Shown: positions 1 to 64,000 of the stretch, in pieces | Position numbering within the stretch: the first letter of the stretch is position 1 | Layout: every line of letters starts with the position of its first letter | Source of the DNA: a virus | Direction: 5' to 3' (one strand) | Virus record (IMG/VR): IMGVR_UViG_3300023184_000070 | Span: 1 to 64,000 of that record | Length of the DNA: 64,000 nucleotides | Made by a program: the position numbers and the translations under genes | The notes under the pieces: generated by a model | What the model saw: the letters and a program-made list of their open reading frames with translations, nothing else | Told to the model about the DNA's origin: nothing | Database searches by the model: none

Positions 1-315
1 GTCTGTGCCGCCACCGCCGCCGCCGCCGCCATATGCTATAACAGTGTCAAAAAGACTATTTGACCCACTTGTTCCTCTTGTTCTTGTTCCTGTGGCGCCA
101 GCACCAATTGTGATTATTGCAGTCGTACCTGCAACGGCATACTCGTTTGACGTTTTAAATCCGCCAGCGCCTCCCCCACCTTGCCCAGCAAGGTTTGTTG
201 CGCCTCCCCCGCCTCCCCCGCCAGCAACCAACAGGTAATTAAATAAAAATCCAGTTGTATAGCTAGTAACCACTAAGCCACCTGTTATTGTCAATCCCGA
301 TATAGTCAGCGCCAT
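1..315 (-). CDS. Glycine-rich fibre or appendage protein, N-terminal part
   Basis: Reading the minus strand from an ATG at 315 gives an open frame to the window edge (105 codons, no stop), so only the N-terminal part is seen. The first 30 residues are beta-rich (MALTISGLTITGG). They are followed by LLVAGGGGGGG, then QGGGGAGGF and a second run of eight glycines near residue 97. Runs of this type form the polyglycine-helix recognition domains of T4-like adhesins and occur widely in phage tail-fibre tips. The start lies 13 bases after the stop of the next gene upstream in the same transcript. Role as a receptor-binding tip is inferred from composition and neighbours; the C-terminus is outside the window. 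Confidence 0.72.
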   Translation of the reverse strand, partial: MALTISGLTITGGLVVTSYTTGFLFNYLLVAGGGGGGGATNLAGQGGGGAGGFKTSNEYAVAGTTAIITIGAGATGTRTRGTSGSNSLFDTVIAYGGGGGGGGTD

Positions 316-328
316 TTACTCAATTCCA

Positions 329-3127
329 TTAAATGACTGGTGCTGAACTTAAATATTTCACTACAGGGCCAGTAAAATCTAACCAGAATGAGTATGCACT
401 GTTGCTGACATATTCGTACATTCTATCGTTATTGGTATTATACCAAAAATCGCCAGGTGCAGCTGGGGCGGGCGCACTGCTTTGTGTTTTAATACTGCCC
501 GAACTAAATGCCACACCGTTAGCCCAAAATACACCACCAGTAGTAACAACTCGTTCGCCTACGTAGACATTGCCCTGTATACCAGCACCGCCCGCAACCT
601 TTAAGGCACCTGAGGTGGTACTGGTTGATACGGTGTTATTGCTGGTTACGATCTGTTGTGTAGTAGTTCCACTGAATACCCCAGTAGCACCAGTAGCACC
701 AGTTGGGCCTGTTGCGCCGGCAACTCCCGATGGACCTGTTGCACCAATACTTCCGGTATAACCAGTTACACCTGTTGCACCTTTAGGACCCTGCCCACCT
801 TGTATTGAATCCTGAATAGCAATATAATCAATTTGTGTTGCGTGTGCAGCATTACCAGTGTTGCTGTGATATAATCTAACAGTAGCAACTCCGGCCAGTA
901 TATAATTTACACTATTCAATACTTCAAGTGCAAATTGATAATACCCAGCCAAACCAGTATATGATCCTACATTATCCCACGTTGATGTAAGATAATTGTA
1001 TACCTGTATGTAAATTGTATGTCCAGAATTTGTGGTGTAATTGATATTCATTACCACACGGTTAAACTTAACCACGCCCACAAAGCCAACTGTAACAATC
1101 CAAGCTGGGCCAGCATGGGTACCATCAGTTATACTGTACGAGTTGCCATCATTGAATGTTTGTATATCGCTGAGACTACCGGATACATAAACACCATTGG
1201 TCAGTGCAATAGAATCTGCTATATAACTTATTGATTCTGGAGTGGTGCCGCTTGCACCAGTTGGTCCAGTAGCGCCTGTTGCGCCTGTTGCGCCTATTCC
1301 AGTGGGACCAGTGGGCCCAGCCGCGCCCGATGGCCCTGTTACGTTGCCTACATCTGTAAAACTAGATCCAGTCCAAACAGCAAGATGTCCGCTGCTGGTT
1401 AAAACATAGCCATCGCCTAACGTACCAGTGACTGTTGCAGCAGGACCATTTAAGTAAGTGATGTCAGTAACTGAGCCAAGTACTGTAATACTAGTACCAT
1501 CAGTGCCTTTACTACCAACATAACCAATTGGGCCTGTTGCACCTGTTGCACCAGTGGCACCAAAACTTCCAGTGTAGCCAGTTGTACCAATACTACCAGT
1601 ATAGCCTAGACTACCAGTTGCACCAGTTGCGCCGTCACTACCTCTACTGCCAGTATAACCAGTGTCCCCAATTGGGCCCACGATCTTACCAATGTCGTTC
1701 CATTGACCTGTGGCTAAATTCCAAAACCATAAGCTACCATTTAGATGTGCGCCACCGTCGCCAGTGACTACAATCCAACCATAACCAGCATAGTCATTCC
1801 AATTCATTGGGGCGGCTGGCAAATCACCTATAGTTGCTTTTGTTCCTTGCAAAGTAACACTAACACCCTGTGCTCCGGTGTTGCCGGTCGCACCTTGAAT
1901 ACCAGTTGAACCAATGCTACCAGTGTAGCCCCTGGGGCCAGTAGTACCGCTTGCGCCTGTTGATCCGCTGGGACCAATTGGGCCGGTAGGACCACATGCA
2001 CCGGTTGCACCAATTGGACCGGTTGCACCGGCTGGACCTGTTGCACCAGTTAGACCTGTATTGCCTTTACTACCAGTATAGCCTGTTACTTGTGCTGTTG
2101 TTGATGTAAATGCCCAAATATCAGCATCAGTACCATCTGCGCCGTATTGCGCAAATCGTAAATGTACTCCGCCCGGAACTTTAGCTGCATCGGGAATACT
2201 GAATACTTTTTGTAACCATGTATCAGACGGGGTAGCAGAGTACGATACTGTGTACATGGACGTCCATGTACTACCACCATCTGTGCTGTACTCGACTTCT
2301 AAATCTTCTTCAGGAACCTGTGCAGAATCTTTATACACATAGAACATGGCATAGTTAATACCATACAAATATATTCTATATTGGTTGGCAATTGATCTAG
2401 TACCAACGTCTTGATTAAAAACAATAATTGGCGTGTCTGCGGCAACTGCTGCTGTTGTTGTGTAAGACCTTGCGCCCGGGGTTGACCTAATGGCTTTAGT
2501 CAGCGTCACTGCCGAATTCAGCGATATGTCAATGATTGCATACGATGACCCGGTTAGCCCCACAGACCCTGTATAACCAGTTGCACCAAAGCTGCCTGTA
2601 TAACCAGTTGCGCCAACGCTGCCCGTATACCCAGTGACCCCAGTGGGTCCAGTGGGTCCAGTGGCACCAGTACTACCTTTGCTGCCAGTATAGCCCTGTG
2701 GACCTGTAATACCTTGCGCACCTGATAAATCACTTGAGTATACAAACGTAACTCCGTTCCAAAGATACAGTCTAGAATCTTCTGAGTTTTCTACGTTGTT
2801 GGTGTTGATAAGAGCAAATTGCCCCGACACAAACCCATCGGGCGGGATATCCGCCATCATTTCTGCTACAGAAACATAGGTCCTAGCAATGGTAAATGAC
2901 ATACCAGTTTCGCCTTTAGAACCCACATAACCCACGCTGCCAGCATATCCGGCGCTGCCTGTGTAGCCAGTGTTAAAGTACGGAGCGCCATTGGCGTAAT
3001 AGTAGTGGTCAGTGTACACTGACGCTGTGACAATATTTCCGCTGGTGACCACGTTGCCGGTGGCGGCGTCTATATTTAGATTGCCTACCGTGAGGCCATT
3101 TTTTGCTATGAAATTCTTATTGGCCAC
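329..3127 (-). CDS. Collagen-like tail fibre protein (932 aa)
   Basis: The N-terminus ([19 protein letters not shown]) is an opening I associate with fibre genes of marine T4-like phages. Several Gly-X-Y tracts follow, rich in GYTGS, GATGPTG and GSKG, separated by beta-rich modules of 70-100 residues. Such tracts form collagen-like triple helices, so a trimeric fibre is likely. Near the C-terminus is the module [15 protein letters not shown]...FWANGVAF, also found in neighbouring fibre genes. The start is GTG, with AGGGA about 9 bases upstream; no ATG in frame fits better. The protein presumably projects from the tail or head and contacts the host surface. Specificity cannot be read from sequence. 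Confidence 0.8.
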
Positions 3128-3155
3128 AGTTCATTTTCCCTATAGGCTTGTATGT

Positions 3156-3163
3156 TATTTATC
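3156..3163 (-). promoter_or_regulatory. Late-promoter-like GATAAATA
   Basis: Seven of eight match on the minus strand, 29 bases before the GTG start of the collagen-like fibre gene at 3127. Confidence 0.55.
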
Positions 3164-3189
3164 TAGAATAACCTAAGCTGGGAATTGGG

Positions 3190-3801
3190 TTATCCTTTGC
3201 GGATTACATACCCAATTGGTGTGCTAGAACCCAAAGTAGTTCGCTGATATGTAATTGTAACACTACTGCTGTCACCTTGAGCCAGTAAATCAATGTTGCC
3301 AGTGGTAACGTCTGATGCATAGTTAGCAACTTCGTGATTGCTGTCGCTTAGTAGTACTGCGTACTCGGTAAAAAATGCAGTTGATCCATCGTTAACACAA
3401 TCAATAGTACTAAACTTGTACCTGTTGTTTATGTTGTCTTTTGCAGTCAGCAACCATCTCACTGTAGTAGTCCCAGCTACAGGAACGTAATCGGCCACAA
3501 CTAGATCGTCGGCTACAGTAACTCGCCCATTATAGATATTGCTACTGGTAACGTATGGGCTGCCGTTGGCATAAAACAAATTGTTGGTAAAAACGTTACC
3601 AGTTACTGTTGTTGCTACTTCGACATTACTAGACCATATACGCTGTCCCTGTGGATTTGTAGTTAATACGCTGCCAGCTGGTGCTGTACCCAAATTAGGT
3701 TCAGCTTCCGCTGGCAGTAAAAACTCGTACCGATCTTCACTGACTTCCGTTGGCGGTACTACTACTACTCGGCCGCTGGTAAGAGTGCGGGTATTTTTCA
3801 T
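3190..3801 (-). CDS. Small fibre-like structural protein (203 aa)
   Basis: Not recognised as a named family. Residues 1-60 contain a polar segment ending PQGQRIWSSN. A short stretch TNNLFYANGSPYVTSS then matches the FxNGxPY motif of the neighbouring fibre proteins at 329-3127 and 4138-5652. The C-terminal 100 residues (WLLTAKDNINNRYKFSTID onward) look like a beta-sandwich. The start ATG is 2 bases beyond the stop of the upstream gene, so the two are probably translationally coupled. A role as a fibre segment or adaptor is inferred from motif sharing and position. Confidence 0.7.
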   Translation of the reverse strand: MKNTRTLTSGRVVVVPPTEVSEDRYEFLLPAEAEPNLGTAPAGSVLTTNPQGQRIWSSNVEVATTVTGNVFTNNLFYANGSPYVTSSNIYNGRVTVADDLVVADYVPVAGTTTVRWLLTAKDNINNRYKFSTIDCVNDGSTAFFTEYAVLLSDSNHEVANYASDVTTGNIDLLAQGDSSSVTITYQRTTLGSSTPIGYVIRKG

Positions 3802-3802
3802 G

Positions 3803-4135
3803 TTATGGATTTACACTTTCAATAACACTAACAACCATCTGACTTGCGCCCGATATCGATGCATTGGCTTTTAATACATCGCCTGTTTGCAAAATTAATT
3901 TGCCACCAATGATGTTCATGGCATCGTGCTTGGGTATTAGGCCATTTTTAATAATGTTTGTGGGTACACTAGATCTAATAAAATCTGATGTTACTGAAAT
4001 TGTGCTTTCGCTAATATTACTAATCTGTGCCAACAAAACAATACTGGTATATCCACCGGGAGTTGTGTAAACTGTACTACTACTTGTAGTTAAGTTTGCT
4101 GTGTATGTTTTAAAAACGTTAATTGCGGTTGCCAT
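3803..4135 (-). CDS. Small beta-sandwich virion protein, paralogue family of three (110 aa)
   Basis: A short protein with alternating hydrophobic residues throughout and the C-terminal pattern GGKLILQTGDVLKANAS. The same arrangement (hydrophobic strand, acidic-Gly turn, hydrophobic strand) is seen in the genes at 9049-9408 and 21452-21766, so the three look like paralogues. Proteins of this size and pattern are common among fibre genes of T4-like marine phages, but I know of no assigned function. It is packed between two fibre genes with 1- and 2-base gaps, which suggests co-translation and a structural partner role such as a cap or attachment protein. Confidence 0.72.
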   Translation of the reverse strand: MATAINVFKTYTANLTTSSSTVYTTPGGYTSIVLLAQISNISESTISVTSDFIRSSVPTNIIKNGLIPKHDAMNIIGGKLILQTGDVLKANASISGASQMVVSVIESVNP

Positions 4136-4137
4136 AA

Positions 4138-5652
4138 TTATCCTTCTAGAGCCAGTATGTATGGTGTCATCATGGCAAACATACTGCGTGTAAAGCTGTC
4201 ACCAGTGATAGAACCCGTTGATTGGTTAATGGTTAAATTTGAACCAATTTTAAAATTACCTTTATGATCAGTACCAGTAAATGTTACTCGACCACCATTT
4301 GTAGCTATTACTTCGTTTGCCTCAACAGGGATTCCCCCGTATTGCGGTAGTGCAGTAGCAGGATTAGTACCTGCACCCACATACTCAAATGTATGTGCGC
4401 TGGCAATAATTGCGCTGCGTTGATAGAATCTCACAGTGGTATTATCGGCCAAACTGTTTACATAAGTTTCTTGTATAGTAACTTCGTATGTTAATCCATC
4501 AACTTGTCTAACTGTGTCAATGCTGTAATAGTTACCATCACCGTCTATGGTCATAGTATGATTAACTTTGGGCTGTCCGCTAAGGCCACGTATTTGAAAT
4601 ACGCCGGCGATGCTTGATCCGTAGGTGTAGCCACTTAGTGCCTCGGCACCTTTACCATCAGCAATCAATCCATAGTTACCAATACTAGAATCACTTCCGT
4701 TTAAGGTACAGAATGCACCAGACTCGCAATGAATACCAATGTCACAAGCAATTGTATAGATATTAACCAATTGACTGTAGCCCAAATTGGTTATGTGTAT
4801 GCCTTTGCCGCCTCGATTAATTATAGTAAAGAATCCTACAATCATTGCTTTGGTACTGGTAGCACTGGTCAAGTTACCGTCAATTTTAACTGCTGTACCT
4901 GTTGTAGTGCTGCTGGTAATATTTTGTATGTAAGGACTCACGTATACATTTTGCGTTGCTGTTGTCGGGTCGTAAGCAAAACCGTTGGCCAAGTAGTCCT
5001 TAATAGTTATACCCCAAACATAACACCCAGCCTTGACATAAAATATATCCGAGGTTGGTGAACTGGGAATTACGGTAACTGTGCGCAGATCGTTGCCAAT
5101 TAAACTTACATTGGCAGGAATGGTAATTGGGTTAATTTCTGTGTATGTACCGGGCGCCACATGTACACTGGTTCCTGAGGTGGCTGCTGCTAGTGCAGAT
5201 TTAATAGTCAACTTGGGAGTGTTAAGTCCACCAATATTGAGGTCATTTCCATTTTTAGCCACATAAATTATATTAGAACTAGATGGAGTAATGTATGGGT
5301 TGCCGTTACTGAATTTTAAATTATCAGTATAAACCGTATTAATATATGCCGATCCAGCAATACCTACACCACCTGCTACAATTAACGCGCCAGTTGTTGT
5401 ACTAGAACTAACGGTGGTGCTGCGTAAATCAATGTCTTGATAAGAAAAATTACCAGTTAACGTAACTGTGTCTAAACTGACATTACTGATGAATGACTGT
5501 ACGTTACCTACTTGTTTGATGGTGTTGTCCGAGTGCTTGACATACAGTATGCCGTCGGCAGTGTTAATGGCCACTTCGCCAACTACAAGATCGTTGGCAT
5601 CTGGAATTTTTCCCGGTACCGCGGACCGTTTTAATTTAATTGTATTTGCCAT
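4138..5652 (-). CDS. Right-handed beta-helix tail fibre protein (504 aa)
   Basis: The N-terminus (MANTIKLKRSAVPGK... VGEVAINTADGILYVK) matches a head seen in many phage fibre proteins. It is followed by TTTGALIVAGGVGIAG and FSNGNPY, the module shared with neighbours. From about residue 130, IYVAKNGND...G.N.PKLTIKSAL...HVAPGTYTEINPITIP is the opening of a pectate-lyase-like beta-helix (DUF1565 type), which continues to about residue 330. No catalytic residues can be identified. The ATG at 5652 is chosen over an in-frame TTG four codons upstream, because that TTG sits only one base after the GAGG ribosome-binding sequence. Likely a trimeric receptor-binding or depolymerising fibre; no enzyme activity is claimed. 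Confidence 0.78.
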   Translation of the reverse strand: MANTIKLKRSAVPGKIPDANDLVVGEVAINTADGILYVKHSDNTIKQVGNVQSFISNVSLDTVTLTGNFSYQDIDLRSTTVSSSTTTGALIVAGGVGIAGSAYINTVYTDNLKFSNGNPYITPSSSNIIYVAKNGNDLNIGGLNTPKLTIKSALAAATSGTSVHVAPGTYTEINPITIPANVSLIGNDLRTVTVIPSSPTSDIFYVKAGCYVWGITIKDYLANGFAYDPTTATQNVYVSPYIQNITSSTTTGTAVKIDGNLTSATSTKAMIVGFFTIINRGGKGIHITNLGYSQLVNIYTIACDIGIHCESGAFCTLNGSDSSIGNYGLIADGKGAEALSGYTYGSSIAGVFQIRGLSGQPKVNHTMTIDGDGNYYSIDTVRQVDGLTYEVTIQETYVNSLADNTTVRFYQRSAIIASAHTFEYVGAGTNPATALPQYGGIPVEANEVIATNGGRVTFTGTDHKGNFKIGSNLTINQSTGSITGDSFTRSMFAMMTPYILALEG

Positions 5653-5743
5653 AGTTATGGTCAATCCTCATGCTATATAGCCAATGCACAAATAAAATCA
5701 GGGGATAAGTCCCCCAATTACTGTCATTTTTGAACTCTAAGTA

Positions 5744-5751
5744 TATTTATT
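5744..5751 (-). promoter_or_regulatory. Late-promoter-like AATAAATA
   Basis: Seven of eight match on the minus strand, in the 101-base gap before the beta-helix fibre gene (start 5652). A short GGGG/CCCC hairpin lies between it and the gene at about 5700-5714. Weaker candidate because of the distance. Confidence 0.4.
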
Positions 5752-5753
5752 CT

Positions 5754-8700
5754 TTAATAGGTGCCGCCATCAATTGTGTCCGAACTGCCAATGATTTCGT
5801 ACCCATTTTTAAAAATTGTTCCGTTTGTACTAATGTTGCCGCTGACTTGCAGGCGCTGTCCAATACTAACATCACCAGCAACAGATATTGCACCAGTAGC
5901 ATAGTTTCCTGCGGTATAGCTAGTGGTGGCATTAAACACCGCAGTATTTGCACTAATTGCATTGATTCCTAAGGTTTGTGTGCTGTAATCGTATGTAAAT
6001 GCAGACGAACCGACTAAGACATTGCCAGCATTAGCATAAACTATTTGTTTAGATGTTACATTACTGGTGGTTAGAGTACCTGTACTTACTGCATTTGCGG
6101 TAACATTTCCGGTGCTGAGATTACTGGCAGTCAACTGCCCAACATTAAAGTTTGATGCTTGTATGTTGCCAGTTATTGTTAAGTTTCCAGCTACACTGAG
6201 GTCACCTGTGGTAGCATTAAGTGTTATTTTACCAGATCCAATGTTGACGTTAGATGCAATGCCCAAATTACCCGAGTAGGTAACAAGATTGTTAACTGTT
6301 AATGTATTGCTACTGCTGTTATAAGTTAATTGTGCATCGTCAGTTAACTGCCCGCTAGATCCAGCAAATACCACACTACCACTGGCCAAGCTGCTGTCTG
6401 TTACATGACCTGCAGTCAGTGTGTTTACTACTGTTACCCCACCAGGTGCATTTAGTTTGATATAATCGCCGGCGTCATTTCCTGCCAGCAGCTCAAGTAC
6501 TGTGTTTTCACCCGAGTAAGCATAGTATTGGATTCTAGCATAATCGCCAGTGCCCCCACCAGGATTATTTGGAAATATAATGCCCTGGTTAGTATCGGAT
6601 CCTGCACTTGGTTTTATTAGTCCAGCAAAACTATCACCCGTAACTGCGCCAGTAAAATTTCCACCACCTTCTACCCTAATACTTCGTCCAAGGCTCCATG
6701 CGTCATGATTGTAATCATATTCTATTCTTGCAAAACCATCTGCTCCCAAGTTAAGTGATATACCACCGCCTTGCGACTGTGCTGCATTAAGAGAATCTTT
6801 ACCTAACTCTATGTTTAAATCACCAACGCTAATTGTAGTTGCATCAACTGTGGTAGTTGTACCGTGTACTGTTAAATTACCACCAATTATTGCATCACCA
6901 GTGGATTCTAATTTTGTAAATTTACCAGATGATGCCGTTGTTGTTCCTATTGCAACGCCATTGATATTTCCGCCAGTGATAGAAACAAAAGAAGCATCTT
7001 GTGATGCCAGTGTACCAAAGCTGGCGCCACCACTAGTAAATCCCCCAGTGATAGCTAGATTACCCGTAATAATTAAGTTACCAATTGTAGCTTGGTTATT
7101 AACAGATATATTACCAGCTGATATATTACCAGCTGTTGTTATGTTTCTTGTTGCTACTAAATTGTTACCAGAAATGTTACCTGTTGCTGTAACTGATGTT
7201 ACTGATATGCTGCCGCCTGTGATAGTAACTGCGTCAGCATTCTGTGTTGCCATAGTGCCCAACCCAGCGACGCTGGCAACAGGTATTGTATTTGAACTTG
7301 TAGTAGTCGCGCCTAGGCCGCGCAGGTATCCAAAAAAACTAGCTCTACCTGTACCGCCGCTGGCCACTGGTACTATGCCACTGGAAATAGTAATATCACC
7401 AGCTACACCACCGGGATTGGTAATAGTTAAAAACGAACTGGTAGTGGTAACGGCACGCATGGCCAAATTGCCATATGTGGTTCGTGTTAGAATACCTGCT
7501 GAAGAATTTTTTGGCAATCTAGATAATGAAATATTATCTTTGCTGAATATTTGTGTTATAGTTAAATTGGTTCCGTCAACTACAACTGTACCAGTGGTTT
7601 CCAACCTCCATGTACTACCAGCATAGACGGTACCCTCACTTACAATATATTCAGTGCCAGAGTAGATACCAGTGATACTGTTAGAATCAGAACTTCTTAC
7701 CAACGGTACGCCAGTAGCAGTAAACACATACACGCCGTTTTCTGAACTGGTGCTTTGCCCAGTTAACAATACTTTATCATATGTGTTAAGTACTACATCA
7801 TCAAACAATGTAGGAGACGGTGTAGTTATGTTAACTGAACTAGTCGCTGCTGCTCTAACTAGTATAACCGGGGTTGCTGTTTGTCCGGACTGGCGCATCA
7901 TGATGATCTGACGTCCAGCAGTGGTGGTTATGTATAGTGCTTGCCCATCATACTCTATTGCTCCACTAGGGGCGCCACCATTAAGCGTCCCACTCGACAG
8001 TACCAAAGGTACACCACCCGCGGCCTGCGCTGTTAATGTTAGTGTACCATTCAATGTGGAAGTGTTTTGTACGGTTATTCCGTTATAAAAACTAGCAGTG
8101 TTTTGTACCACTAGATCTGTAGTAGTCAATGTTAGTCCAACGCCTAGGCCGCCCACAACAACCAATGCACCAACGTTGATATCACTACTGTCAGTTGAGT
8201 TGTTAATTGTTATTGCTCGAGTTGTACTAGCGCCCCGGGCTGTGACTGTACTTAGAGTTTCTGAGAGGTTAACCCCTGACAAGGCACGGCCATAACTATC
8301 TACAGTAACTGCGGTATATGTGCCCGGACTAATGCCGCTGGTATCTAAATTAATTTGTGATCCAGTCTTAACTAGCCCGTATCCTACAGATAAATTTAAT
8401 GCTGAGCTGCCCCAACGTAAATTACCTGCTCCGTCAGTGGTAAGTGCGTACCCATCTACGCCACCACTGATTGCTAATTGTGTGGGTGCTCCTAAATTAA
8501 TTTGTGATCCGGTCCGTGCTGTTATTGCGTCAACTGCTAGATTTGTAACATTAACATTAGTACTATTAACGGTAGAAATACTAGCAGTAGTACCAGTTTG
8601 CGTAGTAATGGATCCATTGGTAGCAGAAATAGTTCCTACAGTAGCAGTATTGGTTACATTTAGTGAGTTAAATGTGCCTTGTGTGGCAGTAACTGCTATT

Positions 8701-9035
8701 GCGCTGAATTGATTAATGTTACCGCTACTAGCGGTTATGGCGCCAGAATTTTGTATACTTGTACTGCGTATGGCCCCAACACTTAAACTATAAGCAAGCG
8801 TAGCATGTGCTGCGGTGATATTACCCGAGCCAATTAAATTATCTAAATATACATTACCGGTAAGACCAATACCACCTATTATGGTCAAATGTCCAGTTGT
8901 CTTACTGGTACTATTTAACCCACCAGTTAATGTAATCTGATATGGGTAATTGGTTAGTACATTTTTCAGCTGATCGGCTGATATCGTTGATGTGCCAGAC
9001 TGCCGTGTACTAGAAGTGAGACGTAAAATTGCCAT
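5754..9035 (-). CDS. Long tail fibre protein with beta-helical repeats (1,093 aa)
   Basis: Much of the protein is built from short repeated strands of the type TGNITG, GNISGNN and ATGTISA, typical of trimeric beta-prism or beta-helix shafts. Residues about 415-500 (NGVYVFTATGVPLVRSSDS through GTVYAGSTWRLETTG) match a domain widespread in phage fibres and collar-type proteins. The module SKTTGHLTIIGGIGLTGNVY occurs near residue 45, and GALVVVGGLGVG recurs near residue 280, both shared with neighbouring genes. The C-terminus (NGTIFKNGYEIIG) again carries the xNGxx motif. It lies 13 bases downstream of 9049-9408. Probably a long fibre or a major segment of one. Confidence 0.78.
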   Translation of the reverse strand: MAILRLTSSTRQSGTSTISADQLKNVLTNYPYQITLTGGLNSTSKTTGHLTIIGGIGLTGNVYLDNLIGSGNITAAHATLAYSLSVGAIRSTSIQNSGAITASSGNINQFSAIAVTATQGTFNSLNVTNTATVGTISATNGSITTQTGTTASISTVNSTNVNVTNLAVDAITARTGSQINLGAPTQLAISGGVDGYALTTDGAGNLRWGSSALNLSVGYGLVKTGSQINLDTSGISPGTYTAVTVDSYGRALSGVNLSETLSTVTARGASTTRAITINNSTDSSDINVGALVVVGGLGVGLTLTTTDLVVQNTASFYNGITVQNTSTLNGTLTLTAQAAGGVPLVLSSGTLNGGAPSGAIEYDGQALYITTTAGRQIIMMRQSGQTATPVILVRAAATSSVNITTPSPTLFDDVVLNTYDKVLLTGQSTSSENGVYVFTATGVPLVRSSDSNSITGIYSGTEYIVSEGTVYAGSTWRLETTGTVVVDGTNLTITQIFSKDNISLSRLPKNSSAGILTRTTYGNLAMRAVTTTSSFLTITNPGGVAGDITISSGIVPVASGGTGRASFFGYLRGLGATTTSSNTIPVASVAGLGTMATQNADAVTITGGSISVTSVTATGNISGNNLVATRNITTAGNISAGNISVNNQATIGNLIITGNLAITGGFTSGGASFGTLASQDASFVSITGGNINGVAIGTTTASSGKFTKLESTGDAIIGGNLTVHGTTTTVDATTISVGDLNIELGKDSLNAAQSQGGGISLNLGADGFARIEYDYNHDAWSLGRSIRVEGGGNFTGAVTGDSFAGLIKPSAGSDTNQGIIFPNNPGGGTGDYARIQYYAYSGENTVLELLAGNDAGDYIKLNAPGGVTVVNTLTAGHVTDSSLASGSVVFAGSSGQLTDDAQLTYNSSSNTLTVNNLVTYSGNLGIASNVNIGSGKITLNATTGDLSVAGNLTITGNIQASNFNVGQLTASNLSTGNVTANAVSTGTLTTSNVTSKQIVYANAGNVLVGSSAFTYDYSTQTLGINAISANTAVFNATTSYTAGNYATGAISVAGDVSIGQRLQVSGNISTNGTIFKNGYEIIGSSDTIDGGTY

Positions 9036-9048
9036 TGCTAGTTATTGG

Positions 9049-9408
9049 TTATTGGCTTACTTCGTAACTGACAGTTACGTGCATCAAGTCGGTTTGATCT
9101 GAATAGCAACGAAGGCTGTCACCTTCTTCTAAGAATAATGCACTATTTCTGTCCATTACAATTAAACTGTCGCCCGGGCTGATTTGCAAGCGATCTATTA
9201 CTCTAATAGACATACTGTTCCTATAGAAATCCACACTGACTTTGGACGCCGTGGTGCTATCCACGTTGGCTACATACACACTGACTACTTTCACTGATTT
9301 TCCGCTGGCAAATGCATTTGAAAGCAAAACAGTGACGGCCGTACCAATATTTGTAGCAGTCGATCTTCCGTAAACTTGTGTAAGAGCTAATAAATTTGGG
9401 GCGGCCAT
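9049..9408 (-). CDS. Small beta-sandwich virion protein, paralogue family of three (119 aa)
   Basis: Second member of the small beta-sandwich family (others at 3803-4135 and 21452-21766). The shared C-terminal pattern here reads PGDSLIVMDRNSALFLEEGDSLRC. The alternating hydrophobic pattern (VKVVSVYVANVDS...SVDFYRN) suggests a compact domain of about eight strands. The ATG at 9408 is preceded by GGAAATACTCC, a weak ribosome-binding sequence. A CATAAATA late-promoter-like site lies 27 bases upstream, so the transcript for this and the following fibre genes may begin here. Function unknown; a structural accessory role is inferred. Confidence 0.7.
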   Translation of the reverse strand: MAAPNLLALTQVYGRSTATNIGTAVTVLLSNAFASGKSVKVVSVYVANVDSTTASKVSVDFYRNSMSIRVIDRLQISPGDSLIVMDRNSALFLEEGDSLRCYSDQTDLMHVTVSYEVSQ

Positions 9409-9434
9409 ATGGAGTATTTCCTAGATTATTATAG

Positions 9435-9442
9435 TATTTATG
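9435..9442 (-). promoter_or_regulatory. Late-promoter-like CATAAATA
   Basis: Seven of eight match on the minus strand, 27 bases before the ATG at 9408, in the gap after the frameshifted fibre gene. Confidence 0.55.
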
Positions 9443-9474
9443 TTGGATTCAATACGCCCCATTCGGGCTAATTT

Positions 9475-10401
9475 TTAAATTTTTGTAATTCTGAAGTAAG
9501 CGCATTTAGGTGTACCTATTTGTCCATGCTGAGTTATTAGTGTCCAGCTGAATGTATCATTCCCTACATAATTCAAATTTGGCACATAGGCAATAGACTG
9601 CCTATCGCCCGTTAATCTAGCATACCCATGCATGGGCTGAGTCAGAACAACAGGTTCTGCATACAATGCATTGGTAATATTTTTATACCAAACAAATTCT
9701 TCAGCAAATCCGCTTACAAACCCAGTAGTATGTATAGTTGATATTCCGGGCCTATTGGGCGGTTCCATATTGGCAGTAAATTCAACGCTGCCAAGAGTGC
9801 TTGTTTTTACTTTAAAATTTCCGTTAAAGTTACTAGGAGAATTACCACTTATAATAACATAACTGTTTGCTTCATATTTGGGGCCTGGCTCAAAACTGAC
9901 GTGATAATTAAACCCTTGCTGATATCCACCAATCACTGGCGTGTTATATATCGCAAGATTTGATACTATAGTTTTTTCTATTAATGCTTGATGATTTTTA
10001 GGATTTAATATTACTGCTGCATAATAGTGCGTAGGCAAGGTATCACATATGGCTAAAATTTCTCCGTTAACTGGGCTAGTAAAAGTAATAGTTGATCCTA
10101 TAATATTAAATTGTTCGTACAAGGTCCCCCCAGTGCTAACAGTTTGCGATTGTGAAGTTACTCTAGAATTAACCAAACGAAATCCGTCAACATAGATTTC
10201 CACCCACTCCGGGGCCGTCGGCTTCCAAGGCAAATTAATTACTGACAAATTAGTTGCGTGTACCGAATATCTAAGTTCTTTTCTATCACCCTCTACTGTA
10301 AGTCTTTTTTTATGCGTGAATCTAACATCAGGTATAAACGGCACTACTACTTTATAATTTTGTACTGGTATCAAATTAACCTCCGTGTAATAACCATGCA
10401 A
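9475..10401 (-). CDS. C-terminal continuation of the giant fibre protein, in the +1 frame (308 aa)
   Basis: The only start-type codon is a TTG at 10401 inside the end of the upstream 1,874-residue gene, with no ribosome-binding sequence. The frame stays open upstream of that TTG to 10431 and reads ...KVDTPLHGYYTEVNL. This joins naturally to the upstream protein at ...LVCKVP. The C-terminus contains a cadherin-like Big_9-type repeat (QPMHGYARLTG...YVPNLNYVGNDTFSW), and TPLHGYY resembles the start of such a repeat. I therefore think this is the tail of one about 2,180-residue protein, made by a +1 frameshift or split by a mutation or sequencing error. A coupled separate protein is the alternative. 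Confidence 0.7.
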   Translation of the reverse strand: MHGYYTEVNLIPVQNYKVVVPFIPDVRFTHKKRLTVEGDRKELRYSVHATNLSVINLPWKPTAPEWVEIYVDGFRLVNSRVTSQSQTVSTGGTLYEQFNIIGSTITFTSPVNGEILAICDTLPTHYYAAVILNPKNHQALIEKTIVSNLAIYNTPVIGGYQQGFNYHVSFEPGPKYEANSYVIISGNSPSNFNGNFKVKTSTLGSVEFTANMEPPNRPGISTIHTTGFVSGFAEEFVWYKNITNALYAEPVVLTQPMHGYARLTGDRQSIAYVPNLNYVGNDTFSWTLITQHGQIGTPKCAYFRITKI

Positions 10402-13400
10402 TGGCGTATCTACCTTTTGGTACTTTACACACTAATGATGTGTCAATTAGTACTCGGTAACTATACAAATTAGTATCGTAAATTTTGTATGGGCGATAGA
10501 ATGAATAGCCGTCAGTAGCGGCAGCAGCTTCGGCGTCTGCCGCAGTTAAAAATGCTGTTGCATCTGTATCAATTAATTGGTGCCAAACTACCCCATCTTC
10601 TTGTTGATATCGGCCCTTTGCGCTTACCAATGGCAAACTTAAATCTTGTTGGTACAGTGCTTTTGCGCTCACCAATGGCAAACTTAAATCTTGTTGATAT
10701 TGGCCTTTTGCACTTACCAAAGGTACACTTAAATCTTGTTGGTATGTATTTGGTTCCGGAATATGATCAGCGGCCGATTTGTGATCAAATAAATTAAGGT
10801 ATGTTATTCCACCTTCGCCGTCGGCAACCCTGTCAGAATTAAATTTTATGGTCCCGTAAGAAACATTTGGTTCTTGTTGATAGTCTAGGTTTATAAATCC
10901 AGACTCAGCTGAGTCTGGATTTTGTTGATATGTTGCATCAACTGGCCCATAACTTACTCCTGCTTCTTGCTGGTACTGCGGTTTGTTTATACCGTAACCT
11001 AAAGCTAAATCTTGTTTGTATGTTAGGTCTATTGTGCCATATGGTATAATTGCACTTGGTTTGTATTTTAAATCAAGTAAGTTATAATTTAATAAATTAT
11101 CATTTTGTATTTTAATTTTTATATTAACAAATTTCAACGGTTCATCAGACAAGTATGCAACCGGCAACTTAAAATCATTTAACCCAATGGTTCCCATTTT
11201 TTTAAGTATCGGACTGAAATTAAGTTTGAGAGTTCTTTTTGGTGCAAAAATTATCAGCTGACCAGGATTAAGTACGCTTCTGCCATATATGCTTACAATG
11301 GGTGTATAATTATCTCCCGCAAATCTTCGCAAATCTGTTTTATTAAAAACTTCTTGTGCAAGTTTGAATATGTTAAAAGCTAGTTTATTAAAATTTTCCT
11401 GTGCAAGTTTGAATGTTTTAAAATTCAATGTATTAAAATTTTCCTGTGCAAGTTTGAATGCACTAAAAGGTGGACGATAGGTATTTGTATAGTGCTGGAC
11501 AGGTTTTTTATATTCTTGTAATCGTAAATTTATGCCAGTTTTTTCTGCGAATTTCATAAAATCTAGATTTTTAAAATTGACATTTCTATTAGTAATTTTT
11601 ATTGGAAATTTAGCTTCTAACTTGTCCATGTCATGTGCGAGCTTACCATAAAAATACTTAGGGTTTGACAGATTTAATATAAATTTTGATTTATGTGTGG
11701 TGTCACGTGATGGGCTTGCCAATTGAAATTTGTCCCAGTTATAACCTGCAGTTTTAAAATTCAAAATATTTTTAGTTACACTATCTTTAAGAAAAATGTA
11801 GTCTGATATTTTTTTATAAAATTTAGAATTTTTAGTTAGCTGATATTTAAATGCTGGTTTTTCAAAATCAGCAATTTTAATTGTTTTTTCAGCAAAGTCA
11901 ATTTTATTAGGATCATATCCGTTACTGTTTATGCTGGCAACTGCCTCAAGCTGTACTGTACTAGATTTAACTATAAATGCTAAATCATTGCTGAGTTCTC
12001 GTGTAGGAGATGGCACTATCATTAATAATGGGGTTAACAACTCGCGCACACTAGAGCGTATCGCAAAACCTGTTGGCTGTATCCACTCGTTTTTACTACT
12101 TGCAGGTACCATGGTTGTTGGTTGTAACCAATCGTTTTTACTACCTGCAGGTACCATGGTTGTTGGTTGCAACCACTCGTTTTTACTACTCTCTGGTGTC
12201 ATGGTTGTTGGTTGTAACCACTCGTGATGACTTGCTGGGACTGCTAAACTGTTGTCTAATAGAAACTCATGATGACTTGCTGGGACTGCTAAACTGTTGT
12301 CTAATAGAAACTCATGATGACTTGCTGGAATGTTAAAATTTGTTGGTTGCCCCCACTCACGCTGGCTTGCCTGTAACGATATACTGTTTTCCAATATCCA
12401 CTCGTGATGACTTGCTGGTACTGCAAGAGTAGTTTCCAGTAGCCAGTCGTGTTTACTTGCTGGTACTGCTAAACTGTTTTCTAACCAAAACTCATGCCGG
12501 CTAGCCGGCAATGCTAAGTTGTGTTCTAACCAAAACTCGTGTGTGCTTGCTGGTATGTTACGCGGAGTATAATCTGCCCATTCTGGATTGCCAACAACGT
12601 TGTTTACTGTAGAGACTGATTGAGCAGCTGGTTTACGTTTATATTTTGGTACAACAATATTACTAAGTGATTGATTTGGCCTATAGGGCGCAACATTACT
12701 AAAATGTGTTGGTTGTGTCAAATACTCAGCACCCACCAACAGTTGATTGACAATCGGCCACTCACCAACTGTTACTTCTAATAGGTCTCCGCCAGGCTCT
12801 AGTATATTTTGTATTAATTTTATGCTGCCATCATAATATGATTGTATATTCCTAGATAATGAGATCGTGTTGCCAAAATATACTTGTACAGCATTTTCTA
12901 TTGTTGCAGTCTTGCCATCAGTTGATGTAATTACAATAGATTCTCCCGTCATGATATTTCCATCAATTACAATACGTGCATCTCCGCCAATTACAGTAAC
13001 CACTGCCCCGGTTTGATTTGCTGGGTAAGGACTTGACTCTGCAAATGCAGGCTGTGCAAATGTCGTGCCCCATCGTTGATTAGATAATGTATAATTGTAA
13101 ATTGAGCTATCTAACAGATAAGTTAAACTTTCATGTACACCAATCAATAATTTTGTTGCGTAGGCTGAGGATATTTCTGCAGATGGATTTCCATTTTTGT
13201 TTGCTGCCTGAGTTGATTCAAGCGGTTGGGCAGGCGGGTTAAAATTACCTGAGTATACTGCCACCCCGCCCACTAATCTAAAATCTGTTAGTAACCCAGT
13301 CGACGGCTGAATAGTCAAAGGGGCAGTGCCCGGTAGTATGGTGTTAATGCTTATGGCATCCCCACCAAATACATCAGTGTAGGTAAAAGAATTAGGCACA

Positions 13401-16000
13401 TCTCCAATGCCATCTATGTAGCCGGTGATAGTGTTATTTTTGCGAACTATTGCCACGTGATGCCAATGATATGGTGTAATCGCAGGAGTATCGTAAAAAT
13501 TAACAATTGTTGCTGCTGATGCAGTAACATCATTAGAATCTTTATATATTGCTATTGATAAAAATCCATTATCAAAATAAACAGTTGACTGGCCGATTGC
13601 TATTTGATGATCGTCTGATGAATATTCAAATACCGCACTATTAATCGAAGAAAGCACTACCCAACACTCTATAGTAAAATCTTCGTTAGCAGCAATTGGT
13701 AATTGCGCATGCGATGTTGATATTGCTGCCATGGATGAATTTAAAGTCAAACTTCCAGCACTTCTGCTACTGGTAGTAATAACGCTACTTGTAGTTGTAT
13801 ATTGCATGGCAGGAGTTTTTGGTCCTGTATCGTCCCACACTGTGGTATCAAATCCGCCTGATACCTGTGCAAATCCATCAATCAGCGGAGTAATAGATCT
13901 AGTGTAGGGATTGATTACCGGATCGTATGGTATATAATCTATTAAGAATGGTGATGCATTTTCTGCAATAAATTTATAATTAGTAGGACCCAATATATAA
14001 ACTACGGTAGTATCATAACGCCTTGCACTAGAGTTAAAAACTACATTCAACTCGTCGCCAACACTGAATATTTGATAATAGTTACCGGCTACAGATATGC
14101 CATTTTTTAATATGTCAACATCGTAATAGTTAGGCAATATAAAATCATATAAAGCTGCCTGGCCGCCAATAATTTGTTTTTTCTCAAGCAATGAGCTTGG
14201 TGCCAAATTGTTATCTACGGTCACACTTGATTGTGGATTTGGATACGATGATATTGGTACTGCAAATTGTCGAGCACCAATTGTAAATATCGGTAATGTA
14301 CCCAATCCAAAATTCTGCGGCCTACCGATTGGAATAGAGATAGTTACAACATCGTTAGCAAAAACGTATTGATTACCACTGTAAATTGCACCATTTAAAT
14401 ATAAAGTTCCATATTCAATTGCCATAGTAACCGGTTCTAGATTATTAGGCATTTCTAAAGTAAAACTATATATAGGATCTATAGTTGTACCGATTGGTAT
14501 ATCAATATACTGTGGAACAAATGTTTCCGCGGTTGTAGTAATTTGGTAATCAAACGCAGTATCTCCAATAATGCATGATACTTGCACCGTGCCTGCAAAT
14601 ATTGATTTATAACTGATATTAAGATTATCACCATTTAATATTTCTACGCCGCGGATGCTGATACTGCTAGATTTAGTTCCGTTAATCCAAAATGTTGCAC
14701 CTGGCGATGTATAACCGTATACTACTGTGTCACCAAGTGTTTTTATAGTAACAACATTACTACCAATATGCGTAACTGGACCATACCCGTGTTTAAATTT
14801 TAAGTTGACTACTCGCTGCAATTGATCAGCCGACGTTATAACATAATCTTTAAGCCAATGGCTGGCAACAATAGTATTTGATACAACCGATATCCACGTG
14901 ACTTTTTCTTCAAAAAGAATTGTAGTCACTACGTGCATCAAATTATCAAATACAAATACGTCTGGGCTATCGTTGCCGCAAACATAAAGTTTGTTTGCGC
15001 TTACAAATGTATAACTAGGTGAAAAACCAGGAGTGTCTACTGGAGAGTCAAACGCAGCAGTGGTGCAATTATATACTAGCAATTTTGAATTTTCAGCATC
15101 TGGTATATATATGTTATTGTTAAAAAATATAGGTTGTCCTAATCCTACACTGGCATTTGTTAGTTCTGCTGCGCTAGAACCATTTACTAGATATATCTTA
15201 CTAAGGCTAGTTGTAACTATAGCTGCACTGGCGTCGACAAAAGATGCGATGCCCAAAATTTTACCAGATACTGCTACGGTAGAAACCACTGCAAAATTAT
15301 TTGTTGCATCGAGTTTCCATGCCCACCCATCTCCAGCTGCCCAAACATATCTAGTACCATCGTAGCTTATACATATAGGCGTAGTATTTGGCAAGCTGGG
15401 CAGTTGAGTGACTATACCCAGCTGATCAATTGAGTACAGATTCCCGGCGTCTGACACCACTAAGGCCAAATTTAAGTTTTTTAGTATTTGATAATTTATC
15501 GGGGCTTCTGGTAAAATTATAGTAGCAGAAACAATGCCTGTGGCAGTTAGAAAATATACAGATTTTGTAGCCGGCACCATTACAAAATGGAGATTAAAAT
15601 TTACCTGCTTAAATCTATAAAATAAATCAAGAGTTTTAATATCACCATTGGCACTACGCAATGTTAATTGGTTAACACCTAATGGATAATCATACCAACG
15701 AAGGCCAGCATCAGTGGGTTTAATTTTAACAGTATAAAAACTTACATTTACTACCGCAAAGTTTTGTACGATTCCATCAACGGTGTATTGAAAAAATTCG
15801 TGTTGGTAGTAAAATTCCGGAGATCTAACTGTAGCAGTTACCGTATCCCCGGGTTGAATAGTAGTAGGTGATGTTTTAACTATTGAATTGACCCTGACTA
15901 CAATCTTATTTGATTGTGTTGCAATAGTCATTGCCCGAGTCGCAACAAACTGTGTAACTTGATCCGTGTCAGGGAGTGCTCTTGATATCGACGGAAACAT
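10376..16000 (-). CDS. Giant fibre protein with propeller-like, LamG-type and 15-residue-repeat regions (1,874 aa)
   Basis: Residues about 145-400 contain propeller-like repeats (YSIDQLGIVTQLPSLPN, GTRYVWAAGDGWAWKLD). Residues about 770-920 are a concanavalin-like LamG_3 lectin fold (DFTIECWV, YHWHHVAIVRKNNTITGYIDG, LTDFRLVGGVAVY). From about residue 1148, three successive families of 15-residue repeats form a long shaft (ASHHEFLLDNSLAVP type, FKLAQENFN type, YQQDLSLPLVSAKG type). The ATG at 16000 has GGAG six bases upstream. The protein ends at a stop at 10376, where the frame beginning upstream of 10401 appears to continue it. Likely a carbohydrate-binding tail fibre or whisker. The window holds no assembly chaperone that I recognise. 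Confidence 0.8.
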   Translation of the reverse strand: MFPSISRALPDTDQVTQFVATRAMTIATQSNKIVVRVNSIVKTSPTTIQPGDTVTATVRSPEFYYQHEFFQYTVDGIVQNFAVVNVSFYTVKIKPTDAGLRWYDYPLGVNQLTLRSANGDIKTLDLFYRFKQVNFNLHFVMVPATKSVYFLTATGIVSATIILPEAPINYQILKNLNLALVVSDAGNLYSIDQLGIVTQLPSLPNTTPICISYDGTRYVWAAGDGWAWKLDATNNFAVVSTVAVSGKILGIASFVDASAAIVTTSLSKIYLVNGSSAAELTNASVGLGQPIFFNNNIYIPDAENSKLLVYNCTTAAFDSPVDTPGFSPSYTFVSANKLYVCGNDSPDVFVFDNLMHVVTTILFEEKVTWISVVSNTIVASHWLKDYVITSADQLQRVVNLKFKHGYGPVTHIGSNVVTIKTLGDTVVYGYTSPGATFWINGTKSSSISIRGVEILNGDNLNISYKSIFAGTVQVSCIIGDTAFDYQITTTAETFVPQYIDIPIGTTIDPIYSFTLEMPNNLEPVTMAIEYGTLYLNGAIYSGNQYVFANDVVTISIPIGRPQNFGLGTLPIFTIGARQFAVPISSYPNPQSSVTVDNNLAPSSLLEKKQIIGGQAALYDFILPNYYDVDILKNGISVAGNYYQIFSVGDELNVVFNSSARRYDTTVVYILGPTNYKFIAENASPFLIDYIPYDPVINPYTRSITPLIDGFAQVSGGFDTTVWDDTGPKTPAMQYTTTSSVITTSSRSAGSLTLNSSMAAISTSHAQLPIAANEDFTIECWVVLSSINSAVFEYSSDDHQIAIGQSTVYFDNGFLSIAIYKDSNDVTASAATIVNFYDTPAITPYHWHHVAIVRKNNTITGYIDGIGDVPNSFTYTDVFGGDAISINTILPGTAPLTIQPSTGLLTDFRLVGGVAVYSGNFNPPAQPLESTQAANKNGNPSAEISSAYATKLLIGVHESLTYLLDSSIYNYTLSNQRWGTTFAQPAFAESSPYPANQTGAVVTVIGGDARIVIDGNIMTGESIVITSTDGKTATIENAVQVYFGNTISLSRNIQSYYDGSIKLIQNILEPGGDLLEVTVGEWPIVNQLLVGAEYLTQPTHFSNVAPYRPNQSLSNIVVPKYKRKPAAQSVSTVNNVVGNPEWADYTPRNIPASTHEFWLEHNLALPASRHEFWLENSLAVPASKHDWLLETTLAVPASHHEWILENSISLQASQREWGQPTNFNIPASHHEFLLDNSLAVPASHHEFLLDNSLAVPASHHEWLQPTTMTPESSKNEWLQPTTMVPAGSKNDWLQPTTMVPASSKNEWIQPTGFAIRSSVRELLTPLLMIVPSPTRELSNDLAFIVKSSTVQLEAVASINSNGYDPNKIDFAEKTIKIADFEKPAFKYQLTKNSKFYKKISDYIFLKDSVTKNILNFKTAGYNWDKFQLASPSRDTTHKSKFILNLSNPKYFYGKLAHDMDKLEAKFPIKITNRNVNFKNLDFMKFAEKTGINLRLQEYKKPVQHYTNTYRPPFSAFKLAQENFNTLNFKTFKLAQENFNKLAFNIFKLAQEVFNKTDLRRFAGDNYTPIVSIYGRSVLNPGQLIIFAPKRTLKLNFSPILKKMGTIGLNDFKLPVAYLSDEPLKFVNIKIKIQNDNLLNYNLLDLKYKPSAIIPYGTIDLTYKQDLALGYGINKPQYQQEAGVSYGPVDATYQQNPDSAESGFINLDYQQEPNVSYGTIKFNSDRVADGEGGITYLNLFDHKSAADHIPEPNTYQQDLSVPLVSAKGQYQQDLSLPLVSAKALYQQDLSLPLVSAKGRYQQEDGVVWHQLIDTDATAFLTAADAEAAAATDGYSFYRPYKIYDTNLYSYRVLIDTSLVCKVPKGRYAIAWLLHGG
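10595..11030 (-). repeat. 15-residue YQQ-type repeats
   Basis: In-frame repeats encode YQQDLSLPLVSAKGQ, YQQEAGVSYGPVDAT and related units, with a 45-base period where closest. They form the C-terminal part of the fibre shaft. Confidence 0.78.
11335..11475 (-). repeat. Three FKLAQENFN-type 15-residue repeats
   Basis: Three adjacent 45-base units encode FKLAQENFNTLNFKT, FKLAQENFNKLAFNI and FKLAQEVFNK, in frame in the same fibre gene. Confidence 0.8.
11945..12555 (-). repeat. About 13 in-frame 45-base repeats (15-residue shaft units)
   Basis: Tandem units encode ASHHEFLLDNSLAVP and variants, including GSKNDWLQPTTMVPA. The central units (12225-12314) are exact copies, while outer units have diverged. 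They lie in frame in the giant fibre gene. Confidence 0.85.
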
Positions 16001-16096
16001 TTATCACTCCTAATCACTACATGGTATTTGCAGGGCCTCCAATAATGTGCTCTGAATCATTTACTGCCTGATGATACCTTTATGATTATTATTTAA

Positions 16097-17743
16097 TTAA
16101 GGTATTGGATTTGGGTCTGGAATTGACTTAACGACCACTACACGCATCTTAGTACCAAATGCACCTGACGGCCACAATGCATGATATGTTCTCTTGCTGG
16201 GTTGCCCGCTGCCATCAATTTCATTGTAAACATTAACATCAATATCAGTACCACCACCTACAATATCTGCACTTACAGTACCCAACATATCTAATTCATC
16301 GGCATATTTAAATCTACTGCTGTTTAAATTGTTGACAAATGTAATAACATATTCGCCATTTTCAGTTAGACTTTGTTGTGGATAAGCATTTAACACTGCT
16401 CCACTGTCTTCGCTGTTATTAGCCGCATCTTTTGGTATTGCTGGTATTGGTAGATCGTGCTCACGTACTACGAATTTATAGAAATTATTGTTGGTGCTGT
16501 TTACACAAAACAAGGGCCTATTGCCTGCATTTCCGGGATCACCGTTTGGATACGCTGATGTTACTCCACGTACTACGCCAGTTTTTTTGTTAACTGGGCG
16601 TTGTACTAGTATCCAGCTGTAATTTTGTGCTTCTTCTTCAGGATTTTGTGCCCAAACTGCTAAAAACATTCCATGGTCAGAGAAAGTCAAGTGATAGCTA
16701 AGTGGAGCGCCGGTTGATGCCGTGGCCTTTTCGCTACCAAACAAACCATCTTTCTTGGCAGATAGTGTATATCGATTAACAAACAACTGACCATTGTCGG
16801 TTACATCCGGGCCATCACCCTCGGTGTAGCCAAATTCTACGCCGCCACCGGCTAATTTTGAAAAATTAGATTTTTCAAGGGGGCTTTTGTCTGGGTCGAC
16901 AACTGGAGTCGGGCCCCACTTGTCGGGGGCTGTAGTAGCACTGGTTTCAAAATTATGTGACCATCTAGCACCGGTATTTCCTTGAGGCTCAACAAAACTA
17001 TATATTTTTTTGTTAAGGAAGCTGGCTGGCATTTTCCCACCATTTTTTGTACCCACTGCATCTACGTAGGCCTGCCAAATATTTCCGTCAGCCACAGCCT
17101 TTACTGCCCAGACCGGGATAGGATTTGGCCAAATCATACGATAACCAACGGTTAGTGCATTGGCGCTGTCAGTTGCCAGTGTTGCCGGTGTCCCGACATA
17201 AACACCCAGACTGAGAACTTTTTCAGTTGTGTCAGCTTTCCAGCTGGCTGGGGTCTGGATCGCTTCGGGATCACTAAGTTTTGGTAATGCCTTGGTAAAA
17301 CTTGGATAATTTTTCCATCCAAATGTTTGAAAACAAATGCGCCATGGATCTTTTGCTGGATTTGGGGTATATGGTGCTGTAAACGTCGCTCCGGTTGTAT
17401 CCACAAACGATCCATCAGGTTGCTGAGCGGTGGTGATCATTTCACCTGATACAGTTAATTGTGCAAAAGGATCAATTGCCTGTGTGGCTTCAAATACCCA
17501 AGTTGCCACAGTGTCTTTATCGGGAGTATCTGCATACGCGCCACCGGTCCAACTTGCCATATCAGTGGTAGGAATTGAATATAAAAAACAATCTCCCGAT
17601 GCTGCAATTCCTAGAAGTGTAGGGTCACCAGTTGTTGGTGTTTTTGTGCTATCAGCAGTAAATGCTAGTCCTATGTCATATATTAACGAATTGACGTGAG
17701 TAAAACCACTGCCATTATAAGTTATAATTTTTCCGTTTGCCAT
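16097..17743 (-). CDS. Virion structural protein, paralogue of 17780-20140 (548 aa)
   Basis: Not a family I can name. Its C-terminal 250 residues are clearly related to the upstream neighbour. Shared landmarks are HGMFLAVWAQN / HGFFLGVWEGN, ILVQRPVN / VVVQRPVD, YVITFVNNLNSSRFKYADELDMLGT / YLITFPHNLTTPRFRYTEELDVMGT, and YNE...RTYHAL / YNE...RTYRAL. The N-terminal half differs. AAGGAA precedes the ATG. The aromatic-rich, non-repetitive sequence suggests a globular subunit, not a shaft. A fibre-base, collar or tail-decoration protein is possible from context. Relationship to a sheath or tube protein is not supported by any motif I can see. Confidence 0.72.
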   Translation of the reverse strand: MANGKIITYNGSGFTHVNSLIYDIGLAFTADSTKTPTTGDPTLLGIAASGDCFLYSIPTTDMASWTGGAYADTPDKDTVATWVFEATQAIDPFAQLTVSGEMITTAQQPDGSFVDTTGATFTAPYTPNPAKDPWRICFQTFGWKNYPSFTKALPKLSDPEAIQTPASWKADTTEKVLSLGVYVGTPATLATDSANALTVGYRMIWPNPIPVWAVKAVADGNIWQAYVDAVGTKNGGKMPASFLNKKIYSFVEPQGNTGARWSHNFETSATTAPDKWGPTPVVDPDKSPLEKSNFSKLAGGGVEFGYTEGDGPDVTDNGQLFVNRYTLSAKKDGLFGSEKATASTGAPLSYHLTFSDHGMFLAVWAQNPEEEAQNYSWILVQRPVNKKTGVVRGVTSAYPNGDPGNAGNRPLFCVNSTNNNFYKFVVREHDLPIPAIPKDAANNSEDSGAVLNAYPQQSLTENGEYVITFVNNLNSSRFKYADELDMLGTVSADIVGGGTDIDVNVYNEIDGSGQPSKRTYHALWPSGAFGTKMRVVVVKSIPDPNPIP

Positions 17744-17779
17744 TTTAATTCCTTGTATTATTTTAGATAACTGCTAATT

Positions 17780-20140
17780 TTATATTTTGTATAAAAAGTA
17801 GAAATCTTTATTGTTTCGTCCAGGTGGTGTTTCACCATCTTGGCTGTCATTGAATACTGTCACAGTAAAGTTAACAATAGTATCTTCTGCATAACCCATG
17901 GCCTGTATGTAAGTGTACAGCGGTTCACCGTCATCACCTTTTACAAAATCAACTTGTCCAGTTTCTGCATCTATATCTAATCCTATTGCATTTAATTCTG
18001 CTCGCCCACGAGTAATTTCATACCGAATATTATCCAAGTGACCAAAGTCAGTAGTCCTTATTTTTACAATTTTGTGTGCTCTTATATATAGTGGACTCCA
18101 TGGGCGCCCAGCAGTTAATACAAAATCAGCTAATGAATTAATTGTGTTATCTGTTAACACACTAAGATTAGCAGCTTCAGTGGTATCGGTTTGTCCTATT
18201 ACAAAACCAGGGAAAGGATCAATACCTATCCATGTACTTGGCCATAAGGTACCGTCGTCTCGTCCCACAGCCGGGACACCAAATGCCAATGGTTCTAGGG
18301 TGATTGCATCCACTGTGGGACGAGGTGCGTTTCCGGCTGATGGATCGCCATCGGGATCTCCGTCAACTGTTTGCAGCCCAATCCATGCAGGTCCAGTTGG
18401 TGCTCGCAAAACTGCCATTCGAACTCCAGTGTTGTCTCTGCTGCTGCTTGGCAGTGCGCGATATGTTCTAGGACCCCATTCGTTATACGTAGTAAATTGT
18501 ATATCTTGACCAGTGCGCACTACATCACTGCTGGTTGTACCCATTACATCCAGCTCCTCAGTATATCTGAACCTAGGTGTAGTTAGATTGTGTGGGAATG
18601 TAATCAAGTATGTTTTATCTTCTGTTAACGCTACTTGGCTAGCGCTACTGAACAGCATGTGATTGTCGGTGCTATGACGGTCAGCATAAGTTCTATAAGG
18701 AGTTTGATTTGGTGGTAGATACTTAAAAGCGGCACCAGCAGCATTGGTAGATATATCTAGCGAACTTTTTGGACTGTTGCCAGGGCCCGCGTCATCTGGC
18801 TGTGTTGTTAAAAATGCTTGCTTGTCGTCAAATACTGTCTTAACAGTACCAATTAATGCCCCCGTACTATTATATATAGTAGTGCCAGGTTCAAACTCAG
18901 TTAAGAAAGATGAGTACAGTTCGCTTGCTATGTCTTGAAAGCCTGTTATCTTATAAGGAGATGCACCGGATACTGCCAATTTGCCCGAGCCACCAATTGG
19001 TGATGGACCATTTGATGGATGCAATACATCTGCTTCGCGTACTATAGATTTGTAATAGACGTAGTCAGCACCATTAACAGCAAACACTGGAGATTTACCA
19101 ATGACTAACGGTCTTCCATTATTTCTATCTACTGGACGTTGTACAACTACCCAGTTAAAATAATTGCTTTTTGCAGTTACTCCGGCACGTTGTGTACTCC
19201 AGTTACCTTCCCATACGCCTAAGAAAAATCCATGTGTAGTGACAGTTAAAATATAGCTTAAAGGATATGTTCTTTCTTGATCTGCAACACGAGTTTTTCT
19301 ATTAATAAATCCTTGCTTAGGGTCGGCTACATTTAATACCCCATTAGGTTGCCATGCGCCCAAAGAACCAACGTTGTCAACCACTGTGCCAGCGTCATCA
19401 GTTACTTTAGCAATACTGACTCGATCTGCTATGTTATTATAAAACATTTGCAAAGGTGCAGCTACGCTACCCTGTGCCTGCTGCGGATCGGGGATTATAA
19501 ATTGTATCCTCCATGGTTGTTTATTTTTAGCATCATCGTTTTGACCAGCGCCGATATCGTTAGCGACCCTGGCTGCGGTGTTTAACGGATCTACTTTTTC
19601 ACCAGCTTCTAGGGTAAACGAAAATATGTCAGGGGTAGTAGTGTTTGTTATGGTACCAATTACGTCAGACGGAGTCCCTGTGCTGGTGGTATTTAAAGTT
19701 ACGGTTCCGGTGACCGCAGGATTAAACAGTGGCCAATCAGTTGCAGTAGTTCCAATGTCACCGTTGACAACATCTGATACTTCATAAACTTTGCCGGCAG
19801 CAGCGTTAGTAGATGACACTACCCCCACCGCACTTATTACTTTAGTAACAATTACATATGGTTGTGGTTTTGGAATTCCTGTAGTATACTGTGCTGGGGT
19901 GCCGGGAACGTATAATTTCTGCCCAACTGTGTGTGACAATGCGCCACCATTGGTGACAGTAAATTTCAGTGCATTCAATGAGGTATCTACATACTCATTG
20001 ACTCGATCAAGGCTATTTGAAAGATTGACAATTTTAAATGCGCCACCCCGAATCATGTCCTCATAAACATCACGGAATAAATCCGAAACCTGCGTATACC
20101 CAGTTTTTTCAATTGAGTAAAAATAATTTGTATCTGCCAT
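17780..20140 (-). CDS. Virion structural protein, longer paralogue of 16097-17743 (786 aa)
   Basis: The N-terminus (YFYSIEKTGYTQVSDLFRDVYEDMIRGG) is predicted helical and distinct. The core from about residue 270 to 580 aligns with the downstream paralogue through the HGFFLGVWEG, VVVQRPVD, YKSIVREAD and TYLITFPHNL segments. The C-terminal 200 residues, absent from the paralogue, include LADFVLTAGRPWSPLYIRAHKIV and DDGEPLYTYIQAMGYAEDT. A good ribosome-binding sequence (GGAG) precedes the ATG, and a GATAAATA late-promoter-like site lies 42 bases upstream. Function unknown; structural by position. Confidence 0.72.
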   Translation of the reverse strand: MADTNYFYSIEKTGYTQVSDLFRDVYEDMIRGGAFKIVNLSNSLDRVNEYVDTSLNALKFTVTNGGALSHTVGQKLYVPGTPAQYTTGIPKPQPYVIVTKVISAVGVVSSTNAAAGKVYEVSDVVNGDIGTTATDWPLFNPAVTGTVTLNTTSTGTPSDVIGTITNTTTPDIFSFTLEAGEKVDPLNTAARVANDIGAGQNDDAKNKQPWRIQFIIPDPQQAQGSVAAPLQMFYNNIADRVSIAKVTDDAGTVVDNVGSLGAWQPNGVLNVADPKQGFINRKTRVADQERTYPLSYILTVTTHGFFLGVWEGNWSTQRAGVTAKSNYFNWVVVQRPVDRNNGRPLVIGKSPVFAVNGADYVYYKSIVREADVLHPSNGPSPIGGSGKLAVSGASPYKITGFQDIASELYSSFLTEFEPGTTIYNSTGALIGTVKTVFDDKQAFLTTQPDDAGPGNSPKSSLDISTNAAGAAFKYLPPNQTPYRTYADRHSTDNHMLFSSASQVALTEDKTYLITFPHNLTTPRFRYTEELDVMGTTSSDVVRTGQDIQFTTYNEWGPRTYRALPSSSRDNTGVRMAVLRAPTGPAWIGLQTVDGDPDGDPSAGNAPRPTVDAITLEPLAFGVPAVGRDDGTLWPSTWIGIDPFPGFVIGQTDTTEAANLSVLTDNTINSLADFVLTAGRPWSPLYIRAHKIVKIRTTDFGHLDNIRYEITRGRAELNAIGLDIDAETGQVDFVKGDDGEPLYTYIQAMGYAEDTIVNFTVTVFNDSQDGETPPGRNNKDFYFLYKI

Positions 20141-20181
20141 TGTTTAATCTCCAATTTTTCTAAATTTAGAATTCATAAAAT

Positions 20182-20189
20182 TATTTATC
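20182..20189 (-). promoter_or_regulatory. Late-promoter-like GATAAATA
   Basis: Seven of eight match on the minus strand, 42 bases before the ATG at 20140 in a 60-base intergenic gap. Confidence 0.55.
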
Positions 20190-20200
20190 TTATTTTATAC

Positions 20201-21010
20201 TTATACACTGTTCCAACCACCGTTGTACCAAACATATAATTTCCCATCAGCTTTATTCAATATTGACTGTCCAGTGTAGCCCGGGCTTGATGGTGATAAC
20301 TCTTCAACTACGTTTACATTGTAAACTGATGCTTGGTTGTCGGTAACTGCGGTAAAATAAGTTAAATTAACTATAACATTTCCAGCCAGCCCATCAATAT
20401 TGGTAATACGAGCATATACTCTATTTTCGGGCGGTTCCTCTTGATTGGCAAATATGCTGTATTGCCGTTGTTGTATGACACTACCGTCGTCCAGTAACAC
20501 CGATCCATCATCAATTAAGTGATCCACTGTGGCTAAAAAAGCATAGGGATTTGTATCATTATAATTTTTACTACCAAACACTTCTACTAGACAGGGTCTA
20601 TTTACAGTAAGATTGTAAACTATACTGGATATCCCAATATCTATGTCAAAAACATCATACGCACCAGAGGGTAAATCTTCTACTTTGTATTCAAATTTTC
20701 TGCGATCAACGGTAACAGAATTTTTAACCCATTGCGTCGATCCGGCACCGGCCATAGAAATTACTTGTCCAACATTGCCAGGATAGTCAGGTAGCGAATA
20801 TTTTTCGTTAGTGATTGGATTTTTAACTGTAAGTACGTTAACTTGCGCAGTACCACGAACGTCTAGTTCGTGTTCGGGGGTTGAGTTGCTAATACCAACA
20901 TAACGTTGGTTAACATCTAAATATATTAAGTTTCCATCAAAGCTGAGATCATAACCTTGCCTTTCAAGGTTTGCTACCAACATTGGTCCGGATATGCGCC
21001 CTATTGCCAT
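20201..21010 (-). CDS. Fibre or appendage structural protein (269 aa)
   Basis: Starts MAIGRISGPMLVANLERQGYDLSFDGNLIYLDVNQRYVGIS. The phrase NSTPEHELDVRGTAQVN then resembles the GIGT.TP...LdV.G fibre-head motif of many phage fibre proteins. The C-terminal half is beta-rich and ends GQSILNKADGKLYVWYNGGW, a motif common at fibre tips. The head type matches proteins I have seen in T4-like phages of marine cyanobacteria, where function is unassigned. The gene is 9 bases downstream of 21020-21448 and probably in the same transcript. Confidence 0.7.
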   Translation of the reverse strand: MAIGRISGPMLVANLERQGYDLSFDGNLIYLDVNQRYVGISNSTPEHELDVRGTAQVNVLTVKNPITNEKYSLPDYPGNVGQVISMAGAGSTQWVKNSVTVDRRKFEYKVEDLPSGAYDVFDIDIGISSIVYNLTVNRPCLVEVFGSKNYNDTNPYAFLATVDHLIDDGSVLLDDGSVIQQRQYSIFANQEEPPENRVYARITNIDGLAGNVIVNLTYFTAVTDNQASVYNVNVVEELSPSSPGYTGQSILNKADGKLYVWYNGGWNSV

Positions 21011-21019
21011 TTACTAGAT

Positions 21020-21448
21020 TTAAATTATAAAAGGTACCCGAGTACTAGCGTACCCATGCAATATTACAATAGGTTGCAAATTGTTTGGCGTACTGGTAAA
21101 AGTAATTGATGAGCCAGTAACAGTATATGCCACCCCAGGATTTTGAAATACATTACCAATGTAAACCAGCATTAAATTTTCGTTACCGTTGGCATAAGAA
21201 ACACTCAGTGGACCAAATTGTATTGCAGCGCCGTCGCCGTAGAACGTATCCTTTTTTACTTCAACTGCGCCTTCTGCGGCAATAGTCCGCCAGCTGCCAG
21301 TCGAGTAATACTCAAGTTTAGCACTGTCTCTATTCAATCTAAACAGTCCGTCTACTGGAGTACCATGTCCCTGCGAGCTGTAACCTCGAGGTGCCCTAAT
21401 ACTGTAACCAGCTGACTGTAATTCTTTATTTTTAAGATATCTGCCCAT
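21020..21448 (-). CDS. Small fibre-tip-like structural protein (142 aa)
   Basis: The N-terminus MGRYLKNKELQSAGYSIRAP is followed by TPVDGLFRLNRDSAKLEYYSTGSWRTI, a fibre motif in which a short strand pair ends in a Trp. The second half (YGDGAAIQFGPLSVSYANGNENLMLVYIGNVFQNPG..YTVTGSSITFTSTP) resembles the beta domain found in many T4-like marine phage structural proteins, ending in a conserved HGYAST. It lies 3 bases from the upstream gene stop, which suggests coupling. Function is not assigned; a short fibre or knob is the likely role. Confidence 0.7.
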   Translation of the reverse strand: MGRYLKNKELQSAGYSIRAPRGYSSQGHGTPVDGLFRLNRDSAKLEYYSTGSWRTIAAEGAVEVKKDTFYGDGAAIQFGPLSVSYANGNENLMLVYIGNVFQNPGVAYTVTGSSITFTSTPNNLQPIVILHGYASTRVPFII

Positions 21449-21451
21449 ATT

Positions 21452-21766
21452 TTAAACTGCAATTGTATTTACGGTAGCTATTAAACTACTACCCACTGAC
21501 GCAACTCCCCAAATGCCGTCACCACTGTCTAATATTAATCTTTCAGTATCTAGTACATACGTATCACCAGCGGTTAGATTTACTTCTTTATAGATAATAG
21601 TAGTTCCGTCTGCTTGACCACCTGATGGTACTGCATACAAGTTAAACTGTATGGTGTCTGTTGGGTGTGTGTTGCAAATATAAATCACAATCACTGCATT
21701 TGTAGTACCAGTACTGGTAAACAAAGAGCTAGGTGATGTAGATAATGTAAAATTGTTTAATGCCAT
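21452..21766 (-). CDS. Small beta-sandwich virion protein, paralogue family of three (104 aa)
   Basis: Third member of the small beta-sandwich family (with 3803-4135 and 9049-9408). The diagnostic C-terminal pattern reads AGDTYVLDTERLILDSGDGIWG. The first half (NAVIVIYICNTHPTDTIQFNLYAV) corresponds to the strand pair in its relatives. It sits between two short structural genes with gaps of 3 and 7 bases. It could cap or link a fibre. The three copies are too different to be recent duplicates. Confidence 0.68.
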   Translation of the reverse strand: MALNNFTLSTSPSSLFTSTGTTNAVIVIYICNTHPTDTIQFNLYAVPSGGQADGTTIIYKEVNLTAGDTYVLDTERLILDSGDGIWGVASVGSSLIATVNTIAV

Positions 21767-21773
21767 GTTATTC

Positions 21774-22361
21774 CTATAATATCAATGAGTAAAGAAATGC
21801 TTTCTTTTTGGTGATTAACTCTTCACCAACATTTTTTTGATTGCTAACAAACAGTCCAGTATTTCCGTCACTGACTGCTTTAGCATAAATTGTACTGTAG
21901 CCAGCAGTAGCCGGTTCATCGCTGGTAATTTGATGAACTCGGATAGCACTATCAATATTGACGTTTCCGTTGTTGCTCCAGATACTATAACCATTTACGT
22001 CTAGGTTTCCACCTAATTTTGGAGTTTTATCTTGGTAAACAATGGTTCTCCCAAACACACTCCAGCCAGTAGTATCATTTACTTCCCATTGCTGTAATTC
22101 TTCGTGCCAGCGCAAACCAGCCGGTAAATTTGGATCACCACGGTCAACATAAAGCCCAGCATCAATAATTGGACCACCGGGTTGCCCAGCTTCCAATGTG
22201 ATAAAATTTTCGTAGACATAATTGTTGATAGCATCTACATTAGCAATGCTATGGGTAACAACCAAATTCCCATCAATGGTAAAATTTTGAGTGTTTACAT
22301 AAACACTACCATCTACTGTAATGAGACTATAGTCCCCGGCTGTGCGTTTTACGGTGCTCAT
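21774..22361 (-). CDS. Fibre-like structural protein (195 aa)
   Basis: Contains IDGNLVVTHSIANVDAINNYVYENFITLEAGQ, the trimerising beta-type repeat seen in fibre heads. It is followed by GLRWHEELQQWEVNDTTGWSVFG and LGGNLDVNGYSIWSNNGNVNID, a common phage fibre motif. The ATG is preceded by AGGATAACC. A perfect TATAAATA late promoter (22383-22390) lies about 22 bases upstream, with a terminator just beyond it. This gene is therefore the first of a new late transcript running left through the fibre block. Function as a fibre component is inferred. Confidence 0.72.
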   Translation of the reverse strand: MSTVKRTAGDYSLITVDGSVYVNTQNFTIDGNLVVTHSIANVDAINNYVYENFITLEAGQPGGPIIDAGLYVDRGDPNLPAGLRWHEELQQWEVNDTTGWSVFGRTIVYQDKTPKLGGNLDVNGYSIWSNNGNVNIDSAIRVHQITSDEPATAGYSTIYAKAVSDGNTGLFVSNQKNVGEELITKKKAFLYSLIL

Positions 22362-22382
22362 TGGTTATCCTGAAGTATACAG

Positions 22383-22390
22383 TATTTATA
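22383..22390 (-). promoter_or_regulatory. T4-type late promoter, TATAAATA (perfect)
   Basis: The minus strand reads TATAAATA 22 bases before the ATG at 22361, and just after the terminator at 22408-22433. This is the exact sequence recognised by gp55-programmed RNA polymerase in T4. It should drive the fibre block to the left. Confidence 0.75.
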
Positions 22391-22407
22391 CAAAAGAAAA
22401 AGATAAA

Positions 22408-22433
22408 AAAATAGCTGCCTCGGCAGCTATTTT
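22408..22433 (-). terminator. Rho-independent terminator after the MGRPLN-type gene
   Basis: The minus strand reads AAAATAGCTGCC, short loop, GGCAGCTATTTTTTT: a stem of about 11 bp with a T-run. A perfect late promoter follows at once. Confidence 0.83.
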
Positions 22434-22447
22434 AATTCAAAACAAGT

Positions 22448-23383
22448 TTAAGCGTTTTCAATTCTGACACAATTATTAGTAGAATCAAGTGCCCATTTTA
22501 CCGATGCACCGTTAGCATACAACCATGCATTTGCGCCGTTTTGTGTTTTGCGATATAATGATGCTTTACGTGCTGTTAGCTTGGTAACAAAATATGTGTT
22601 GCCGTTGTCGTCAGTAGCAACCATGTACGCTTTGCCAACAGCTGGGGTATCATCCGCAACTAGGTTACAAACTCCAACACCATCCACTGTTGTTTTAACT
22701 TTGTATCCACGTGCGCGAACTTGACGGATGATATCGGCTATTGCCGTAGTTCCATCCACATTGGCACGGATGATGATTGCGTTTTCTTGATTGGTTGAAC
22801 TACCAACTGCTCCAGTGTCCACGGCAATAGTTGCTACTGTGGCTGTTGCGGCTGAGCCAGTGTTTGCACCAGTAATAGTCACTGTTGATCCTACTTTATG
22901 TCCAGATCCTGCTGTTGCTACTTGAATAGATTTTACACGATATGTCAGTGTTAGAGTACAACCTAGGCCTGCCACAGAGTCAGTTGTTGTGGCTTGAGCA
23001 CCAGTTGCTAGTACTCCAGCAAATGTTCCACGTGTTAACGGTGCGGCTGCGGTTACTATACCGGCGCCGTCTGCTGTTACTGTAAATGTTGCTACACCGC
23101 TGGCTGTAGTAACTGTTAAAATATCACCAGTAACATAGTTATCTGCACCGGCACCACCACCAGCTGTAACTACTGCTGAAGCAACTTCTAATGTTGTTGT
23201 ACCAGTTGCTGTAACTCCGTCTGGAAGGAAAGGTGTTACAGTTGCCGTTGGTCTAACTTGATATGTACCACCAGTTGCTACTGTAAATGTTGCTACTGCA
23301 CCACCACCAATACCATCATCGGTTGTGCCTGCGGCACCAATGTTTCTATTACCAAAATATTTTTTGTTTAAAGGACGTCCCAT
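22448..23383 (-). CDS. MGRPLNKKYFGN-type virion protein (311 aa)
   Basis: The start MGRPLNKKYFGNRNIG is a distinctive opening I recall from structural proteins of marine T4-like phages. ATG 23383 is chosen over an upstream in-frame non-ATG start, because AAAGAGAGA lies just before it and the motif begins there. Residues 30-220 are Gly/Ala/Thr/Val-rich repeats (GGTYQVRPTATVTP, AGSGHKVGSTVTITGAN), probably stacked beta-domains. The C-terminal part (VRARGYKVKTTVDGVGVCNLV...YFVTKLTARKASLY) is globular. A rho-independent terminator follows at 22408-22433. Abundant head-associated or fibre roles are possible, but I cannot choose. Confidence 0.74.
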   Translation of the reverse strand: MGRPLNKKYFGNRNIGAAGTTDDGIGGGAVATFTVATGGTYQVRPTATVTPFLPDGVTATGTTTLEVASAVVTAGGGAGADNYVTGDILTVTTASGVATFTVTADGAGIVTAAAPLTRGTFAGVLATGAQATTTDSVAGLGCTLTLTYRVKSIQVATAGSGHKVGSTVTITGANTGSAATATVATIAVDTGAVGSSTNQENAIIIRANVDGTTAIADIIRQVRARGYKVKTTVDGVGVCNLVADDTPAVGKAYMVATDDNGNTYFVTKLTARKASLYRKTQNGANAWLYANGASVKWALDSTNNCVRIENA

Positions 23384-23406
23384 TTTATATCTCTCTTTCT
23401 TTATAA

Positions 23407-23892
23407 TTAAACTGGATTTGGATCTTGTGATGTAAACGACGTAATCCACCATGTGCCAGTTCCGGCATCAAATGTGAAGGTCCAAACGGCATTTCCCCAT
23501 TCACGACTGTAGTCAGTGGTGTCTTCAATAGTAGTTTCGCCGCCCGGTTGCATGTAGATGCTGTGATATGTTTGAGCATTTACAGCGTCACGTTTGATAA
23601 TGTATTGTTTTCCGTCTACCGCAGTTTGTGGTAGATATACAGTAGTGCCACGATAGGTTACTGGATTAACAATAACAAAGTGATCCGATGGCAGTAGAGT
23701 ATATTCATAATCATCGTCATTTGCTGTAACTCTTGTAACTTGTACTACACCAGTTACGCCGCCTGCTGATACACCATCGCTAACACGCAAAGCTGGTGTT
23801 GATGGATCATAAAACATGTCACCTGCGTGACCAACGTGAGTGTCGGCGTTGTCATTTACATGCTTGTAATGTATTTTTCTTGTGTTTGCCAT
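23407..23892 (-). CDS. Virion structural protein (161 aa)
   Basis: The N-terminus ANTRKIHYKHVNDNADTHVGHAGDMFYDPSTPALRVSDG resembles the fibre-head motif (GELWYD....LRVSDG) that often opens fibre proteins. The rest (HFVIVNPVTYRGTTVYLPQTAVDGKQYIIKRD...WTFTFDAGTGTWWIT) is a beta domain ending in aromatic residues, similar to phage fibre-tip domains. AAGGAG is at 23901-23906, nine bases from the ATG. It immediately precedes the MGRPLN-type gene and probably shares its transcript. An AATAAATA site upstream (23980-23987) could be its late promoter but overlaps the pirin stop. Confidence 0.7.
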   Translation of the reverse strand: MANTRKIHYKHVNDNADTHVGHAGDMFYDPSTPALRVSDGVSAGGVTGVVQVTRVTANDDDYEYTLLPSDHFVIVNPVTYRGTTVYLPQTAVDGKQYIIKRDAVNAQTYHSIYMQPGGETTIEDTTDYSREWGNAVWTFTFDAGTGTWWITSFTSQDPNPV

Positions 23893-23985
23893 TTTGTTTT
23901 CTCCTTGTGAAACACGGCGTTCTAGGCCGTACGCGGTTGGATTTCCGCATAAGACTCACACCATGTGAATCGTACTAGATATTTA

Positions 23986-24639
23986 TTAATTTAATTCAAA
24001 AAGCAGCAAATGGGGCCTACCAATTGGTACTACCAAACTTACCTGATCTATTTCTATTGCATCGCCCTCGTTTAATACTGTATCGTTAACAGTACAACTA
24101 CCTTCTAGTACCAACAAGTAACTAAAATCATTTGTTCTTAGATTTTGATCCAATACACCGGCCCAACAACTGAATCTAGTGTTTTTGAATACAATTGGCA
24201 GCTGAGCAAAGCCAGGCTGGCGATCAATAAAATCGTATTTGGGAGTTCTATCCCAATCTATCGTATTGGGATATACCCATATCTGTAGATATCTATTAGG
24301 CTCAATGCCTTCGTTAGATAGCTCGTGCCATATGCTGTTGCCGCACCAAAAATGTTGTATTTGCCCAGCCCGGGCTGTGTTGTCATTACCAATGTTATCC
24401 CGATGTCTACATTGACCGGCAATGACATAATTAATTATGTCTAGTCCACGATGTTCGTGCCAGCTGGTAATAAATCCCGGTTGAGTGCGATCATCATTGA
24501 TTGTTGTCACCGGGCCCCAATTGGTATATTTGGGATCACGATAATTCATGCAACTAAAACTACGATAACTTTGATAATTGTCTTCGCCTAACCGATTGGT
24601 TGGTATAAATCCTCTAGTGGCAGCTGGTCTAATTTTCAT
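23986..24639 (-). CDS. Pirin-family bicupin protein, YhhW-like
   Basis: A full-length pirin-like protein (217 aa). The N-terminal cupin has WHEHRGLDIINYVIAGQCRHRDN (H61, H63 and the HRD at 79-81), AGQIQHFWCGNSIWHE (H105) and then RYLQIWVYP. These match the pirin order HPHRG..T.V..G...HRDS.GN, G..Q.M..G.GI.HSE and LLQIWI. The C-terminal cupin (FSCWAGVLD...VLEGSCTVNDTVLNEGDAIEI) resembles YhhW. Family members bind a metal, and some have quercetin 2,3-dioxygenase activity. Here HSE reads HEL, so the usual fourth ligand (Glu two after His) is Leu, with Glu one position earlier. It lies among capsid and fibre genes with no metabolic neighbours. Function in infection unknown. Confidence 0.85.
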   Translation of the reverse strand: MKIRPAATRGFIPTNRLGEDNYQSYRSFSCMNYRDPKYTNWGPVTTINDDRTQPGFITSWHEHRGLDIINYVIAGQCRHRDNIGNDNTARAGQIQHFWCGNSIWHELSNEGIEPNRYLQIWVYPNTIDWDRTPKYDFIDRQPGFAQLPIVFKNTRFSCWAGVLDQNLRTNDFSYLLVLEGSCTVNDTVLNEGDAIEIDQVSLVVPIGRPHLLLFELN

Positions 24640-24659
24640 ATACAGTATTTAACAGCCGT

Positions 24660-24686
24660 AAAAAAGCCTACTATAAAAGTAGGCTT
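24660..24686 (-). terminator. Rho-independent terminator after gene 24706-25110
   Basis: The minus strand reads AAGCCTACT, loop TTTAT, AGTAGGCTTTTTTA: a 9-bp stem with a T-run, 20 bases past the stop and just before the pirin start. Confidence 0.82.
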
Positions 24687-24705
24687 GATTTTAAATAACT
24701 ATCAA

Positions 24706-25110
24706 TTAACAATCGTTAACGATACTGTAGCCTGTTAGTTCACCATTCCATACGCGACAGCTAGAACCGCATGCAGCATCAACAATCTCTTCAAGCGCAG
24801 CTACACGATATTGGTCTTGATTTTGTTGATTTTGTTGCTTGGTTACTGCATCAATGTTAAACGGTGCAGTGTTTGCTGACGCAATTACTGTAAACCAATC
24901 TCCGTCTGGAGCTCCAACTGCATAAAGCTCAATGCGTTGTTGCAATGCTTTAACTGCTTGCTCGTATAAGCTACCCGAATCTAGATAGTTGTTTTCAACG
25001 TTAGTCTGCATATCAACCTGGAAATACGATAGTTCACGTGTACCAAACTGTGAAGATGGTTGTGCTTTTTCGTAGTTTCTAGCGAAGTCTGTTCCTGTTA
25101 AATCTGGCAT
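24706..25110 (-). CDS. Unrecognised small protein downstream of the capsid gene (134 aa)
   Basis: Not recognised. The N-terminal half includes FGTRELSYFQVDMQTN and a helix (SLYEQAVKALQQRIELYAVG). A Gln/Asn-rich stretch (KQQNQQNQDQYR) follows, then a C-terminus with three cysteines (CGSSC and a final C). It has its own late-promoter-like AATAAATA at 25137-25144 and its own terminator at 24660-24686, so it is a single-gene transcription unit right after the major capsid gene. That isolated, high-expression layout would fit a capsid decoration or neck protein, but this is inference from position only. Confidence 0.65.
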   Translation of the reverse strand: MPDLTGTDFARNYEKAQPSSQFGTRELSYFQVDMQTNVENNYLDSGSLYEQAVKALQQRIELYAVGAPDGDWFTVIASANTAPFNIDAVTKQQNQQNQDQYRVAALEEIVDAACGSSCRVWNGELTGYSIVNDC

Positions 25111-25136
25111 AATAAATCCTTTAAAGTTTATAATAT

Positions 25137-25144
25137 TATTTATT
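25137..25144 (-). promoter_or_regulatory. Late-promoter-like AATAAATA
   Basis: Seven of eight match, 27 bases before the ATG at 25110 and just past the capsid terminator, so the small gene 24706-25110 would have its own late transcript. Confidence 0.6.
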
Positions 25145-25154
25145 CAATTTCAAC

Positions 25155-25177
25155 AAAAAAGCGCCCTTAGGCGCTTT
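25155..25177 (-). terminator. Rho-independent terminator after the major capsid gene
   Basis: The minus strand reads AAAGCGCC, loop TAAG, GGCGCTTTTTT: an 8-bp GC-rich stem followed by a T-run. It lies 43 bases beyond the capsid stop. Confidence 0.85.
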
Positions 25178-25219
25178 AATGTAACTTCCCATCCCGAGGG
25201 TAAAAAGTTGGTCCTACTA

Positions 25220-26398
25220 TTAATAGAACGATAGATTTGCAACTTCGATCTCAGAAACGTAGTCACCTGCGTTACCTAGAGAACTTGCTGTGTTGGTCAA
25301 CTCAACATATCCATAACGAGTCATAAAGCCTACGACTGGTTCGAATGTGTTTGGATCCAATACAACACCACTGCTCATCAAAGGAATGTATGGGCAATAG
25401 AATGCTGCTGCGTCTGCTTCGCTAGAACCTTTGTAGCCAACCAATACTGGTGTGCTGTCATTGGCATAGCTGTCAACATAGATACGCATTGCACCGTTCA
25501 ATGTACCAACAAACTTGGTGTTTGTAGGTGCTTCAAATGTACCTTCTGTGGTACGTGCAAAGGCACTGGTAGTAGCACTTTGTAGAACTGTCAATGCAGC
25601 TGGACTTACAATAGCCCAGTTACCAGCGCCACGACGTGTACGTTGTGCGATCAAGTTGGCACTACGATTGATCAATACTGCAAGAGCAGCGTGCTCATCA
25701 CCAACGAATGTAGCGGTACCGCTGACATTAGCTTGGTCATAAGTGAACTCAGGAGCAGCCAAGGCACGTAAAGAACCTAGGATCTCTTGATCAATTTCAA
25801 CTGTGATTTCTTGTGCAAGTGCAGCCATGATTTCTGCCTCAACGTCCAAACCATGCATGGCTTGTGCGTCTTGAGCAGCTTCAAAAGTCCAACGAGCAGA
25901 CATTTTACGTGTCTTAGCTTCGACGACTTGTTTCATGATCTGTACGTTGATCTTACGACCTGGTACGCCTTCTAGACTGCTGGTGCTAGTTGCGCGGCCA
26001 GTGCTAGAGTCGCCAGAATAAGCAACTGCAATCTTGAATGGGCTCAATGCTTCGTCACCAGCGGTTGTGTTGGTGCCATAGCTGCTGCCGTCATTCATGC
26101 TTTCAGCGTAACGAACACGTAGAGTGTGGATCTGTGCAACAGGTCCTGTCATTGGCTGAACGCCGATGATTTCGTTAGCGATAACTGTTGGCATTACACG
26201 ACGGATAACTGGTAGAATAACACGGTTAAGTGTTGCTACGTTGCTAGCTTGTGTTGCGCCTAGAGTTGCATTTTCTTGCAAGTGCTTGCGTGTGTTTTCT
26301 AATACCACTGCCATTGATGTGCGGCGTGACCCTTGTAGGCCTTCCAGCAGGGCATCTTTAGTTTCGCCCCAACGGCTTTCCAATAGTTGTTGTGTCAT
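25220..26398 (-). CDS. 23: Major capsid protein, T4 gp23 family
   Basis: At 392 residues this is shorter than T4 gp23 (521). The order of segments is that of the T4-like capsid family: NVATLNRVILPVIRRVMPTVIANEIIGVQPMTGP, then MSARWTFEAAQDAQAMHGLDVEAE, VEIDQEILGSL, NWAIVSPAALTVLQ, and PYIPLMSSGVVLDPNTFEPVVGFMTRYGY near the end. A gp21-type cleavage motif (LLE|G) occurs near residue 18, which would remove a short delta peptide as in T4; the actual site is not proven. AAAGGAAAAG precedes the ATG. A strong minus-strand terminator follows at 25155-25177, as expected for an abundantly expressed capsid gene. Confidence 0.95.
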   Translation of the reverse strand: MTQQLLESRWGETKDALLEGLQGSRRTSMAVVLENTRKHLQENATLGATQASNVATLNRVILPVIRRVMPTVIANEIIGVQPMTGPVAQIHTLRVRYAESMNDGSSYGTNTTAGDEALSPFKIAVAYSGDSSTGRATSTSSLEGVPGRKINVQIMKQVVEAKTRKMSARWTFEAAQDAQAMHGLDVEAEIMAALAQEITVEIDQEILGSLRALAAPEFTYDQANVSGTATFVGDEHAALAVLINRSANLIAQRTRRGAGNWAIVSPAALTVLQSATTSAFARTTEGTFEAPTNTKFVGTLNGAMRIYVDSYANDSTPVLVGYKGSSEADAAAFYCPYIPLMSSGVVLDPNTFEPVVGFMTRYGYVELTNTASSLGNAGDYVSEIEVANLSFY

Positions 26399-26425
26399 TT
26401 TTCTTTTCCTTTAAGGTTAACTATT

Positions 26426-27520
26426 TTATTTTAGCCCTGCTAAACGCTTCAAATCAATGACATTTGTGTCAGAGTTCTGTGCAGATTTAGCAGATTTATC
26501 TCCAGTAACTTCACTTCTGCTTTCAGTTAGTGCGGTCTTTTCAGAACGCTTAACTGGTGCATTGTTCAGCACTGCTGGTAGATACTTTTCAAATGCAGAC
26601 TGCAACTTATCAGTCTGTACATTTTCCAGAAGCTCTGTCATCACAGTAGCTTTTTCTTGATTAAGGGGTTTCAATAAGCTGGACATTGCTGCACGGCGCT
26701 CCATTGATTCCTTAATAATACGCAGCTCACGATCCTTGCTCTCAACTACACGTTCCTTTGCAGTAACGGTACTGGAGATTGATGTAATCGCTTGCTTTTG
26801 TTTTTCAATTGTTTCATGTAGTTTGCGGATTTCTTTGTTCTCATTTAAGTGAGTAACTGAGAATTCGCTTGCAAATGCTTCGAACAATCTACGTCCAAAC
26901 ATGTTCTCACGAGCAGTTTGAATGTCTTCTTTTAACTGGGTCAATTCAGTTTTTAGATTAGCGGCAACAGCTTCTTTAACTAGCTTGCTGCTACGGGCGA
27001 TAAAACGTCCTTGCAGTTCATCTAGTTTAGCACGGGCAGTAGAGATCAAGCGAACTTTAGTTTCTACTACTTGCTTCTTGTCGGCAGCGAATTCTTTAAT
27101 TTCCTCTGCAAGTGCATGTACTACGAATTTTTCTAGGCGTGCAAAGTTTTCAGTTTGACGCTTGCGATCACTACGTAGTTCTTGGATTTCTTCGCTCAAC
27201 TTCTTAACTAAGAAGCTGTCAAATCGTCCAGCACTTTCCATCATGTGATTTTTAAATTTCACACGATCTTCGACCATGGCTTGTTTTTCCCCTGCAAATT
27301 CTGCAATTTCAGCGGTCAAGCCTTCTGTTACCATTTTGTCCAAAGCTTCGACCATTACTTTTTTGTCATGCTCATATCGGCTAGCCATTTCTTCACGCAA
27401 TTCAGCGCGAATATGCTCCCGTGCCTCAACTAGCTTGGTATCCCACGCTTCGCTGATCGCTGTACGAGTTTCCTCGTTGACAATGCTGGCATCTAACAAT
27501 GGTTTCAATGTATCGAACAT
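26426..27520 (-). CDS. 22: Prohead scaffolding core protein, T4 gp22 family
   Basis: At 364 residues, highly charged and almost entirely helical or coiled coil (SEEIQELRSDRKRQTENFARLEKF, EIRKLHETIEKQKQAITS). This is the expected form of the internal scaffold on which gp23 assembles, later digested by gp21. It lies between the protease and capsid genes in T4 order. AGGAG precedes the ATG. The Ser/Lys-rich C-terminus ends NVIDLKRLAGLK, consistent with the short helical C-terminal tails scaffolds use to contact the capsid. There are only 27 bases to the capsid start. Confidence 0.88.
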   Translation of the reverse strand: MFDTLKPLLDASIVNEETRTAISEAWDTKLVEAREHIRAELREEMASRYEHDKKVMVEALDKMVTEGLTAEIAEFAGEKQAMVEDRVKFKNHMMESAGRFDSFLVKKLSEEIQELRSDRKRQTENFARLEKFVVHALAEEIKEFAADKKQVVETKVRLISTARAKLDELQGRFIARSSKLVKEAVAANLKTELTQLKEDIQTARENMFGRRLFEAFASEFSVTHLNENKEIRKLHETIEKQKQAITSISSTVTAKERVVESKDRELRIIKESMERRAAMSSLLKPLNQEKATVMTELLENVQTDKLQSAFEKYLPAVLNNAPVKRSEKTALTESRSEVTGDKSAKSAQNSDTNVIDLKRLAGLK

Positions 27521-27586
27521 TGTGGTTCTCCTGTTCTAAACTGTTTACTTTTTAGTAATCATCTTGCAGTTTGGCAAGGTTTCAAA

Positions 27587-27603
27587 TAACCCAATTTGGG
27601 TTA
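27587..27603 (-). terminator. Weak terminator or attenuator hairpin between gp21 and gp22
   Basis: TAACCCA/TGGGTTA with a 3-base loop, followed on the minus strand by TTTG only. The T-run is poor, so partial termination or a message-stability element is more likely than full stop. Confidence 0.35.
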
Positions 27604-27619
27604 CTGGAAATTTTTCACT

Positions 27620-28261
27620 CTATAATTTTAAATCAGCAATTACTTTTAATACTTCTTGTTTTAAATACTTTTGCACTCTTGGATCAGTCTTAGCATCTCC
27701 TGCCATTTCTAAAATCTTATTGCCACCCGACATATTCATTAGGCCTTCATAGATGGCTTTTGGATATGCGTTAGGGGCACTAGGTTGTGCTACAATATCT
27801 ACAGTTACTATTTCAAACTCGCTAACTTGTCCGTTACCTTCGTTGACATTGCCGCTACCTCTGCTGCTAACGCCCAACTTAACTCCGCTTTGCAACATGG
27901 TAATAACCAGTTGTCCCATTGGAGTAGGCAATATTTTTAACTTACCAAAGCCATTGGGGCCATCCATCCACATGTCAGTGATCATATGGCAAACACGATC
28001 CAAGTTGATTTTTAAGTCTTCAGGGTGATCTAACTCACCTAGAACACTGTAACCATCTTTGATCTGCTTGTCAATTGTAGCCACTGCACGAGATATCTCA
28101 TCAGTTGGGTAAACACGCTGGTTAGCATTTTTAACACCGCCTTGAATGAAGATACCTTTCATGTAGTAATTCTTACCAGAGCTACCATCACTGGAAGCTT
28201 CCGCCAGGACTTCCATCCTGGCGTTGTCAAATGTAAGATGTTCTCTTAGATAAGCTACCAT
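27620..28261 (-). CDS. 21: Prohead maturation protease, T4 gp21 family
   Basis: At 213 residues this is a serine protease of the herpesvirus-like prohead protease clan. The expected landmarks are present in order: KGIFIQGGVKNANQRVYP, GELDHP (catalytic His near residue 79), HMITDMWMDGPNGFGKLKILPTPMGQ, and GVSSRGSG (catalytic Ser near residue 133), then EFEIVTVDIVAQPSAP. It cleaves the scaffold and the capsid N-terminus during head maturation. No clear ribosome-binding sequence precedes the ATG at 28261. The gene begins 9 bases after the upstream stop, so coupled translation is likely. A start at Met16 is less likely because it would sit too close to its only purine-rich stretch. Confidence 0.93.
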   Translation of the reverse strand: MVAYLREHLTFDNARMEVLAEASSDGSSGKNYYMKGIFIQGGVKNANQRVYPTDEISRAVATIDKQIKDGYSVLGELDHPEDLKINLDRVCHMITDMWMDGPNGFGKLKILPTPMGQLVITMLQSGVKLGVSSRGSGNVNEGNGQVSEFEIVTVDIVAQPSAPNAYPKAIYEGLMNMSGGNKILEMAGDAKTDPRVQKYLKQEVLKVIADLKL

Positions 28262-28270
28262 AAGTGACTA

Positions 28271-29179
28271 TTAACGAATTTTTCCGCCAACTACGCTCTT
28301 GCTAGTTACTGGCAATTTACCGTCAGTAGTTTCGCCTTCTTTGCCTTTAGCTTTTTCATAGCTGGTAGCACGAGTTGTGTAACCTTTGGTGTGTGCATTA
28401 GGGGTGTTCTCAAAAGAACCTGCGCCTTTTAATTCGCCACGACCTTTAGTGTACTGGTTGTTTGGTGTTGGAACTGGCTTACCATCAGCTGACTGCTCTG
28501 TACCACCTTTAAGCAAATCGTTAGAGTTGCTCATTCTGTTTGGCTTAGCTACAATGCTTTGCTTGTTAAGAGCAGGAGCGTCGCCGCCTTTACCGACAGT
28601 CTTGCCTTCACCAGTAGCTGGGGCTTGCTTGTAAACTTGTCCGTGATCTTCAACATACTCGCGCATGATGCTTTCGTCTTCGGCGCCAGGAGCACCAAAT
28701 TCACCACCCATGTCGTCACCACCCATGTCGTCCATGCCACCCATGTCGTCACCACCCATGTCGTCACCACCTTTGCCCATTAACTGGTCAAATTCAGCTT
28801 TAAGTTCATCAAGAGCAGACTCTAGGTCCATGATGGTGTTTTCAATTTTTTCTTCTGGTGTGCCTTCTTCGCCGCCCATGTCGTCCATGCCGCCCATGTC
28901 GTCACCACCTAGATCGTCACCACCTAATTCGTCGGTGTCGCTATCCATTGGCTCATCACCTAATTCTTCTTCTTCTTGCATGCCAGATTCGTCAGTAGTA
29001 ACATCGTTCATGATGCCCTGTACTTGGTTTCCGCCAATGCTTTCGTCGAAATCTTCTTCGTCAATGAGACTTTCATAGATGTCGCGGCTTTTCTCAACCA
29101 CCAATTGATGGAAAAGATCACGTGCTTTATCTTCTTGTTCATTGATAATAAATTCAATTAATTGTTCATACTTGTTCAT
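28271..29179 (-). CDS. Acidic prohead-core-position protein with DDMGG repeats (302 aa)
   Basis: Residues 1-40 form a helix (YEQLIEFIINEQEDKARDLFHQLV). Next is a very acidic zone with many copies of GGDDMGG, DDMGG and MDDMGGDD (about residues 75-170) around a short coiled coil (KIENTIMDLESALDELKAEFDQL). The C-terminus is basic and Lys/Gly-rich. Position between portal and protease is that of T4 gp67/gp68, small prohead core proteins. Composition fits an internal core component, though the length and repeats are unlike T4. AAGGAG precedes the ATG. Identity as a gp68 analogue is inferred from position. Confidence 0.72.
   Translation of the reverse strand: MNKYEQLIEFIINEQEDKARDLFHQLVVEKSRDIYESLIDEEDFDESIGGNQVQGIMNDVTTDESGMQEEEELGDEPMDSDTDELGGDDLGGDDMGGMDDMGGEEGTPEEKIENTIMDLESALDELKAEFDQLMGKGGDDMGGDDMGGMDDMGGDDMGGEFGAPGAEDESIMREYVEDHGQVYKQAPATGEGKTVGKGGDAPALNKQSIVAKPNRMSNSNDLLKGGTEQSADGKPVPTPNNQYTKGRGELKGAGSFENTPNAHTKGYTTRATSYEKAKGKEGETTDGKLPVTSKSVVGGKIR
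28690..28945 (-). repeat. DDMGG-encoding tandem repeats
   Basis: Multiple 15-base-scale units encode GGDDMGG and MDDMGGDD in two clusters in the acidic core-position protein. Confidence 0.75.
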
Positions 29180-29287
29180 GAGAACTCCTTGTTAATAATG
29201 AAGCTTGTACATTATTTACATAATATACAAATATTTTGGTTATAATGGGTGTTTTTTAATGGTTTTTGCGGACTAATCCGTAAAACA

Positions 29288-29509
29288 TTATAAAGATGGG
29301 GCTTCAACAGGTGGTTTATACTGTGTAGCCACTGTTTTTAGCTTTTGTTCATGCTCAAGTTTACGCACATCATTCATAATCCTAAGGCGGTTTAACTGTT
29401 CTAGACTAAGTCTACTTTTACGTAGATCACTTAATTTAAGAACAGTATTATCCTCTTTTTCTGTAGAGTATCCTGTAGGAGTAGGCGCGAATAGTTCAGT
29501 TACATACAT
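29288..29509 (-). CDS. Small prohead-core-position protein, gp67-like position (73 aa)
   Basis: Residues 1-20 (MYVTELFAPTPTGYSTEKED) are followed by a charged helix (LRKSRLSLEQLNRLRIMNDVRKLEHEQKLKTVATQY). It lies between the portal gene and the acidic core protein, where T4 has gene 67. I recall similar small proteins at this position in marine T4-like phages. No clear ribosome-binding sequence is visible before the ATG. A role in prohead core assembly is inferred from position. Upstream, 23 bases separate it from the portal stop. Downstream, 108 bases contain an inverted repeat (GCGGA/TCCGT near 29265-29280) but no clear terminator. Confidence 0.66.
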   Translation of the reverse strand: MYVTELFAPTPTGYSTEKEDNTVLKLSDLRKSRLSLEQLNRLRIMNDVRKLEHEQKLKTVATQYKPPVEAPSL

Positions 29510-29532
29510 AGTGTTATTTAACTAAATTTCAA

Positions 29533-31275
29533 TTAAGTTGGCGCCGGGGCTGGCGCTGCTGCACCCATATCCCCGGGAGCGCCCCCTGGTGCAGAACCCG
29601 GCTCACCACCAACGCCTTCTTCCCCGCCTTCGGGGGGAGTGATTGCACCAAGATCTGAATCTAGTCCTCCGGGAGTAACGCCCACGCTGCGCAAACCTAA
29701 ATCTTCTGTTGGGGCGTTTTCTGCATCGCCGCGCTCTTCTAGCCACATGTTTTCGTTTTCGCTCATTTCTTGCTCACTCATGCCCAAATAGCGTTTCATC
29801 AAGAAACGTTTACTGAAGTAAGGGAAAGCTTCTAGCTGTGTAAATGTACCAATTCTAGCACCATCTACTTCAGCCTGGCGATACTGCGCAAAGTTTTGTG
29901 GCTCATTAAACATGAGATCAAACAACTGCCCATCAATGTTAATGCCACGCCAGCGCATGAACATCTTAAATTCTGTGTCAAATTTTTCAATAACCATCTT
30001 CTGCAACCGCTTGCAGTATTGGTTAAAGCGCCATTCTTGGATTAATGCTGTGCCTACTTTGCCATCATTATAGGTCTGACTGCCGTCATCTGTACCTGTA
30101 GGCAAGTAACTGCTGGGAATACGCAGGCCACGGAACAACTTGTTAGTGAAGAATCGCAAGTCTGTGATCTCGCCCAAGTTCTGCCCACCTTGTAAGACTT
30201 CAACTTTGCTGCCACGACCGTCTGCTGTTTGTGGGAAGAAGAAGTCTTCGTTGGTGCTCAGGGGATTGTAGGTAGCATCCATCATGTTGGTAGTACCGTT
30301 ACCAGTTTGCGTAGGAATTCTGCGCTGTGCAATCTCGTTTTTAACACGCTCAACAAAGGCCATGGCCATGTGACTGGGCATGTTGCCTACGTCAATGTAA
30401 AACGCTCTACGCTCTGGCGCACGTTGCACACGATAGATAATGATGGAATCTTCAAGCAGTTCTTTTTGCTTGAATACCTTAAAGACATTTTCTAATGCAC
30501 TGTTACCAAATGGCCAGAATGTGTCTAGTCCTTCTGTAAGTCCCACGTGGATTATGTGTTCTGCATTAATTACTGCTTCGTTCTGTGCATGACTAAATCT
30601 ACTGCCGCCAGTATAGGGAGTTCTAGGCTGTGTGTAACTGCCGCCGCCTCCACCAGTTTGCGGACTGTTGGTATATGTATCTGTAGTGCTCAACGCAGTG
30701 GCAGTCATGTTTTGGAAGTTAGGTTGCAAGTCTTTGATTACATACTGCTCAGGATTTTTACCCTCTGCTTCGTTTACAATGATCTTGACCACTTTGCTCA
30801 TCTCGGTCCAGTATAATTTAAATGTTTCTGGGTCACGGATAAACACTTGATCGCCGTACTTGATGGTATTACGCATGATTTTGAACATGCGCTTGTTAAA
30901 TTCATTTAGGGTAACCCACTGCTGTAGCTGCTCTTTGATAATTTTGATTTCGTTATCGGTGGGTTCTTCTTTGTAGTGTATATCAAATGGTAAATTGGTT
31001 TCTTCATGTGGCTGTGTGCTAAACTCAGCCAGGATGTCTAGGGCAGCGTTAACTTCGCTGTCCATGTCCATTTGTTCATATTGATTGTAGCGTTCTAGTC
31101 TATTGGGGTGACCAATGTAAATTTCTGGCAGCTGACTTTGATAGTTGCTGTACTTCATGTCCCCACCAGTACTGGTATTTGCGCCACTACCAATTGGACT
31201 CATGGCGTTGCCGGTACCGGCTGTACGGAAATACTTTTTCCAACTTCCGCCTGTTTGTGTTTTGGGTTCTGCCAT
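29533..31275 (-). CDS. 20: Portal vertex protein, T4 gp20 family
   Basis: A 580-residue protein with typical portal segments: PEIYIGHPNRLERYNQYEQMDMDSEVNAALDILAEF near the N-terminus, INAEHIIHVGLTEGLDTFWPFGNSALE in the middle, then QKELLEDSIIIYRVQRAPERRAFYIDVGNMP and SYLPTGTDDGSQTYNDGKVGTALIQE. The dodecamer forms the DNA entry channel, nucleates head assembly and joins the neck. The C-terminal 60 residues are Gly/Pro/Ala/Glu-rich and probably disordered. A perfect TATAAATA late promoter lies 23 bases upstream (31298-31305), so the portal-to-capsid genes can be transcribed independently of the tape measure. Confidence 0.93.
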   Translation of the reverse strand: MAEPKTQTGGSWKKYFRTAGTGNAMSPIGSGANTSTGGDMKYSNYQSQLPEIYIGHPNRLERYNQYEQMDMDSEVNAALDILAEFSTQPHEETNLPFDIHYKEEPTDNEIKIIKEQLQQWVTLNEFNKRMFKIMRNTIKYGDQVFIRDPETFKLYWTEMSKVVKIIVNEAEGKNPEQYVIKDLQPNFQNMTATALSTTDTYTNSPQTGGGGGSYTQPRTPYTGGSRFSHAQNEAVINAEHIIHVGLTEGLDTFWPFGNSALENVFKVFKQKELLEDSIIIYRVQRAPERRAFYIDVGNMPSHMAMAFVERVKNEIAQRRIPTQTGNGTTNMMDATYNPLSTNEDFFFPQTADGRGSKVEVLQGGQNLGEITDLRFFTNKLFRGLRIPSSYLPTGTDDGSQTYNDGKVGTALIQEWRFNQYCKRLQKMVIEKFDTEFKMFMRWRGINIDGQLFDLMFNEPQNFAQYRQAEVDGARIGTFTQLEAFPYFSKRFLMKRYLGMSEQEMSENENMWLEERGDAENAPTEDLGLRSVGVTPGGLDSDLGAITPPEGGEEGVGGEPGSAPGGAPGDMGAAAPAPAPT

Positions 31276-31297
31276 GTGAAATTTCTATGTTAACTTG

Positions 31298-31305
31298 TAT
31301 TTATA
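31298..31305 (-). promoter_or_regulatory. T4-type late promoter, TATAAATA (perfect)
   Basis: The minus strand reads TATAAATA, placed 23 bases before the portal ATG and partly separating it from the tape measure gene. It gives the head genes their own late start. Confidence 0.78.
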
Positions 31306-31310
31306 TACAA

Positions 31311-33689
31311 TCAGTGCGAGTTGTAGACTAATTGCTGCTGTAAATCTTTGGATTCTCGTAAGTAACTCAATTGCTGTGTGGTGGTATCAATAAACTGTTT
31401 CATTAAATTAATTTGCTCTTGCATGAGGTCTGATGGGTCTTTTTTATTAGCGCCAGTTAACATAGACATGCCAGCACCTAGCAATCCACCCACAGGGCCC
31501 ATTGCAGATGCAGCGGTTGTAGCAGATTTACTGTTAATTATATCATTGATCATGCCAGATATATTTGTCATGTTTAGAGTAACTGGTATTGTGCGTCCAC
31601 CTTCAAGCGGAACAATTGCTTCTGGGCCGTGTAGTTTTTCCATATAACCACTAGCAGGTCCGTCAGAAACACCTCCTAGTTTTTTGCCTTTTTCGCTAAA
31701 AAACATTTCCCTAACACCACCAAGCACACCGCCCACTACTGCACCTGCTGCACCCATACTTGCGCCACCAACTGCTGTCCCTGCCAGTGGTGCAATTGCA
31801 GTACCAACAGTTCCGCCTATCATCAGACCAGCAGTACCACCAGCAATAGCACCTTCGCCCACTGCTAGACCAACACGTTTAACTTTATCCCACATGGATT
31901 CAGTTAATGACATTGTTGCACCTGCAATTGCATTCATTGTCTTTGCTGCTGCCAGCGCTTCAACAGCAAACGCTGTAATAGCTCCTGTTAATTGTTCTTG
32001 TAGTGCGACCTTAAGTTTTTGTACACCAATCTCAAGTGCAGCTACATTTACATCCAACGCTGCTTGATTATTAGCAGATTTATCAGCATTTTCTTTTGCT
32101 TTGTTTGCCGCTTCTTCTGTATAGTTAGTATGCAATATCAGTTTATTAGTAAACTCACCAAATTGACCAGCTAGCCCACCTACTAGTACGCCTGCGGTGT
32201 TAATAGTTGAATCCATGTTTCTCACTGATTCACCTAATTTACCGCCAGCAGCCAGAGTGTCCTGAGCCACTTGATCTCCAGTTTTAGTTGAATTCAAGAC
32301 ATTGTTCATAGCTTCATCTAAATAAACACCAGCTTGTTTGTTATTGGCTAACAATATATTAGTGTTCTGATCTATAACTGTGCCACCAGTTAATATCTTT
32401 TCAATAAATCCTTTTTGCAACTCTTCAGGCATAGATCTCAATGCACCCTGAAATCTTGCATTTTGCTCGGCTGTTAGCTTGCTGCTGACTTCAAGTCGCA
32501 TGGCATCAGTTCTAGCTTTTTCTACTGCTTTTTTTGCATCTTTGCCAGTAATGTCAGATAGTATTTTTAGGCTTTTACCATATGACAATGTTTCCTTAGC
32601 AACTTCGGCATCAGTGCGAGCCCTATAGTCACCTGCTGCTTTTTGATTTGCCATCATGGATGCAGCTAGACTGGCTTGTTCTTCAAACCCATATCCCAGT
32701 TTGATTAACTGTGTATCAACCCCGGAATTTTTAATTGCAGCACCAACTTTAGATAATTTAGTTGATGCTTCACCAAACCCCATGCCTAAAAATACTAGAT
32801 CGTCTTTGCTGTCCTTTAGTGTTTTAGCCCACTGCTCAACTGTTAGGCCAGCTTTACTGGCTTCTTTACGCATCTGCGTCATACCACCTGCTAGTACTAT
32901 ACCAGCGGCAGTAATGTCCATATAGCTCTTGCGCTGTTGCTCAAGTGCTGTTTTTAATATGTCTAGGCGTTTTTGCTCGGCTTCACTGGCTTTTTTAGCC
33001 ACGTTTGCAGCAATTGCTCCATATATTTGCATGCCGGTACCAACTACTGCTGCGGCTATACCAAGTTTGCCTAGCATACCCCGGGATCCAGCTAGCGCAC
33101 CAAATGACGATATTGCACTACCAAGACCTCTAGTGAACTCAGCTGCTGCAACTGCTGCTTCGCCTTCGGCCTTGGCCAGTGCTATGCTGGCTTGACCGGC
33201 AATCTCTACACCACTGGCATTGCTCAATAAAGATTTTTGGAAGTCCAAACTGGCCATAGCCAGATTGAATGCAATATCTATAGATGCTACAGCAAAATTT
33301 GCCACAGCCGCAGTGGCATTACTTAGGGCAGCTCTTGCAGCTAACCCAACTTTTGCTCTATTGGCTACTGCTACTTTATTATCTCTATTGGCACGGCCCA
33401 TTACATCATCTGTGGCATGTACAGTATCTTCAAGTGCTTTGATTTCGTCATCTAGCTTTTTCATTGCATCTGTGACGTCAATCATGCCAGTTTTCTGACC
33501 GTCGGCAATGTTCAGTATGGTTTTGCTAACAGAAACCGATTCTCTCATCGATTTAGTGCCCTCTTTGATACGCTTGGTAAATTCTTCAACAGATTCACTA
33601 GCAGCACGTTCGGAGGGGCTGACGTGAGCATCCCCAAAGAATCTTGCAAAAAGTCTTTCCATCTGTTCAGATGTAATTGGATCACTCAT
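31311..33689 (-). CDS. Tail tape measure protein (792 aa)
   Basis: A long helical protein with alternating amphipathic and Gly/Ala-rich hydrophobic segments (SRGMLGKLGIAAAVVGTGMQIYGAIAA; GEGAIAGGTAGLMIGGTVGTAIAPLAG). Near the C-terminus is HGPEAIVPLEGGRTIPVTL, the phrase that marks many tape measure proteins. It sets tail length and is ejected with DNA. At roughly 1.5 angstrom per residue, the usual proportionality, the tail would be about 120 nm. In T4 the tape measure gp29 is with baseplate genes; here it adjoins the portal on the opposite strand from the baseplate. It is the first gene of the long minus-strand block. Confidence 0.88.
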   Translation of the reverse strand: MSDPITSEQMERLFARFFGDAHVSPSERAASESVEEFTKRIKEGTKSMRESVSVSKTILNIADGQKTGMIDVTDAMKKLDDEIKALEDTVHATDDVMGRANRDNKVAVANRAKVGLAARAALSNATAAVANFAVASIDIAFNLAMASLDFQKSLLSNASGVEIAGQASIALAKAEGEAAVAAAEFTRGLGSAISSFGALAGSRGMLGKLGIAAAVVGTGMQIYGAIAANVAKKASEAEQKRLDILKTALEQQRKSYMDITAAGIVLAGGMTQMRKEASKAGLTVEQWAKTLKDSKDDLVFLGMGFGEASTKLSKVGAAIKNSGVDTQLIKLGYGFEEQASLAASMMANQKAAGDYRARTDAEVAKETLSYGKSLKILSDITGKDAKKAVEKARTDAMRLEVSSKLTAEQNARFQGALRSMPEELQKGFIEKILTGGTVIDQNTNILLANNKQAGVYLDEAMNNVLNSTKTGDQVAQDTLAAGGKLGESVRNMDSTINTAGVLVGGLAGQFGEFTNKLILHTNYTEEAANKAKENADKSANNQAALDVNVAALEIGVQKLKVALQEQLTGAITAFAVEALAAAKTMNAIAGATMSLTESMWDKVKRVGLAVGEGAIAGGTAGLMIGGTVGTAIAPLAGTAVGGASMGAAGAVVGGVLGGVREMFFSEKGKKLGGVSDGPASGYMEKLHGPEAIVPLEGGRTIPVTLNMTNISGMINDIINSKSATTAASAMGPVGGLLGAGMSMLTGANKKDPSDLMQEQINLMKQFIDTTTQQLSYLRESKDLQQQLVYNSH

Positions 33690-33701
33690 GAGTTTGTAGC
33701 C

Positions 33702-33709
33702 TATAAATA
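33702..33709 (+). promoter_or_regulatory. T4-type late promoter, TATAAATA (perfect)
   Basis: The plus strand reads TATAAATA in the 52-base gap between the divergent tape measure and gp26 genes. It decides the gp26 start (ATG 33742), because the upstream GTG at 33712 would lie at or before the transcript start. Confidence 0.78.
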
Positions 33710-33741
33710 TAGTGTATCAATTATTTACCGGAATCAAAAAC

Positions 33742-34605
33742 ATGGAAACAACTACTTTACCGAATACCGCCGCTAATCCCTTAGCCAAGTACTTTAGACA
33801 ACCTGCAATTTACATTAAACTACCTGGGGCAGGCAAATTCTGGGCAGAAGGGTCACTGAATTTGCCAGTCAACGGTGAAATTCCCATTTATCCCATGACT
33901 ACTAGGGATGAAGTTACGCTGAGAACTCCAGATGCACTCATGAATGGTAGCGGTGTGGTCAGTGTAATCGAAAGCTGCTGCCCAAACATTGTTGATGCGT
34001 GGAAAACCCCCACAGTAGATGTAGATGCTATATTGATTGCTATTCGCATTGCCAGCTACGGACAGCAGATGGATGTCGAAACCACTTGCCCGCACTGCAA
34101 CGAAAAAAACAGTCATGCGCTGGATTTGATCAATTGTCTAGGCGGAATACAATGCCCCGATTATTCACACCCAATTGCAATTGACGAATTAAAAATAAAA
34201 CTTAAATCTCAAATCTATTTTGGGTCAAATCAGACTGATGCTATCAATTTTGAAGAACAAAAAATGATACAGGCCGTAAATGACTCTGCTATGGCAGAAC
34301 CAGACAAGATGCAGCTAGTGGCCAAGAGCATGCAGCGCATAATTGAAATTGGGCTCGAGTCTGCTGCTCATTGCACAGAATACATTGAAATTGAAGATGG
34401 TACTCGAGTACGTGATGTTGAGTACATCAAAGAGTTTTATAATAATGCCAAAGGCAGCATATTAAAAACAGTCAAGGATCACCTGACTAAGTTTAATCAA
34501 CAGGGTGCAGTCCCATCCCAACCAGTAGCTTGCTATGAGTGTAAGAAAGAATTCACAGTACCATTACAGTTTGATTACGCAAGTTTTTTCGCGCAAGGCT
34601 TTTGA
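33742..34605 (+). CDS. 26: Baseplate hub protein, T4 gp26 family (287 aa)
   Basis: Segments GAGKFWAEGSLNLPVNGEIPIYPMTTRDEVTLRTPDALMNG and SVIESCCPNIVDAWKTPTVDVDAILIAIRIASYG fit the T4_baseplate (gp26) family. Two cysteine pairs, CPHCNEKN (near residue 119) and CYECKKEF (near 268), look like a zinc-binding site. I chose ATG 33742, not an in-frame GTG at 33712: a perfect TATAAATA promoter at 33702-33709 would place the transcript start at or beyond the GTG, and GGAA precedes the ATG. In T4, gp26 is needed for baseplate hub assembly. Confidence 0.85.
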   Translation: METTTLPNTAANPLAKYFRQPAIYIKLPGAGKFWAEGSLNLPVNGEIPIYPMTTRDEVTLRTPDALMNGSGVVSVIESCCPNIVDAWKTPTVDVDAILIAIRIASYGQQMDVETTCPHCNEKNSHALDLINCLGGIQCPDYSHPIAIDELKIKLKSQIYFGSNQTDAINFEEQKMIQAVNDSAMAEPDKMQLVAKSMQRIIEIGLESAAHCTEYIEIEDGTRVRDVEYIKEFYNNAKGSILKTVKDHLTKFNQQGAVPSQPVACYECKKEFTVPLQFDYASFFAQGF

Positions 34606-34820
34606 CATTAACCAATGATGAAATCGTAGCCTTGCTAGATGGCTACGATAAAGAGTCAAAAGCCCTAAAAAAAGAAGCACTTACACTAGCATGGTACATG
34701 CGCGGAGGATTAAGTTACGAGGAAGCCATGTATCTCAGTCAGAACGAACGAGAAACCATTGGTAGAATTATCGAAAGCAACATGGAAGTTGTTAAGAAAA
34801 CAGGTATGCCATTCTTCTAA
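34602..34820 (+). CDS. Small protein in gp51 position (72 aa)
   Basis: Begins at a TTG overlapping the gp26 stop by four bases (TTGA), so it is probably translated by re-initiation. No in-frame ATG lies nearby. The protein (TNDEIVALLDGYDKESKALKKEALTLAWYMRGGLSYEEAMYLSQNERETIG...TGMPFF) is helical. AWYMRGG...LS..ER..I and the ending GMPFF are features I associate with a small conserved protein next to gp26 in marine T4-like phages, perhaps the counterpart of T4 gp51 (hub assembly). Similar small helical proteins are tail assembly chaperones in other phages. Assignment is positional. Confidence 0.68.
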   Translation: MTLTNDEIVALLDGYDKESKALKKEALTLAWYMRGGLSYEEAMYLSQNERETIGRIIESNMEVVKKTGMPFF

Positions 34821-34928
34821 TCGCATAACTTATCCAATTTAACCTGCAGAATAAACTACTATACAATCAAGAAACCCATCTACCTAAATAAATTTACCAC
34901 TAACAGTGGTTTATAAGGAGATTACAAG

Positions 34929-35162
34929 ATGGATATTCTTGCAAATGTAAAAAAATGGGCTAGCAATCTAGCAGACGCAGGCGTGAGCGTAATTGCTCTA
35001 GCCATTGTACTGGAAATTTTATTTAAAGGGACTGTAATCCCATTTTTCCCAGTAGGTTCAGTTATCACTAACGTGACCACAATCATCGGTGCTTTAGGTT
35101 CCCAAGGACTAGTAGGACTAGTTGCTATTTGGGTATTATACGGTATCTGGAAAAACAAGTAA
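34929..35162 (+). CDS. Small membrane protein with two predicted membrane helices (77 aa)
   Basis: MDILANVKKWASNLADAGV is an amphipathic start. It is followed by a membrane helix (VSVIALAIVLEILF), a short turn with two Pro residues (VIPFFPVGS), and a second helix (GLVGLVAIWVLYGIW), ending in a basic KNK tail. The ribosome-binding sequence AAGGAG is perfect, and a hairpin (ACCACT-AAC-AGTGGT, 34896-34910) lies just before it. Size and topology would suit a holin or a virion membrane-contact protein. No lysis gene is adjacent, so I do not name it. Last gene of the short plus-strand block. Confidence 0.72.
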   Translation: MDILANVKKWASNLADAGVSVIALAIVLEILFKGTVIPFFPVGSVITNVTTIIGALGSQGLVGLVAIWVLYGIWKNK

Positions 35163-35624
35163 ACTTGTATCTAGCAAAAGAAAGACAACATGCTCATTTG
35201 TGTGTTTCTTTCTTTATCTCTATATAAGACTTCTTACAGAAGTCTGTTGTTTCGCTATCGCTCACAACATTATTCTCTATCTTTAATGGATTAGTATCAT
35301 CCAGATTAACTGGTCATAATTCACCGTATGCACGGTGAATTGAAAAGGCATCATCCGAGTAGCCCAGTCATCTATTCTAATGAGATTGCCTTGCGGCGCG
35401 GAGGCGGTTGACCGGTACCCCCTACTCAAGCTTCACATATCAACGGAACCCTAGTGATCCGGAATAGACCCAAATCCTATAGGCTGAGGTTGCATCTTTT
35501 TCGCATAGCCTCAATCATTTATTACCTTAAGTTAGTAATTTTCTTTGGCATCCAAGATCCGGACCGGGTATCTCACCGTTCCTCAATGGAGCGTGGCCTA
35601 ACCACGCACAGCGCCTATGATGTA
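35163..35624. ncRNA. Candidate structured non-coding RNA region, unknown family
   Basis: This 462-base stretch lies between convergent genes and is the only gap over 300 bases in the window. It is dense in perfect inverted repeats: AGACTTC/GAAGTCT (35227-35245), TGTTGT/ACAACA (35245-35269), TGGAT/ATCCA (35287-35303), CCAG/CTGG (35301-35313), a 10-bp stem AATTCACCGT/ACGGTGAATT with a 4-base loop (35318-35341), TGAGG..TGC/GCA..CCTCA (35485-35513), and GCGTGG/CCACGC (35591-35607). The centre is GC-richer than its neighbours. No good coding frame is seen, and I found no group I intron core, hammerhead core or tRNA. Strand unknown: read-through from 35162 would make it plus. Confidence 0.5.
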
Positions 35625-36083
35625 TTAACTTGTTGGACTTTGTGTCTTTGGGAGATTGATTTTGTTTATAATGTGTGAGCCATGTACCCTGCAACTTATC
35701 TGTCCATTATAATAATCTTGTGACTCTAAGACCTTGCGGTCAAATTGTTCACGTGCTTCAATGTAGGAGCACAGGGCTTTTGATGAGCAGTAGCACAAGA
35801 TCTCTCTCTGGAACTTGTCTGCCCCCAGCAATTCTACATCCCGCCGCAACTCATCGTTGCTGCCGTAGTATTCTTGCCAGTCACTGTCGATCTTGCTGCG
35901 TATCTTCTTTTTCTTCTTGATCCCGTTCTTTTGCTTGACCACACGATATGTGGTCTTGGCAAATTTGGCTAGCTTTTTGCCCACGTACTTTCTGTCTGTG
36001 GCGGTATTTGTGATAAGATACACAAAACCTACACAGTCTTCGGGTAATTGTTCAACGGGCATATTCTGATAGAACCAAGTCAT
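35625..36083 (-). CDS. GIY-YIG nuclease-like protein, possible homing endonuclease (152 aa)
   Basis: The N-terminal motif GFVYLITNTATDRKYVGKK is the GIY-YIG signature (VYLI...YVGKK). A Lys-rich insertion follows (KQKNGIKKKKKIRSKID), then SDWQEYYGSNDELRRDVELLGADKFQREIL and the conserved IEAREQF (catalytic Glu candidate). Proteins of this type appear in T4-like phages as Seg-like or free-standing homing endonucleases. It sits alone next to the recombination genes and the structured region. No ribosome-binding sequence precedes the ATG. Instead a 7-bp hairpin (36089-36107) ends six bases before it. Activity and target are not determinable here. Confidence 0.82.
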   Translation of the reverse strand: MTWFYQNMPVEQLPEDCVGFVYLITNTATDRKYVGKKLAKFAKTTYRVVKQKNGIKKKKKIRSKIDSDWQEYYGSNDELRRDVELLGADKFQREILCYCSSKALCSYIEAREQFDRKVLESQDYYNGQISCRVHGSHIINKINLPKTQSPTS

Positions 36084-36088
36084 ATTTG

Positions 36089-36107
36089 ATACAGCAAGAG
36101 GCTGTAT
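36089..36107 (-). promoter_or_regulatory. Hairpin directly before the GIY-YIG start codon
   Basis: ATACAGC/GCTGTAT with a 5-base loop ends six bases before the ATG at 36083, and no ribosome-binding sequence is visible. It could restrict translation, as start-site hairpins do for T4 homing endonucleases. Confidence 0.4.
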
Positions 36108-36142
36108 TATAGTTATGACTCATGCAGTCTGACCTGCTAAAT

Positions 36143-37912
36143 TTATACAGTTTCAACATCGGTATTGTAGGTGGTAAACCCATTTTCTTTGACCACAGTC
36201 AAGATGTTGTTGACCCGCCCGGCTAGTTCATCTTTGTGACTGACCAGCCAAATGCTCTTGTGAGCTTCTCTGCTCATGCGTTTTAGGATAGCCAGTGCGC
36301 TTTCCACACCCGATGCATCCATACCCGAGTCTACTAGTTCATCAATGAACAAAAGATTGACAGGTTGATACAAACTTTCCCAAACATCACGGAACGCCCA
36401 CGACAGACTCAGTATCAGTCTATTGCGCTCGCCCCGGCTGAGGTTGTCAAAGTCTAACTCTCTGCCCAATTCAGTTATGCTCACTGTGAGATCGTTGTTG
36501 AACTTGACCACATGTGGCAAGCCAATACGGTCCAAGTACTGCCCTAGTCTTGCGTTCAAATAACTTAAATTTTGATCAATAATGCGTTTGCGTATAAAAC
36601 TGTCTTTGTTGGTCAACAGTTTCAATAAAAATTCTTGATGATCCCGGACATTGCCTAACTCGTTGATAGTGTCGTAAGTAACAGTCTCTAAGGCCTGTGT
36701 GCTCATTTCTTCTATCTGTTCTGCATATGGATCTGCTTCTGCGTGTTTGCTGGCAATTTGGCTTAATATATTAGCCATGCTGCTGCGATGTTCAAATGCA
36801 TCGCTCTCGCGATCGTAGTAGACTCGAGGCTGCGCACCTGCCGCGCCTATTTCTGCTAGCGCACCAGTCAGTTCAATCCATTGACCGTTGGTGGCCAATA
36901 CCTGTAGTGCAGCTTCTTGTAATTCTTTTTGTTTCTTGGTCATGGCAGTCGCATGATCACCATCGTGCAGATCCTGCCCACATGCATGACATCGGTGATC
37001 CTCTAGTGCTGCAATCTCACGTTGCAGTCGTTCAACTACTTTGTTTTCGCGATCCTCGTCCAGCTCGGCACGTTTAACGGCCTTGGTTAGGTCAGAGATA
37101 TCTTTCACCTGCTGATTGTATTCTGTTAGCGCCTTGTGTGCTGCCAGCTCAGCTTCGATATCTATTAGACTCAACTCGTCGTAGCCCTTTTGCAAGTATG
37201 CTAAATCGCTGTCGTGCTTCTTCTGCCACAACACCTGTCTACGCTTAAAACTTTCAATCTGTTCTTGTATGCGATGGTTGGCATCTGTCACTGCTTTGAT
37301 GCGGAACTCTTCTTGCTGTATAGCATCTTTAGTGGCTTTGTTTAGTTCTTTAAGACGCTCTGCTTTTTCGCTTAGTACTGTAATGCCCAGCAATTGTTCA
37401 ATAATAGTGCGCTGATCGTTGGCTTTCAGGCTGAGAAACGGCTCGGTATAGGTGTTTAATGCTACGATATGGCGGAACATATCCCAGCTCATGCCCAGCA
37501 TGCGTTCTATGTCTGCTTGAGTTTCTCTGCTGTCGCCCTGACTCTCGTCGGTGATCTCACGCTCAACATTGCCTACATAAAAGGCCATGGTGTTGGGCTT
37601 GCGACCACGCTCAATACGATAGTCAGTGCCGTCCTTCTCAAACTCAACAGTGACAATCATGCCCTTGCCGTTGGTTTTGTTGATCAGGTTGTCTTTGCGT
37701 ATGTTGGTCAGTGCAGCACCATACAGGGCATAGCTGAGTGCATTGATGATAGTGGTCTTGCCGGTACCGTTCCTACTGCCAGAATCATCCCCGCCTAGAT
37801 CAATGTTTTCACCCAGGACCAGTGTGAGATCCTTGCGGTCAAAGTCCACAGCCTGCGTGACATTGCCCACGCTCATGAAATTCTTAACAGTCAAATTCTT
37901 GATACGGATCAT
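36143..37912 (-). CDS. 46: Recombination endonuclease large subunit, T4 gp46 (Rad50/SbcC family)
   Basis: A 589-residue SMC-type ATPase. Walker A is GSRNGTGKTT (residues about 45-54), a zinc-hook CHACGQ lies near residue 309 between two coiled-coil arms, the ABC signature is LSRGERN near 489, and Walker B is LLFIDELVD near 520, followed by a switch His (LVSHKDE). With gp47 it resects DNA ends for recombination-dependent replication and degrades host DNA. Its start overlaps the gp47 stop by four bases (ATGA), so expression is coupled. Length is close to T4 gp46 (560). Confidence 0.95.
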   Translation of the reverse strand: MIRIKNLTVKNFMSVGNVTQAVDFDRKDLTLVLGENIDLGGDDSGSRNGTGKTTIINALSYALYGAALTNIRKDNLINKTNGKGMIVTVEFEKDGTDYRIERGRKPNTMAFYVGNVEREITDESQGDSRETQADIERMLGMSWDMFRHIVALNTYTEPFLSLKANDQRTIIEQLLGITVLSEKAERLKELNKATKDAIQQEEFRIKAVTDANHRIQEQIESFKRRQVLWQKKHDSDLAYLQKGYDELSLIDIEAELAAHKALTEYNQQVKDISDLTKAVKRAELDEDRENKVVERLQREIAALEDHRCHACGQDLHDGDHATAMTKKQKELQEAALQVLATNGQWIELTGALAEIGAAGAQPRVYYDRESDAFEHRSSMANILSQIASKHAEADPYAEQIEEMSTQALETVTYDTINELGNVRDHQEFLLKLLTNKDSFIRKRIIDQNLSYLNARLGQYLDRIGLPHVVKFNNDLTVSITELGRELDFDNLSRGERNRLILSLSWAFRDVWESLYQPVNLLFIDELVDSGMDASGVESALAILKRMSREAHKSIWLVSHKDELAGRVNNILTVVKENGFTTYNTDVETV

Positions 37913-38925
37913 AGATTTCTATAGATGTCTAGCAGCAGATTTGAATTAAACTTGTCGCTGGTGATGTTGGTTATCTGGCTGGTAACAATCTGGTCAACAC
38001 TTTCAAACTGTATGTTACCCAGCATAATGTTCTCGCCAAGATCAATTTCCTTTTGCGGAATCAAACTGATCTCTCGTAGACGATATGTGTCAATAAAAGT
38101 TTCTTTGATAAATGTAGCTTCTTCGTAGCTGATATCAATGTCGATATTGATTCTGCAATGCATACCTGGCAGCAGCATGGCTTCGGTGTGATTTAGCACG
38201 TCACTCAGCTTGAACACACGATACCGGGGTTGATCGGGCCAAGCATGATACACAGGGTCTTTACCCCATTCTAAAATTGTAAGTCCACGATCGTCGTCAC
38301 CAGCATCGGCATAGTTGTGCGGAAAGCAGTTGCCAATGTAGGTGATGTTCTTCTGTGTCTGTCGCTTGTGGAAGTGACCAGTAAACACATGATCAAAGTT
38401 GTTGAAGTGTTCTCTGCGCACCTCACCATGATCTGGCATGGCAACCATGGCGTTCATCAAGTATCCAGGCAGTTCAAAGTGCCCAAACATGTATTTGGCT
38501 GATAGCTTGGGGATTCGCTTGTGATCGTCCCCAACAAGCCAAGGAGCGATAACCACATCCCCACTAGCAAACCAATCGTTAACAATTTGAATGTTCGGGA
38601 GGTGACGAGCCCAGTCAACCGATTGGATATCACGTTTATCGCGATAATACAGATCATGGTTGCCGGGAATAAAATAAACACGATCAAAGTTATCATTTAA
38701 ATGCTCTAGTGCCCTAAGACTATAGTTCAAGGTTACGATGTTGATGCTGGCTCTGTTGTTGTGCCAATCACCAAGAAACATGGCTGTTTCGCAACCTTCC
38801 GACTTGGCCTTGGCAGTGGCCCATTTGACAAAATTCAAACAGTCGTCGTTGTGTACTTGACTGTTGGACTTTAGACCAAAGTGTATATCTGTAAAAATTG
38901 CGGCTTTTTTAAATAGATTAGTCAT
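37909..38925 (-). CDS. 47: Recombination endonuclease small subunit, T4 gp47 (Mre11/SbcD family)
   Basis: A 338-residue metallophosphoesterase. The Mre11 motifs are in order: TDIHFG (D13, H15), LGDWHNNR (D53, H55), PGNHD (residues 88-91) and TGHFHKR near 187. It is the nuclease partner of gp46, acting on double-strand ends during recombination and replication. T4 gp47 has 339 residues, essentially the same length. Upstream, 45 bases separate it from the gp55 stop, so gp55, gp47, gp46 and perhaps the GIY-YIG gene form one minus-strand unit. Confidence 0.95.
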   Translation of the reverse strand: MTNLFKKAAIFTDIHFGLKSNSQVHNDDCLNFVKWATAKAKSEGCETAMFLGDWHNNRASINIVTLNYSLRALEHLNDNFDRVYFIPGNHDLYYRDKRDIQSVDWARHLPNIQIVNDWFASGDVVIAPWLVGDDHKRIPKLSAKYMFGHFELPGYLMNAMVAMPDHGEVRREHFNNFDHVFTGHFHKRQTQKNITYIGNCFPHNYADAGDDDRGLTILEWGKDPVYHAWPDQPRYRVFKLSDVLNHTEAMLLPGMHCRINIDIDISYEEATFIKETFIDTYRLREISLIPQKEIDLGENIMLGNIQFESVDQIVTSQITNITSDKFNSNLLLDIYRNL

Positions 38926-38970
38926 TGATACAAGTATAGCAGAAAACAGTGGCTAGAAGCGACGGACAAT

Positions 38971-39849
38971 TTACTCGTCTCCGCCCCCACCCCCACCACC
39001 CCGTCCCCAATCTGCTTGTCTTGAGTAGCTGGGGTTCATATTGTTCATTTCTAGGATGTCATCACGAAGATTCTGATTACGTTTTTCAATATTAAGCACA
39101 CGAGTAAAACTATTAGTAATGGCGGCGGTATAGTACGCAAAAGGATTCTGACTTTTGCTTTCATCGAATTGTAGTCCAATCTGGCTCAGTTGTAGCAGGG
39201 CTTGGCTGCGCATTTCATCGTTATAAGTGTAACCACGCCAGTTGCTGCGAGTAGCATAGCGCTCACACAGTTTCATAAACATCAGGGCTAACTTTTTAGT
39301 CATTGCGCCGTGATCCCTGTTAAACTCTCCAGATATTAAATCACCACGCCAATGACTTTTACCTACACAAAATGGTTGAATAGCGTCATTGACTTTATAG
39401 TGTTGAAACGGGGGAAAGTTGCATTTGGTGTATTTGGTAGTGGCCAATACATCTTCGTCGTATTCGGTACGTACAATATCTTCCTCCTCATCCTCTAAAT
39501 CAAGTTTAGCTCTGGCTTTGGCACTTTTAACTTCATCTACTGGGATATGTTCCCAAGTCATAACTCGAAAAACCACATCAGTATCTTTGATACTAGCAAC
39601 GTCAATGCTAAAATCATCGAGTCTGCGTTTTTCTCCAGATGCAGCCACCGCTGCTTCGTGTGCTAGTTTGGCTAAACGTTCGGATCTTGTCTCACGTGCT
39701 TCTAAAATACTTTTAGGAGTAATCTCAGTGACGTCATGCAAGATCATGTCGTAATCAGCATCTGTGGTTTCTAAAAACACACAGTATGTGGTTTTGCTCT
39801 TATGAATCTCTTTCAAGATGTCTTTGTTGTTGAGATAATTATGTTTGAT
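38971..39849 (-). CDS. 55: Late-transcription sigma factor, T4 gp55 family, apparent AUC start
   Basis: The protein directs host RNA polymerase to TATAAATA late promoters. The region LQLSQIGLQFDESKSQNPFAYYTAAITNSFTRVLNIEKRNQ matches the T4 gp55 core (N-F-DE-K--NP-AYIT-A--N-FV--I-KE-). The first usual start codon is a TTG at 39816. However, in-frame sequence upstream encodes KHNYLNNKDI, matching NYVNNKEL at the start of T4 gp55. An AAGGAG at 39857-39862 is spaced seven bases from an ATC codon (39849-39847), so I set the start there (292 aa). No in-frame ATG, GTG or TTG lies upstream before a stop. The C-terminus ends in seven glycines plus DE, with no recognisable clamp-binding tail. Confidence 0.85.
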   Translation of the reverse strand: MKHNYLNNKDILKEIHKSKTTYCVFLETTDADYDMILHDVTEITPKSILEARETRSERLAKLAHEAAVAASGEKRRLDDFSIDVASIKDTDVVFRVMTWEHIPVDEVKSAKARAKLDLEDEEEDIVRTEYDEDVLATTKYTKCNFPPFQHYKVNDAIQPFCVGKSHWRGDLISGEFNRDHGAMTKKLALMFMKLCERYATRSNWRGYTYNDEMRSQALLQLSQIGLQFDESKSQNPFAYYTAAITNSFTRVLNIEKRNQNLRDDILEMNNMNPSYSRQADWGRGGGGGGGDE

Positions 39850-39886
39850 GGTAGTTCTCCTTATAATATATGTACATTTTACATTG

Positions 39887-39894
39887 AATAAATA
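39887..39894 (+). promoter_or_regulatory. Late-promoter-like AATAAATA
   Basis: Seven of eight bases match TATAAATA. It lies 20 bases before the first baseplate gene of the plus-strand block, in the gap between the divergent gp55 and tube-cap genes. Confidence 0.6.
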
Positions 39895-39913
39895 TTAAAC
39901 ACAAGAGGTTTTT

Positions 39914-40789
39914 ATGTCATTTTTAGATACTATTGGTAGCGCAGTTTCAGGTATTGCAAGTAGCAAATTTGGTGCTAGTGTTGGCAACATTTTAGACCCC
40001 AGTAATGCTCGACTGTCATTGACCAATTTACTCAAAGGTGGTACACAGAAAAAACCTAAAGTTGCTGAAACTCGTGTCAATGTCTTTGCTCCCGGATTGC
40101 CAAATGATGATTGGCGTATTAAAGTTACAGTTGGACAGAATTCTGGCATATTTTATCAAAACAGCGATGCTGGTATTTTAACTCCATTGCAAAGCACCAA
40201 AGGTGTTGTATTTCCCTATACTCCGAGTATAACTACTAGTTTTAGTGCCGGATATACCGCACAAAAACTAACCCACAGTAATTATCCTGCGTACTATTAT
40301 GACAGCAGCGACACTGCCGCTATATCAATTACTGGCGACTTTACTGTACAAAATGTAACCGAAGGTCAATATCTGTTAGCATGTATTTATTTTTTCAGGG
40401 CTGCTACAAAAATGTTTTATGGATCTGGCAGTCACACCGGAAATCCGCCTCCTATATTATTTCTAGATGGGTATGGTAAACAGTATTTCCCGCATGTGCC
40501 TTGTGTGCTAACTTCCTTTACACATACCATGCCAGCTGACGTTGATTATATTCAAATTCCCGGATCCGAGCCGTTAACTGGTAAACCAAAGAGCGCACTG
40601 CAAGATCCACAACAAAGTTCCCAAGAAAATTTAATTAACACTGCTAGGACAGTTTCACAATTGACTCGAGTTCCAACAAATAGCCAAATTCAAATAACAT
40701 TACAACCGGTATACAGTCGCAGAAGCATTGCTGATTTTGACCTTGAACAATTTGCTCAGGGTCGGTTATTAGATCGAGGATTCCTATAA
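39914..40789 (+). CDS. Baseplate tail-tube junction protein, gp48/gp54-like position (291 aa)
   Basis: First gene of the plus-strand baseplate block, preceded by AAGAGG and an AATAAATA late-promoter-like site (39887-39894). The sequence WRIKVTVGQNSGIFYQ...GVVFPYTPSITTSFSAGYTAQKLTHSNYPAYYYDSSD...ISITGDFTVQN is a tube-like beta fold, as in the tube cap and initiator proteins that start tail-tube growth on the baseplate. In T4 these are gp48 and gp54; I cannot tell which one this corresponds to. It overlaps the next start by one base (TAATG). Function inferred from fold-like pattern and neighbours. Confidence 0.72.
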   Translation: MSFLDTIGSAVSGIASSKFGASVGNILDPSNARLSLTNLLKGGTQKKPKVAETRVNVFAPGLPNDDWRIKVTVGQNSGIFYQNSDAGILTPLQSTKGVVFPYTPSITTSFSAGYTAQKLTHSNYPAYYYDSSDTAAISITGDFTVQNVTEGQYLLACIYFFRAATKMFYGSGSHTGNPPPILFLDGYGKQYFPHVPCVLTSFTHTMPADVDYIQIPGSEPLTGKPKSALQDPQQSSQENLINTARTVSQLTRVPTNSQIQITLQPVYSRRSIADFDLEQFAQGRLLDRGFL

Positions 40790-41088
40790 TGGCGGTATAT
40801 TCAAAAACAAGCCCGTATCACGAAACCCAACAATTTGGTCCTTTCTTAGATACTTTAACCTATCGTAGTATTCCTAAAAACATCAACGATACCAGTTATA
40901 CCATAGATGAAATTTATAATTTAAAACCACAACTGTTGGCGTTTGACTTATACGGTGATCCTGCACTGTGGTGGGTATTTGCCAGCAGAAATCCAAACGT
41001 ATTAATAGATCCACTTTTTAGTTTTGTATCGGGCACAACAATTTTTATTCCTTCTAAAGACACACTAATATCAACCTTAGGCCTGTAA
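40789..41088 (+). CDS. 53: Baseplate wedge protein, T4 gp53 family (99 aa)
   Basis: The core DEIYNLKPQLLAFDLYGDPALWWVFASRNPNVLIDPLFSFVSGTTIFIP matches the gp53 family pattern (RPD-LA--LYGD--LWW-----N---DP---F--G--I-IP), which contains a LysM-like fold. At 99 residues it is about half the length of T4 gp53 (196), lacking the N-terminal part. In T4, gp53 joins neighbouring wedges into the six-fold baseplate. Its ATG overlaps the upstream stop, and the next gene begins two bases after its own stop, so translation is tightly coupled. Confidence 0.85.
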   Translation: MAVYSKTSPYHETQQFGPFLDTLTYRSIPKNINDTSYTIDEIYNLKPQLLAFDLYGDPALWWVFASRNPNVLIDPLFSFVSGTTIFIPSKDTLISTLGL

Positions 41089-41089
41089 T

Positions 41090-43900
41090 ATGGACAATGG
41101 CGCTTATAAAAAATATTTAGAAAAACAAAGACAGGCCGAAATTAAAGCCAATGCTGAAAAAGGCAAAAAAGCCGCTGACGAAGAACGTAAAAAGTTAGCT
41201 TTAGAAAACGAACATAATAACCAACAGGCATCAGCAAGAATTAATCGTCAAGGCGCAGCTCAGTCCTTACCACCACCATCAACCTCAACTAATTCTGCAG
41301 GCAAAGTTGGCGGCAGGAAAATCACTAAAGAAGAGTGGGACGCAGCAAAAGCAGCAGCAGGAGAACAGCAAACTACCGACGCCGACGAATCTGCAGCCGA
41401 GACCGCTAGACTTGCAAGAAAAGAAAAAGAACTAGTAGTTGAGTCAAACAAATATGTAGAGTTTGAACCAAGATCAAATTTATTATTAGAATATGCAGAC
41501 TACACCTATAGTTTAAGTTTACACATAATTCCACCTAAAAAGTATAACGATATGGTGTTAACACCGGGGTATGTTTATAATACCATGTGGGATCCATTTT
41601 TTACCAGCTCTTCAAAAAAATCTGGTGTTAGAAAAATTAGTAAAGAAGAATGGGATAGAGGAGTAGCAATAACTGACGCCTCTACAGGAAACACTGGTAC
41701 TTTGCAAGGCCTAGTGGGCACAGTGTTAATTTCCAGCGCCGGCCGCCGCGGCGATCAGTATAATAGACATCCTGCGTTTAAAGAAGATTTTTATTTTGAA
41801 AATCTAACAATGAAAACCATAGTAGGTATGAATGTCCGCACAAAAAATACCAATGCTATCGAAATGAGTTTTACTATAATTGAGCCATATGGCGTGACTT
41901 TACTGGATCGCTTACTGGAAGTAACAAAACAAATTGGTACTAAAAGTTGGATGCAGATCCCTTACATGCTACAGGTGGACTTTTTAGGTAATAATTCCGC
42001 TGGTGAGTTATTGACGCCAATCCCAAATCAAACCAAATACATACCTATTAGAATACTTGCTTGTAAAATAAACATTTCTACCAAGGGCGCAGAGTATCAA
42101 ATACAAGCGGTGCCATTTGGTCAACAAGCATTCACTGAAAGTATTGGTAGCACTCCGGCTATATTAGAAGTACAAGCATCAACTGTTGGAGAATTTTTCA
42201 GTAGTAAAGGCAATGCCGGACAGGCCAGTTCTATAATTGCGGTGCAGCAATTAGATAAAGAACGTCTTGATGGAATTTATAAAGAAGTTGCAGCTGAAAA
42301 AAAGAAAACCAATCCCGATGACAAGCGTGTGGCAGATTTGCAGTCAAAAGCCGATTCAGTTACCAAAGATCTAGCAAAAACTCCGTACATAGTCGGCAGC
42401 TATGCTGCGGCAATGAATAGTTACCAGTCCCAGCTGGCGACAACCGGACACTCACAACATGCCGAAATTTATGAATTTGATATCCATCCTGACATAGCAA
42501 AATCAAAAATAGTAATACCAAAAACCACTACATCTGCAAGCACTGCAATGACAGACCCAGTTAAAGCATTGCGCAACAATGCTAAAATATCCAACGTTGG
42601 TATTGATCAATCTAAATCGGGGTTCAGCATAAATGCCGGAACATCAATCATTGAAGTTATTAACATGGTTATGCGAGCCAGTGATCTTATAAGAGATCAA
42701 ATTTACGATCCCGCTACAGATGCTAAAAAAATAACTAAAGATAAAAATGATCCCATGACATGGTTTAAAATAACCAGTACTGTGGAATTATTAGAGTTTG
42801 ATTCTATTAGAGATACGTATAGTAAAAAAATTACATACCATATTATGCCTACGGCTATCTTTAATACAAAATTTCCAAATGCACCAAAGTCGGAACCAAA
42901 ATCAGTTACTAAACAATATCATTATATGTATAGTGGCCAGAACGATAGTATCATTGAATTTAGTTTAGATTTTGATACTATGTTTTATACTGCAATCACT
43001 GCTGATCGTAGTAAAATTCAACAAACCGAAGTGCAACAAGAAAATCCTGATGGCACTAGGCAATCGTTAAACAATTCAACTGGCCCGGTACAAATAACCA
43101 ACCATCAAATAAAATTAGTGGCGGGTCATGCAGATATACCTCGTGCAGCCAATCCTGATAGTAAAGCTGCATTAGTTACTGATTTTTATAAAAGCACGTT
43201 AAGCTCAAGTCGCGGGGATATGATCAACGTTAAACTTAAAATTTTAGGTGATCCAGAATTTATCAAACAAGATGATATATTTTTTAATCCTCGAACCAAC
43301 CCCGATCAAAACAGTGGTAAACTGATTGATAAAAACGGCAGTATAATGTTTGATAGTGCTGAACGATTTGTATTACTAACCTTCAACACCCCAGTAGATG
43401 TAGACCCCGAATCAGGATTAATGGTAGTTGATTCAAAATATACTACCAGTGCATTTAGTGGTATATACAAAATTATCACTGTCGACAATGAGTTTGCTGG
43501 TGGATCATTTACCCAGACTCTAGACCTTATTAGAATTTTTGAAAATTTTAACGGGGTCGAGCCTGAGGTACGCCAACCTGAGTTAACTACTATACCTCAA
43601 AATAAAACTGAAGAAACCGCAGTTAGAACTGGTGTGAATTTAAGTAATACCACTAGTGGCAGCAGCCGCGGCAAAGTGAACCCTTCTTCTAGTCTAGAGT
43701 CTGCAGGATACCCAGAAGCATACAGCGATCCCATGGGCAGCGGTGACGGCGCAGCTATCATGCACGAGGCCAGGCAATCAACGCCTCCCCCACCTCCACC
43801 AAAACCAGTCAGTACAGGACTACCAGACCCAGTCAAAGATCCCAAAGGGTATAAAGCCGAAATCAATAGACGACTTAAAAACAAGTACGGTAGTAATTAA
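41090..43900 (+). CDS. Large baseplate hub-type protein (936 aa)
   Basis: Not matched to a named T4 protein with certainty. Residues 1-60 are charged and coiled-coil-like (KKYLEKQRQAEIKANAEKGKKAADEERKKLALE). A motif KITKEEWDAAK (about 75-85) recurs as KISKEEWDRG (about 180-190). Residues 130-400 contain LLEYADYTYSLSLHIIPPKKYNDM and EMSFTIIEPYGVTLLDRLLE. The C-terminal part (GIYKIITVDNEFAGGSFTQTLDLIRIFEN) resembles the end of gp27-like hub proteins. The last 100 residues include a run of prolines. It lies directly before gp5, where a hub partner is expected. A gp27-like role is inferred. Confidence 0.72.
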   Translation: MDNGAYKKYLEKQRQAEIKANAEKGKKAADEERKKLALENEHNNQQASARINRQGAAQSLPPPSTSTNSAGKVGGRKITKEEWDAAKAAAGEQQTTDADESAAETARLARKEKELVVESNKYVEFEPRSNLLLEYADYTYSLSLHIIPPKKYNDMVLTPGYVYNTMWDPFFTSSSKKSGVRKISKEEWDRGVAITDASTGNTGTLQGLVGTVLISSAGRRGDQYNRHPAFKEDFYFENLTMKTIVGMNVRTKNTNAIEMSFTIIEPYGVTLLDRLLEVTKQIGTKSWMQIPYMLQVDFLGNNSAGELLTPIPNQTKYIPIRILACKINISTKGAEYQIQAVPFGQQAFTESIGSTPAILEVQASTVGEFFSSKGNAGQASSIIAVQQLDKERLDGIYKEVAAEKKKTNPDDKRVADLQSKADSVTKDLAKTPYIVGSYAAAMNSYQSQLATTGHSQHAEIYEFDIHPDIAKSKIVIPKTTTSASTAMTDPVKALRNNAKISNVGIDQSKSGFSINAGTSIIEVINMVMRASDLIRDQIYDPATDAKKITKDKNDPMTWFKITSTVELLEFDSIRDTYSKKITYHIMPTAIFNTKFPNAPKSEPKSVTKQYHYMYSGQNDSIIEFSLDFDTMFYTAITADRSKIQQTEVQQENPDGTRQSLNNSTGPVQITNHQIKLVAGHADIPRAANPDSKAALVTDFYKSTLSSSRGDMINVKLKILGDPEFIKQDDIFFNPRTNPDQNSGKLIDKNGSIMFDSAERFVLLTFNTPVDVDPESGLMVVDSKYTTSAFSGIYKIITVDNEFAGGSFTQTLDLIRIFENFNGVEPEVRQPELTTIPQNKTEETAVRTGVNLSNTTSGSSRGKVNPSSSLESAGYPEAYSDPMGSGDGAAIMHEARQSTPPPPPPKPVSTGLPDPVKDPKGYKAEINRRLKNKYGSN

Positions 43901-43914
43901 TCAAGGACATCAAC

Positions 43915-46128
43915 ATGCGAGATAAAAGAATAGGCAAGAAACCACCAGATCATTTCTTACGGGAAGCGTCTAGTGCTAGATTAGACAGCGGCCCGTTTAT
44001 TGGTAAGGTAAAAAATAATCTAGATCCTACTAGGAGCGGACGAATGGATGTTTGGATTGCTGATTTAGGAGCAGGTGATGAAGCTAATCCTGAAAATTGG
44101 CGTACAGTGTCTTATGCTAGTCCGTTTTTTGGTAGCACATATCAACCAGACACTACCAAAGCAAATTCCTACAGTAAAGTGCGGCATACTTACGGCTTTT
44201 GGGCCGTCCCTCCGGACATAGGAGTGTTTGTGCTTTGTACATTTGTTGCCGGAGATCCTGAGCGCGGCTTTTGGTTTGCCTGTGTACCAAATACCCTAGG
44301 AAATCATATGGTGCCCGGTATTGCTGGTAGTAGCAATAAAGATACATCAACTCTTGAAGATTCTTCTTTATTGGCATCTATAGATAAAACAACTATTGTG
44401 GCAGAATTTAACGAAAACAGTGAACCAGACTGGACAAATTTTCCAAACATTAAAAAACCAGTACACGAACATCAATTAAAAGTACTACGGGCACAGGGAC
44501 TAGAAAAAGATTTTATTCGTGGTATAATATCCAGTAGTTCTCAGCGCGAAATGCCCAGCGCAGTTTTTGGTATAAGCACCCCTGGTCGCCCTATCAATGA
44601 CCCAACACCAGACCCCGACTTCCAAAAAAAATTAGTATCTGGTGATCTAAATCCTGTAGACTATGCTGTTGCAGCCCGCCGAGGCGGTCATCAGTTTGTC
44701 ATGGATGACGGAGATTTAAACGACAAAGATCGTTTAATTCGATTACGCACTGCCGGCGGTCATCAATTGTTAATGAACGATAGCGAAAAAATAATTTATA
44801 TTGGCAACAGCAATGGCAGTGTGTGGGTTGAATTAACTGGAGAAGGCCACTTAAACATATACTCTGCAGATAGCATTAATGTACGTGCAGGGGTTGATTT
44901 GAATTTTCATGCTGATAATAATATAAATTTTAATGCCGGTCAAAATATAAATGTCAGTGCAGGAAAAACTCTTGTTGCACAAAGCCCTGACATTAATTTA
45001 AATTCAGTTCAGGGATTAACAATGTATGGTGGCCAAGTAAATATTGGCAGCGATGGCGGATTAAATCTAAACGCGAATGGGGTAACTTCAATAAACGGTA
45101 GTGCCGGAACTAGGATTACTGGCGCTAAAGTAACGTTAAACGAGGGAGGAACCGTTGGAGTAGCACGACCCACAGCACTTAAAATTAATAAATTAAGTGA
45201 TACTGGTAAACAAGGGTTGGTGTGGAAAAGTGTAGATGGAGCATTAGAAACTATAGTTCCGATAGCACCGACCCACGAGCCATGGAAATTACATCAAACT
45301 ATAGCACCAGTTACACAGGCAGTGGTTCCGGCAGCAACACCTGCCGCAACACCTGCTGCAACACCAGCCGCGACACCTGCTGCAACACCAGCCGCGACAC
45401 CTGCTGCAACACCAGCCGCGGCAGCACCTGTGGCTGCTAAACCTGCTAAAGCTAGCCCACTAGAAAAACCAATACCGATAGTTGAGTGTGAAGGCAAAGG
45501 CGTTATTGCACTAGCAGATCAAGGTCCAAAAGCCGCAGTAGGAAAACCTGTGCGTAAGCCATTAAATAAAAAATATCTAGCCAGGCCTGATGCCCCCAAC
45601 CCACCAGCTGGTATTGGCCCACTACCAAAATCACATACCAAAGCAGTATTTGCACAGCTGGCTTGGAGCGAGAGTACTTGGAATTACACAACAGTAAACG
45701 AATTAAACTATATAGGCAAATATCAAATGGGTGCAATTGCATTGACTACATTAGGATATATTAAAAATGATGCCTATAAGCAGTACGGAAATAAGGCAAT
45801 GAATTATACAACCAGCTGGACTACTAAAGCAAATACGGCAGGTATTGCGTCAAAAGAAGATTTTTTAAACAATCCTGCGTTCCAAGAAAAAGTAATGATG
45901 GAAAATACTTTGTTTAATTACAAAAGTTTGAGTCAAAAAGGCGCAATTAAAGAGGGCGATGATTTGTGTACAGTTGCTGGAATGATATGTGCAAGCCACC
46001 TAATTGGCGCCGGTGCGGCAAGTACCTGGCGTAAAACAGGCGAAGGTAGTGATGCTAATGGAACAACTGGTACTGATTATTTTAATATGGGAAGATATGC
46101 GGTTGACGTTTTAGCAGCCACGACATAG
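43915..46128 (+). CDS. 5: Baseplate hub spike with C-terminal muramidase, T4 gp5-like (737 aa)
   Basis: Residues about 20-140 form the gp5-type OB-fold (GPFIGKVKNNLDPTRSGRMDVWI ... GFWAVPPDIGVFVLCTFVAGDPERGFWFACVP). Residues about 316-405 are a triple beta-helix (NIYSADSINVRAGVDLNFHADNNINF). A Pro-Ala-Ala-Thr repeat linker (about 472-503) leads to a transglycosylase-like domain (about 565-735) with AWSESTWNY, E586 as candidate catalytic acid, and YIGKYQMGAIAL. In T4 the lysozyme domain lies between OB-fold and helix; here a different enzyme type is placed at the C-terminus. It pierces the outer membrane and cuts peptidoglycan. AAGGA precedes the ATG. Confidence 0.9.
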   Translation: MRDKRIGKKPPDHFLREASSARLDSGPFIGKVKNNLDPTRSGRMDVWIADLGAGDEANPENWRTVSYASPFFGSTYQPDTTKANSYSKVRHTYGFWAVPPDIGVFVLCTFVAGDPERGFWFACVPNTLGNHMVPGIAGSSNKDTSTLEDSSLLASIDKTTIVAEFNENSEPDWTNFPNIKKPVHEHQLKVLRAQGLEKDFIRGIISSSSQREMPSAVFGISTPGRPINDPTPDPDFQKKLVSGDLNPVDYAVAARRGGHQFVMDDGDLNDKDRLIRLRTAGGHQLLMNDSEKIIYIGNSNGSVWVELTGEGHLNIYSADSINVRAGVDLNFHADNNINFNAGQNINVSAGKTLVAQSPDINLNSVQGLTMYGGQVNIGSDGGLNLNANGVTSINGSAGTRITGAKVTLNEGGTVGVARPTALKINKLSDTGKQGLVWKSVDGALETIVPIAPTHEPWKLHQTIAPVTQAVVPAATPAATPAATPAATPAATPAATPAATPAAAAPVAAKPAKASPLEKPIPIVECEGKGVIALADQGPKAAVGKPVRKPLNKKYLARPDAPNPPAGIGPLPKSHTKAVFAQLAWSESTWNYTTVNELNYIGKYQMGAIALTTLGYIKNDAYKQYGNKAMNYTTSWTTKANTAGIASKEDFLNNPAFQEKVMMENTLFNYKSLSQKGAIKEGDDLCTVAGMICASHLIGAGAASTWRKTGEGSDANGTTGTDYFNMGRYAVDVLAATT
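45331..45425 (+). repeat. 12-base PAAT-encoding repeat in the gp5 linker
   Basis: About seven copies of a 12-base unit encode Pro-Ala-Ala-Thr, arranged partly as a 24-base higher-order repeat. It separates the beta-helix from the muramidase domain. Confidence 0.85.
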
Positions 46129-46141
46129 GGTTAAATACATT

Positions 46142-46519
46142 ATGATCACGTATAAAGGTTTTAGTACTTACAATAGATTCAAAAAGTTTCGCTTAACTGA
46201 TTTTGAACTGGCTAAACAAGATTTGTTTAATCATTTTCATATACGCAAGGGCGAAAAATTAATGAATCCCAACTTTGGCACCATAATATGGGATGTGCTG
46301 TTTGAGCCTTTCACTGAAGAAATTAAGCAATTAATTGTTAACGATGTAACTCGCGTGGCAAAGTACGACCCTAGACTATCAATCAGTGATATTGTAGTAA
46401 CACAATACCAATACGGGATACAAATTGAGTTAGCATTAACTTATATTCCAACAAATCAAACACAGGCAATGGCCGTTTCTTTCAATCAAAAGCTAAATTC
46501 TATGTCAGTTGACAATTAA
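46142..46519 (+). CDS. 25: Baseplate wedge protein, T4 gp25 family (125 aa)
   Basis: A lysozyme-like-fold (non-enzymatic) wedge protein conserved in all contractile tails. The pattern LAKQDLFNHFHIRKGEKLMNPNFGTIIWDVLFEPFTEEIKQLIVNDV is the gp25 core, with the conserved G--PNFG and EPF stretch. Length is close to T4 gp25 (132). It forms part of the wedge core with gp6 and gp53 and contacts the sheath. It starts 13 bases after the gp5 stop and is followed by a perfect late promoter for gp6. Confidence 0.93.
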   Translation: MITYKGFSTYNRFKKFRLTDFELAKQDLFNHFHIRKGEKLMNPNFGTIIWDVLFEPFTEEIKQLIVNDVTRVAKYDPRLSISDIVVTQYQYGIQIELALTYIPTNQTQAMAVSFNQKLNSMSVDN

Positions 46520-46538
46520 CTGCGTGTATTATAAATGC

Positions 46539-46546
46539 TATAAATA
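46539..46546 (+). promoter_or_regulatory. T4-type late promoter, TATAAATA (perfect)
   Basis: The plus strand reads TATAAATA in the 46-base gap between gp25 and gp6, 20 bases before the gp6 ATG. It should drive gp6 and the giant gene downstream. Confidence 0.78.
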
Positions 46547-46565
46547 TTAAATACCGGACAATACA

Positions 46566-49500
46566 ATGGCCATTAACACAAGACAACACAGTTTACTAGT
46601 AGCTGACAATTGGAAGAAGATATATCAAACTTTCCAAGAAGCAGACTTTACTAGTTACGATTTTGAAACGCTGCGCAAAAGCATGATTGATTACCTCAGG
46701 ATATATTACCCTGAGGACTTTAATGATTTTACTGAAAGCAGTGAGTTTATTGCCTTAATTGACTTGATCGCGTTCCTAGGACAAAGTCTAGCCTTCAGAG
46801 CAGACTTAAACACTAGAGAAAATTTTATCGACACCGCTGAACGCAGAGACAGCATATTAAAACTAGCTAGATTGGTAAGCTATAATCCTAAACGTAATAT
46901 ACCTGCAAGTGGACTATTAAAGATTGAAAGTGTAAACACCACCGAAACAGTATATGATAGCAACGGGCTTAATTTAAGCGGTTCTAATATCAATTGGAGC
47001 GACAGCAGCAACGATAACTGGTACGAACAATTTGTAACAATTTTAAATGCAGCATTAGCCACTAGCCAAGTAGTAGGCAAACCTGGAAATACGCAAACTA
47101 TCAACGGGGTGCGTACAGAAGAGTACGGTTTAAATCTTATATCAAATATACTTGGAACTTATAAATTTGAAACTCAAATTGAAGGTAGCAAAATTGATTT
47201 TGAAGCAGTTAGCGCATCCAGCATTGGCAAGAATTATATTTACGAAGCGGCACCTAAGGCTAACTCGTTGTTTAATATTTTATACCGCAACGACAATTAC
47301 GGTAATGGCTCAAACAACACTGGATTTTTTATTTACTTTAAACAAGGCACATTAGACAGTCAAGATTTTTCATTAACTGATTCAATCCCTAATAGGATAG
47401 TGGCGTTCAACAACAATAACGTTAACAATACTGACACATGGCTCTATAGCTTAACCACCAACGGAACTGTGCAGGACTTATGGACTGGTGTACCGGCAGT
47501 GGCAGGAATAAATGTCATTTATAATAAATTATCTGCAAGGAACCTTTATCAAGTTAATTCTCGAGCAGGAGATCAAATTGATTTAGTTTTCGGAGACGGT
47601 AGCTTTGCTAATATCCCACAAGGAAACTTTAGGCTTTACTATAGAAGCAGCAACGGACTAAGTTATAAGATAACGCCCGATGAAATGCAAAACATTGTTA
47701 TACCTTTTAATTATGTCAGCAGATCAGGCAGAGCTGAAACATTAATTATTCGTGCCAGCTTAAAGTATACAGTGACTAACGCAGCAGCAAGGGAAACATC
47801 TGACGAAATACGTCAACGTGCGCCGCAAGCATACTATACTCAAAATAGAATGATTACTGGTGAAGACTATAACATAGTACCATTTACCAGCTTCAGCAAT
47901 ATAATTAAAGTTAAAAGTATTAATCGCACCAGCTCGGGGATCAGCCGATTCTTGGATGCACTAGACACAACGGGGAAATTTTCAAGCACTAACATCATTG
48001 GCAGTGACGGCATATTGTATGCTAATTATTTTACAAGAAATTTTAAAACTAATTTAGTTTCATTTGCAGATATTAATAAGATGATAACTCAAAAAATTGT
48101 CAGTGAGATAATTGCGTCAAATGAAACCAAGCATCTTTATTATTCTGAATTTCCTGCATATACATTAGCTGGATATTCTTGGAATCTAAGCACCACTGGA
48201 TCTAATAGTGCCACTGGTTACTTTGTTAAAAATTTAAAGCCGGCGCAAGTGGGCGGAGTAGTAAAAGACACCGCAACTTATATTAGGAAAGGTGCAGTTA
48301 TTAGATTTGATGCACCACCTAACTATTATTTTGACAGTAACAACAATTTATTACCGGGCCAGGCAACTCAGCTGTCGGATCATTATTATCTTTATGCTAA
48401 TATTGTTGAACTATTGGGTGATGGTACCAACAACGGAGTAGGCAATTATACCACCGGAATTGGCCCAGTGACTCTTAACATAAAAGTGCCAACCAATGCA
48501 GTTATTGGCATGATATATCCTATTTTTAAAAATAACTTTAATAGCTCTTTCATATCAAAGTTAACTAACTTGTTACAGGGCTTTATAACTTTTGGTTTAA
48601 CATATAACAAAGTTAAACAAGACTGGCAAATAATAACTGAACAAAATATTGGATCTGGTGAATTTAGTCTAGCCAATCAAGGGGACACCAGTAGTACCGG
48701 CATTGATAACAGCTGGATTATTAAAGCAGTGTTTGCCAATTCAAGTTATACCATATACTACAGGGGACTAGAGTACATTTTTCAAAGTGCTAGAGAAACC
48801 ACATTCTTTTACGATGGAAAAACTAGAGTTTACGATAGCAAAACCGGAACAGTATTAAGAGATCAAATCACTGTCTTGAAATCAAATTCACAGGCAGATT
48901 CTGCTAGTGCATTGGGACAAGATTATGTATGGTACATTGATAAGAATATAATTGAGAACGATGGATATTCAAACAATGATAAAATTTTAGTCACTTTCCA
49001 AGACAGTAACAGCGATTCGTTGCCTGATAATCCTTTGTTATTTAAATCTATTGTAGCGCCTGACGTTAATCCCAATAACAAATTAGTTTATTTTAAAATT
49101 GTTGATGGATATGAAAAATTCAGTGAATTAATCCCAGTTGACAGCAATCTAATTAGCAACAAATTTGCCACAGAACAAGACATTATAGCCAGCGCTGGGG
49201 TGTTTTTACCTGGACAATTATTTTATGCAACTGAAGAAAAATTATTTTTCCAACTAACAGGTCCCCAAACAGTAACACGCCAACACAATTATCAAGCTAA
49301 GATTGGAAGACAAAATATTTCGTTTCAGTACCGCCATAATAGTCCTGATTATAGAAGAATTGATCCTTCTAATAGCAATATAATTGATTTATACTTGCTA
49401 ACAGCTACCTATCAAACCAGTTATCAAAATTGGATTAAAGATACCAGCAACAGCATTGCAAAACCAATTGCGCCTACTAGCCAAGAATTATCTATGGATT

Positions 49501-49937
49501 TTAGTTCGTTGAATGATCAACGCAGCGTAAGTGATACTATAATTTTTAATAGTGCAGTGTTTAAACCAATTTTTGGTAATAAATCTGAGTCTAATCTACA
49601 GGCAACATTTAAAGTAGTTAAAAATTCATCATTATCAATTAGTGATAATGATGTTAAATCATCAGTAGTTAATGCAATCAATACTTACTTTGATATTAAT
49701 AATTGGGATTTTGGGGAAACATTTTATTTCAGTGAATTAAGCGCATATCTACACCAAGCGTTAACGCCCACAATATCATCAATTGTAGTAGTACCATCTA
49801 ACCCTAATGTGGGTTTTGGTAATTTGTATCAAATCAATGCTGAGCCATATGAAATTATCATTAGCGCAGCAACCGTAGAAAACGTAGAAATTATAACTTC
49901 AATTACAGCATCTCAGCTAAACATGGGACTAAATTAA
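46566..49937 (+). CDS. 6: Baseplate wedge protein, T4 gp6 family, enlarged (1,123 aa)
   Basis: The N-terminal 120 residues are characteristic: DFTSYDFETLRKSMIDYLRIYYPEDFNDFTESSEFIALIDLIAFLGQSLAFRADLNTRENFIDTAERRDSILKLARLVSYNPKR. The region YTQNRMITGEDYNIVPFTSFSNIIKVKSINRTSSG near residue 420-460 is the other conserved block. gp6 dimers build the wedge ring that switches during contraction. T4 gp6 has 660 residues, so over 400 are extra here, mainly in the second half. A perfect TATAAATA promoter (46539-46546) lies 20 bases upstream of the ATG. Confidence 0.93.
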   Translation: MAINTRQHSLLVADNWKKIYQTFQEADFTSYDFETLRKSMIDYLRIYYPEDFNDFTESSEFIALIDLIAFLGQSLAFRADLNTRENFIDTAERRDSILKLARLVSYNPKRNIPASGLLKIESVNTTETVYDSNGLNLSGSNINWSDSSNDNWYEQFVTILNAALATSQVVGKPGNTQTINGVRTEEYGLNLISNILGTYKFETQIEGSKIDFEAVSASSIGKNYIYEAAPKANSLFNILYRNDNYGNGSNNTGFFIYFKQGTLDSQDFSLTDSIPNRIVAFNNNNVNNTDTWLYSLTTNGTVQDLWTGVPAVAGINVIYNKLSARNLYQVNSRAGDQIDLVFGDGSFANIPQGNFRLYYRSSNGLSYKITPDEMQNIVIPFNYVSRSGRAETLIIRASLKYTVTNAAARETSDEIRQRAPQAYYTQNRMITGEDYNIVPFTSFSNIIKVKSINRTSSGISRFLDALDTTGKFSSTNIIGSDGILYANYFTRNFKTNLVSFADINKMITQKIVSEIIASNETKHLYYSEFPAYTLAGYSWNLSTTGSNSATGYFVKNLKPAQVGGVVKDTATYIRKGAVIRFDAPPNYYFDSNNNLLPGQATQLSDHYYLYANIVELLGDGTNNGVGNYTTGIGPVTLNIKVPTNAVIGMIYPIFKNNFNSSFISKLTNLLQGFITFGLTYNKVKQDWQIITEQNIGSGEFSLANQGDTSSTGIDNSWIIKAVFANSSYTIYYRGLEYIFQSARETTFFYDGKTRVYDSKTGTVLRDQITVLKSNSQADSASALGQDYVWYIDKNIIENDGYSNNDKILVTFQDSNSDSLPDNPLLFKSIVAPDVNPNNKLVYFKIVDGYEKFSELIPVDSNLISNKFATEQDIIASAGVFLPGQLFYATEEKLFFQLTGPQTVTRQHNYQAKIGRQNISFQYRHNSPDYRRIDPSNSNIIDLYLLTATYQTSYQNWIKDTSNSIAKPIAPTSQELSMDFSSLNDQRSVSDTIIFNSAVFKPIFGNKSESNLQATFKVVKNSSLSISDNDVKSSVVNAINTYFDINNWDFGETFYFSELSAYLHQALTPTISSIVVVPSNPNVGFGNLYQINAEPYEIIISAATVENVEIITSITASQLNMGLN

Positions 49938-49940
49938 TAT

Positions 49941-52900
49941 ATGGCCGCTAGCAGAACACTAAATTTTTTACCAGAAATATTTCAGACTGATACCAATAAA
50001 AAGTTTTTATCAGCTACCCTGGATCAATTGATATCTGAGCCGTCGTTCACTAGACTCAATGGTTATATCGGACGAAACTTTGCACCTGGATATAAATCAA
50101 CTGACACGTATATTAGTGAGATAGATAGTAGCCGACAAAATTACCAACTTGAGCCTAGTATAGTAATAAAAAATGCAGCAGGCGAAATTGAACAGTATAG
50201 CGGATACTCTGATTTAATTAACAAAATACAATATTACGGTGGCGAAACTACAAATCACGACAGACTATTTTCTTCCGAATCTTATACCTATGATGGTTTA
50301 TTTGATTTTGATAAATTTATTAATTACAGCCAGTATTACTGGGTTCCCAATGGGCTCGACCCAGTACCAGTTACATCTGCAATTGTTAATAGTCAACAAA
50401 CTTTTACTATAACAAAAAATACAAATACAAATCTTTTTGATATTGACAGCAACCTTAGCAATCCTCGACTGGTAGTAGTGCGCGGCGGCCTTTATAAATT
50501 TAAAGTAAACCAGCCTGGCTCTAAATTTTGGATACAGACCGAACCCAGTGAAACTGGTACTAGAATTGGACAACCAAAAATCAGCAGCAGAGATGTATTG
50601 GGAGTTAGCAACAACGGAGCAGATGTAGGAGTTGTTGAGTTTAGAGTTCCACTTATTGACGTGCAGGACAATTTCTTAGCAATGCCATTGTTGAGTTCCG
50701 TGGATTACGCAACCACTACCCCAATGAATCAAATAGTTGGACAACGTTTTCAGGATGTAGTTAATACCCTAGGCGGTATTGATGGTATAACTTTGTCACC
50801 TGGAAACAAAACTATAATTTTTATTACAGATGGCATGCCAACTGTTTGGAAAATTCGTATGACCACAGCTGGCGGATCAAGTGATATTATTGCACTAGAT
50901 GTGTTTCAAGCACTGCCGGAGAATCATAAAGTATACGTGAGATCCGGCAATACCTACGCTGGCAAAGAATTTTTTAATAAATCTGTAATTAATAAACTTA
51001 CTCAAATTCCTGCACTAACTGCACAACTTAACAGATTATATTATCAAGATGCTACTAATCCTGCTGCTTATGGAATTATTGACATTGTCAATGACGCGGT
51101 AGATTCGATTGATGTACATGATGAAATTATTGGTAATAGTAAATTTACTAGTCCTAATGGTGTACAATTTACTAACGGACTAATGGTAACATTTGACAGT
51201 ACAGTCACACCATCTAACTATGCAAATAAAACGTATGTTGTTGAAGGTGTAGGTAAAAGTATTTCTTTAGTGGCATTTGCTAATTTAGTATGCCCAGAAC
51301 CTGGAGTATTAACTAGTCAAGTGCCGTTTGACAAAGTACCATATGGTTCTGGGGCATTTGATGAGGTCTATCGTGGACCAGTTACTCCTGATTATATTTT
51401 GTGTAATCGAGCCAGCTTAGATTTAAGTCCATGGGCTAGGCAAAATCGTTGGTTTCACATTGATGTTATTGAGGCAACTGCTAGATATAATCAAACAGTA
51501 CCAACATTTGATCAAGCCAGTCGCGCACAGAGACCAATCATTGAGTTTGATGCCAGCATACAATTAATTAATTCTGGACGAATCGGAAAACCACCTGTTG
51601 ATATCATTGATACAACATTAACAGATGTATTTGGTATTTCAAATAAACGGACTGTTGATTTTATTAATGTAGGGTTAACCTACACATTAAATTTTACTCC
51701 TGACGCTGGTGACAAAATAACTGTTACTGCCGGCAATATACTAGTTCCAGAATCAGAATATAGCATTGTTGGTAACGTGCTTACATTACACTCTGCGCAA
51801 ATGGGATTTGATATTCGTGTTGAGTCTACCCGGCAATCTAGTGTGCAAAATAGCCGATCGCTAGCAGTAAACGACATTGAATTCAAACAAGGGCAGCGTG
51901 TACTATTTGCAGCAGATCATGATCCTTTGGTAAGAACTCAAGCATATACTGTACAATATTCTATACAAAATGATTCTACTAGATATTCATATTATGACGG
52001 AAAAGGTAGTGGCCAAATTACTATTGAACCATTTGATATTAGTTTTGTAAGTGTCAGCAATCCGGCCATAGACGACAGTGATCCTGAATTGCCTAATAGG
52101 TATGTTTGGGAAGTAATAGGATCAAGTGATATACTAACTGCAACTGAAATTCGGGGACTTGATTACCCTGCAGGCGCAGCTATAGGAGTTGTAGATTCAG
52201 TTGTTAGCACCGGTAATAGACATTACTTAATTTATTTTACAACCAGTTATGAACTAACTGGTTATCAAATATTTGATATCCAATTAATTGGCTCCAGTGG
52301 CAGTAACTATGTATTTGGTGGCAACACAAAATTTACTACTGATTTAAAAGTTGGTGGGGCTATGTATACCATGGATGGTGTTTATATAGGTACTATCGCG
52401 CATATTAACACTGATACTAAATTGCGGCTTGAAGAAAAATCTAACGCAATACTCCTTGCACAAGAATACCAATACAGGGATCCAAGAATTCAATTGATAG
52501 TATCAAAAGATTCAGAAGACACCTATGATGAATTTGATAGTATTGTGGCACTGTCAGGCCCATGGCAAGGCATATCACTGTGGTATACTGGTACTGAATG
52601 GGTTAGATCACAGCAAAAAACTAAAGTTAATCAGCCACCAAAGTTTGATGTATTTGATTTAAATGATCGATCATTTTTGTCAAGCACATATACATCAAGT
52701 AAATTTGCTGGTACTGAAATTTTTTCTTATAGTGTAGGAACTGGCAACAATGACTCGGTGTTGGGATTCCCGTTATCGTATAGAAATTTCAATTCACTAG
52801 CAGACATATTGTTTAATAACGATTTTGACAATGATCAATTTACCCATGTGCGCAACGGAAAAATTGTATCTAAAAATGTTAATACTGGATACTTGCGCCA

Positions 52901-55900
52901 AAATACAAGTAGATTAGACTATACTAAACGAAATGTTTGGAGTACCCGGGACGAGTTAGATAAACAATATCAATCTATCAGCGCCACTTACACTGGCGAT
53001 AGTACATACTTTGAAATTGATGTGTTGCCTGCTCCAGCTATCAATGTTCCTAATCTTAAAGTGTTTTTAAACAATGTATTACTAAATTCAACCGATTACC
53101 AATTAGTAACAGTAGGAGCCAAGAAAGCTATACATGTTACTAAACAAATGTCCATTGGCGATATTGTTAACATTTTAATTTATAGTTTAGAACCCAGCAC
53201 CATTGGCTTTTATCAGGTGCCACAAAATTTAGATTATAACAGTAAAAATTTGCCGCTAACAACACTAACACTTGGGCAACTTAGAAATCATGTTACTGTA
53301 GTTGGTCAAAATTCGATTGGAGTATCGGGGGCAGTTCCTGGTAATAGTAATTTAAGAGACATTGATTTAAAAAATCATGGCGGCAATATATTGCAATCAG
53401 CTGCACCTACTATATACGCCAGTTTGTTTTTAATATCTAAGCAAGCTAATTTTATCAATGGTGTCGACTATGCACGAAGAGAATACAGTAAATTTAAAAA
53501 TAAATTTTTAGAAACTGCGCTAACTCTAAGTGGATTAGATTATAACAACCCATCAACCGCAGTTGATGTTATATTGCAAACAATTAATCAGGCGAAAAAC
53601 CCATCGTTTCCCTGGAATTCCAGCGATATGGTGCCATATGGCACATATACTGCAACACGATATACGGTTGTAGATCCATTGAACCGCCAATACAAAATAA
53701 ACTCTATTTTTGATATAACACAATTACAAACTCGTGCTATACTAGTTTATAGCGGCTCCCATCAGCTGGTATATGGCAAAGACTATTACTTTCCTTTAGA
53801 TCGTCCGGCGATTATCATTAATGACGCTGTTGATTTGATTGCCGGATCAATAATTGAAATAAGAGAATACAATACCGAAGGTAATTATATACCTGAAACT
53901 CCTACTAAGCTAGGCCTATATCCTAAATTCTTACCTGCTATATTCAATGATAATACTTACTCAAATCCAATACAAGTAATACAAGGGCACGACGGTAGCT
54001 TAACTCCAATTTTTGGCGACTATAGGGATTTGTTTTTACTAGAATTAGAAACAAGAATTTATAATAATATCAAAACCAATTACGGAAAATCTGGATTTGA
54101 CCTAAGAGATTACATCCCCGGTCGCTTTAGAGAGACTGAATACACTCTAGAAGAATTTGACGCAATCAAAGCTAGATCATTTATGAAATGGGCCGGCGCT
54201 AATCGTGTTAATTTTAATACTAATACCTATTATAAATCTGGTGACCCTTTCACTTACAATTATAAGTCTAGTACCGACGTTTTGTTTAATAAGTCGTTAC
54301 CAGGCTGGTGGCGCGGAATTTATAACTATTTTTATGATACTAATCGCCCACACACACATCCATGGGAAATGTTGGGATTCACAGAAACTCCGTCGTGGTG
54401 GGTCGAAACATACGGTCCTGTGCCATACACAGCTGAAAACCAATCGTTGTGGAAAGACCTTAGTTTGGGTATAATTCGTAAAGGTGCCCGCGCAGGCACT
54501 TATGCAAAATATGCCCGGGCAGAATTATTGTCAATTATCCCCGTAGACTTACATGGGAATTTATTACCACCACTGGGATTAATTGCAAAACAATTCAATG
54601 GTTCCCGTACAGCCGAAAGTTTTTCAATTGGCGACCAATCACCTGCTGAAAGTGCATGGATGCGCTCTAGTGATTATCCGTTTGCATTGCAACAGATAGT
54701 AGCAGTCATGAAACCAGCTATGTATTTTGCCATGTTGTTCGACACCACCGTATATCAAAAAAATAATTATTTTAACCAGTATCAAATACTTTCTACAGGG
54801 CAGCGATTAAATCCTACTGACATAACCATACACAGAGAAATAGTAAACGGATCTCCAGTCAACGCCGCAGGATATATTAATTACATTAGTGATTATTTAA
54901 TTGGTCAAGGTATTAATGGACCTGCAACTATTAGATCATTGTTATCTAATCTTAATGTGCAACTGTGCTATAAAACTGCTGGCTTCACTGATAAAAATTA
55001 TTTAACAGTATTAGCCGAGCAATACAGCCCTGGTAGTATAAATGAATCAATTATTATACCAGATCAAAATTATCAAATATATCTGAATAAGAGTGTACCA
55101 ATTGATCGTGTAACATACAGTGCGGTTATAATTGAAAAAACTGATACTGGATACTCAGTAACTGGATATGATAACAACTCACCATTTTTTGTTATCATAC
55201 CAAGTGATACCAACGGTGAAAGTTATAATATCAGTGTACAAAATATTGGCGCCACTATATATAAAAATTACCAATTTGTTAAATTATCTATTCCGTATGG
55301 TCATGAATTCACTTCTAGACAGCAAGTAGTAGATTTTTTAGTTAGTTACCAACGCTATTTAAATAGTCAAGGCTTTATATTTGATGAATACAATCAAGAT
55401 TTAGCAATGACACAAGATTGGGTTTTAAGTGCCCATGAATTCTTAACCTGGACTTTGCAAGGATGGAATTCTGGCAGCATGATGATTGTAAGCCCATGCA
55501 ATAACAAGTTAAATTTAATCAGTTCATATTCTGTTGTTGACGAAATAACAAACGAATATTTAGGCAGCAGAATACTTGATCCTAACTTCTCAGTAATTAA
55601 AAACGATAATTTATTCATTGTACGTGAAGCTGAAAATTTTGTAATACAAACTACTACTAACCAAACGATTGCGTATGCAGAACTTGATTTAGTGCAGCAC
55701 GAACACATATTAGTTTTTGATAATGTCACTATTTTTAATGATGTTATATACTCTCCTGAATTGGGCAGTAGACAGTATAGATTAAAATTAGTTGGCGAAA
55801 AAACTGCAAACTGGGATGGTTCTTTATACGCACCTGGATTTATATATAATTCTTCTAAAATTGCATTATGGAAAGCAAGTACAGATTATCACAAAGGTGA

Positions 55901-58900
55901 TATTGTTGATTACAAAAATACTTACTATACAGCAATACAGGATACAGCAGCAACCGATACTTTTATTTTAAAAGATTGGAAAATTATTAATAAAGAAGAT
56001 GTTAAAACTGGTCTATTGCCAAACTTTGCTACCAATGCTGCAAAATTTAACGATTTATATGATGTCGATAGCAGCACCACTAGCGAACAATTGCAAGAAT
56101 TTGGCGCTGGATTAATTGGATTCAGAAAACGAGATTATCTGACAGATTTAAATCTCAGTGTAACAAGCCAAATTAAATTTTATCAGGGATTTATTAAAGA
56201 CAAGGGTACTAAAAATGCAATTAATGCATTAAAAAATTCATTGTTTAATAATTTAAAAAATGATGTTACCTACTACGAAGAATGGGGATTCCGAGTAGGC
56301 GAGTATGGCGCACAAAATAGCAACCACACAGTCGAACTTCAGCTCGATGAGTCGTGGAAATATACTGGAGATTTAGGACTAGCTATCATTGACAATGATG
56401 CAGAGCCCATTAATGGAATAATTTCTATCCGTGATCAAAATTTATATGCTAGACCTTTGCAAAGAGTCCCTGTAAATTTCCTTAATAGAACACCTAATTC
56501 TTCAATTGAAGATGATATCCAATCAGCAGGATATGCAATCATTGATGATGTTGATGCTACAATTTTTGATAGTTCTACTTTTAATACTACTATCACAGAT
56601 CTCAGTGTAATTACCAGCGGGTTTACAATATGGGTAGCAAAAGGTAACAACAGGGATTGGGATATCTATAGAGTCAACGAGACTAACAACATAATCACTG
56701 ATATAGAATATGCATTAGATCTCCGCGGAAGAGTTAAAACTAAAAACCCACATAATTTTAAAGTAGGCGATATAGTACTCATTAAACAATTTAATGATTT
56801 GTTTAATGGATTTCAAGAAATAGTTGAAGTTGACACATTAACTTCTTTTGTAACCGCAACTACAATTGCACAAAATTTACTGTTAAAAAATTCACCAATA
56901 TCTGGAGCTGGAATCTTGTTTGTATTGAGTTCAATAAGATTCAATTCTCCAAAAGAAATTGCCAATGCAACACCGTTGCATACTTGGAAAGACGGTGATC
57001 TAACCTGGGTTGATGCCGATGAACACGGCAATTGGGTAGTTTATGAAAAGAGTTCGCCATGGCAATATGCTACTCTATTAGATATGCAGACCAGAGAACA
57101 CATGGCGTACTCGCATTATGGTACCTCAGTTAAAATTAGTCCCGATGGAAAGTTCATCGCAGTTGGCTCTCCGGGGGATTACAGTGGAGTTGGGGCGCTG
57201 CACGTATTTAAAAACGATGCTACAAAAAAAGAAATAGCCGTCCTGCCATTGGCAAAATCTAATATCACTGCATTGGGGTCAACAGTTGATGCCAGTGACC
57301 AACACATAATAGTAGGCGCACCCGATACTAATTTAGATACAGGCAAGGTTGTTGTATATTCTGTAATTGATCCGGCATATGTACGCCCAGTGCAGATAAT
57401 AGATAACCCCACTGGATTACCAGCATCAAAGTTTGGATCAAGCATATCAGTAAGTCAGAATGGACAATACCTTTATATTGGTAGCCCCGGGGTTGATCGG
57501 GTATTTTGCTATAAATTAGTTGACCATACGTTTAATACCACAGCTTTTAAAGCAGTAATTGGTAAATCGTATACATTACCGTATACAGTTGGAGCAGCCG
57601 AAAGTCTAGCAGTATATTATAAAAATGAATTATTAACCTTAGGTACTGATTACACAGTATCAAATAATTCAGTGGTTGTTAACTCATCAGTATTTAATAT
57701 CAACGAGTTTGATATATTCACTGAGCAGGAGGATGGGTTTATAGTTATAACTCGCAGAGCATACTATCAATACCTAAGTGTTATACTTGGGGCAGAGGCT
57801 GGAGTTCTTTTTGGGCACAGCGTAAAAACTGAAAGTACAGGAAAAATTCTAGTAATTGGCGCCCCAAACTCTAGAGTAAATGGCAAACTATATGCCGGCG
57901 CAGCATACGTTTATAAAAACACTAATAATAGTATCAGTTTAGTAGAAAAAATTAAACCAGATGTGTCCACATATCGTGCAAATTTTGGAACAAGCGTTGA
58001 AGTTTCTAATAATGATTGCAACATCTATGTAGGTGCACCTGGCTATAGCTATGATGAATATTCGGGTGGTGCAGTTTTTAGATTTGTTAATACTGGGCTA
58101 TTGCACGGCATTGTGGTATCCACACCAATTTCTGGTAATTTGTTATCAGGGAATATTGTTGTCAACGGTAATTTGATTAATTTCCCTGGCGGGGTAATCA
58201 GCAACCTGGCCTCTGCAATAAATCAAGCTAATATAAAAGGAATAATAGCAACATCATCGCAGAATATACTAACTATTAAATCTGCATTAACCACACCATT
58301 TAATAAATTAGAAGTATTACCAAACGGTAACTCACTAGATTACTATGGTATATCAGTATATAAATTAACAGAAAAAATAGTAAAACCATTTAAAGCCACA
58401 GGCGATAAATTTGGTAGTAAAGTAAGAACTTCTGCCAATGCTGAAACTTTGTTGATCAGCAGTATTAACGGGTCAATTGAATTGTATGCCAACTTGGATA
58501 ATGCAAAAACCACGTTTGATGGAAAAATTACAAGATTTATTGATTATTTTATGGGCACTGGGGCAGTGTACACATACGATTTTATGCCATCATCAATTAA
58601 AGATCTAGATCCCAACGGGCGCTTTAGTATGGCACAAGAATTTGGTACTGCTAATTTACGAGCTGGTGATTTGTTTGGAGACAGTGTTGATTTTAATTTA
58701 AATTCACTGGTAATCGGCGCAACCTTACACGACAATACTTTACCTGCTAAACAAGATGCTGGTCAAGTGTATTGTTACGAAAACGCAACTGGTAAAATTG
58801 GATGGAACAAAATAAAACATCAGTTACCAGCAGTTGATGTTAACGGTATTAATCGTATATTTTTATACGACGCTAAAACAAAATCTATGTTAACGTCATT

Positions 58901-61900
58901 GGACTACATAGATCCTGCAAAGGGTAAAGTGTTAGGGATAGCAGCACAAGATTTAGATTTTAAATCTAGTTACGATCCTGCAAGTTACAACTCTGGTACG
59001 GCTGTTGACCAAACAAGATCTAACGAATACCACTGGAATGCTGCGCAAGTTGGCGTTACATGGTGGAATTTAAATACTCTTCGTTATATTGATTACGAGC
59101 AAGGGGATATCAATTACCGTTTAAAAAATTGGGGTAAATTATTCCCTGGCAGTGATGTAGCAGTATACGAATGGGTCGCAAGTAACTTACTACCTAGTGA
59201 GTATTCAACAGTTGAACAAGGAACTCCGTTGTACGCAGATAACAGTGCATATGTAACTACATATGGACTTGATATAAACGGAGTAATCACCAGCACTTAT
59301 TACTACTGGGTTAAGGGTCGCAGTGATGTTCCGCGCAACGGTAAAAGATTGCTCAGTGCAACTGGAATTGAAAATGTTATTGCAAATCCAAAATTACAAA
59401 ATATACCCTATGCTGAAATATTATCAGATCGCAGCATTGGTTTAGTCAACTGTGAAAAATACATATCAGGAACAAATACAATTTTACAAGTTGATTATGA
59501 CAGCGTGTTAAACACCAACGTTATGCACAACGAATTTGAATTGGTGCAACAAGGAAATGGTAATAGTATTTTACCTACTAGAATTAGTGATAAGCTAGTC
59601 GACAGTTTAAGTGGAGTAGATCGCTTGGGTATGGTTGTGCCTGATCCTAAATTGCGATATTCGCAACAGATAGGACTGGGATTACGTCCACGCCAAACAC
59701 TGGTTCGAAACAGAAATACAGCACTTAAAAATATAGTTGAGTATGCCAATTTAGTATTCTCCGGAACTACCGCGTCAACTAAAATACAAAGTACACATAC
59801 TTACACATTGGCCAATTGGTTTGCTAAAGATCCAGAGCCGCCAGAATCTGAATATGACGTCAGAGCAGAAAATATTACAGAATTGGGATATGTAAACCAG
59901 TTTGACGAAGTTGGTGATATATTGGTTGGTCTGCGAGTACTGGTAGCAGATGATCAAGACTATTACGGACTATGGACACTACGAGAGCTTACAGCAGCCG
60001 GTGAATATGCAGTAGTTAAAAACCAACAATTTAATACTACGAAACTTTGGGGATTTGACACTTGGTACAGTAGCGAGTTCACCAGCGGTACTACAATAAA
60101 CTATATAGTTGAACAATATTCTGATATTGAAAAAATTAATATTGTGGCCGGTGACATAGTAAAAGTATTAAATGGTCCTAAAAAAGGATTTGAAATTTAC
60201 AAATTCTCTTCGGCAACCGATAGTGCATTGATTGCATTAGAGTTTGGCACATTAAAAATAAACGACTTAATTTGGAATACAGACATTAACGGGGTTGGAT
60301 TTGATAATGCAGTATTTGATGGCAGTTCATTTGATAATGATTATAGTCAAGAAATTAGAAACATCTTAATTGGATTGCAAAAAAACATATTAATTGAAGA
60401 TCTAGCTGATGACTATAATAAGTTAATGTTTGTTGCAGTTGATTACATACTAAGTGAACAGAAAAATATTGATTGGGCGTTTAAAACCAGCTTCATTGAT
60501 GTGTTACATCAGATACGCGATCTAGATCAGTTTCCTCTTTATGTTAAAGATAATACTTCGTACTATAAACAATATTTAGAAGAAGTTAAACCTTACAGAA
60601 CAAAGATACGCAATTACCGTGTGGGGTATACTGGCATGGATGTTGCATCTGCATACACATCTGATTTTGATTTGCCGGGCTATTACGATTCCGATCTAAA
60701 ACGATTCCGTAGTCCAAGTACTGAATACTTTGCAAAAGACAGCAAATTATTTTTGCTACCAGAATATCAAGATTGGTATAATAATTATTTGAACAGCATT
60801 GCCAGCGTTACAGTTACTAACCGCGGGCAAGGATATACTGAAGCACCAGTAATTACTATCATTGACAGTGCCGGATCCGGTACTGGTGTAGTAGCATACG
60901 CAACAATTGGAGAAATAGCAGGTACTATTGACAGTATTACTATCGTTAATCCTGGAAAAAATTTCCGTGGCGAACCTAAAGTTCTTATCAGTGGAGTTGG
61001 TACTGGGGCAACCGCAGTTGCTAGACTATCTAACAATAAAGTTCGCAGTATTAAGACAACACTGAAGTTTGATAGGGTTGACTATTCTACAGATATAACT
61101 GAGTGGTTACCTAACACCAGCTACGCTAGTGGACGCCGTGTGAGTTATGGCGGTCAAGGTTACATGGCAACGGATGCAGTCCCTGCAGGCCAATTGTTTA
61201 ATTTTGCTTTGTTTGAAAAAATAGCAGATACTGATTACAAATCTGCTGTTGACAGAATTGCTTCAAGATACCAACCAACCAAACATCAGGTGCCTAGAGA
61301 ATTTGATCCTGCTACTGGGGTAATAAACTTATCTAGAATAGTTCCGGTCGCTGATTATCGTGTCAATGACAATACTGAAATTTATAATGATACGTCGTTG
61401 GCCTCTCCAATGAACTATGATGATGCAACAGGTACAAATTTAACAGATATTAATTTATCAGGTGGTACTTTTGTTGAAGAAAAGATAGCTCGCGCCCCAG
61501 AAGAACTAATCCCCGGAACTACACTAGATACACTAGTAATGACTGTTATCACTGATATCAGTGCAAATATTGGAGCGCCAGGCAATGTTGCTTATCGAAT
61601 GTTTAAAAGCATCGATGAAAATACCGAATACTACTCAGTGACTGGAAGCAATGTTAGTTTGTTAACTTCGACGTTGAATAGAACTGATACTACTGCTAAT
61701 GTTGCAAGTGTATCGTTGGTGTTTGGTGGGGTAACTACTGGATCTGTGTTTATTAACGGCGAAAAAATTATCTACCGTGACGTGGATTTTGAGAACAATC
61801 GATTGTTACATTTAAGTCGCGGTGTGGGCGGGACTCCAATTCCGGCTACTCACAGCGTTGACAGTAGAGTCGAATCTGCAGGTCCTGATTTAGCTATACC

Positions 61901-62240
61901 CAATAGATTTGAAGAATATCGCACAAACTATACTTTTAAGAAAACCAATCCAAGTTTTACAACCGGTTTTATGGTAGCAGATCTATTGGAAGTAACAAAA
62001 AATCAATTGAGTGTGTATATTGATATAACTAAGTTACAGCTAGACATTGATTATACCTTATCAATAGCTAACTCTCGCGCAGTAATAACATTTACAGCAG
62101 ATGCAGTGGCCCGCATTGCAAATGGTATTAGAGTAGTTGCCAAGTACCGTGAATATGCCCAATGGCAAGATTATAATACCACTTTAGGTGATTCAACCAC
62201 CCCTATAGCAGTATTTTTGAAGAGTAAACCCTATTATTAA
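49941..62240 (+). CDS. Giant baseplate-wedge-position protein (4,099 aa), gp7 position
   Basis: The first 130 residues (RTLNFLPEIFQTDTNKKFLSATLDQLISEPSFTRLNGYIGR...FDKFINYSQYYWVPNG) resemble the head of large structural proteins that follow gp6 in marine T4-like phages. Residues about 175-205 are a small beta domain (VVRGGLYKFKVNQPGSKFWIQT). About 1972-2015 and 3718-3760 are chitin-binding-like modules (WKASTDYHKGDIVDYKNTYY; WLPNTSYASGRRVSYGGQGY). About 2385-2950 carry FG-GAP propeller repeats (GTSVKISPDGKFIAVGSPG and similar). About 3620-3700 have GYTEAPVITI repeats. T4 gp7 has 1,032 residues. The start has no clear ribosome-binding sequence and lies 3 bases after the gp6 stop. Wedge role is positional. 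Confidence 0.8.
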   Translation: MAASRTLNFLPEIFQTDTNKKFLSATLDQLISEPSFTRLNGYIGRNFAPGYKSTDTYISEIDSSRQNYQLEPSIVIKNAAGEIEQYSGYSDLINKIQYYGGETTNHDRLFSSESYTYDGLFDFDKFINYSQYYWVPNGLDPVPVTSAIVNSQQTFTITKNTNTNLFDIDSNLSNPRLVVVRGGLYKFKVNQPGSKFWIQTEPSETGTRIGQPKISSRDVLGVSNNGADVGVVEFRVPLIDVQDNFLAMPLLSSVDYATTTPMNQIVGQRFQDVVNTLGGIDGITLSPGNKTIIFITDGMPTVWKIRMTTAGGSSDIIALDVFQALPENHKVYVRSGNTYAGKEFFNKSVINKLTQIPALTAQLNRLYYQDATNPAAYGIIDIVNDAVDSIDVHDEIIGNSKFTSPNGVQFTNGLMVTFDSTVTPSNYANKTYVVEGVGKSISLVAFANLVCPEPGVLTSQVPFDKVPYGSGAFDEVYRGPVTPDYILCNRASLDLSPWARQNRWFHIDVIEATARYNQTVPTFDQASRAQRPIIEFDASIQLINSGRIGKPPVDIIDTTLTDVFGISNKRTVDFINVGLTYTLNFTPDAGDKITVTAGNILVPESEYSIVGNVLTLHSAQMGFDIRVESTRQSSVQNSRSLAVNDIEFKQGQRVLFAADHDPLVRTQAYTVQYSIQNDSTRYSYYDGKGSGQITIEPFDISFVSVSNPAIDDSDPELPNRYVWEVIGSSDILTATEIRGLDYPAGAAIGVVDSVVSTGNRHYLIYFTTSYELTGYQIFDIQLIGSSGSNYVFGGNTKFTTDLKVGGAMYTMDGVYIGTIAHINTDTKLRLEEKSNAILLAQEYQYRDPRIQLIVSKDSEDTYDEFDSIVALSGPWQGISLWYTGTEWVRSQQKTKVNQPPKFDVFDLNDRSFLSSTYTSSKFAGTEIFSYSVGTGNNDSVLGFPLSYRNFNSLADILFNNDFDNDQFTHVRNGKIVSKNVNTGYLRQNTSRLDYTKRNVWSTRDELDKQYQSISATYTGDSTYFEIDVLPAPAINVPNLKVFLNNVLLNSTDYQLVTVGAKKAIHVTKQMSIGDIVNILIYSLEPSTIGFYQVPQNLDYNSKNLPLTTLTLGQLRNHVTVVGQNSIGVSGAVPGNSNLRDIDLKNHGGNILQSAAPTIYASLFLISKQANFINGVDYARREYSKFKNKFLETALTLSGLDYNNPSTAVDVILQTINQAKNPSFPWNSSDMVPYGTYTATRYTVVDPLNRQYKINSIFDITQLQTRAILVYSGSHQLVYGKDYYFPLDRPAIIINDAVDLIAGSIIEIREYNTEGNYIPETPTKLGLYPKFLPAIFNDNTYSNPIQVIQGHDGSLTPIFGDYRDLFLLELETRIYNNIKTNYGKSGFDLRDYIPGRFRETEYTLEEFDAIKARSFMKWAGANRVNFNTNTYYKSGDPFTYNYKSSTDVLFNKSLPGWWRGIYNYFYDTNRPHTHPWEMLGFTETPSWWVETYGPVPYTAENQSLWKDLSLGIIRKGARAGTYAKYARAELLSIIPVDLHGNLLPPLGLIAKQFNGSRTAESFSIGDQSPAESAWMRSSDYPFALQQIVAVMKPAMYFAMLFDTTVYQKNNYFNQYQILSTGQRLNPTDITIHREIVNGSPVNAAGYINYISDYLIGQGINGPATIRSLLSNLNVQLCYKTAGFTDKNYLTVLAEQYSPGSINESIIIPDQNYQIYLNKSVPIDRVTYSAVIIEKTDTGYSVTGYDNNSPFFVIIPSDTNGESYNISVQNIGATIYKNYQFVKLSIPYGHEFTSRQQVVDFLVSYQRYLNSQGFIFDEYNQDLAMTQDWVLSAHEFLTWTLQGWNSGSMMIVSPCNNKLNLISSYSVVDEITNEYLGSRILDPNFSVIKNDNLFIVREAENFVIQTTTNQTIAYAELDLVQHEHILVFDNVTIFNDVIYSPELGSRQYRLKLVGEKTANWDGSLYAPGFIYNSSKIALWKASTDYHKGDIVDYKNTYYTAIQDTAATDTFILKDWKIINKEDVKTGLLPNFATNAAKFNDLYDVDSSTTSEQLQEFGAGLIGFRKRDYLTDLNLSVTSQIKFYQGFIKDKGTKNAINALKNSLFNNLKNDVTYYEEWGFRVGEYGAQNSNHTVELQLDESWKYTGDLGLAIIDNDAEPINGIISIRDQNLYARPLQRVPVNFLNRTPNSSIEDDIQSAGYAIIDDVDATIFDSSTFNTTITDLSVITSGFTIWVAKGNNRDWDIYRVNETNNIITDIEYALDLRGRVKTKNPHNFKVGDIVLIKQFNDLFNGFQEIVEVDTLTSFVTATTIAQNLLLKNSPISGAGILFVLSSIRFNSPKEIANATPLHTWKDGDLTWVDADEHGNWVVYEKSSPWQYATLLDMQTREHMAYSHYGTSVKISPDGKFIAVGSPGDYSGVGALHVFKNDATKKEIAVLPLAKSNITALGSTVDASDQHIIVGAPDTNLDTGKVVVYSVIDPAYVRPVQIIDNPTGLPASKFGSSISVSQNGQYLYIGSPGVDRVFCYKLVDHTFNTTAFKAVIGKSYTLPYTVGAAESLAVYYKNELLTLGTDYTVSNNSVVVNSSVFNINEFDIFTEQEDGFIVITRRAYYQYLSVILGAEAGVLFGHSVKTESTGKILVIGAPNSRVNGKLYAGAAYVYKNTNNSISLVEKIKPDVSTYRANFGTSVEVSNNDCNIYVGAPGYSYDEYSGGAVFRFVNTGLLHGIVVSTPISGNLLSGNIVVNGNLINFPGGVISNLASAINQANIKGIIATSSQNILTIKSALTTPFNKLEVLPNGNSLDYYGISVYKLTEKIVKPFKATGDKFGSKVRTSANAETLLISSINGSIELYANLDNAKTTFDGKITRFIDYFMGTGAVYTYDFMPSSIKDLDPNGRFSMAQEFGTANLRAGDLFGDSVDFNLNSLVIGATLHDNTLPAKQDAGQVYCYENATGKIGWNKIKHQLPAVDVNGINRIFLYDAKTKSMLTSLDYIDPAKGKVLGIAAQDLDFKSSYDPASYNSGTAVDQTRSNEYHWNAAQVGVTWWNLNTLRYIDYEQGDINYRLKNWGKLFPGSDVAVYEWVASNLLPSEYSTVEQGTPLYADNSAYVTTYGLDINGVITSTYYYWVKGRSDVPRNGKRLLSATGIENVIANPKLQNIPYAEILSDRSIGLVNCEKYISGTNTILQVDYDSVLNTNVMHNEFELVQQGNGNSILPTRISDKLVDSLSGVDRLGMVVPDPKLRYSQQIGLGLRPRQTLVRNRNTALKNIVEYANLVFSGTTASTKIQSTHTYTLANWFAKDPEPPESEYDVRAENITELGYVNQFDEVGDILVGLRVLVADDQDYYGLWTLRELTAAGEYAVVKNQQFNTTKLWGFDTWYSSEFTSGTTINYIVEQYSDIEKINIVAGDIVKVLNGPKKGFEIYKFSSATDSALIALEFGTLKINDLIWNTDINGVGFDNAVFDGSSFDNDYSQEIRNILIGLQKNILIEDLADDYNKLMFVAVDYILSEQKNIDWAFKTSFIDVLHQIRDLDQFPLYVKDNTSYYKQYLEEVKPYRTKIRNYRVGYTGMDVASAYTSDFDLPGYYDSDLKRFRSPSTEYFAKDSKLFLLPEYQDWYNNYLNSIASVTVTNRGQGYTEAPVITIIDSAGSGTGVVAYATIGEIAGTIDSITIVNPGKNFRGEPKVLISGVGTGATAVARLSNNKVRSIKTTLKFDRVDYSTDITEWLPNTSYASGRRVSYGGQGYMATDAVPAGQLFNFALFEKIADTDYKSAVDRIASRYQPTKHQVPREFDPATGVINLSRIVPVADYRVNDNTEIYNDTSLASPMNYDDATGTNLTDINLSGGTFVEEKIARAPEELIPGTTLDTLVMTVITDISANIGAPGNVAYRMFKSIDENTEYYSVTGSNVSLLTSTLNRTDTTANVASVSLVFGGVTTGSVFINGEKIIYRDVDFENNRLLHLSRGVGGTPIPATHSVDSRVESAGPDLAIPNRFEEYRTNYTFKKTNPSFTTGFMVADLLEVTKNQLSVYIDITKLQLDIDYTLSIANSRAVITFTADAVARIANGIRVVAKYREYAQWQDYNTTLGDSTTPIAVFLKSKPYY

Positions 62241-62242
62241 TC

Positions 62243-62911
62243 ATGATAAATAATAACATGAACCCAATATCACACCCTACCCAAGAAGTGCCTGCTAAGT
62301 TGCCAGATGAAAACTCTGGGGTATCAGTGCAAGGACATATCAAAATTTTTGATCCCAAGTCCGGAGAAGTATTTGTTAATAAGCGAAACGCTATTCATTA
62401 TGAGAATATTAGTGAAGCGATGGCTTACAGTTTAGCCAACAAAGCAAATTCTTTTATAGCTGAAATGCATTTTGGTAACGGTGGAACTACAATTGACCCA
62501 ACTGGTGTTATTAACTATTTGCCCCCAAACGTTAAAACTCAAAATAGTGATCTGTACAACCCTACATATTTTAAAATTGTTGATAACAATAACATACACA
62601 ATCAAGCACCAATGCACAACAAAATGACAATTGTGCATGTTCCTGGCACAGTGTATACTGATATTTTAGTTACTTGCCTGTTAGACTACGGTGAGCCCGA
62701 AACTGGTCAGCTGCCGTTTGATAATGCCCAAAATACCAATTACGATTATGTATTTGACGAATTAGGACTTAAAGGTTATAACGAAGCCGGTGCCGGCCTA
62801 GGCAAGTTACTGACGCACGTAATTTTTCACCCAGTACAAAAAAGTTTAAATCGCCAGATACAAATAGATTATACTGTTCGCGTACAGACAATCACTAATT
62901 TAACAAGTTAA
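62243..62911 (+). CDS. Baseplate or tail structural protein (222 aa)
   Basis: [56 protein letters not shown] resembles a conserved protein near the baseplate genes of marine T4-like phages. The function is not assigned to my knowledge. Its position after the gp7-position gene is that of T4 gp8, but I see no sequence evidence for gp8. Two ATGs are possible: 62243, two bases after the upstream stop, and 62258. A GATAAATA late-promoter-like sequence (62245-62252) lies between them. Neither has a clear ribosome-binding sequence, so I keep the longer form on coupling grounds. Confidence 0.72.
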
Positions 62912-62915
62912 TTAT

Positions 62916-63932
62916 ATGCCATACGTAGTACGAAAAACTAACGGAACAAATCTACTTACTATCCAAGATGGGGCATTGGATTTTTCTACTGGATTGTACC
63001 TAATAGGTCGCAGTTATGCCGGGTACGGGGAAATTTTAGCTGATAACTTTGTACGATTGGCTGAAAATTTTGCTAATATTGCGCCCCCGCAAAACCCGTT
63101 AGAAGGACAAGTTTGGTACGACAGTACAGCTAAAAAACTTAAAGTTTGGTCTCTTGATGCTAACAACTTTGGTGATTGGCAAGCAGTAGCACAAGCAGGA
63201 AGTATAGGCCCACGTGGCGCTACGGGATTTACTGGACCCACAGGCCCCACAGGCCCCACAGGAGTCGGTGCAACTGGGGCAACTGGGGCAACTGGCGAAA
63301 CAGGCCCAACTGGTAGAACTGGGCCCACCGGCACTCAAGGCCCAATTGGATTAACAGGTGCTACTGGTTCTACCGGACCCACTGGATTTACTGGTGCAAC
63401 AGGACCCACAGGCCCCACTGGAATTGGTGCTACTGGTTCAACTGGACCTACAGGACCCACAGGACCATCCGGAATTGGTGCTACTGGTCCTAAGGGAGAT
63501 ACAGGATCCACTGGGCCAACTGGACCACAAGGGCCCAACAGCGCATTTGATCCCGGAACACAAACAATTACTGGGACAGATACTAATCAGCCCATTATAT
63601 TAAACCCAAATGGCACTGGTGGGGTACAAATAGTAGGAACATCAAATGCTGCATTATATCCGTCGTTGAACGGCGGTCTTACCCTTGGTACCAGTGGTAA
63701 ACGATGGAAAAGTTTGTATGTTAACACAGTTTTTTTCAATGACGGAACCAATACCACTAGTGGCGGCGCTATATTAGGGGTTCCTACTCCTGCTACTAGT
63801 TTTGGGGCAGCCGGGAACAAACGCGGAATGATATCGTTTGACTATACATATTTGTATTACTGTTCTGATGATTACACTGACGGATCGATAAGGATTTGGA
63901 GGCGAGTAGCATGGAGCACTGCAAACTGGTAA
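62916..63932 (+). CDS. Collagen-like tail collar or fibre protein (338 aa)
   Basis: The N-terminal domain ([51 protein letters not shown]...EGQVWYD) is found in many T4-like marine phage structural proteins. Residues about 95-208 are an uninterrupted-looking Gly-X-Y collagen tract (GPTG, GATG), broken by GVG or GIG at three places. A beta-domain follows ([31 protein letters not shown]) with a C-terminal tip ending [11 protein letters not shown], like phage fibre tips. Trimerisation by the collagen helix is expected. Second collagen-type fibre of the window, unrelated in head domain to the one at 329-3127. Confidence 0.8.
63199..63540 (+). repeat. Collagen-like Gly-X-Y tract
   Basis: In-frame 9-base units encode Gly-Pro-Thr, Gly-Ala-Thr and similar triplets, with three GVG or GIG interruptions. 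Confidence 0.85.
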
Positions 63933-63959
63933 ATAACATTAATTGCGGAGTATTTTAGA

Positions 63960-64000
63960 ATGGCATACAACATTACATTATCAAACGGTGACTCTCTGGT
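63960..64000 (+). CDS. Start of a further structural protein, truncated by the window edge
   Basis: An ATG at 63960 preceded by GGAG (about 10 bases upstream) opens MAYNITLSNGDSL and runs off the window. The opening resembles that of the preceding protein ([19 protein letters not shown]), suggesting a paralogous collar or fibre protein in tandem. Too short for more. Confidence 0.6.
   Translation, partial: MAYNITLSNGDSL

Follow-up and report, generated by a model that had tools for sequence, protein, structure and literature searches.

We find that the 462-base gap at 35163-35624 of the window (the whole stretch of viral DNA analysed here, 64,000 nucleotides) almost certainly encodes an RNA with a conserved structure. 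Two features of this RNA look new on comparison of its relatives: a heptamer that occurs twice in the 3′ domain, with both copies varying in lockstep, and a 5′ domain whose two types phages have repeatedly swapped at this one locus. As to its role, we suggest, at slightly less than an even chance, a trans-acting phage RNA of ~390 nt having two sites that would be bound by one partner, likeliest an RNA-binding protein.

The gap lies, as originally described, between convergent genes, a plus-strand ORF (34929-35162) and a minus-strand GIY-YIG ORF (35625-36083). It had also been called richer in G and C than its neighbors, which is true of the left side (43.1% versus 38.5%) but not of the right (43.6%). 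The RNA is on the minus strand (~35227-35615), downstream of an operon in which PHROGs names a late sigma factor (sigma55), an SbcD-like gp47, an SbcC-like gp46, and the GIY-YIG protein; its ends (5′ near 35615, 3′ at the last hairpin) are placed by the conserved structure only. The relatives comprise type G1 (including the window copy), type G2, and a mixed remainder, and the 3′ domain is found in all of them. The features are listed below; A2 is an alignment of 34 full-length type-1 (G1) homologues.

36143..37912, minus strand: gp46/SbcC-like subunit, upstream gene (PHROGs)
35625..36083, minus strand: GIY-YIG family protein, phrog_447 (PHROGs), directly upstream of the RNA
35227..35615, minus strand: whole structured RNA, ~389 nt (A2 and pair counts; the antisense folds worse in every alignment)
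35429..35615, minus strand: variable 5′ domain, G1 type (helices 1-11 of A2)
35591..35607, minus strand: 5′ hairpin with stem GCGTGG/CCACGC (helix 2), covarying
35293..35428, minus strand: conserved 3′ domain, common to all relatives (match to covariance model R1, 115.3 bits, E 2.8e-27, the window copy itself being among the source sequences of R1)
35401..35422, minus strand: near-invariant hairpin GGGGGTACCGGTCAACCGCCTC, whose stem base covaries as GAGG/CCTC, GTGG/CCAC, CAGG/CCTG, and TAGG/CCTA (A1, other cores)
35350..35370, minus strand: repeat 1, TGACTGGGCTACTCGGATGAT, with heptamer GGATGAT at 35350-35356
35318..35341, minus strand: 10-bp hairpin AATTCACCGT/ACGGTGAATT between the two repeats (helix 17), with TTTGCCC/GGGCAAA instead in G2
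35296..35316, minus strand: repeat 2, TGACCAGTTAATCTGGATGAT, with the same heptamer as repeat 1, GGATGAT, at 35296-35302
35245..35269, minus strand: hairpin with conserved apical part GAGCGATAGCGAA (helices 18-19), two-sided changes in 8/8 pairs
35227..35245, minus strand: last hairpin, terminator-like, AGACTTCTGTAAGAAGTCT (helix 20), two-sided change in 6/8 pairs

The last hairpin (35227..35245) has only a weak U-run when read as the RNA, and is picked up by the pattern scan on plus only; it may serve both convergent transcripts. Many G2 relatives (for example, L010, L030, and L274) carry TCGCTTCGCTC between repeat 2 and the next hairpin; this stretch is complementary to the GAGCG..AGCGA hairpin that follows, and a switch between two folds is possible there. 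The label “NAD synthetase”, given to phrog_447 (35625-36083 in the window) in PHROGs and in many GenBank phage records, looks wrong, since the other matches of this protein are homing endonucleases.

The original prediction of a large structured RNA is borne out by the homologues and their covariation, and the strand is the minus strand. Both stems singled out at the start (10 bp at 35318-35341; GCGTGG/CCACGC at 35591-35607) are present; the count of at least seven perfect inverted repeats is not reproduced with stems of at least 6 bp and loops of 3-20, which gives four (1.4 ± 1.1 in 200 dinucleotide shuffles, nine of which reach four). Both strands fold better than their shuffles (z = -4.02 for plus and -3.97 for minus; 0 of 100 shuffles as good). 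For 30 close homologues the better fold is that of the minus strand, on which many positions that are A-C mismatches in the plus strand become G-U pairs. The consensus energy of A2 is -159.7 kcal/mol, compared with -85.6 ± 5.9 for column-shuffled alignments and -129.8 for the antisense; a plus-strand RNA was rejected on its poorer alignment folding in all sets. Covariation in the homologous gaps, proposed at the outset as a test, is extensive: 50 of the 102 pairs in A2 (n = 34) have a two-sided compensatory change, involving 328 cells (29.6 pairs and 90.5 cells in shuffled alignments). Paired cells amount to 95.0%, versus 85.5% in shuffles and 37-41% in slid controls; the slid control favors the structure because the structure was derived from the same alignment, and the number of two-sided changes carries more weight. 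Protein coding was rejected, in agreement with the earlier view that the gap holds no convincing frame: the 34 homologues do not exceed shuffled sequence in the length of their stop-free stretches, and of 291 indels only 49 have a length divisible by three.

Loci fetched by way of the neighboring proteins and then searched by blastn and iterated nhmmer gave 148 homologues of the gap at E < 1e-6. A pattern taken from the most conserved stretch (GAGGCGGTTGNCCGGTACC) added viral contigs, all with a profile match, for a total of 264 loci with a match (some contigs are represented more than once). In nearly all loci the RNA shares its strand with its 5′ neighbor, mostly GIY-YIG and sometimes gp46 or another gene, whereas its 3′ neighbor is usually convergent. 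Searched over their full length, 25 of 26 records, among them four of 329-354 kb, have exactly one copy of the RNA, so at least some carriers are jumbo phages; the carriers are many uncultured freshwater phages. Among phage records, the nearest gp46 is that of PA5oct-like phages (50% identity). Blastn found no homologue of either RNA type in 50,697 phage records, and in PA5oct, Phosso, and Atu_ph07 the 3′-domain covariance model has no match in the region of gp46; as annotation of phage genomes concerns mostly proteins and the cultured-phage records have no match, the RNA had little chance to be seen. Copies in bacterial chromosomes were rejected, the 17 pattern matches in a collection of 84,980 species fitting the 20-nt motif alone. 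RF01718, discussed below, was found in 0 of 369 genomes of one bacterial class, in a search without a positive control.

Two phages have other gaps near gp46. The gp46 gene of Sinorhizobium phage Phosso (PV764938.1), a cultured jumbo phage, is followed by a noncoding gap of ~1 kb (L316:7410-8425), of which 841 nt fold with z = -4.55 against 20 shuffles and match neither R1 nor Rfam; it is possibly another large RNA near the same place. In Pseudomonas phage PA5oct (NC_071039.1) an unannotated gap of ~660 nt (L315:7867-8531) extends from the gp46 region to a baseplate hub gene, and has no match to the 3′-domain model.

The adjacent GIY-YIG gene, which is the usual upstream neighbor, had suggested a mobile-element remnant moved by the nuclease, and an intron moved in this way may be considered as well. 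We find this hardly credible: it is largely refuted by copies of the RNA that have no nuclease gene (L132, L277, and L188), and the RNA also occurs among unrelated genes (after a MazG-like and after a nucleosidase-like gene in L180 and L236, by our own reading of the sequences), while the isolates that do have the GIY-YIG gene lack the RNA beside it. Nor does the RNA interrupt a gene, as the gap lies between two complete ones, and Rfam has no match to a group I or II intron or to an intron-encoded homing element.

Covariance models of 4227 Rfam families, applied to both strands, have no match in the RNA region up to E = 10. The description “of unknown family” therefore holds for the window copy; it does not hold for relatives that share the 3′ domain and carry the Polynucleobacter-1 RNA (RF01718). 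Membership in the GOLLD or ROOL classes, also raised at the start, receives no covariance-model match. Cow-rumen-2 and other sub-threshold Rfam matches were taken as chance. The sole Rfam match in the window is a freshwater-2 RNA (RF02980) at 23890-23970 on the minus strand (71.4 bits), and ARAGORN found no tRNA or tmRNA gene in the whole window. RF01718 scores above its cut-off (37 bits) in 18 of the 50 records carrying the 3′ domain; it is on the same strand and just 5′ of this domain wherever the positions were compared, and the 5′ part of G2 matches it with E-values from 1e-16 down to 3e-29. Conversely, R1 matches the 3′ domain of the window copy and of each of the eight RF01718-positive records re-searched (G001, G012, G015, G020, G029, G035, G036, and G042). 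By these models the window copy is a variant with a different 5′ domain, and not RF01718 (no match at E <= 10); through the 3′ domain and locus that it shares with the RF01718-bearing RNAs, it is assigned to the same larger RNA class.

We count 12 interchanges between G1 and G2 on the tree of gp46 and 13 on that of the gp26-like gene on the other side, 7 and 8 of which, respectively, are forced by well-supported branches; these interchanges on flanking gene trees indicate that the 5′ type moved between phages at a fixed locus. On the tree of the adjacent GIY-YIG gene there are nine changes, only two of them forced, and the 5′ type perhaps moved together with part of the neighboring gene.

The 3′ domain contains two repeats about 55 nt apart, UGAC...CUC-RGAURAN and UGAC...UCU-RGAURAN. 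In 161 sequences, the first variable site (R) is G in both copies in 91 and A in both in 70, and the second (R2) is G/G in 103 and A/A in 58, with no mixed case at either site; the last base of the heptamer (N) has one mixed case. On trees built without the repeat columns, parsimony counts about 43 changes at the heptamer sites, all shared by the two copies (0 mismatches in 33 + 80 sequences), and independent pairs on well-supported branches are in the same direction in 23 of 23 cases (R 11, R2 6, and N 6). Per site and RNA type there are between two and six lockstep changes on well-supported branches, and because of these low numbers R in G2 is the only case with a sign-test p below 0.05 when taken by itself. 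Rarer changes, at positions that are fixed elsewhere, are present in both repeats as well: GCATAA occurs twice in L044, GATCAA twice in L268, and AGACGAA twice in L052. The flanks, CTC and TCT, have kept their difference, which speaks against simple gene conversion; a mutational copying process is unlikely, as it would need to halt at the heptamer boundaries. Two structural readings of the repeats were dropped: hairpin loops with covarying stems look good by eye and are not claimed, since a swap test lends them little support (z 2.7 and 0.8), and pairing of repeat 1 with repeat 2, proposed by RNAalifold on G2, is contradicted by L044 and L052.

Since the two copies always vary in concert at these sites, the simplest reading is that one outside partner reads both repeats. 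A partner in cis is unlikely, because outside the second repeat no column of the RNA tracks the variable bases to this degree, and the complement of the heptamer, rejected as a target, is not enriched in the RNA, within ~5 kb, or at the start codons of four large phage contigs. The heptamers might instead be two identical seeds (RGAURAN) of a base-pairing regulatory RNA directed at one kind of target in host or phage. The seed is short, repeated, and outside the consensus helices, and most substitutions at R and R2 are A/G transitions, the kind that co-evolving pairs show; but its complement is enriched neither at start regions nor genome-wide in those four contigs, nor in the loci, and a U in the partner would tolerate mixed A/G copies, which are not seen. 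We consider base pairing quite unlikely.

The absence of a complement in cis leads us to infer that the RNA acts in trans, which we think probable, counting also its single copy per record and the two copies among unrelated genes. Against this, nearly all copies follow the last gene of the same operon, where a 3′ UTR is to be expected, and a T4-type late promoter is found upstream of the RNA in 1 of 237 cases. The main rival is accordingly a 3′ UTR element of the sigma55-gp47-gp46-GIY-YIG messenger, with exonuclease protection, termination or feedback as its role and no separate RNA. Its position at the operon end, on the same strand, in most of ~260 loci agrees with this, as do the terminator-like last hairpin and the lack of an obvious promoter of its own. 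We nevertheless hold it to be somewhat unlikely, because the RNA follows unrelated genes in L180 and L236, persists where GIY-YIG is absent or other genes intervene (L132, L188, and L190), and, with 390 nt, a near-invariant 3′ domain and lockstep repeats, exceeds what stability or termination needs.

The mechanism that we propose for a trans-acting RNA starts from what is observed, namely the RNA, its two repeat copies, their lockstep, and the exchange of 5′ types. A minus-strand RNA would be made after the sigma55-gp47-gp46-GIY-YIG genes, end at the terminator-like hairpin, and act in trans; its 3′ domain would offer two copies of one recognition element (UGAC...CUC/UCU-RGAURAN). The partner would most likely be an RNA-binding protein of the phage or host, and we propose its binding at both sites tentatively, at a little under even chances. 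Such binding may sequester or scaffold the protein, and the exchangeable 5′ domain may set the complex or the target.

The repeats could also be equivalent contact points of an RNA that self-assembles into a large complex, as GOLLD, ROOL, and OLE do, which form homo-oligomers according to one report (PMC12286853). Size, single copy, and the near-invariant 3′ domain are compatible with self-assembly, but there is no Rfam match to these classes, and a base-paired self-contact needs complementary rather than identical changes; we judge it very improbable. An identity tag in competition between related phages is improbable too, although it fits the exchange of types (7 and 8 forced changes) and the lockstep code. 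If it were true, the 5′ types would be cassettes swapped at a fixed locus, and a co-evolving partner would read the twin heptamers as a changing recognition code, for example, to tell self from a co-infecting phage.

GOLLD and ROOL are large structured noncoding RNAs, some of which are carried by phages; the window RNA is shorter (~390 nt) and has other conserved elements. CsrB-type RNAs titrate a protein through repeated identical recognition sites. The likeness of the window RNA to them would be in the way of working only: it has just two candidate sites, and the GGA core of CsrA sites is lost in the 43% of the sequences that have A at R. The table of Weinberg et al. (2010; PMC2864571) gives RF01718 as a probable RNA with a probable cis-regulatory role, from Burkholderiales and fresh water, whereas in the relatives studied here it forms the 5′ part of a phage RNA placed after genes; it is only 141 nt long, and in L191 it ends ~105 nt before the 3′ domain. 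Since RF01718 precedes the same 3′ domain in one branch, this little-studied candidate motif is the 5′ part of a longer phage RNA, and becomes part of a full-length RNA class with a strand, a structure, approximate ends, and two architectures, whose lockstep heptamers point to the bases read by the partner, so that the partner can be sought directly.
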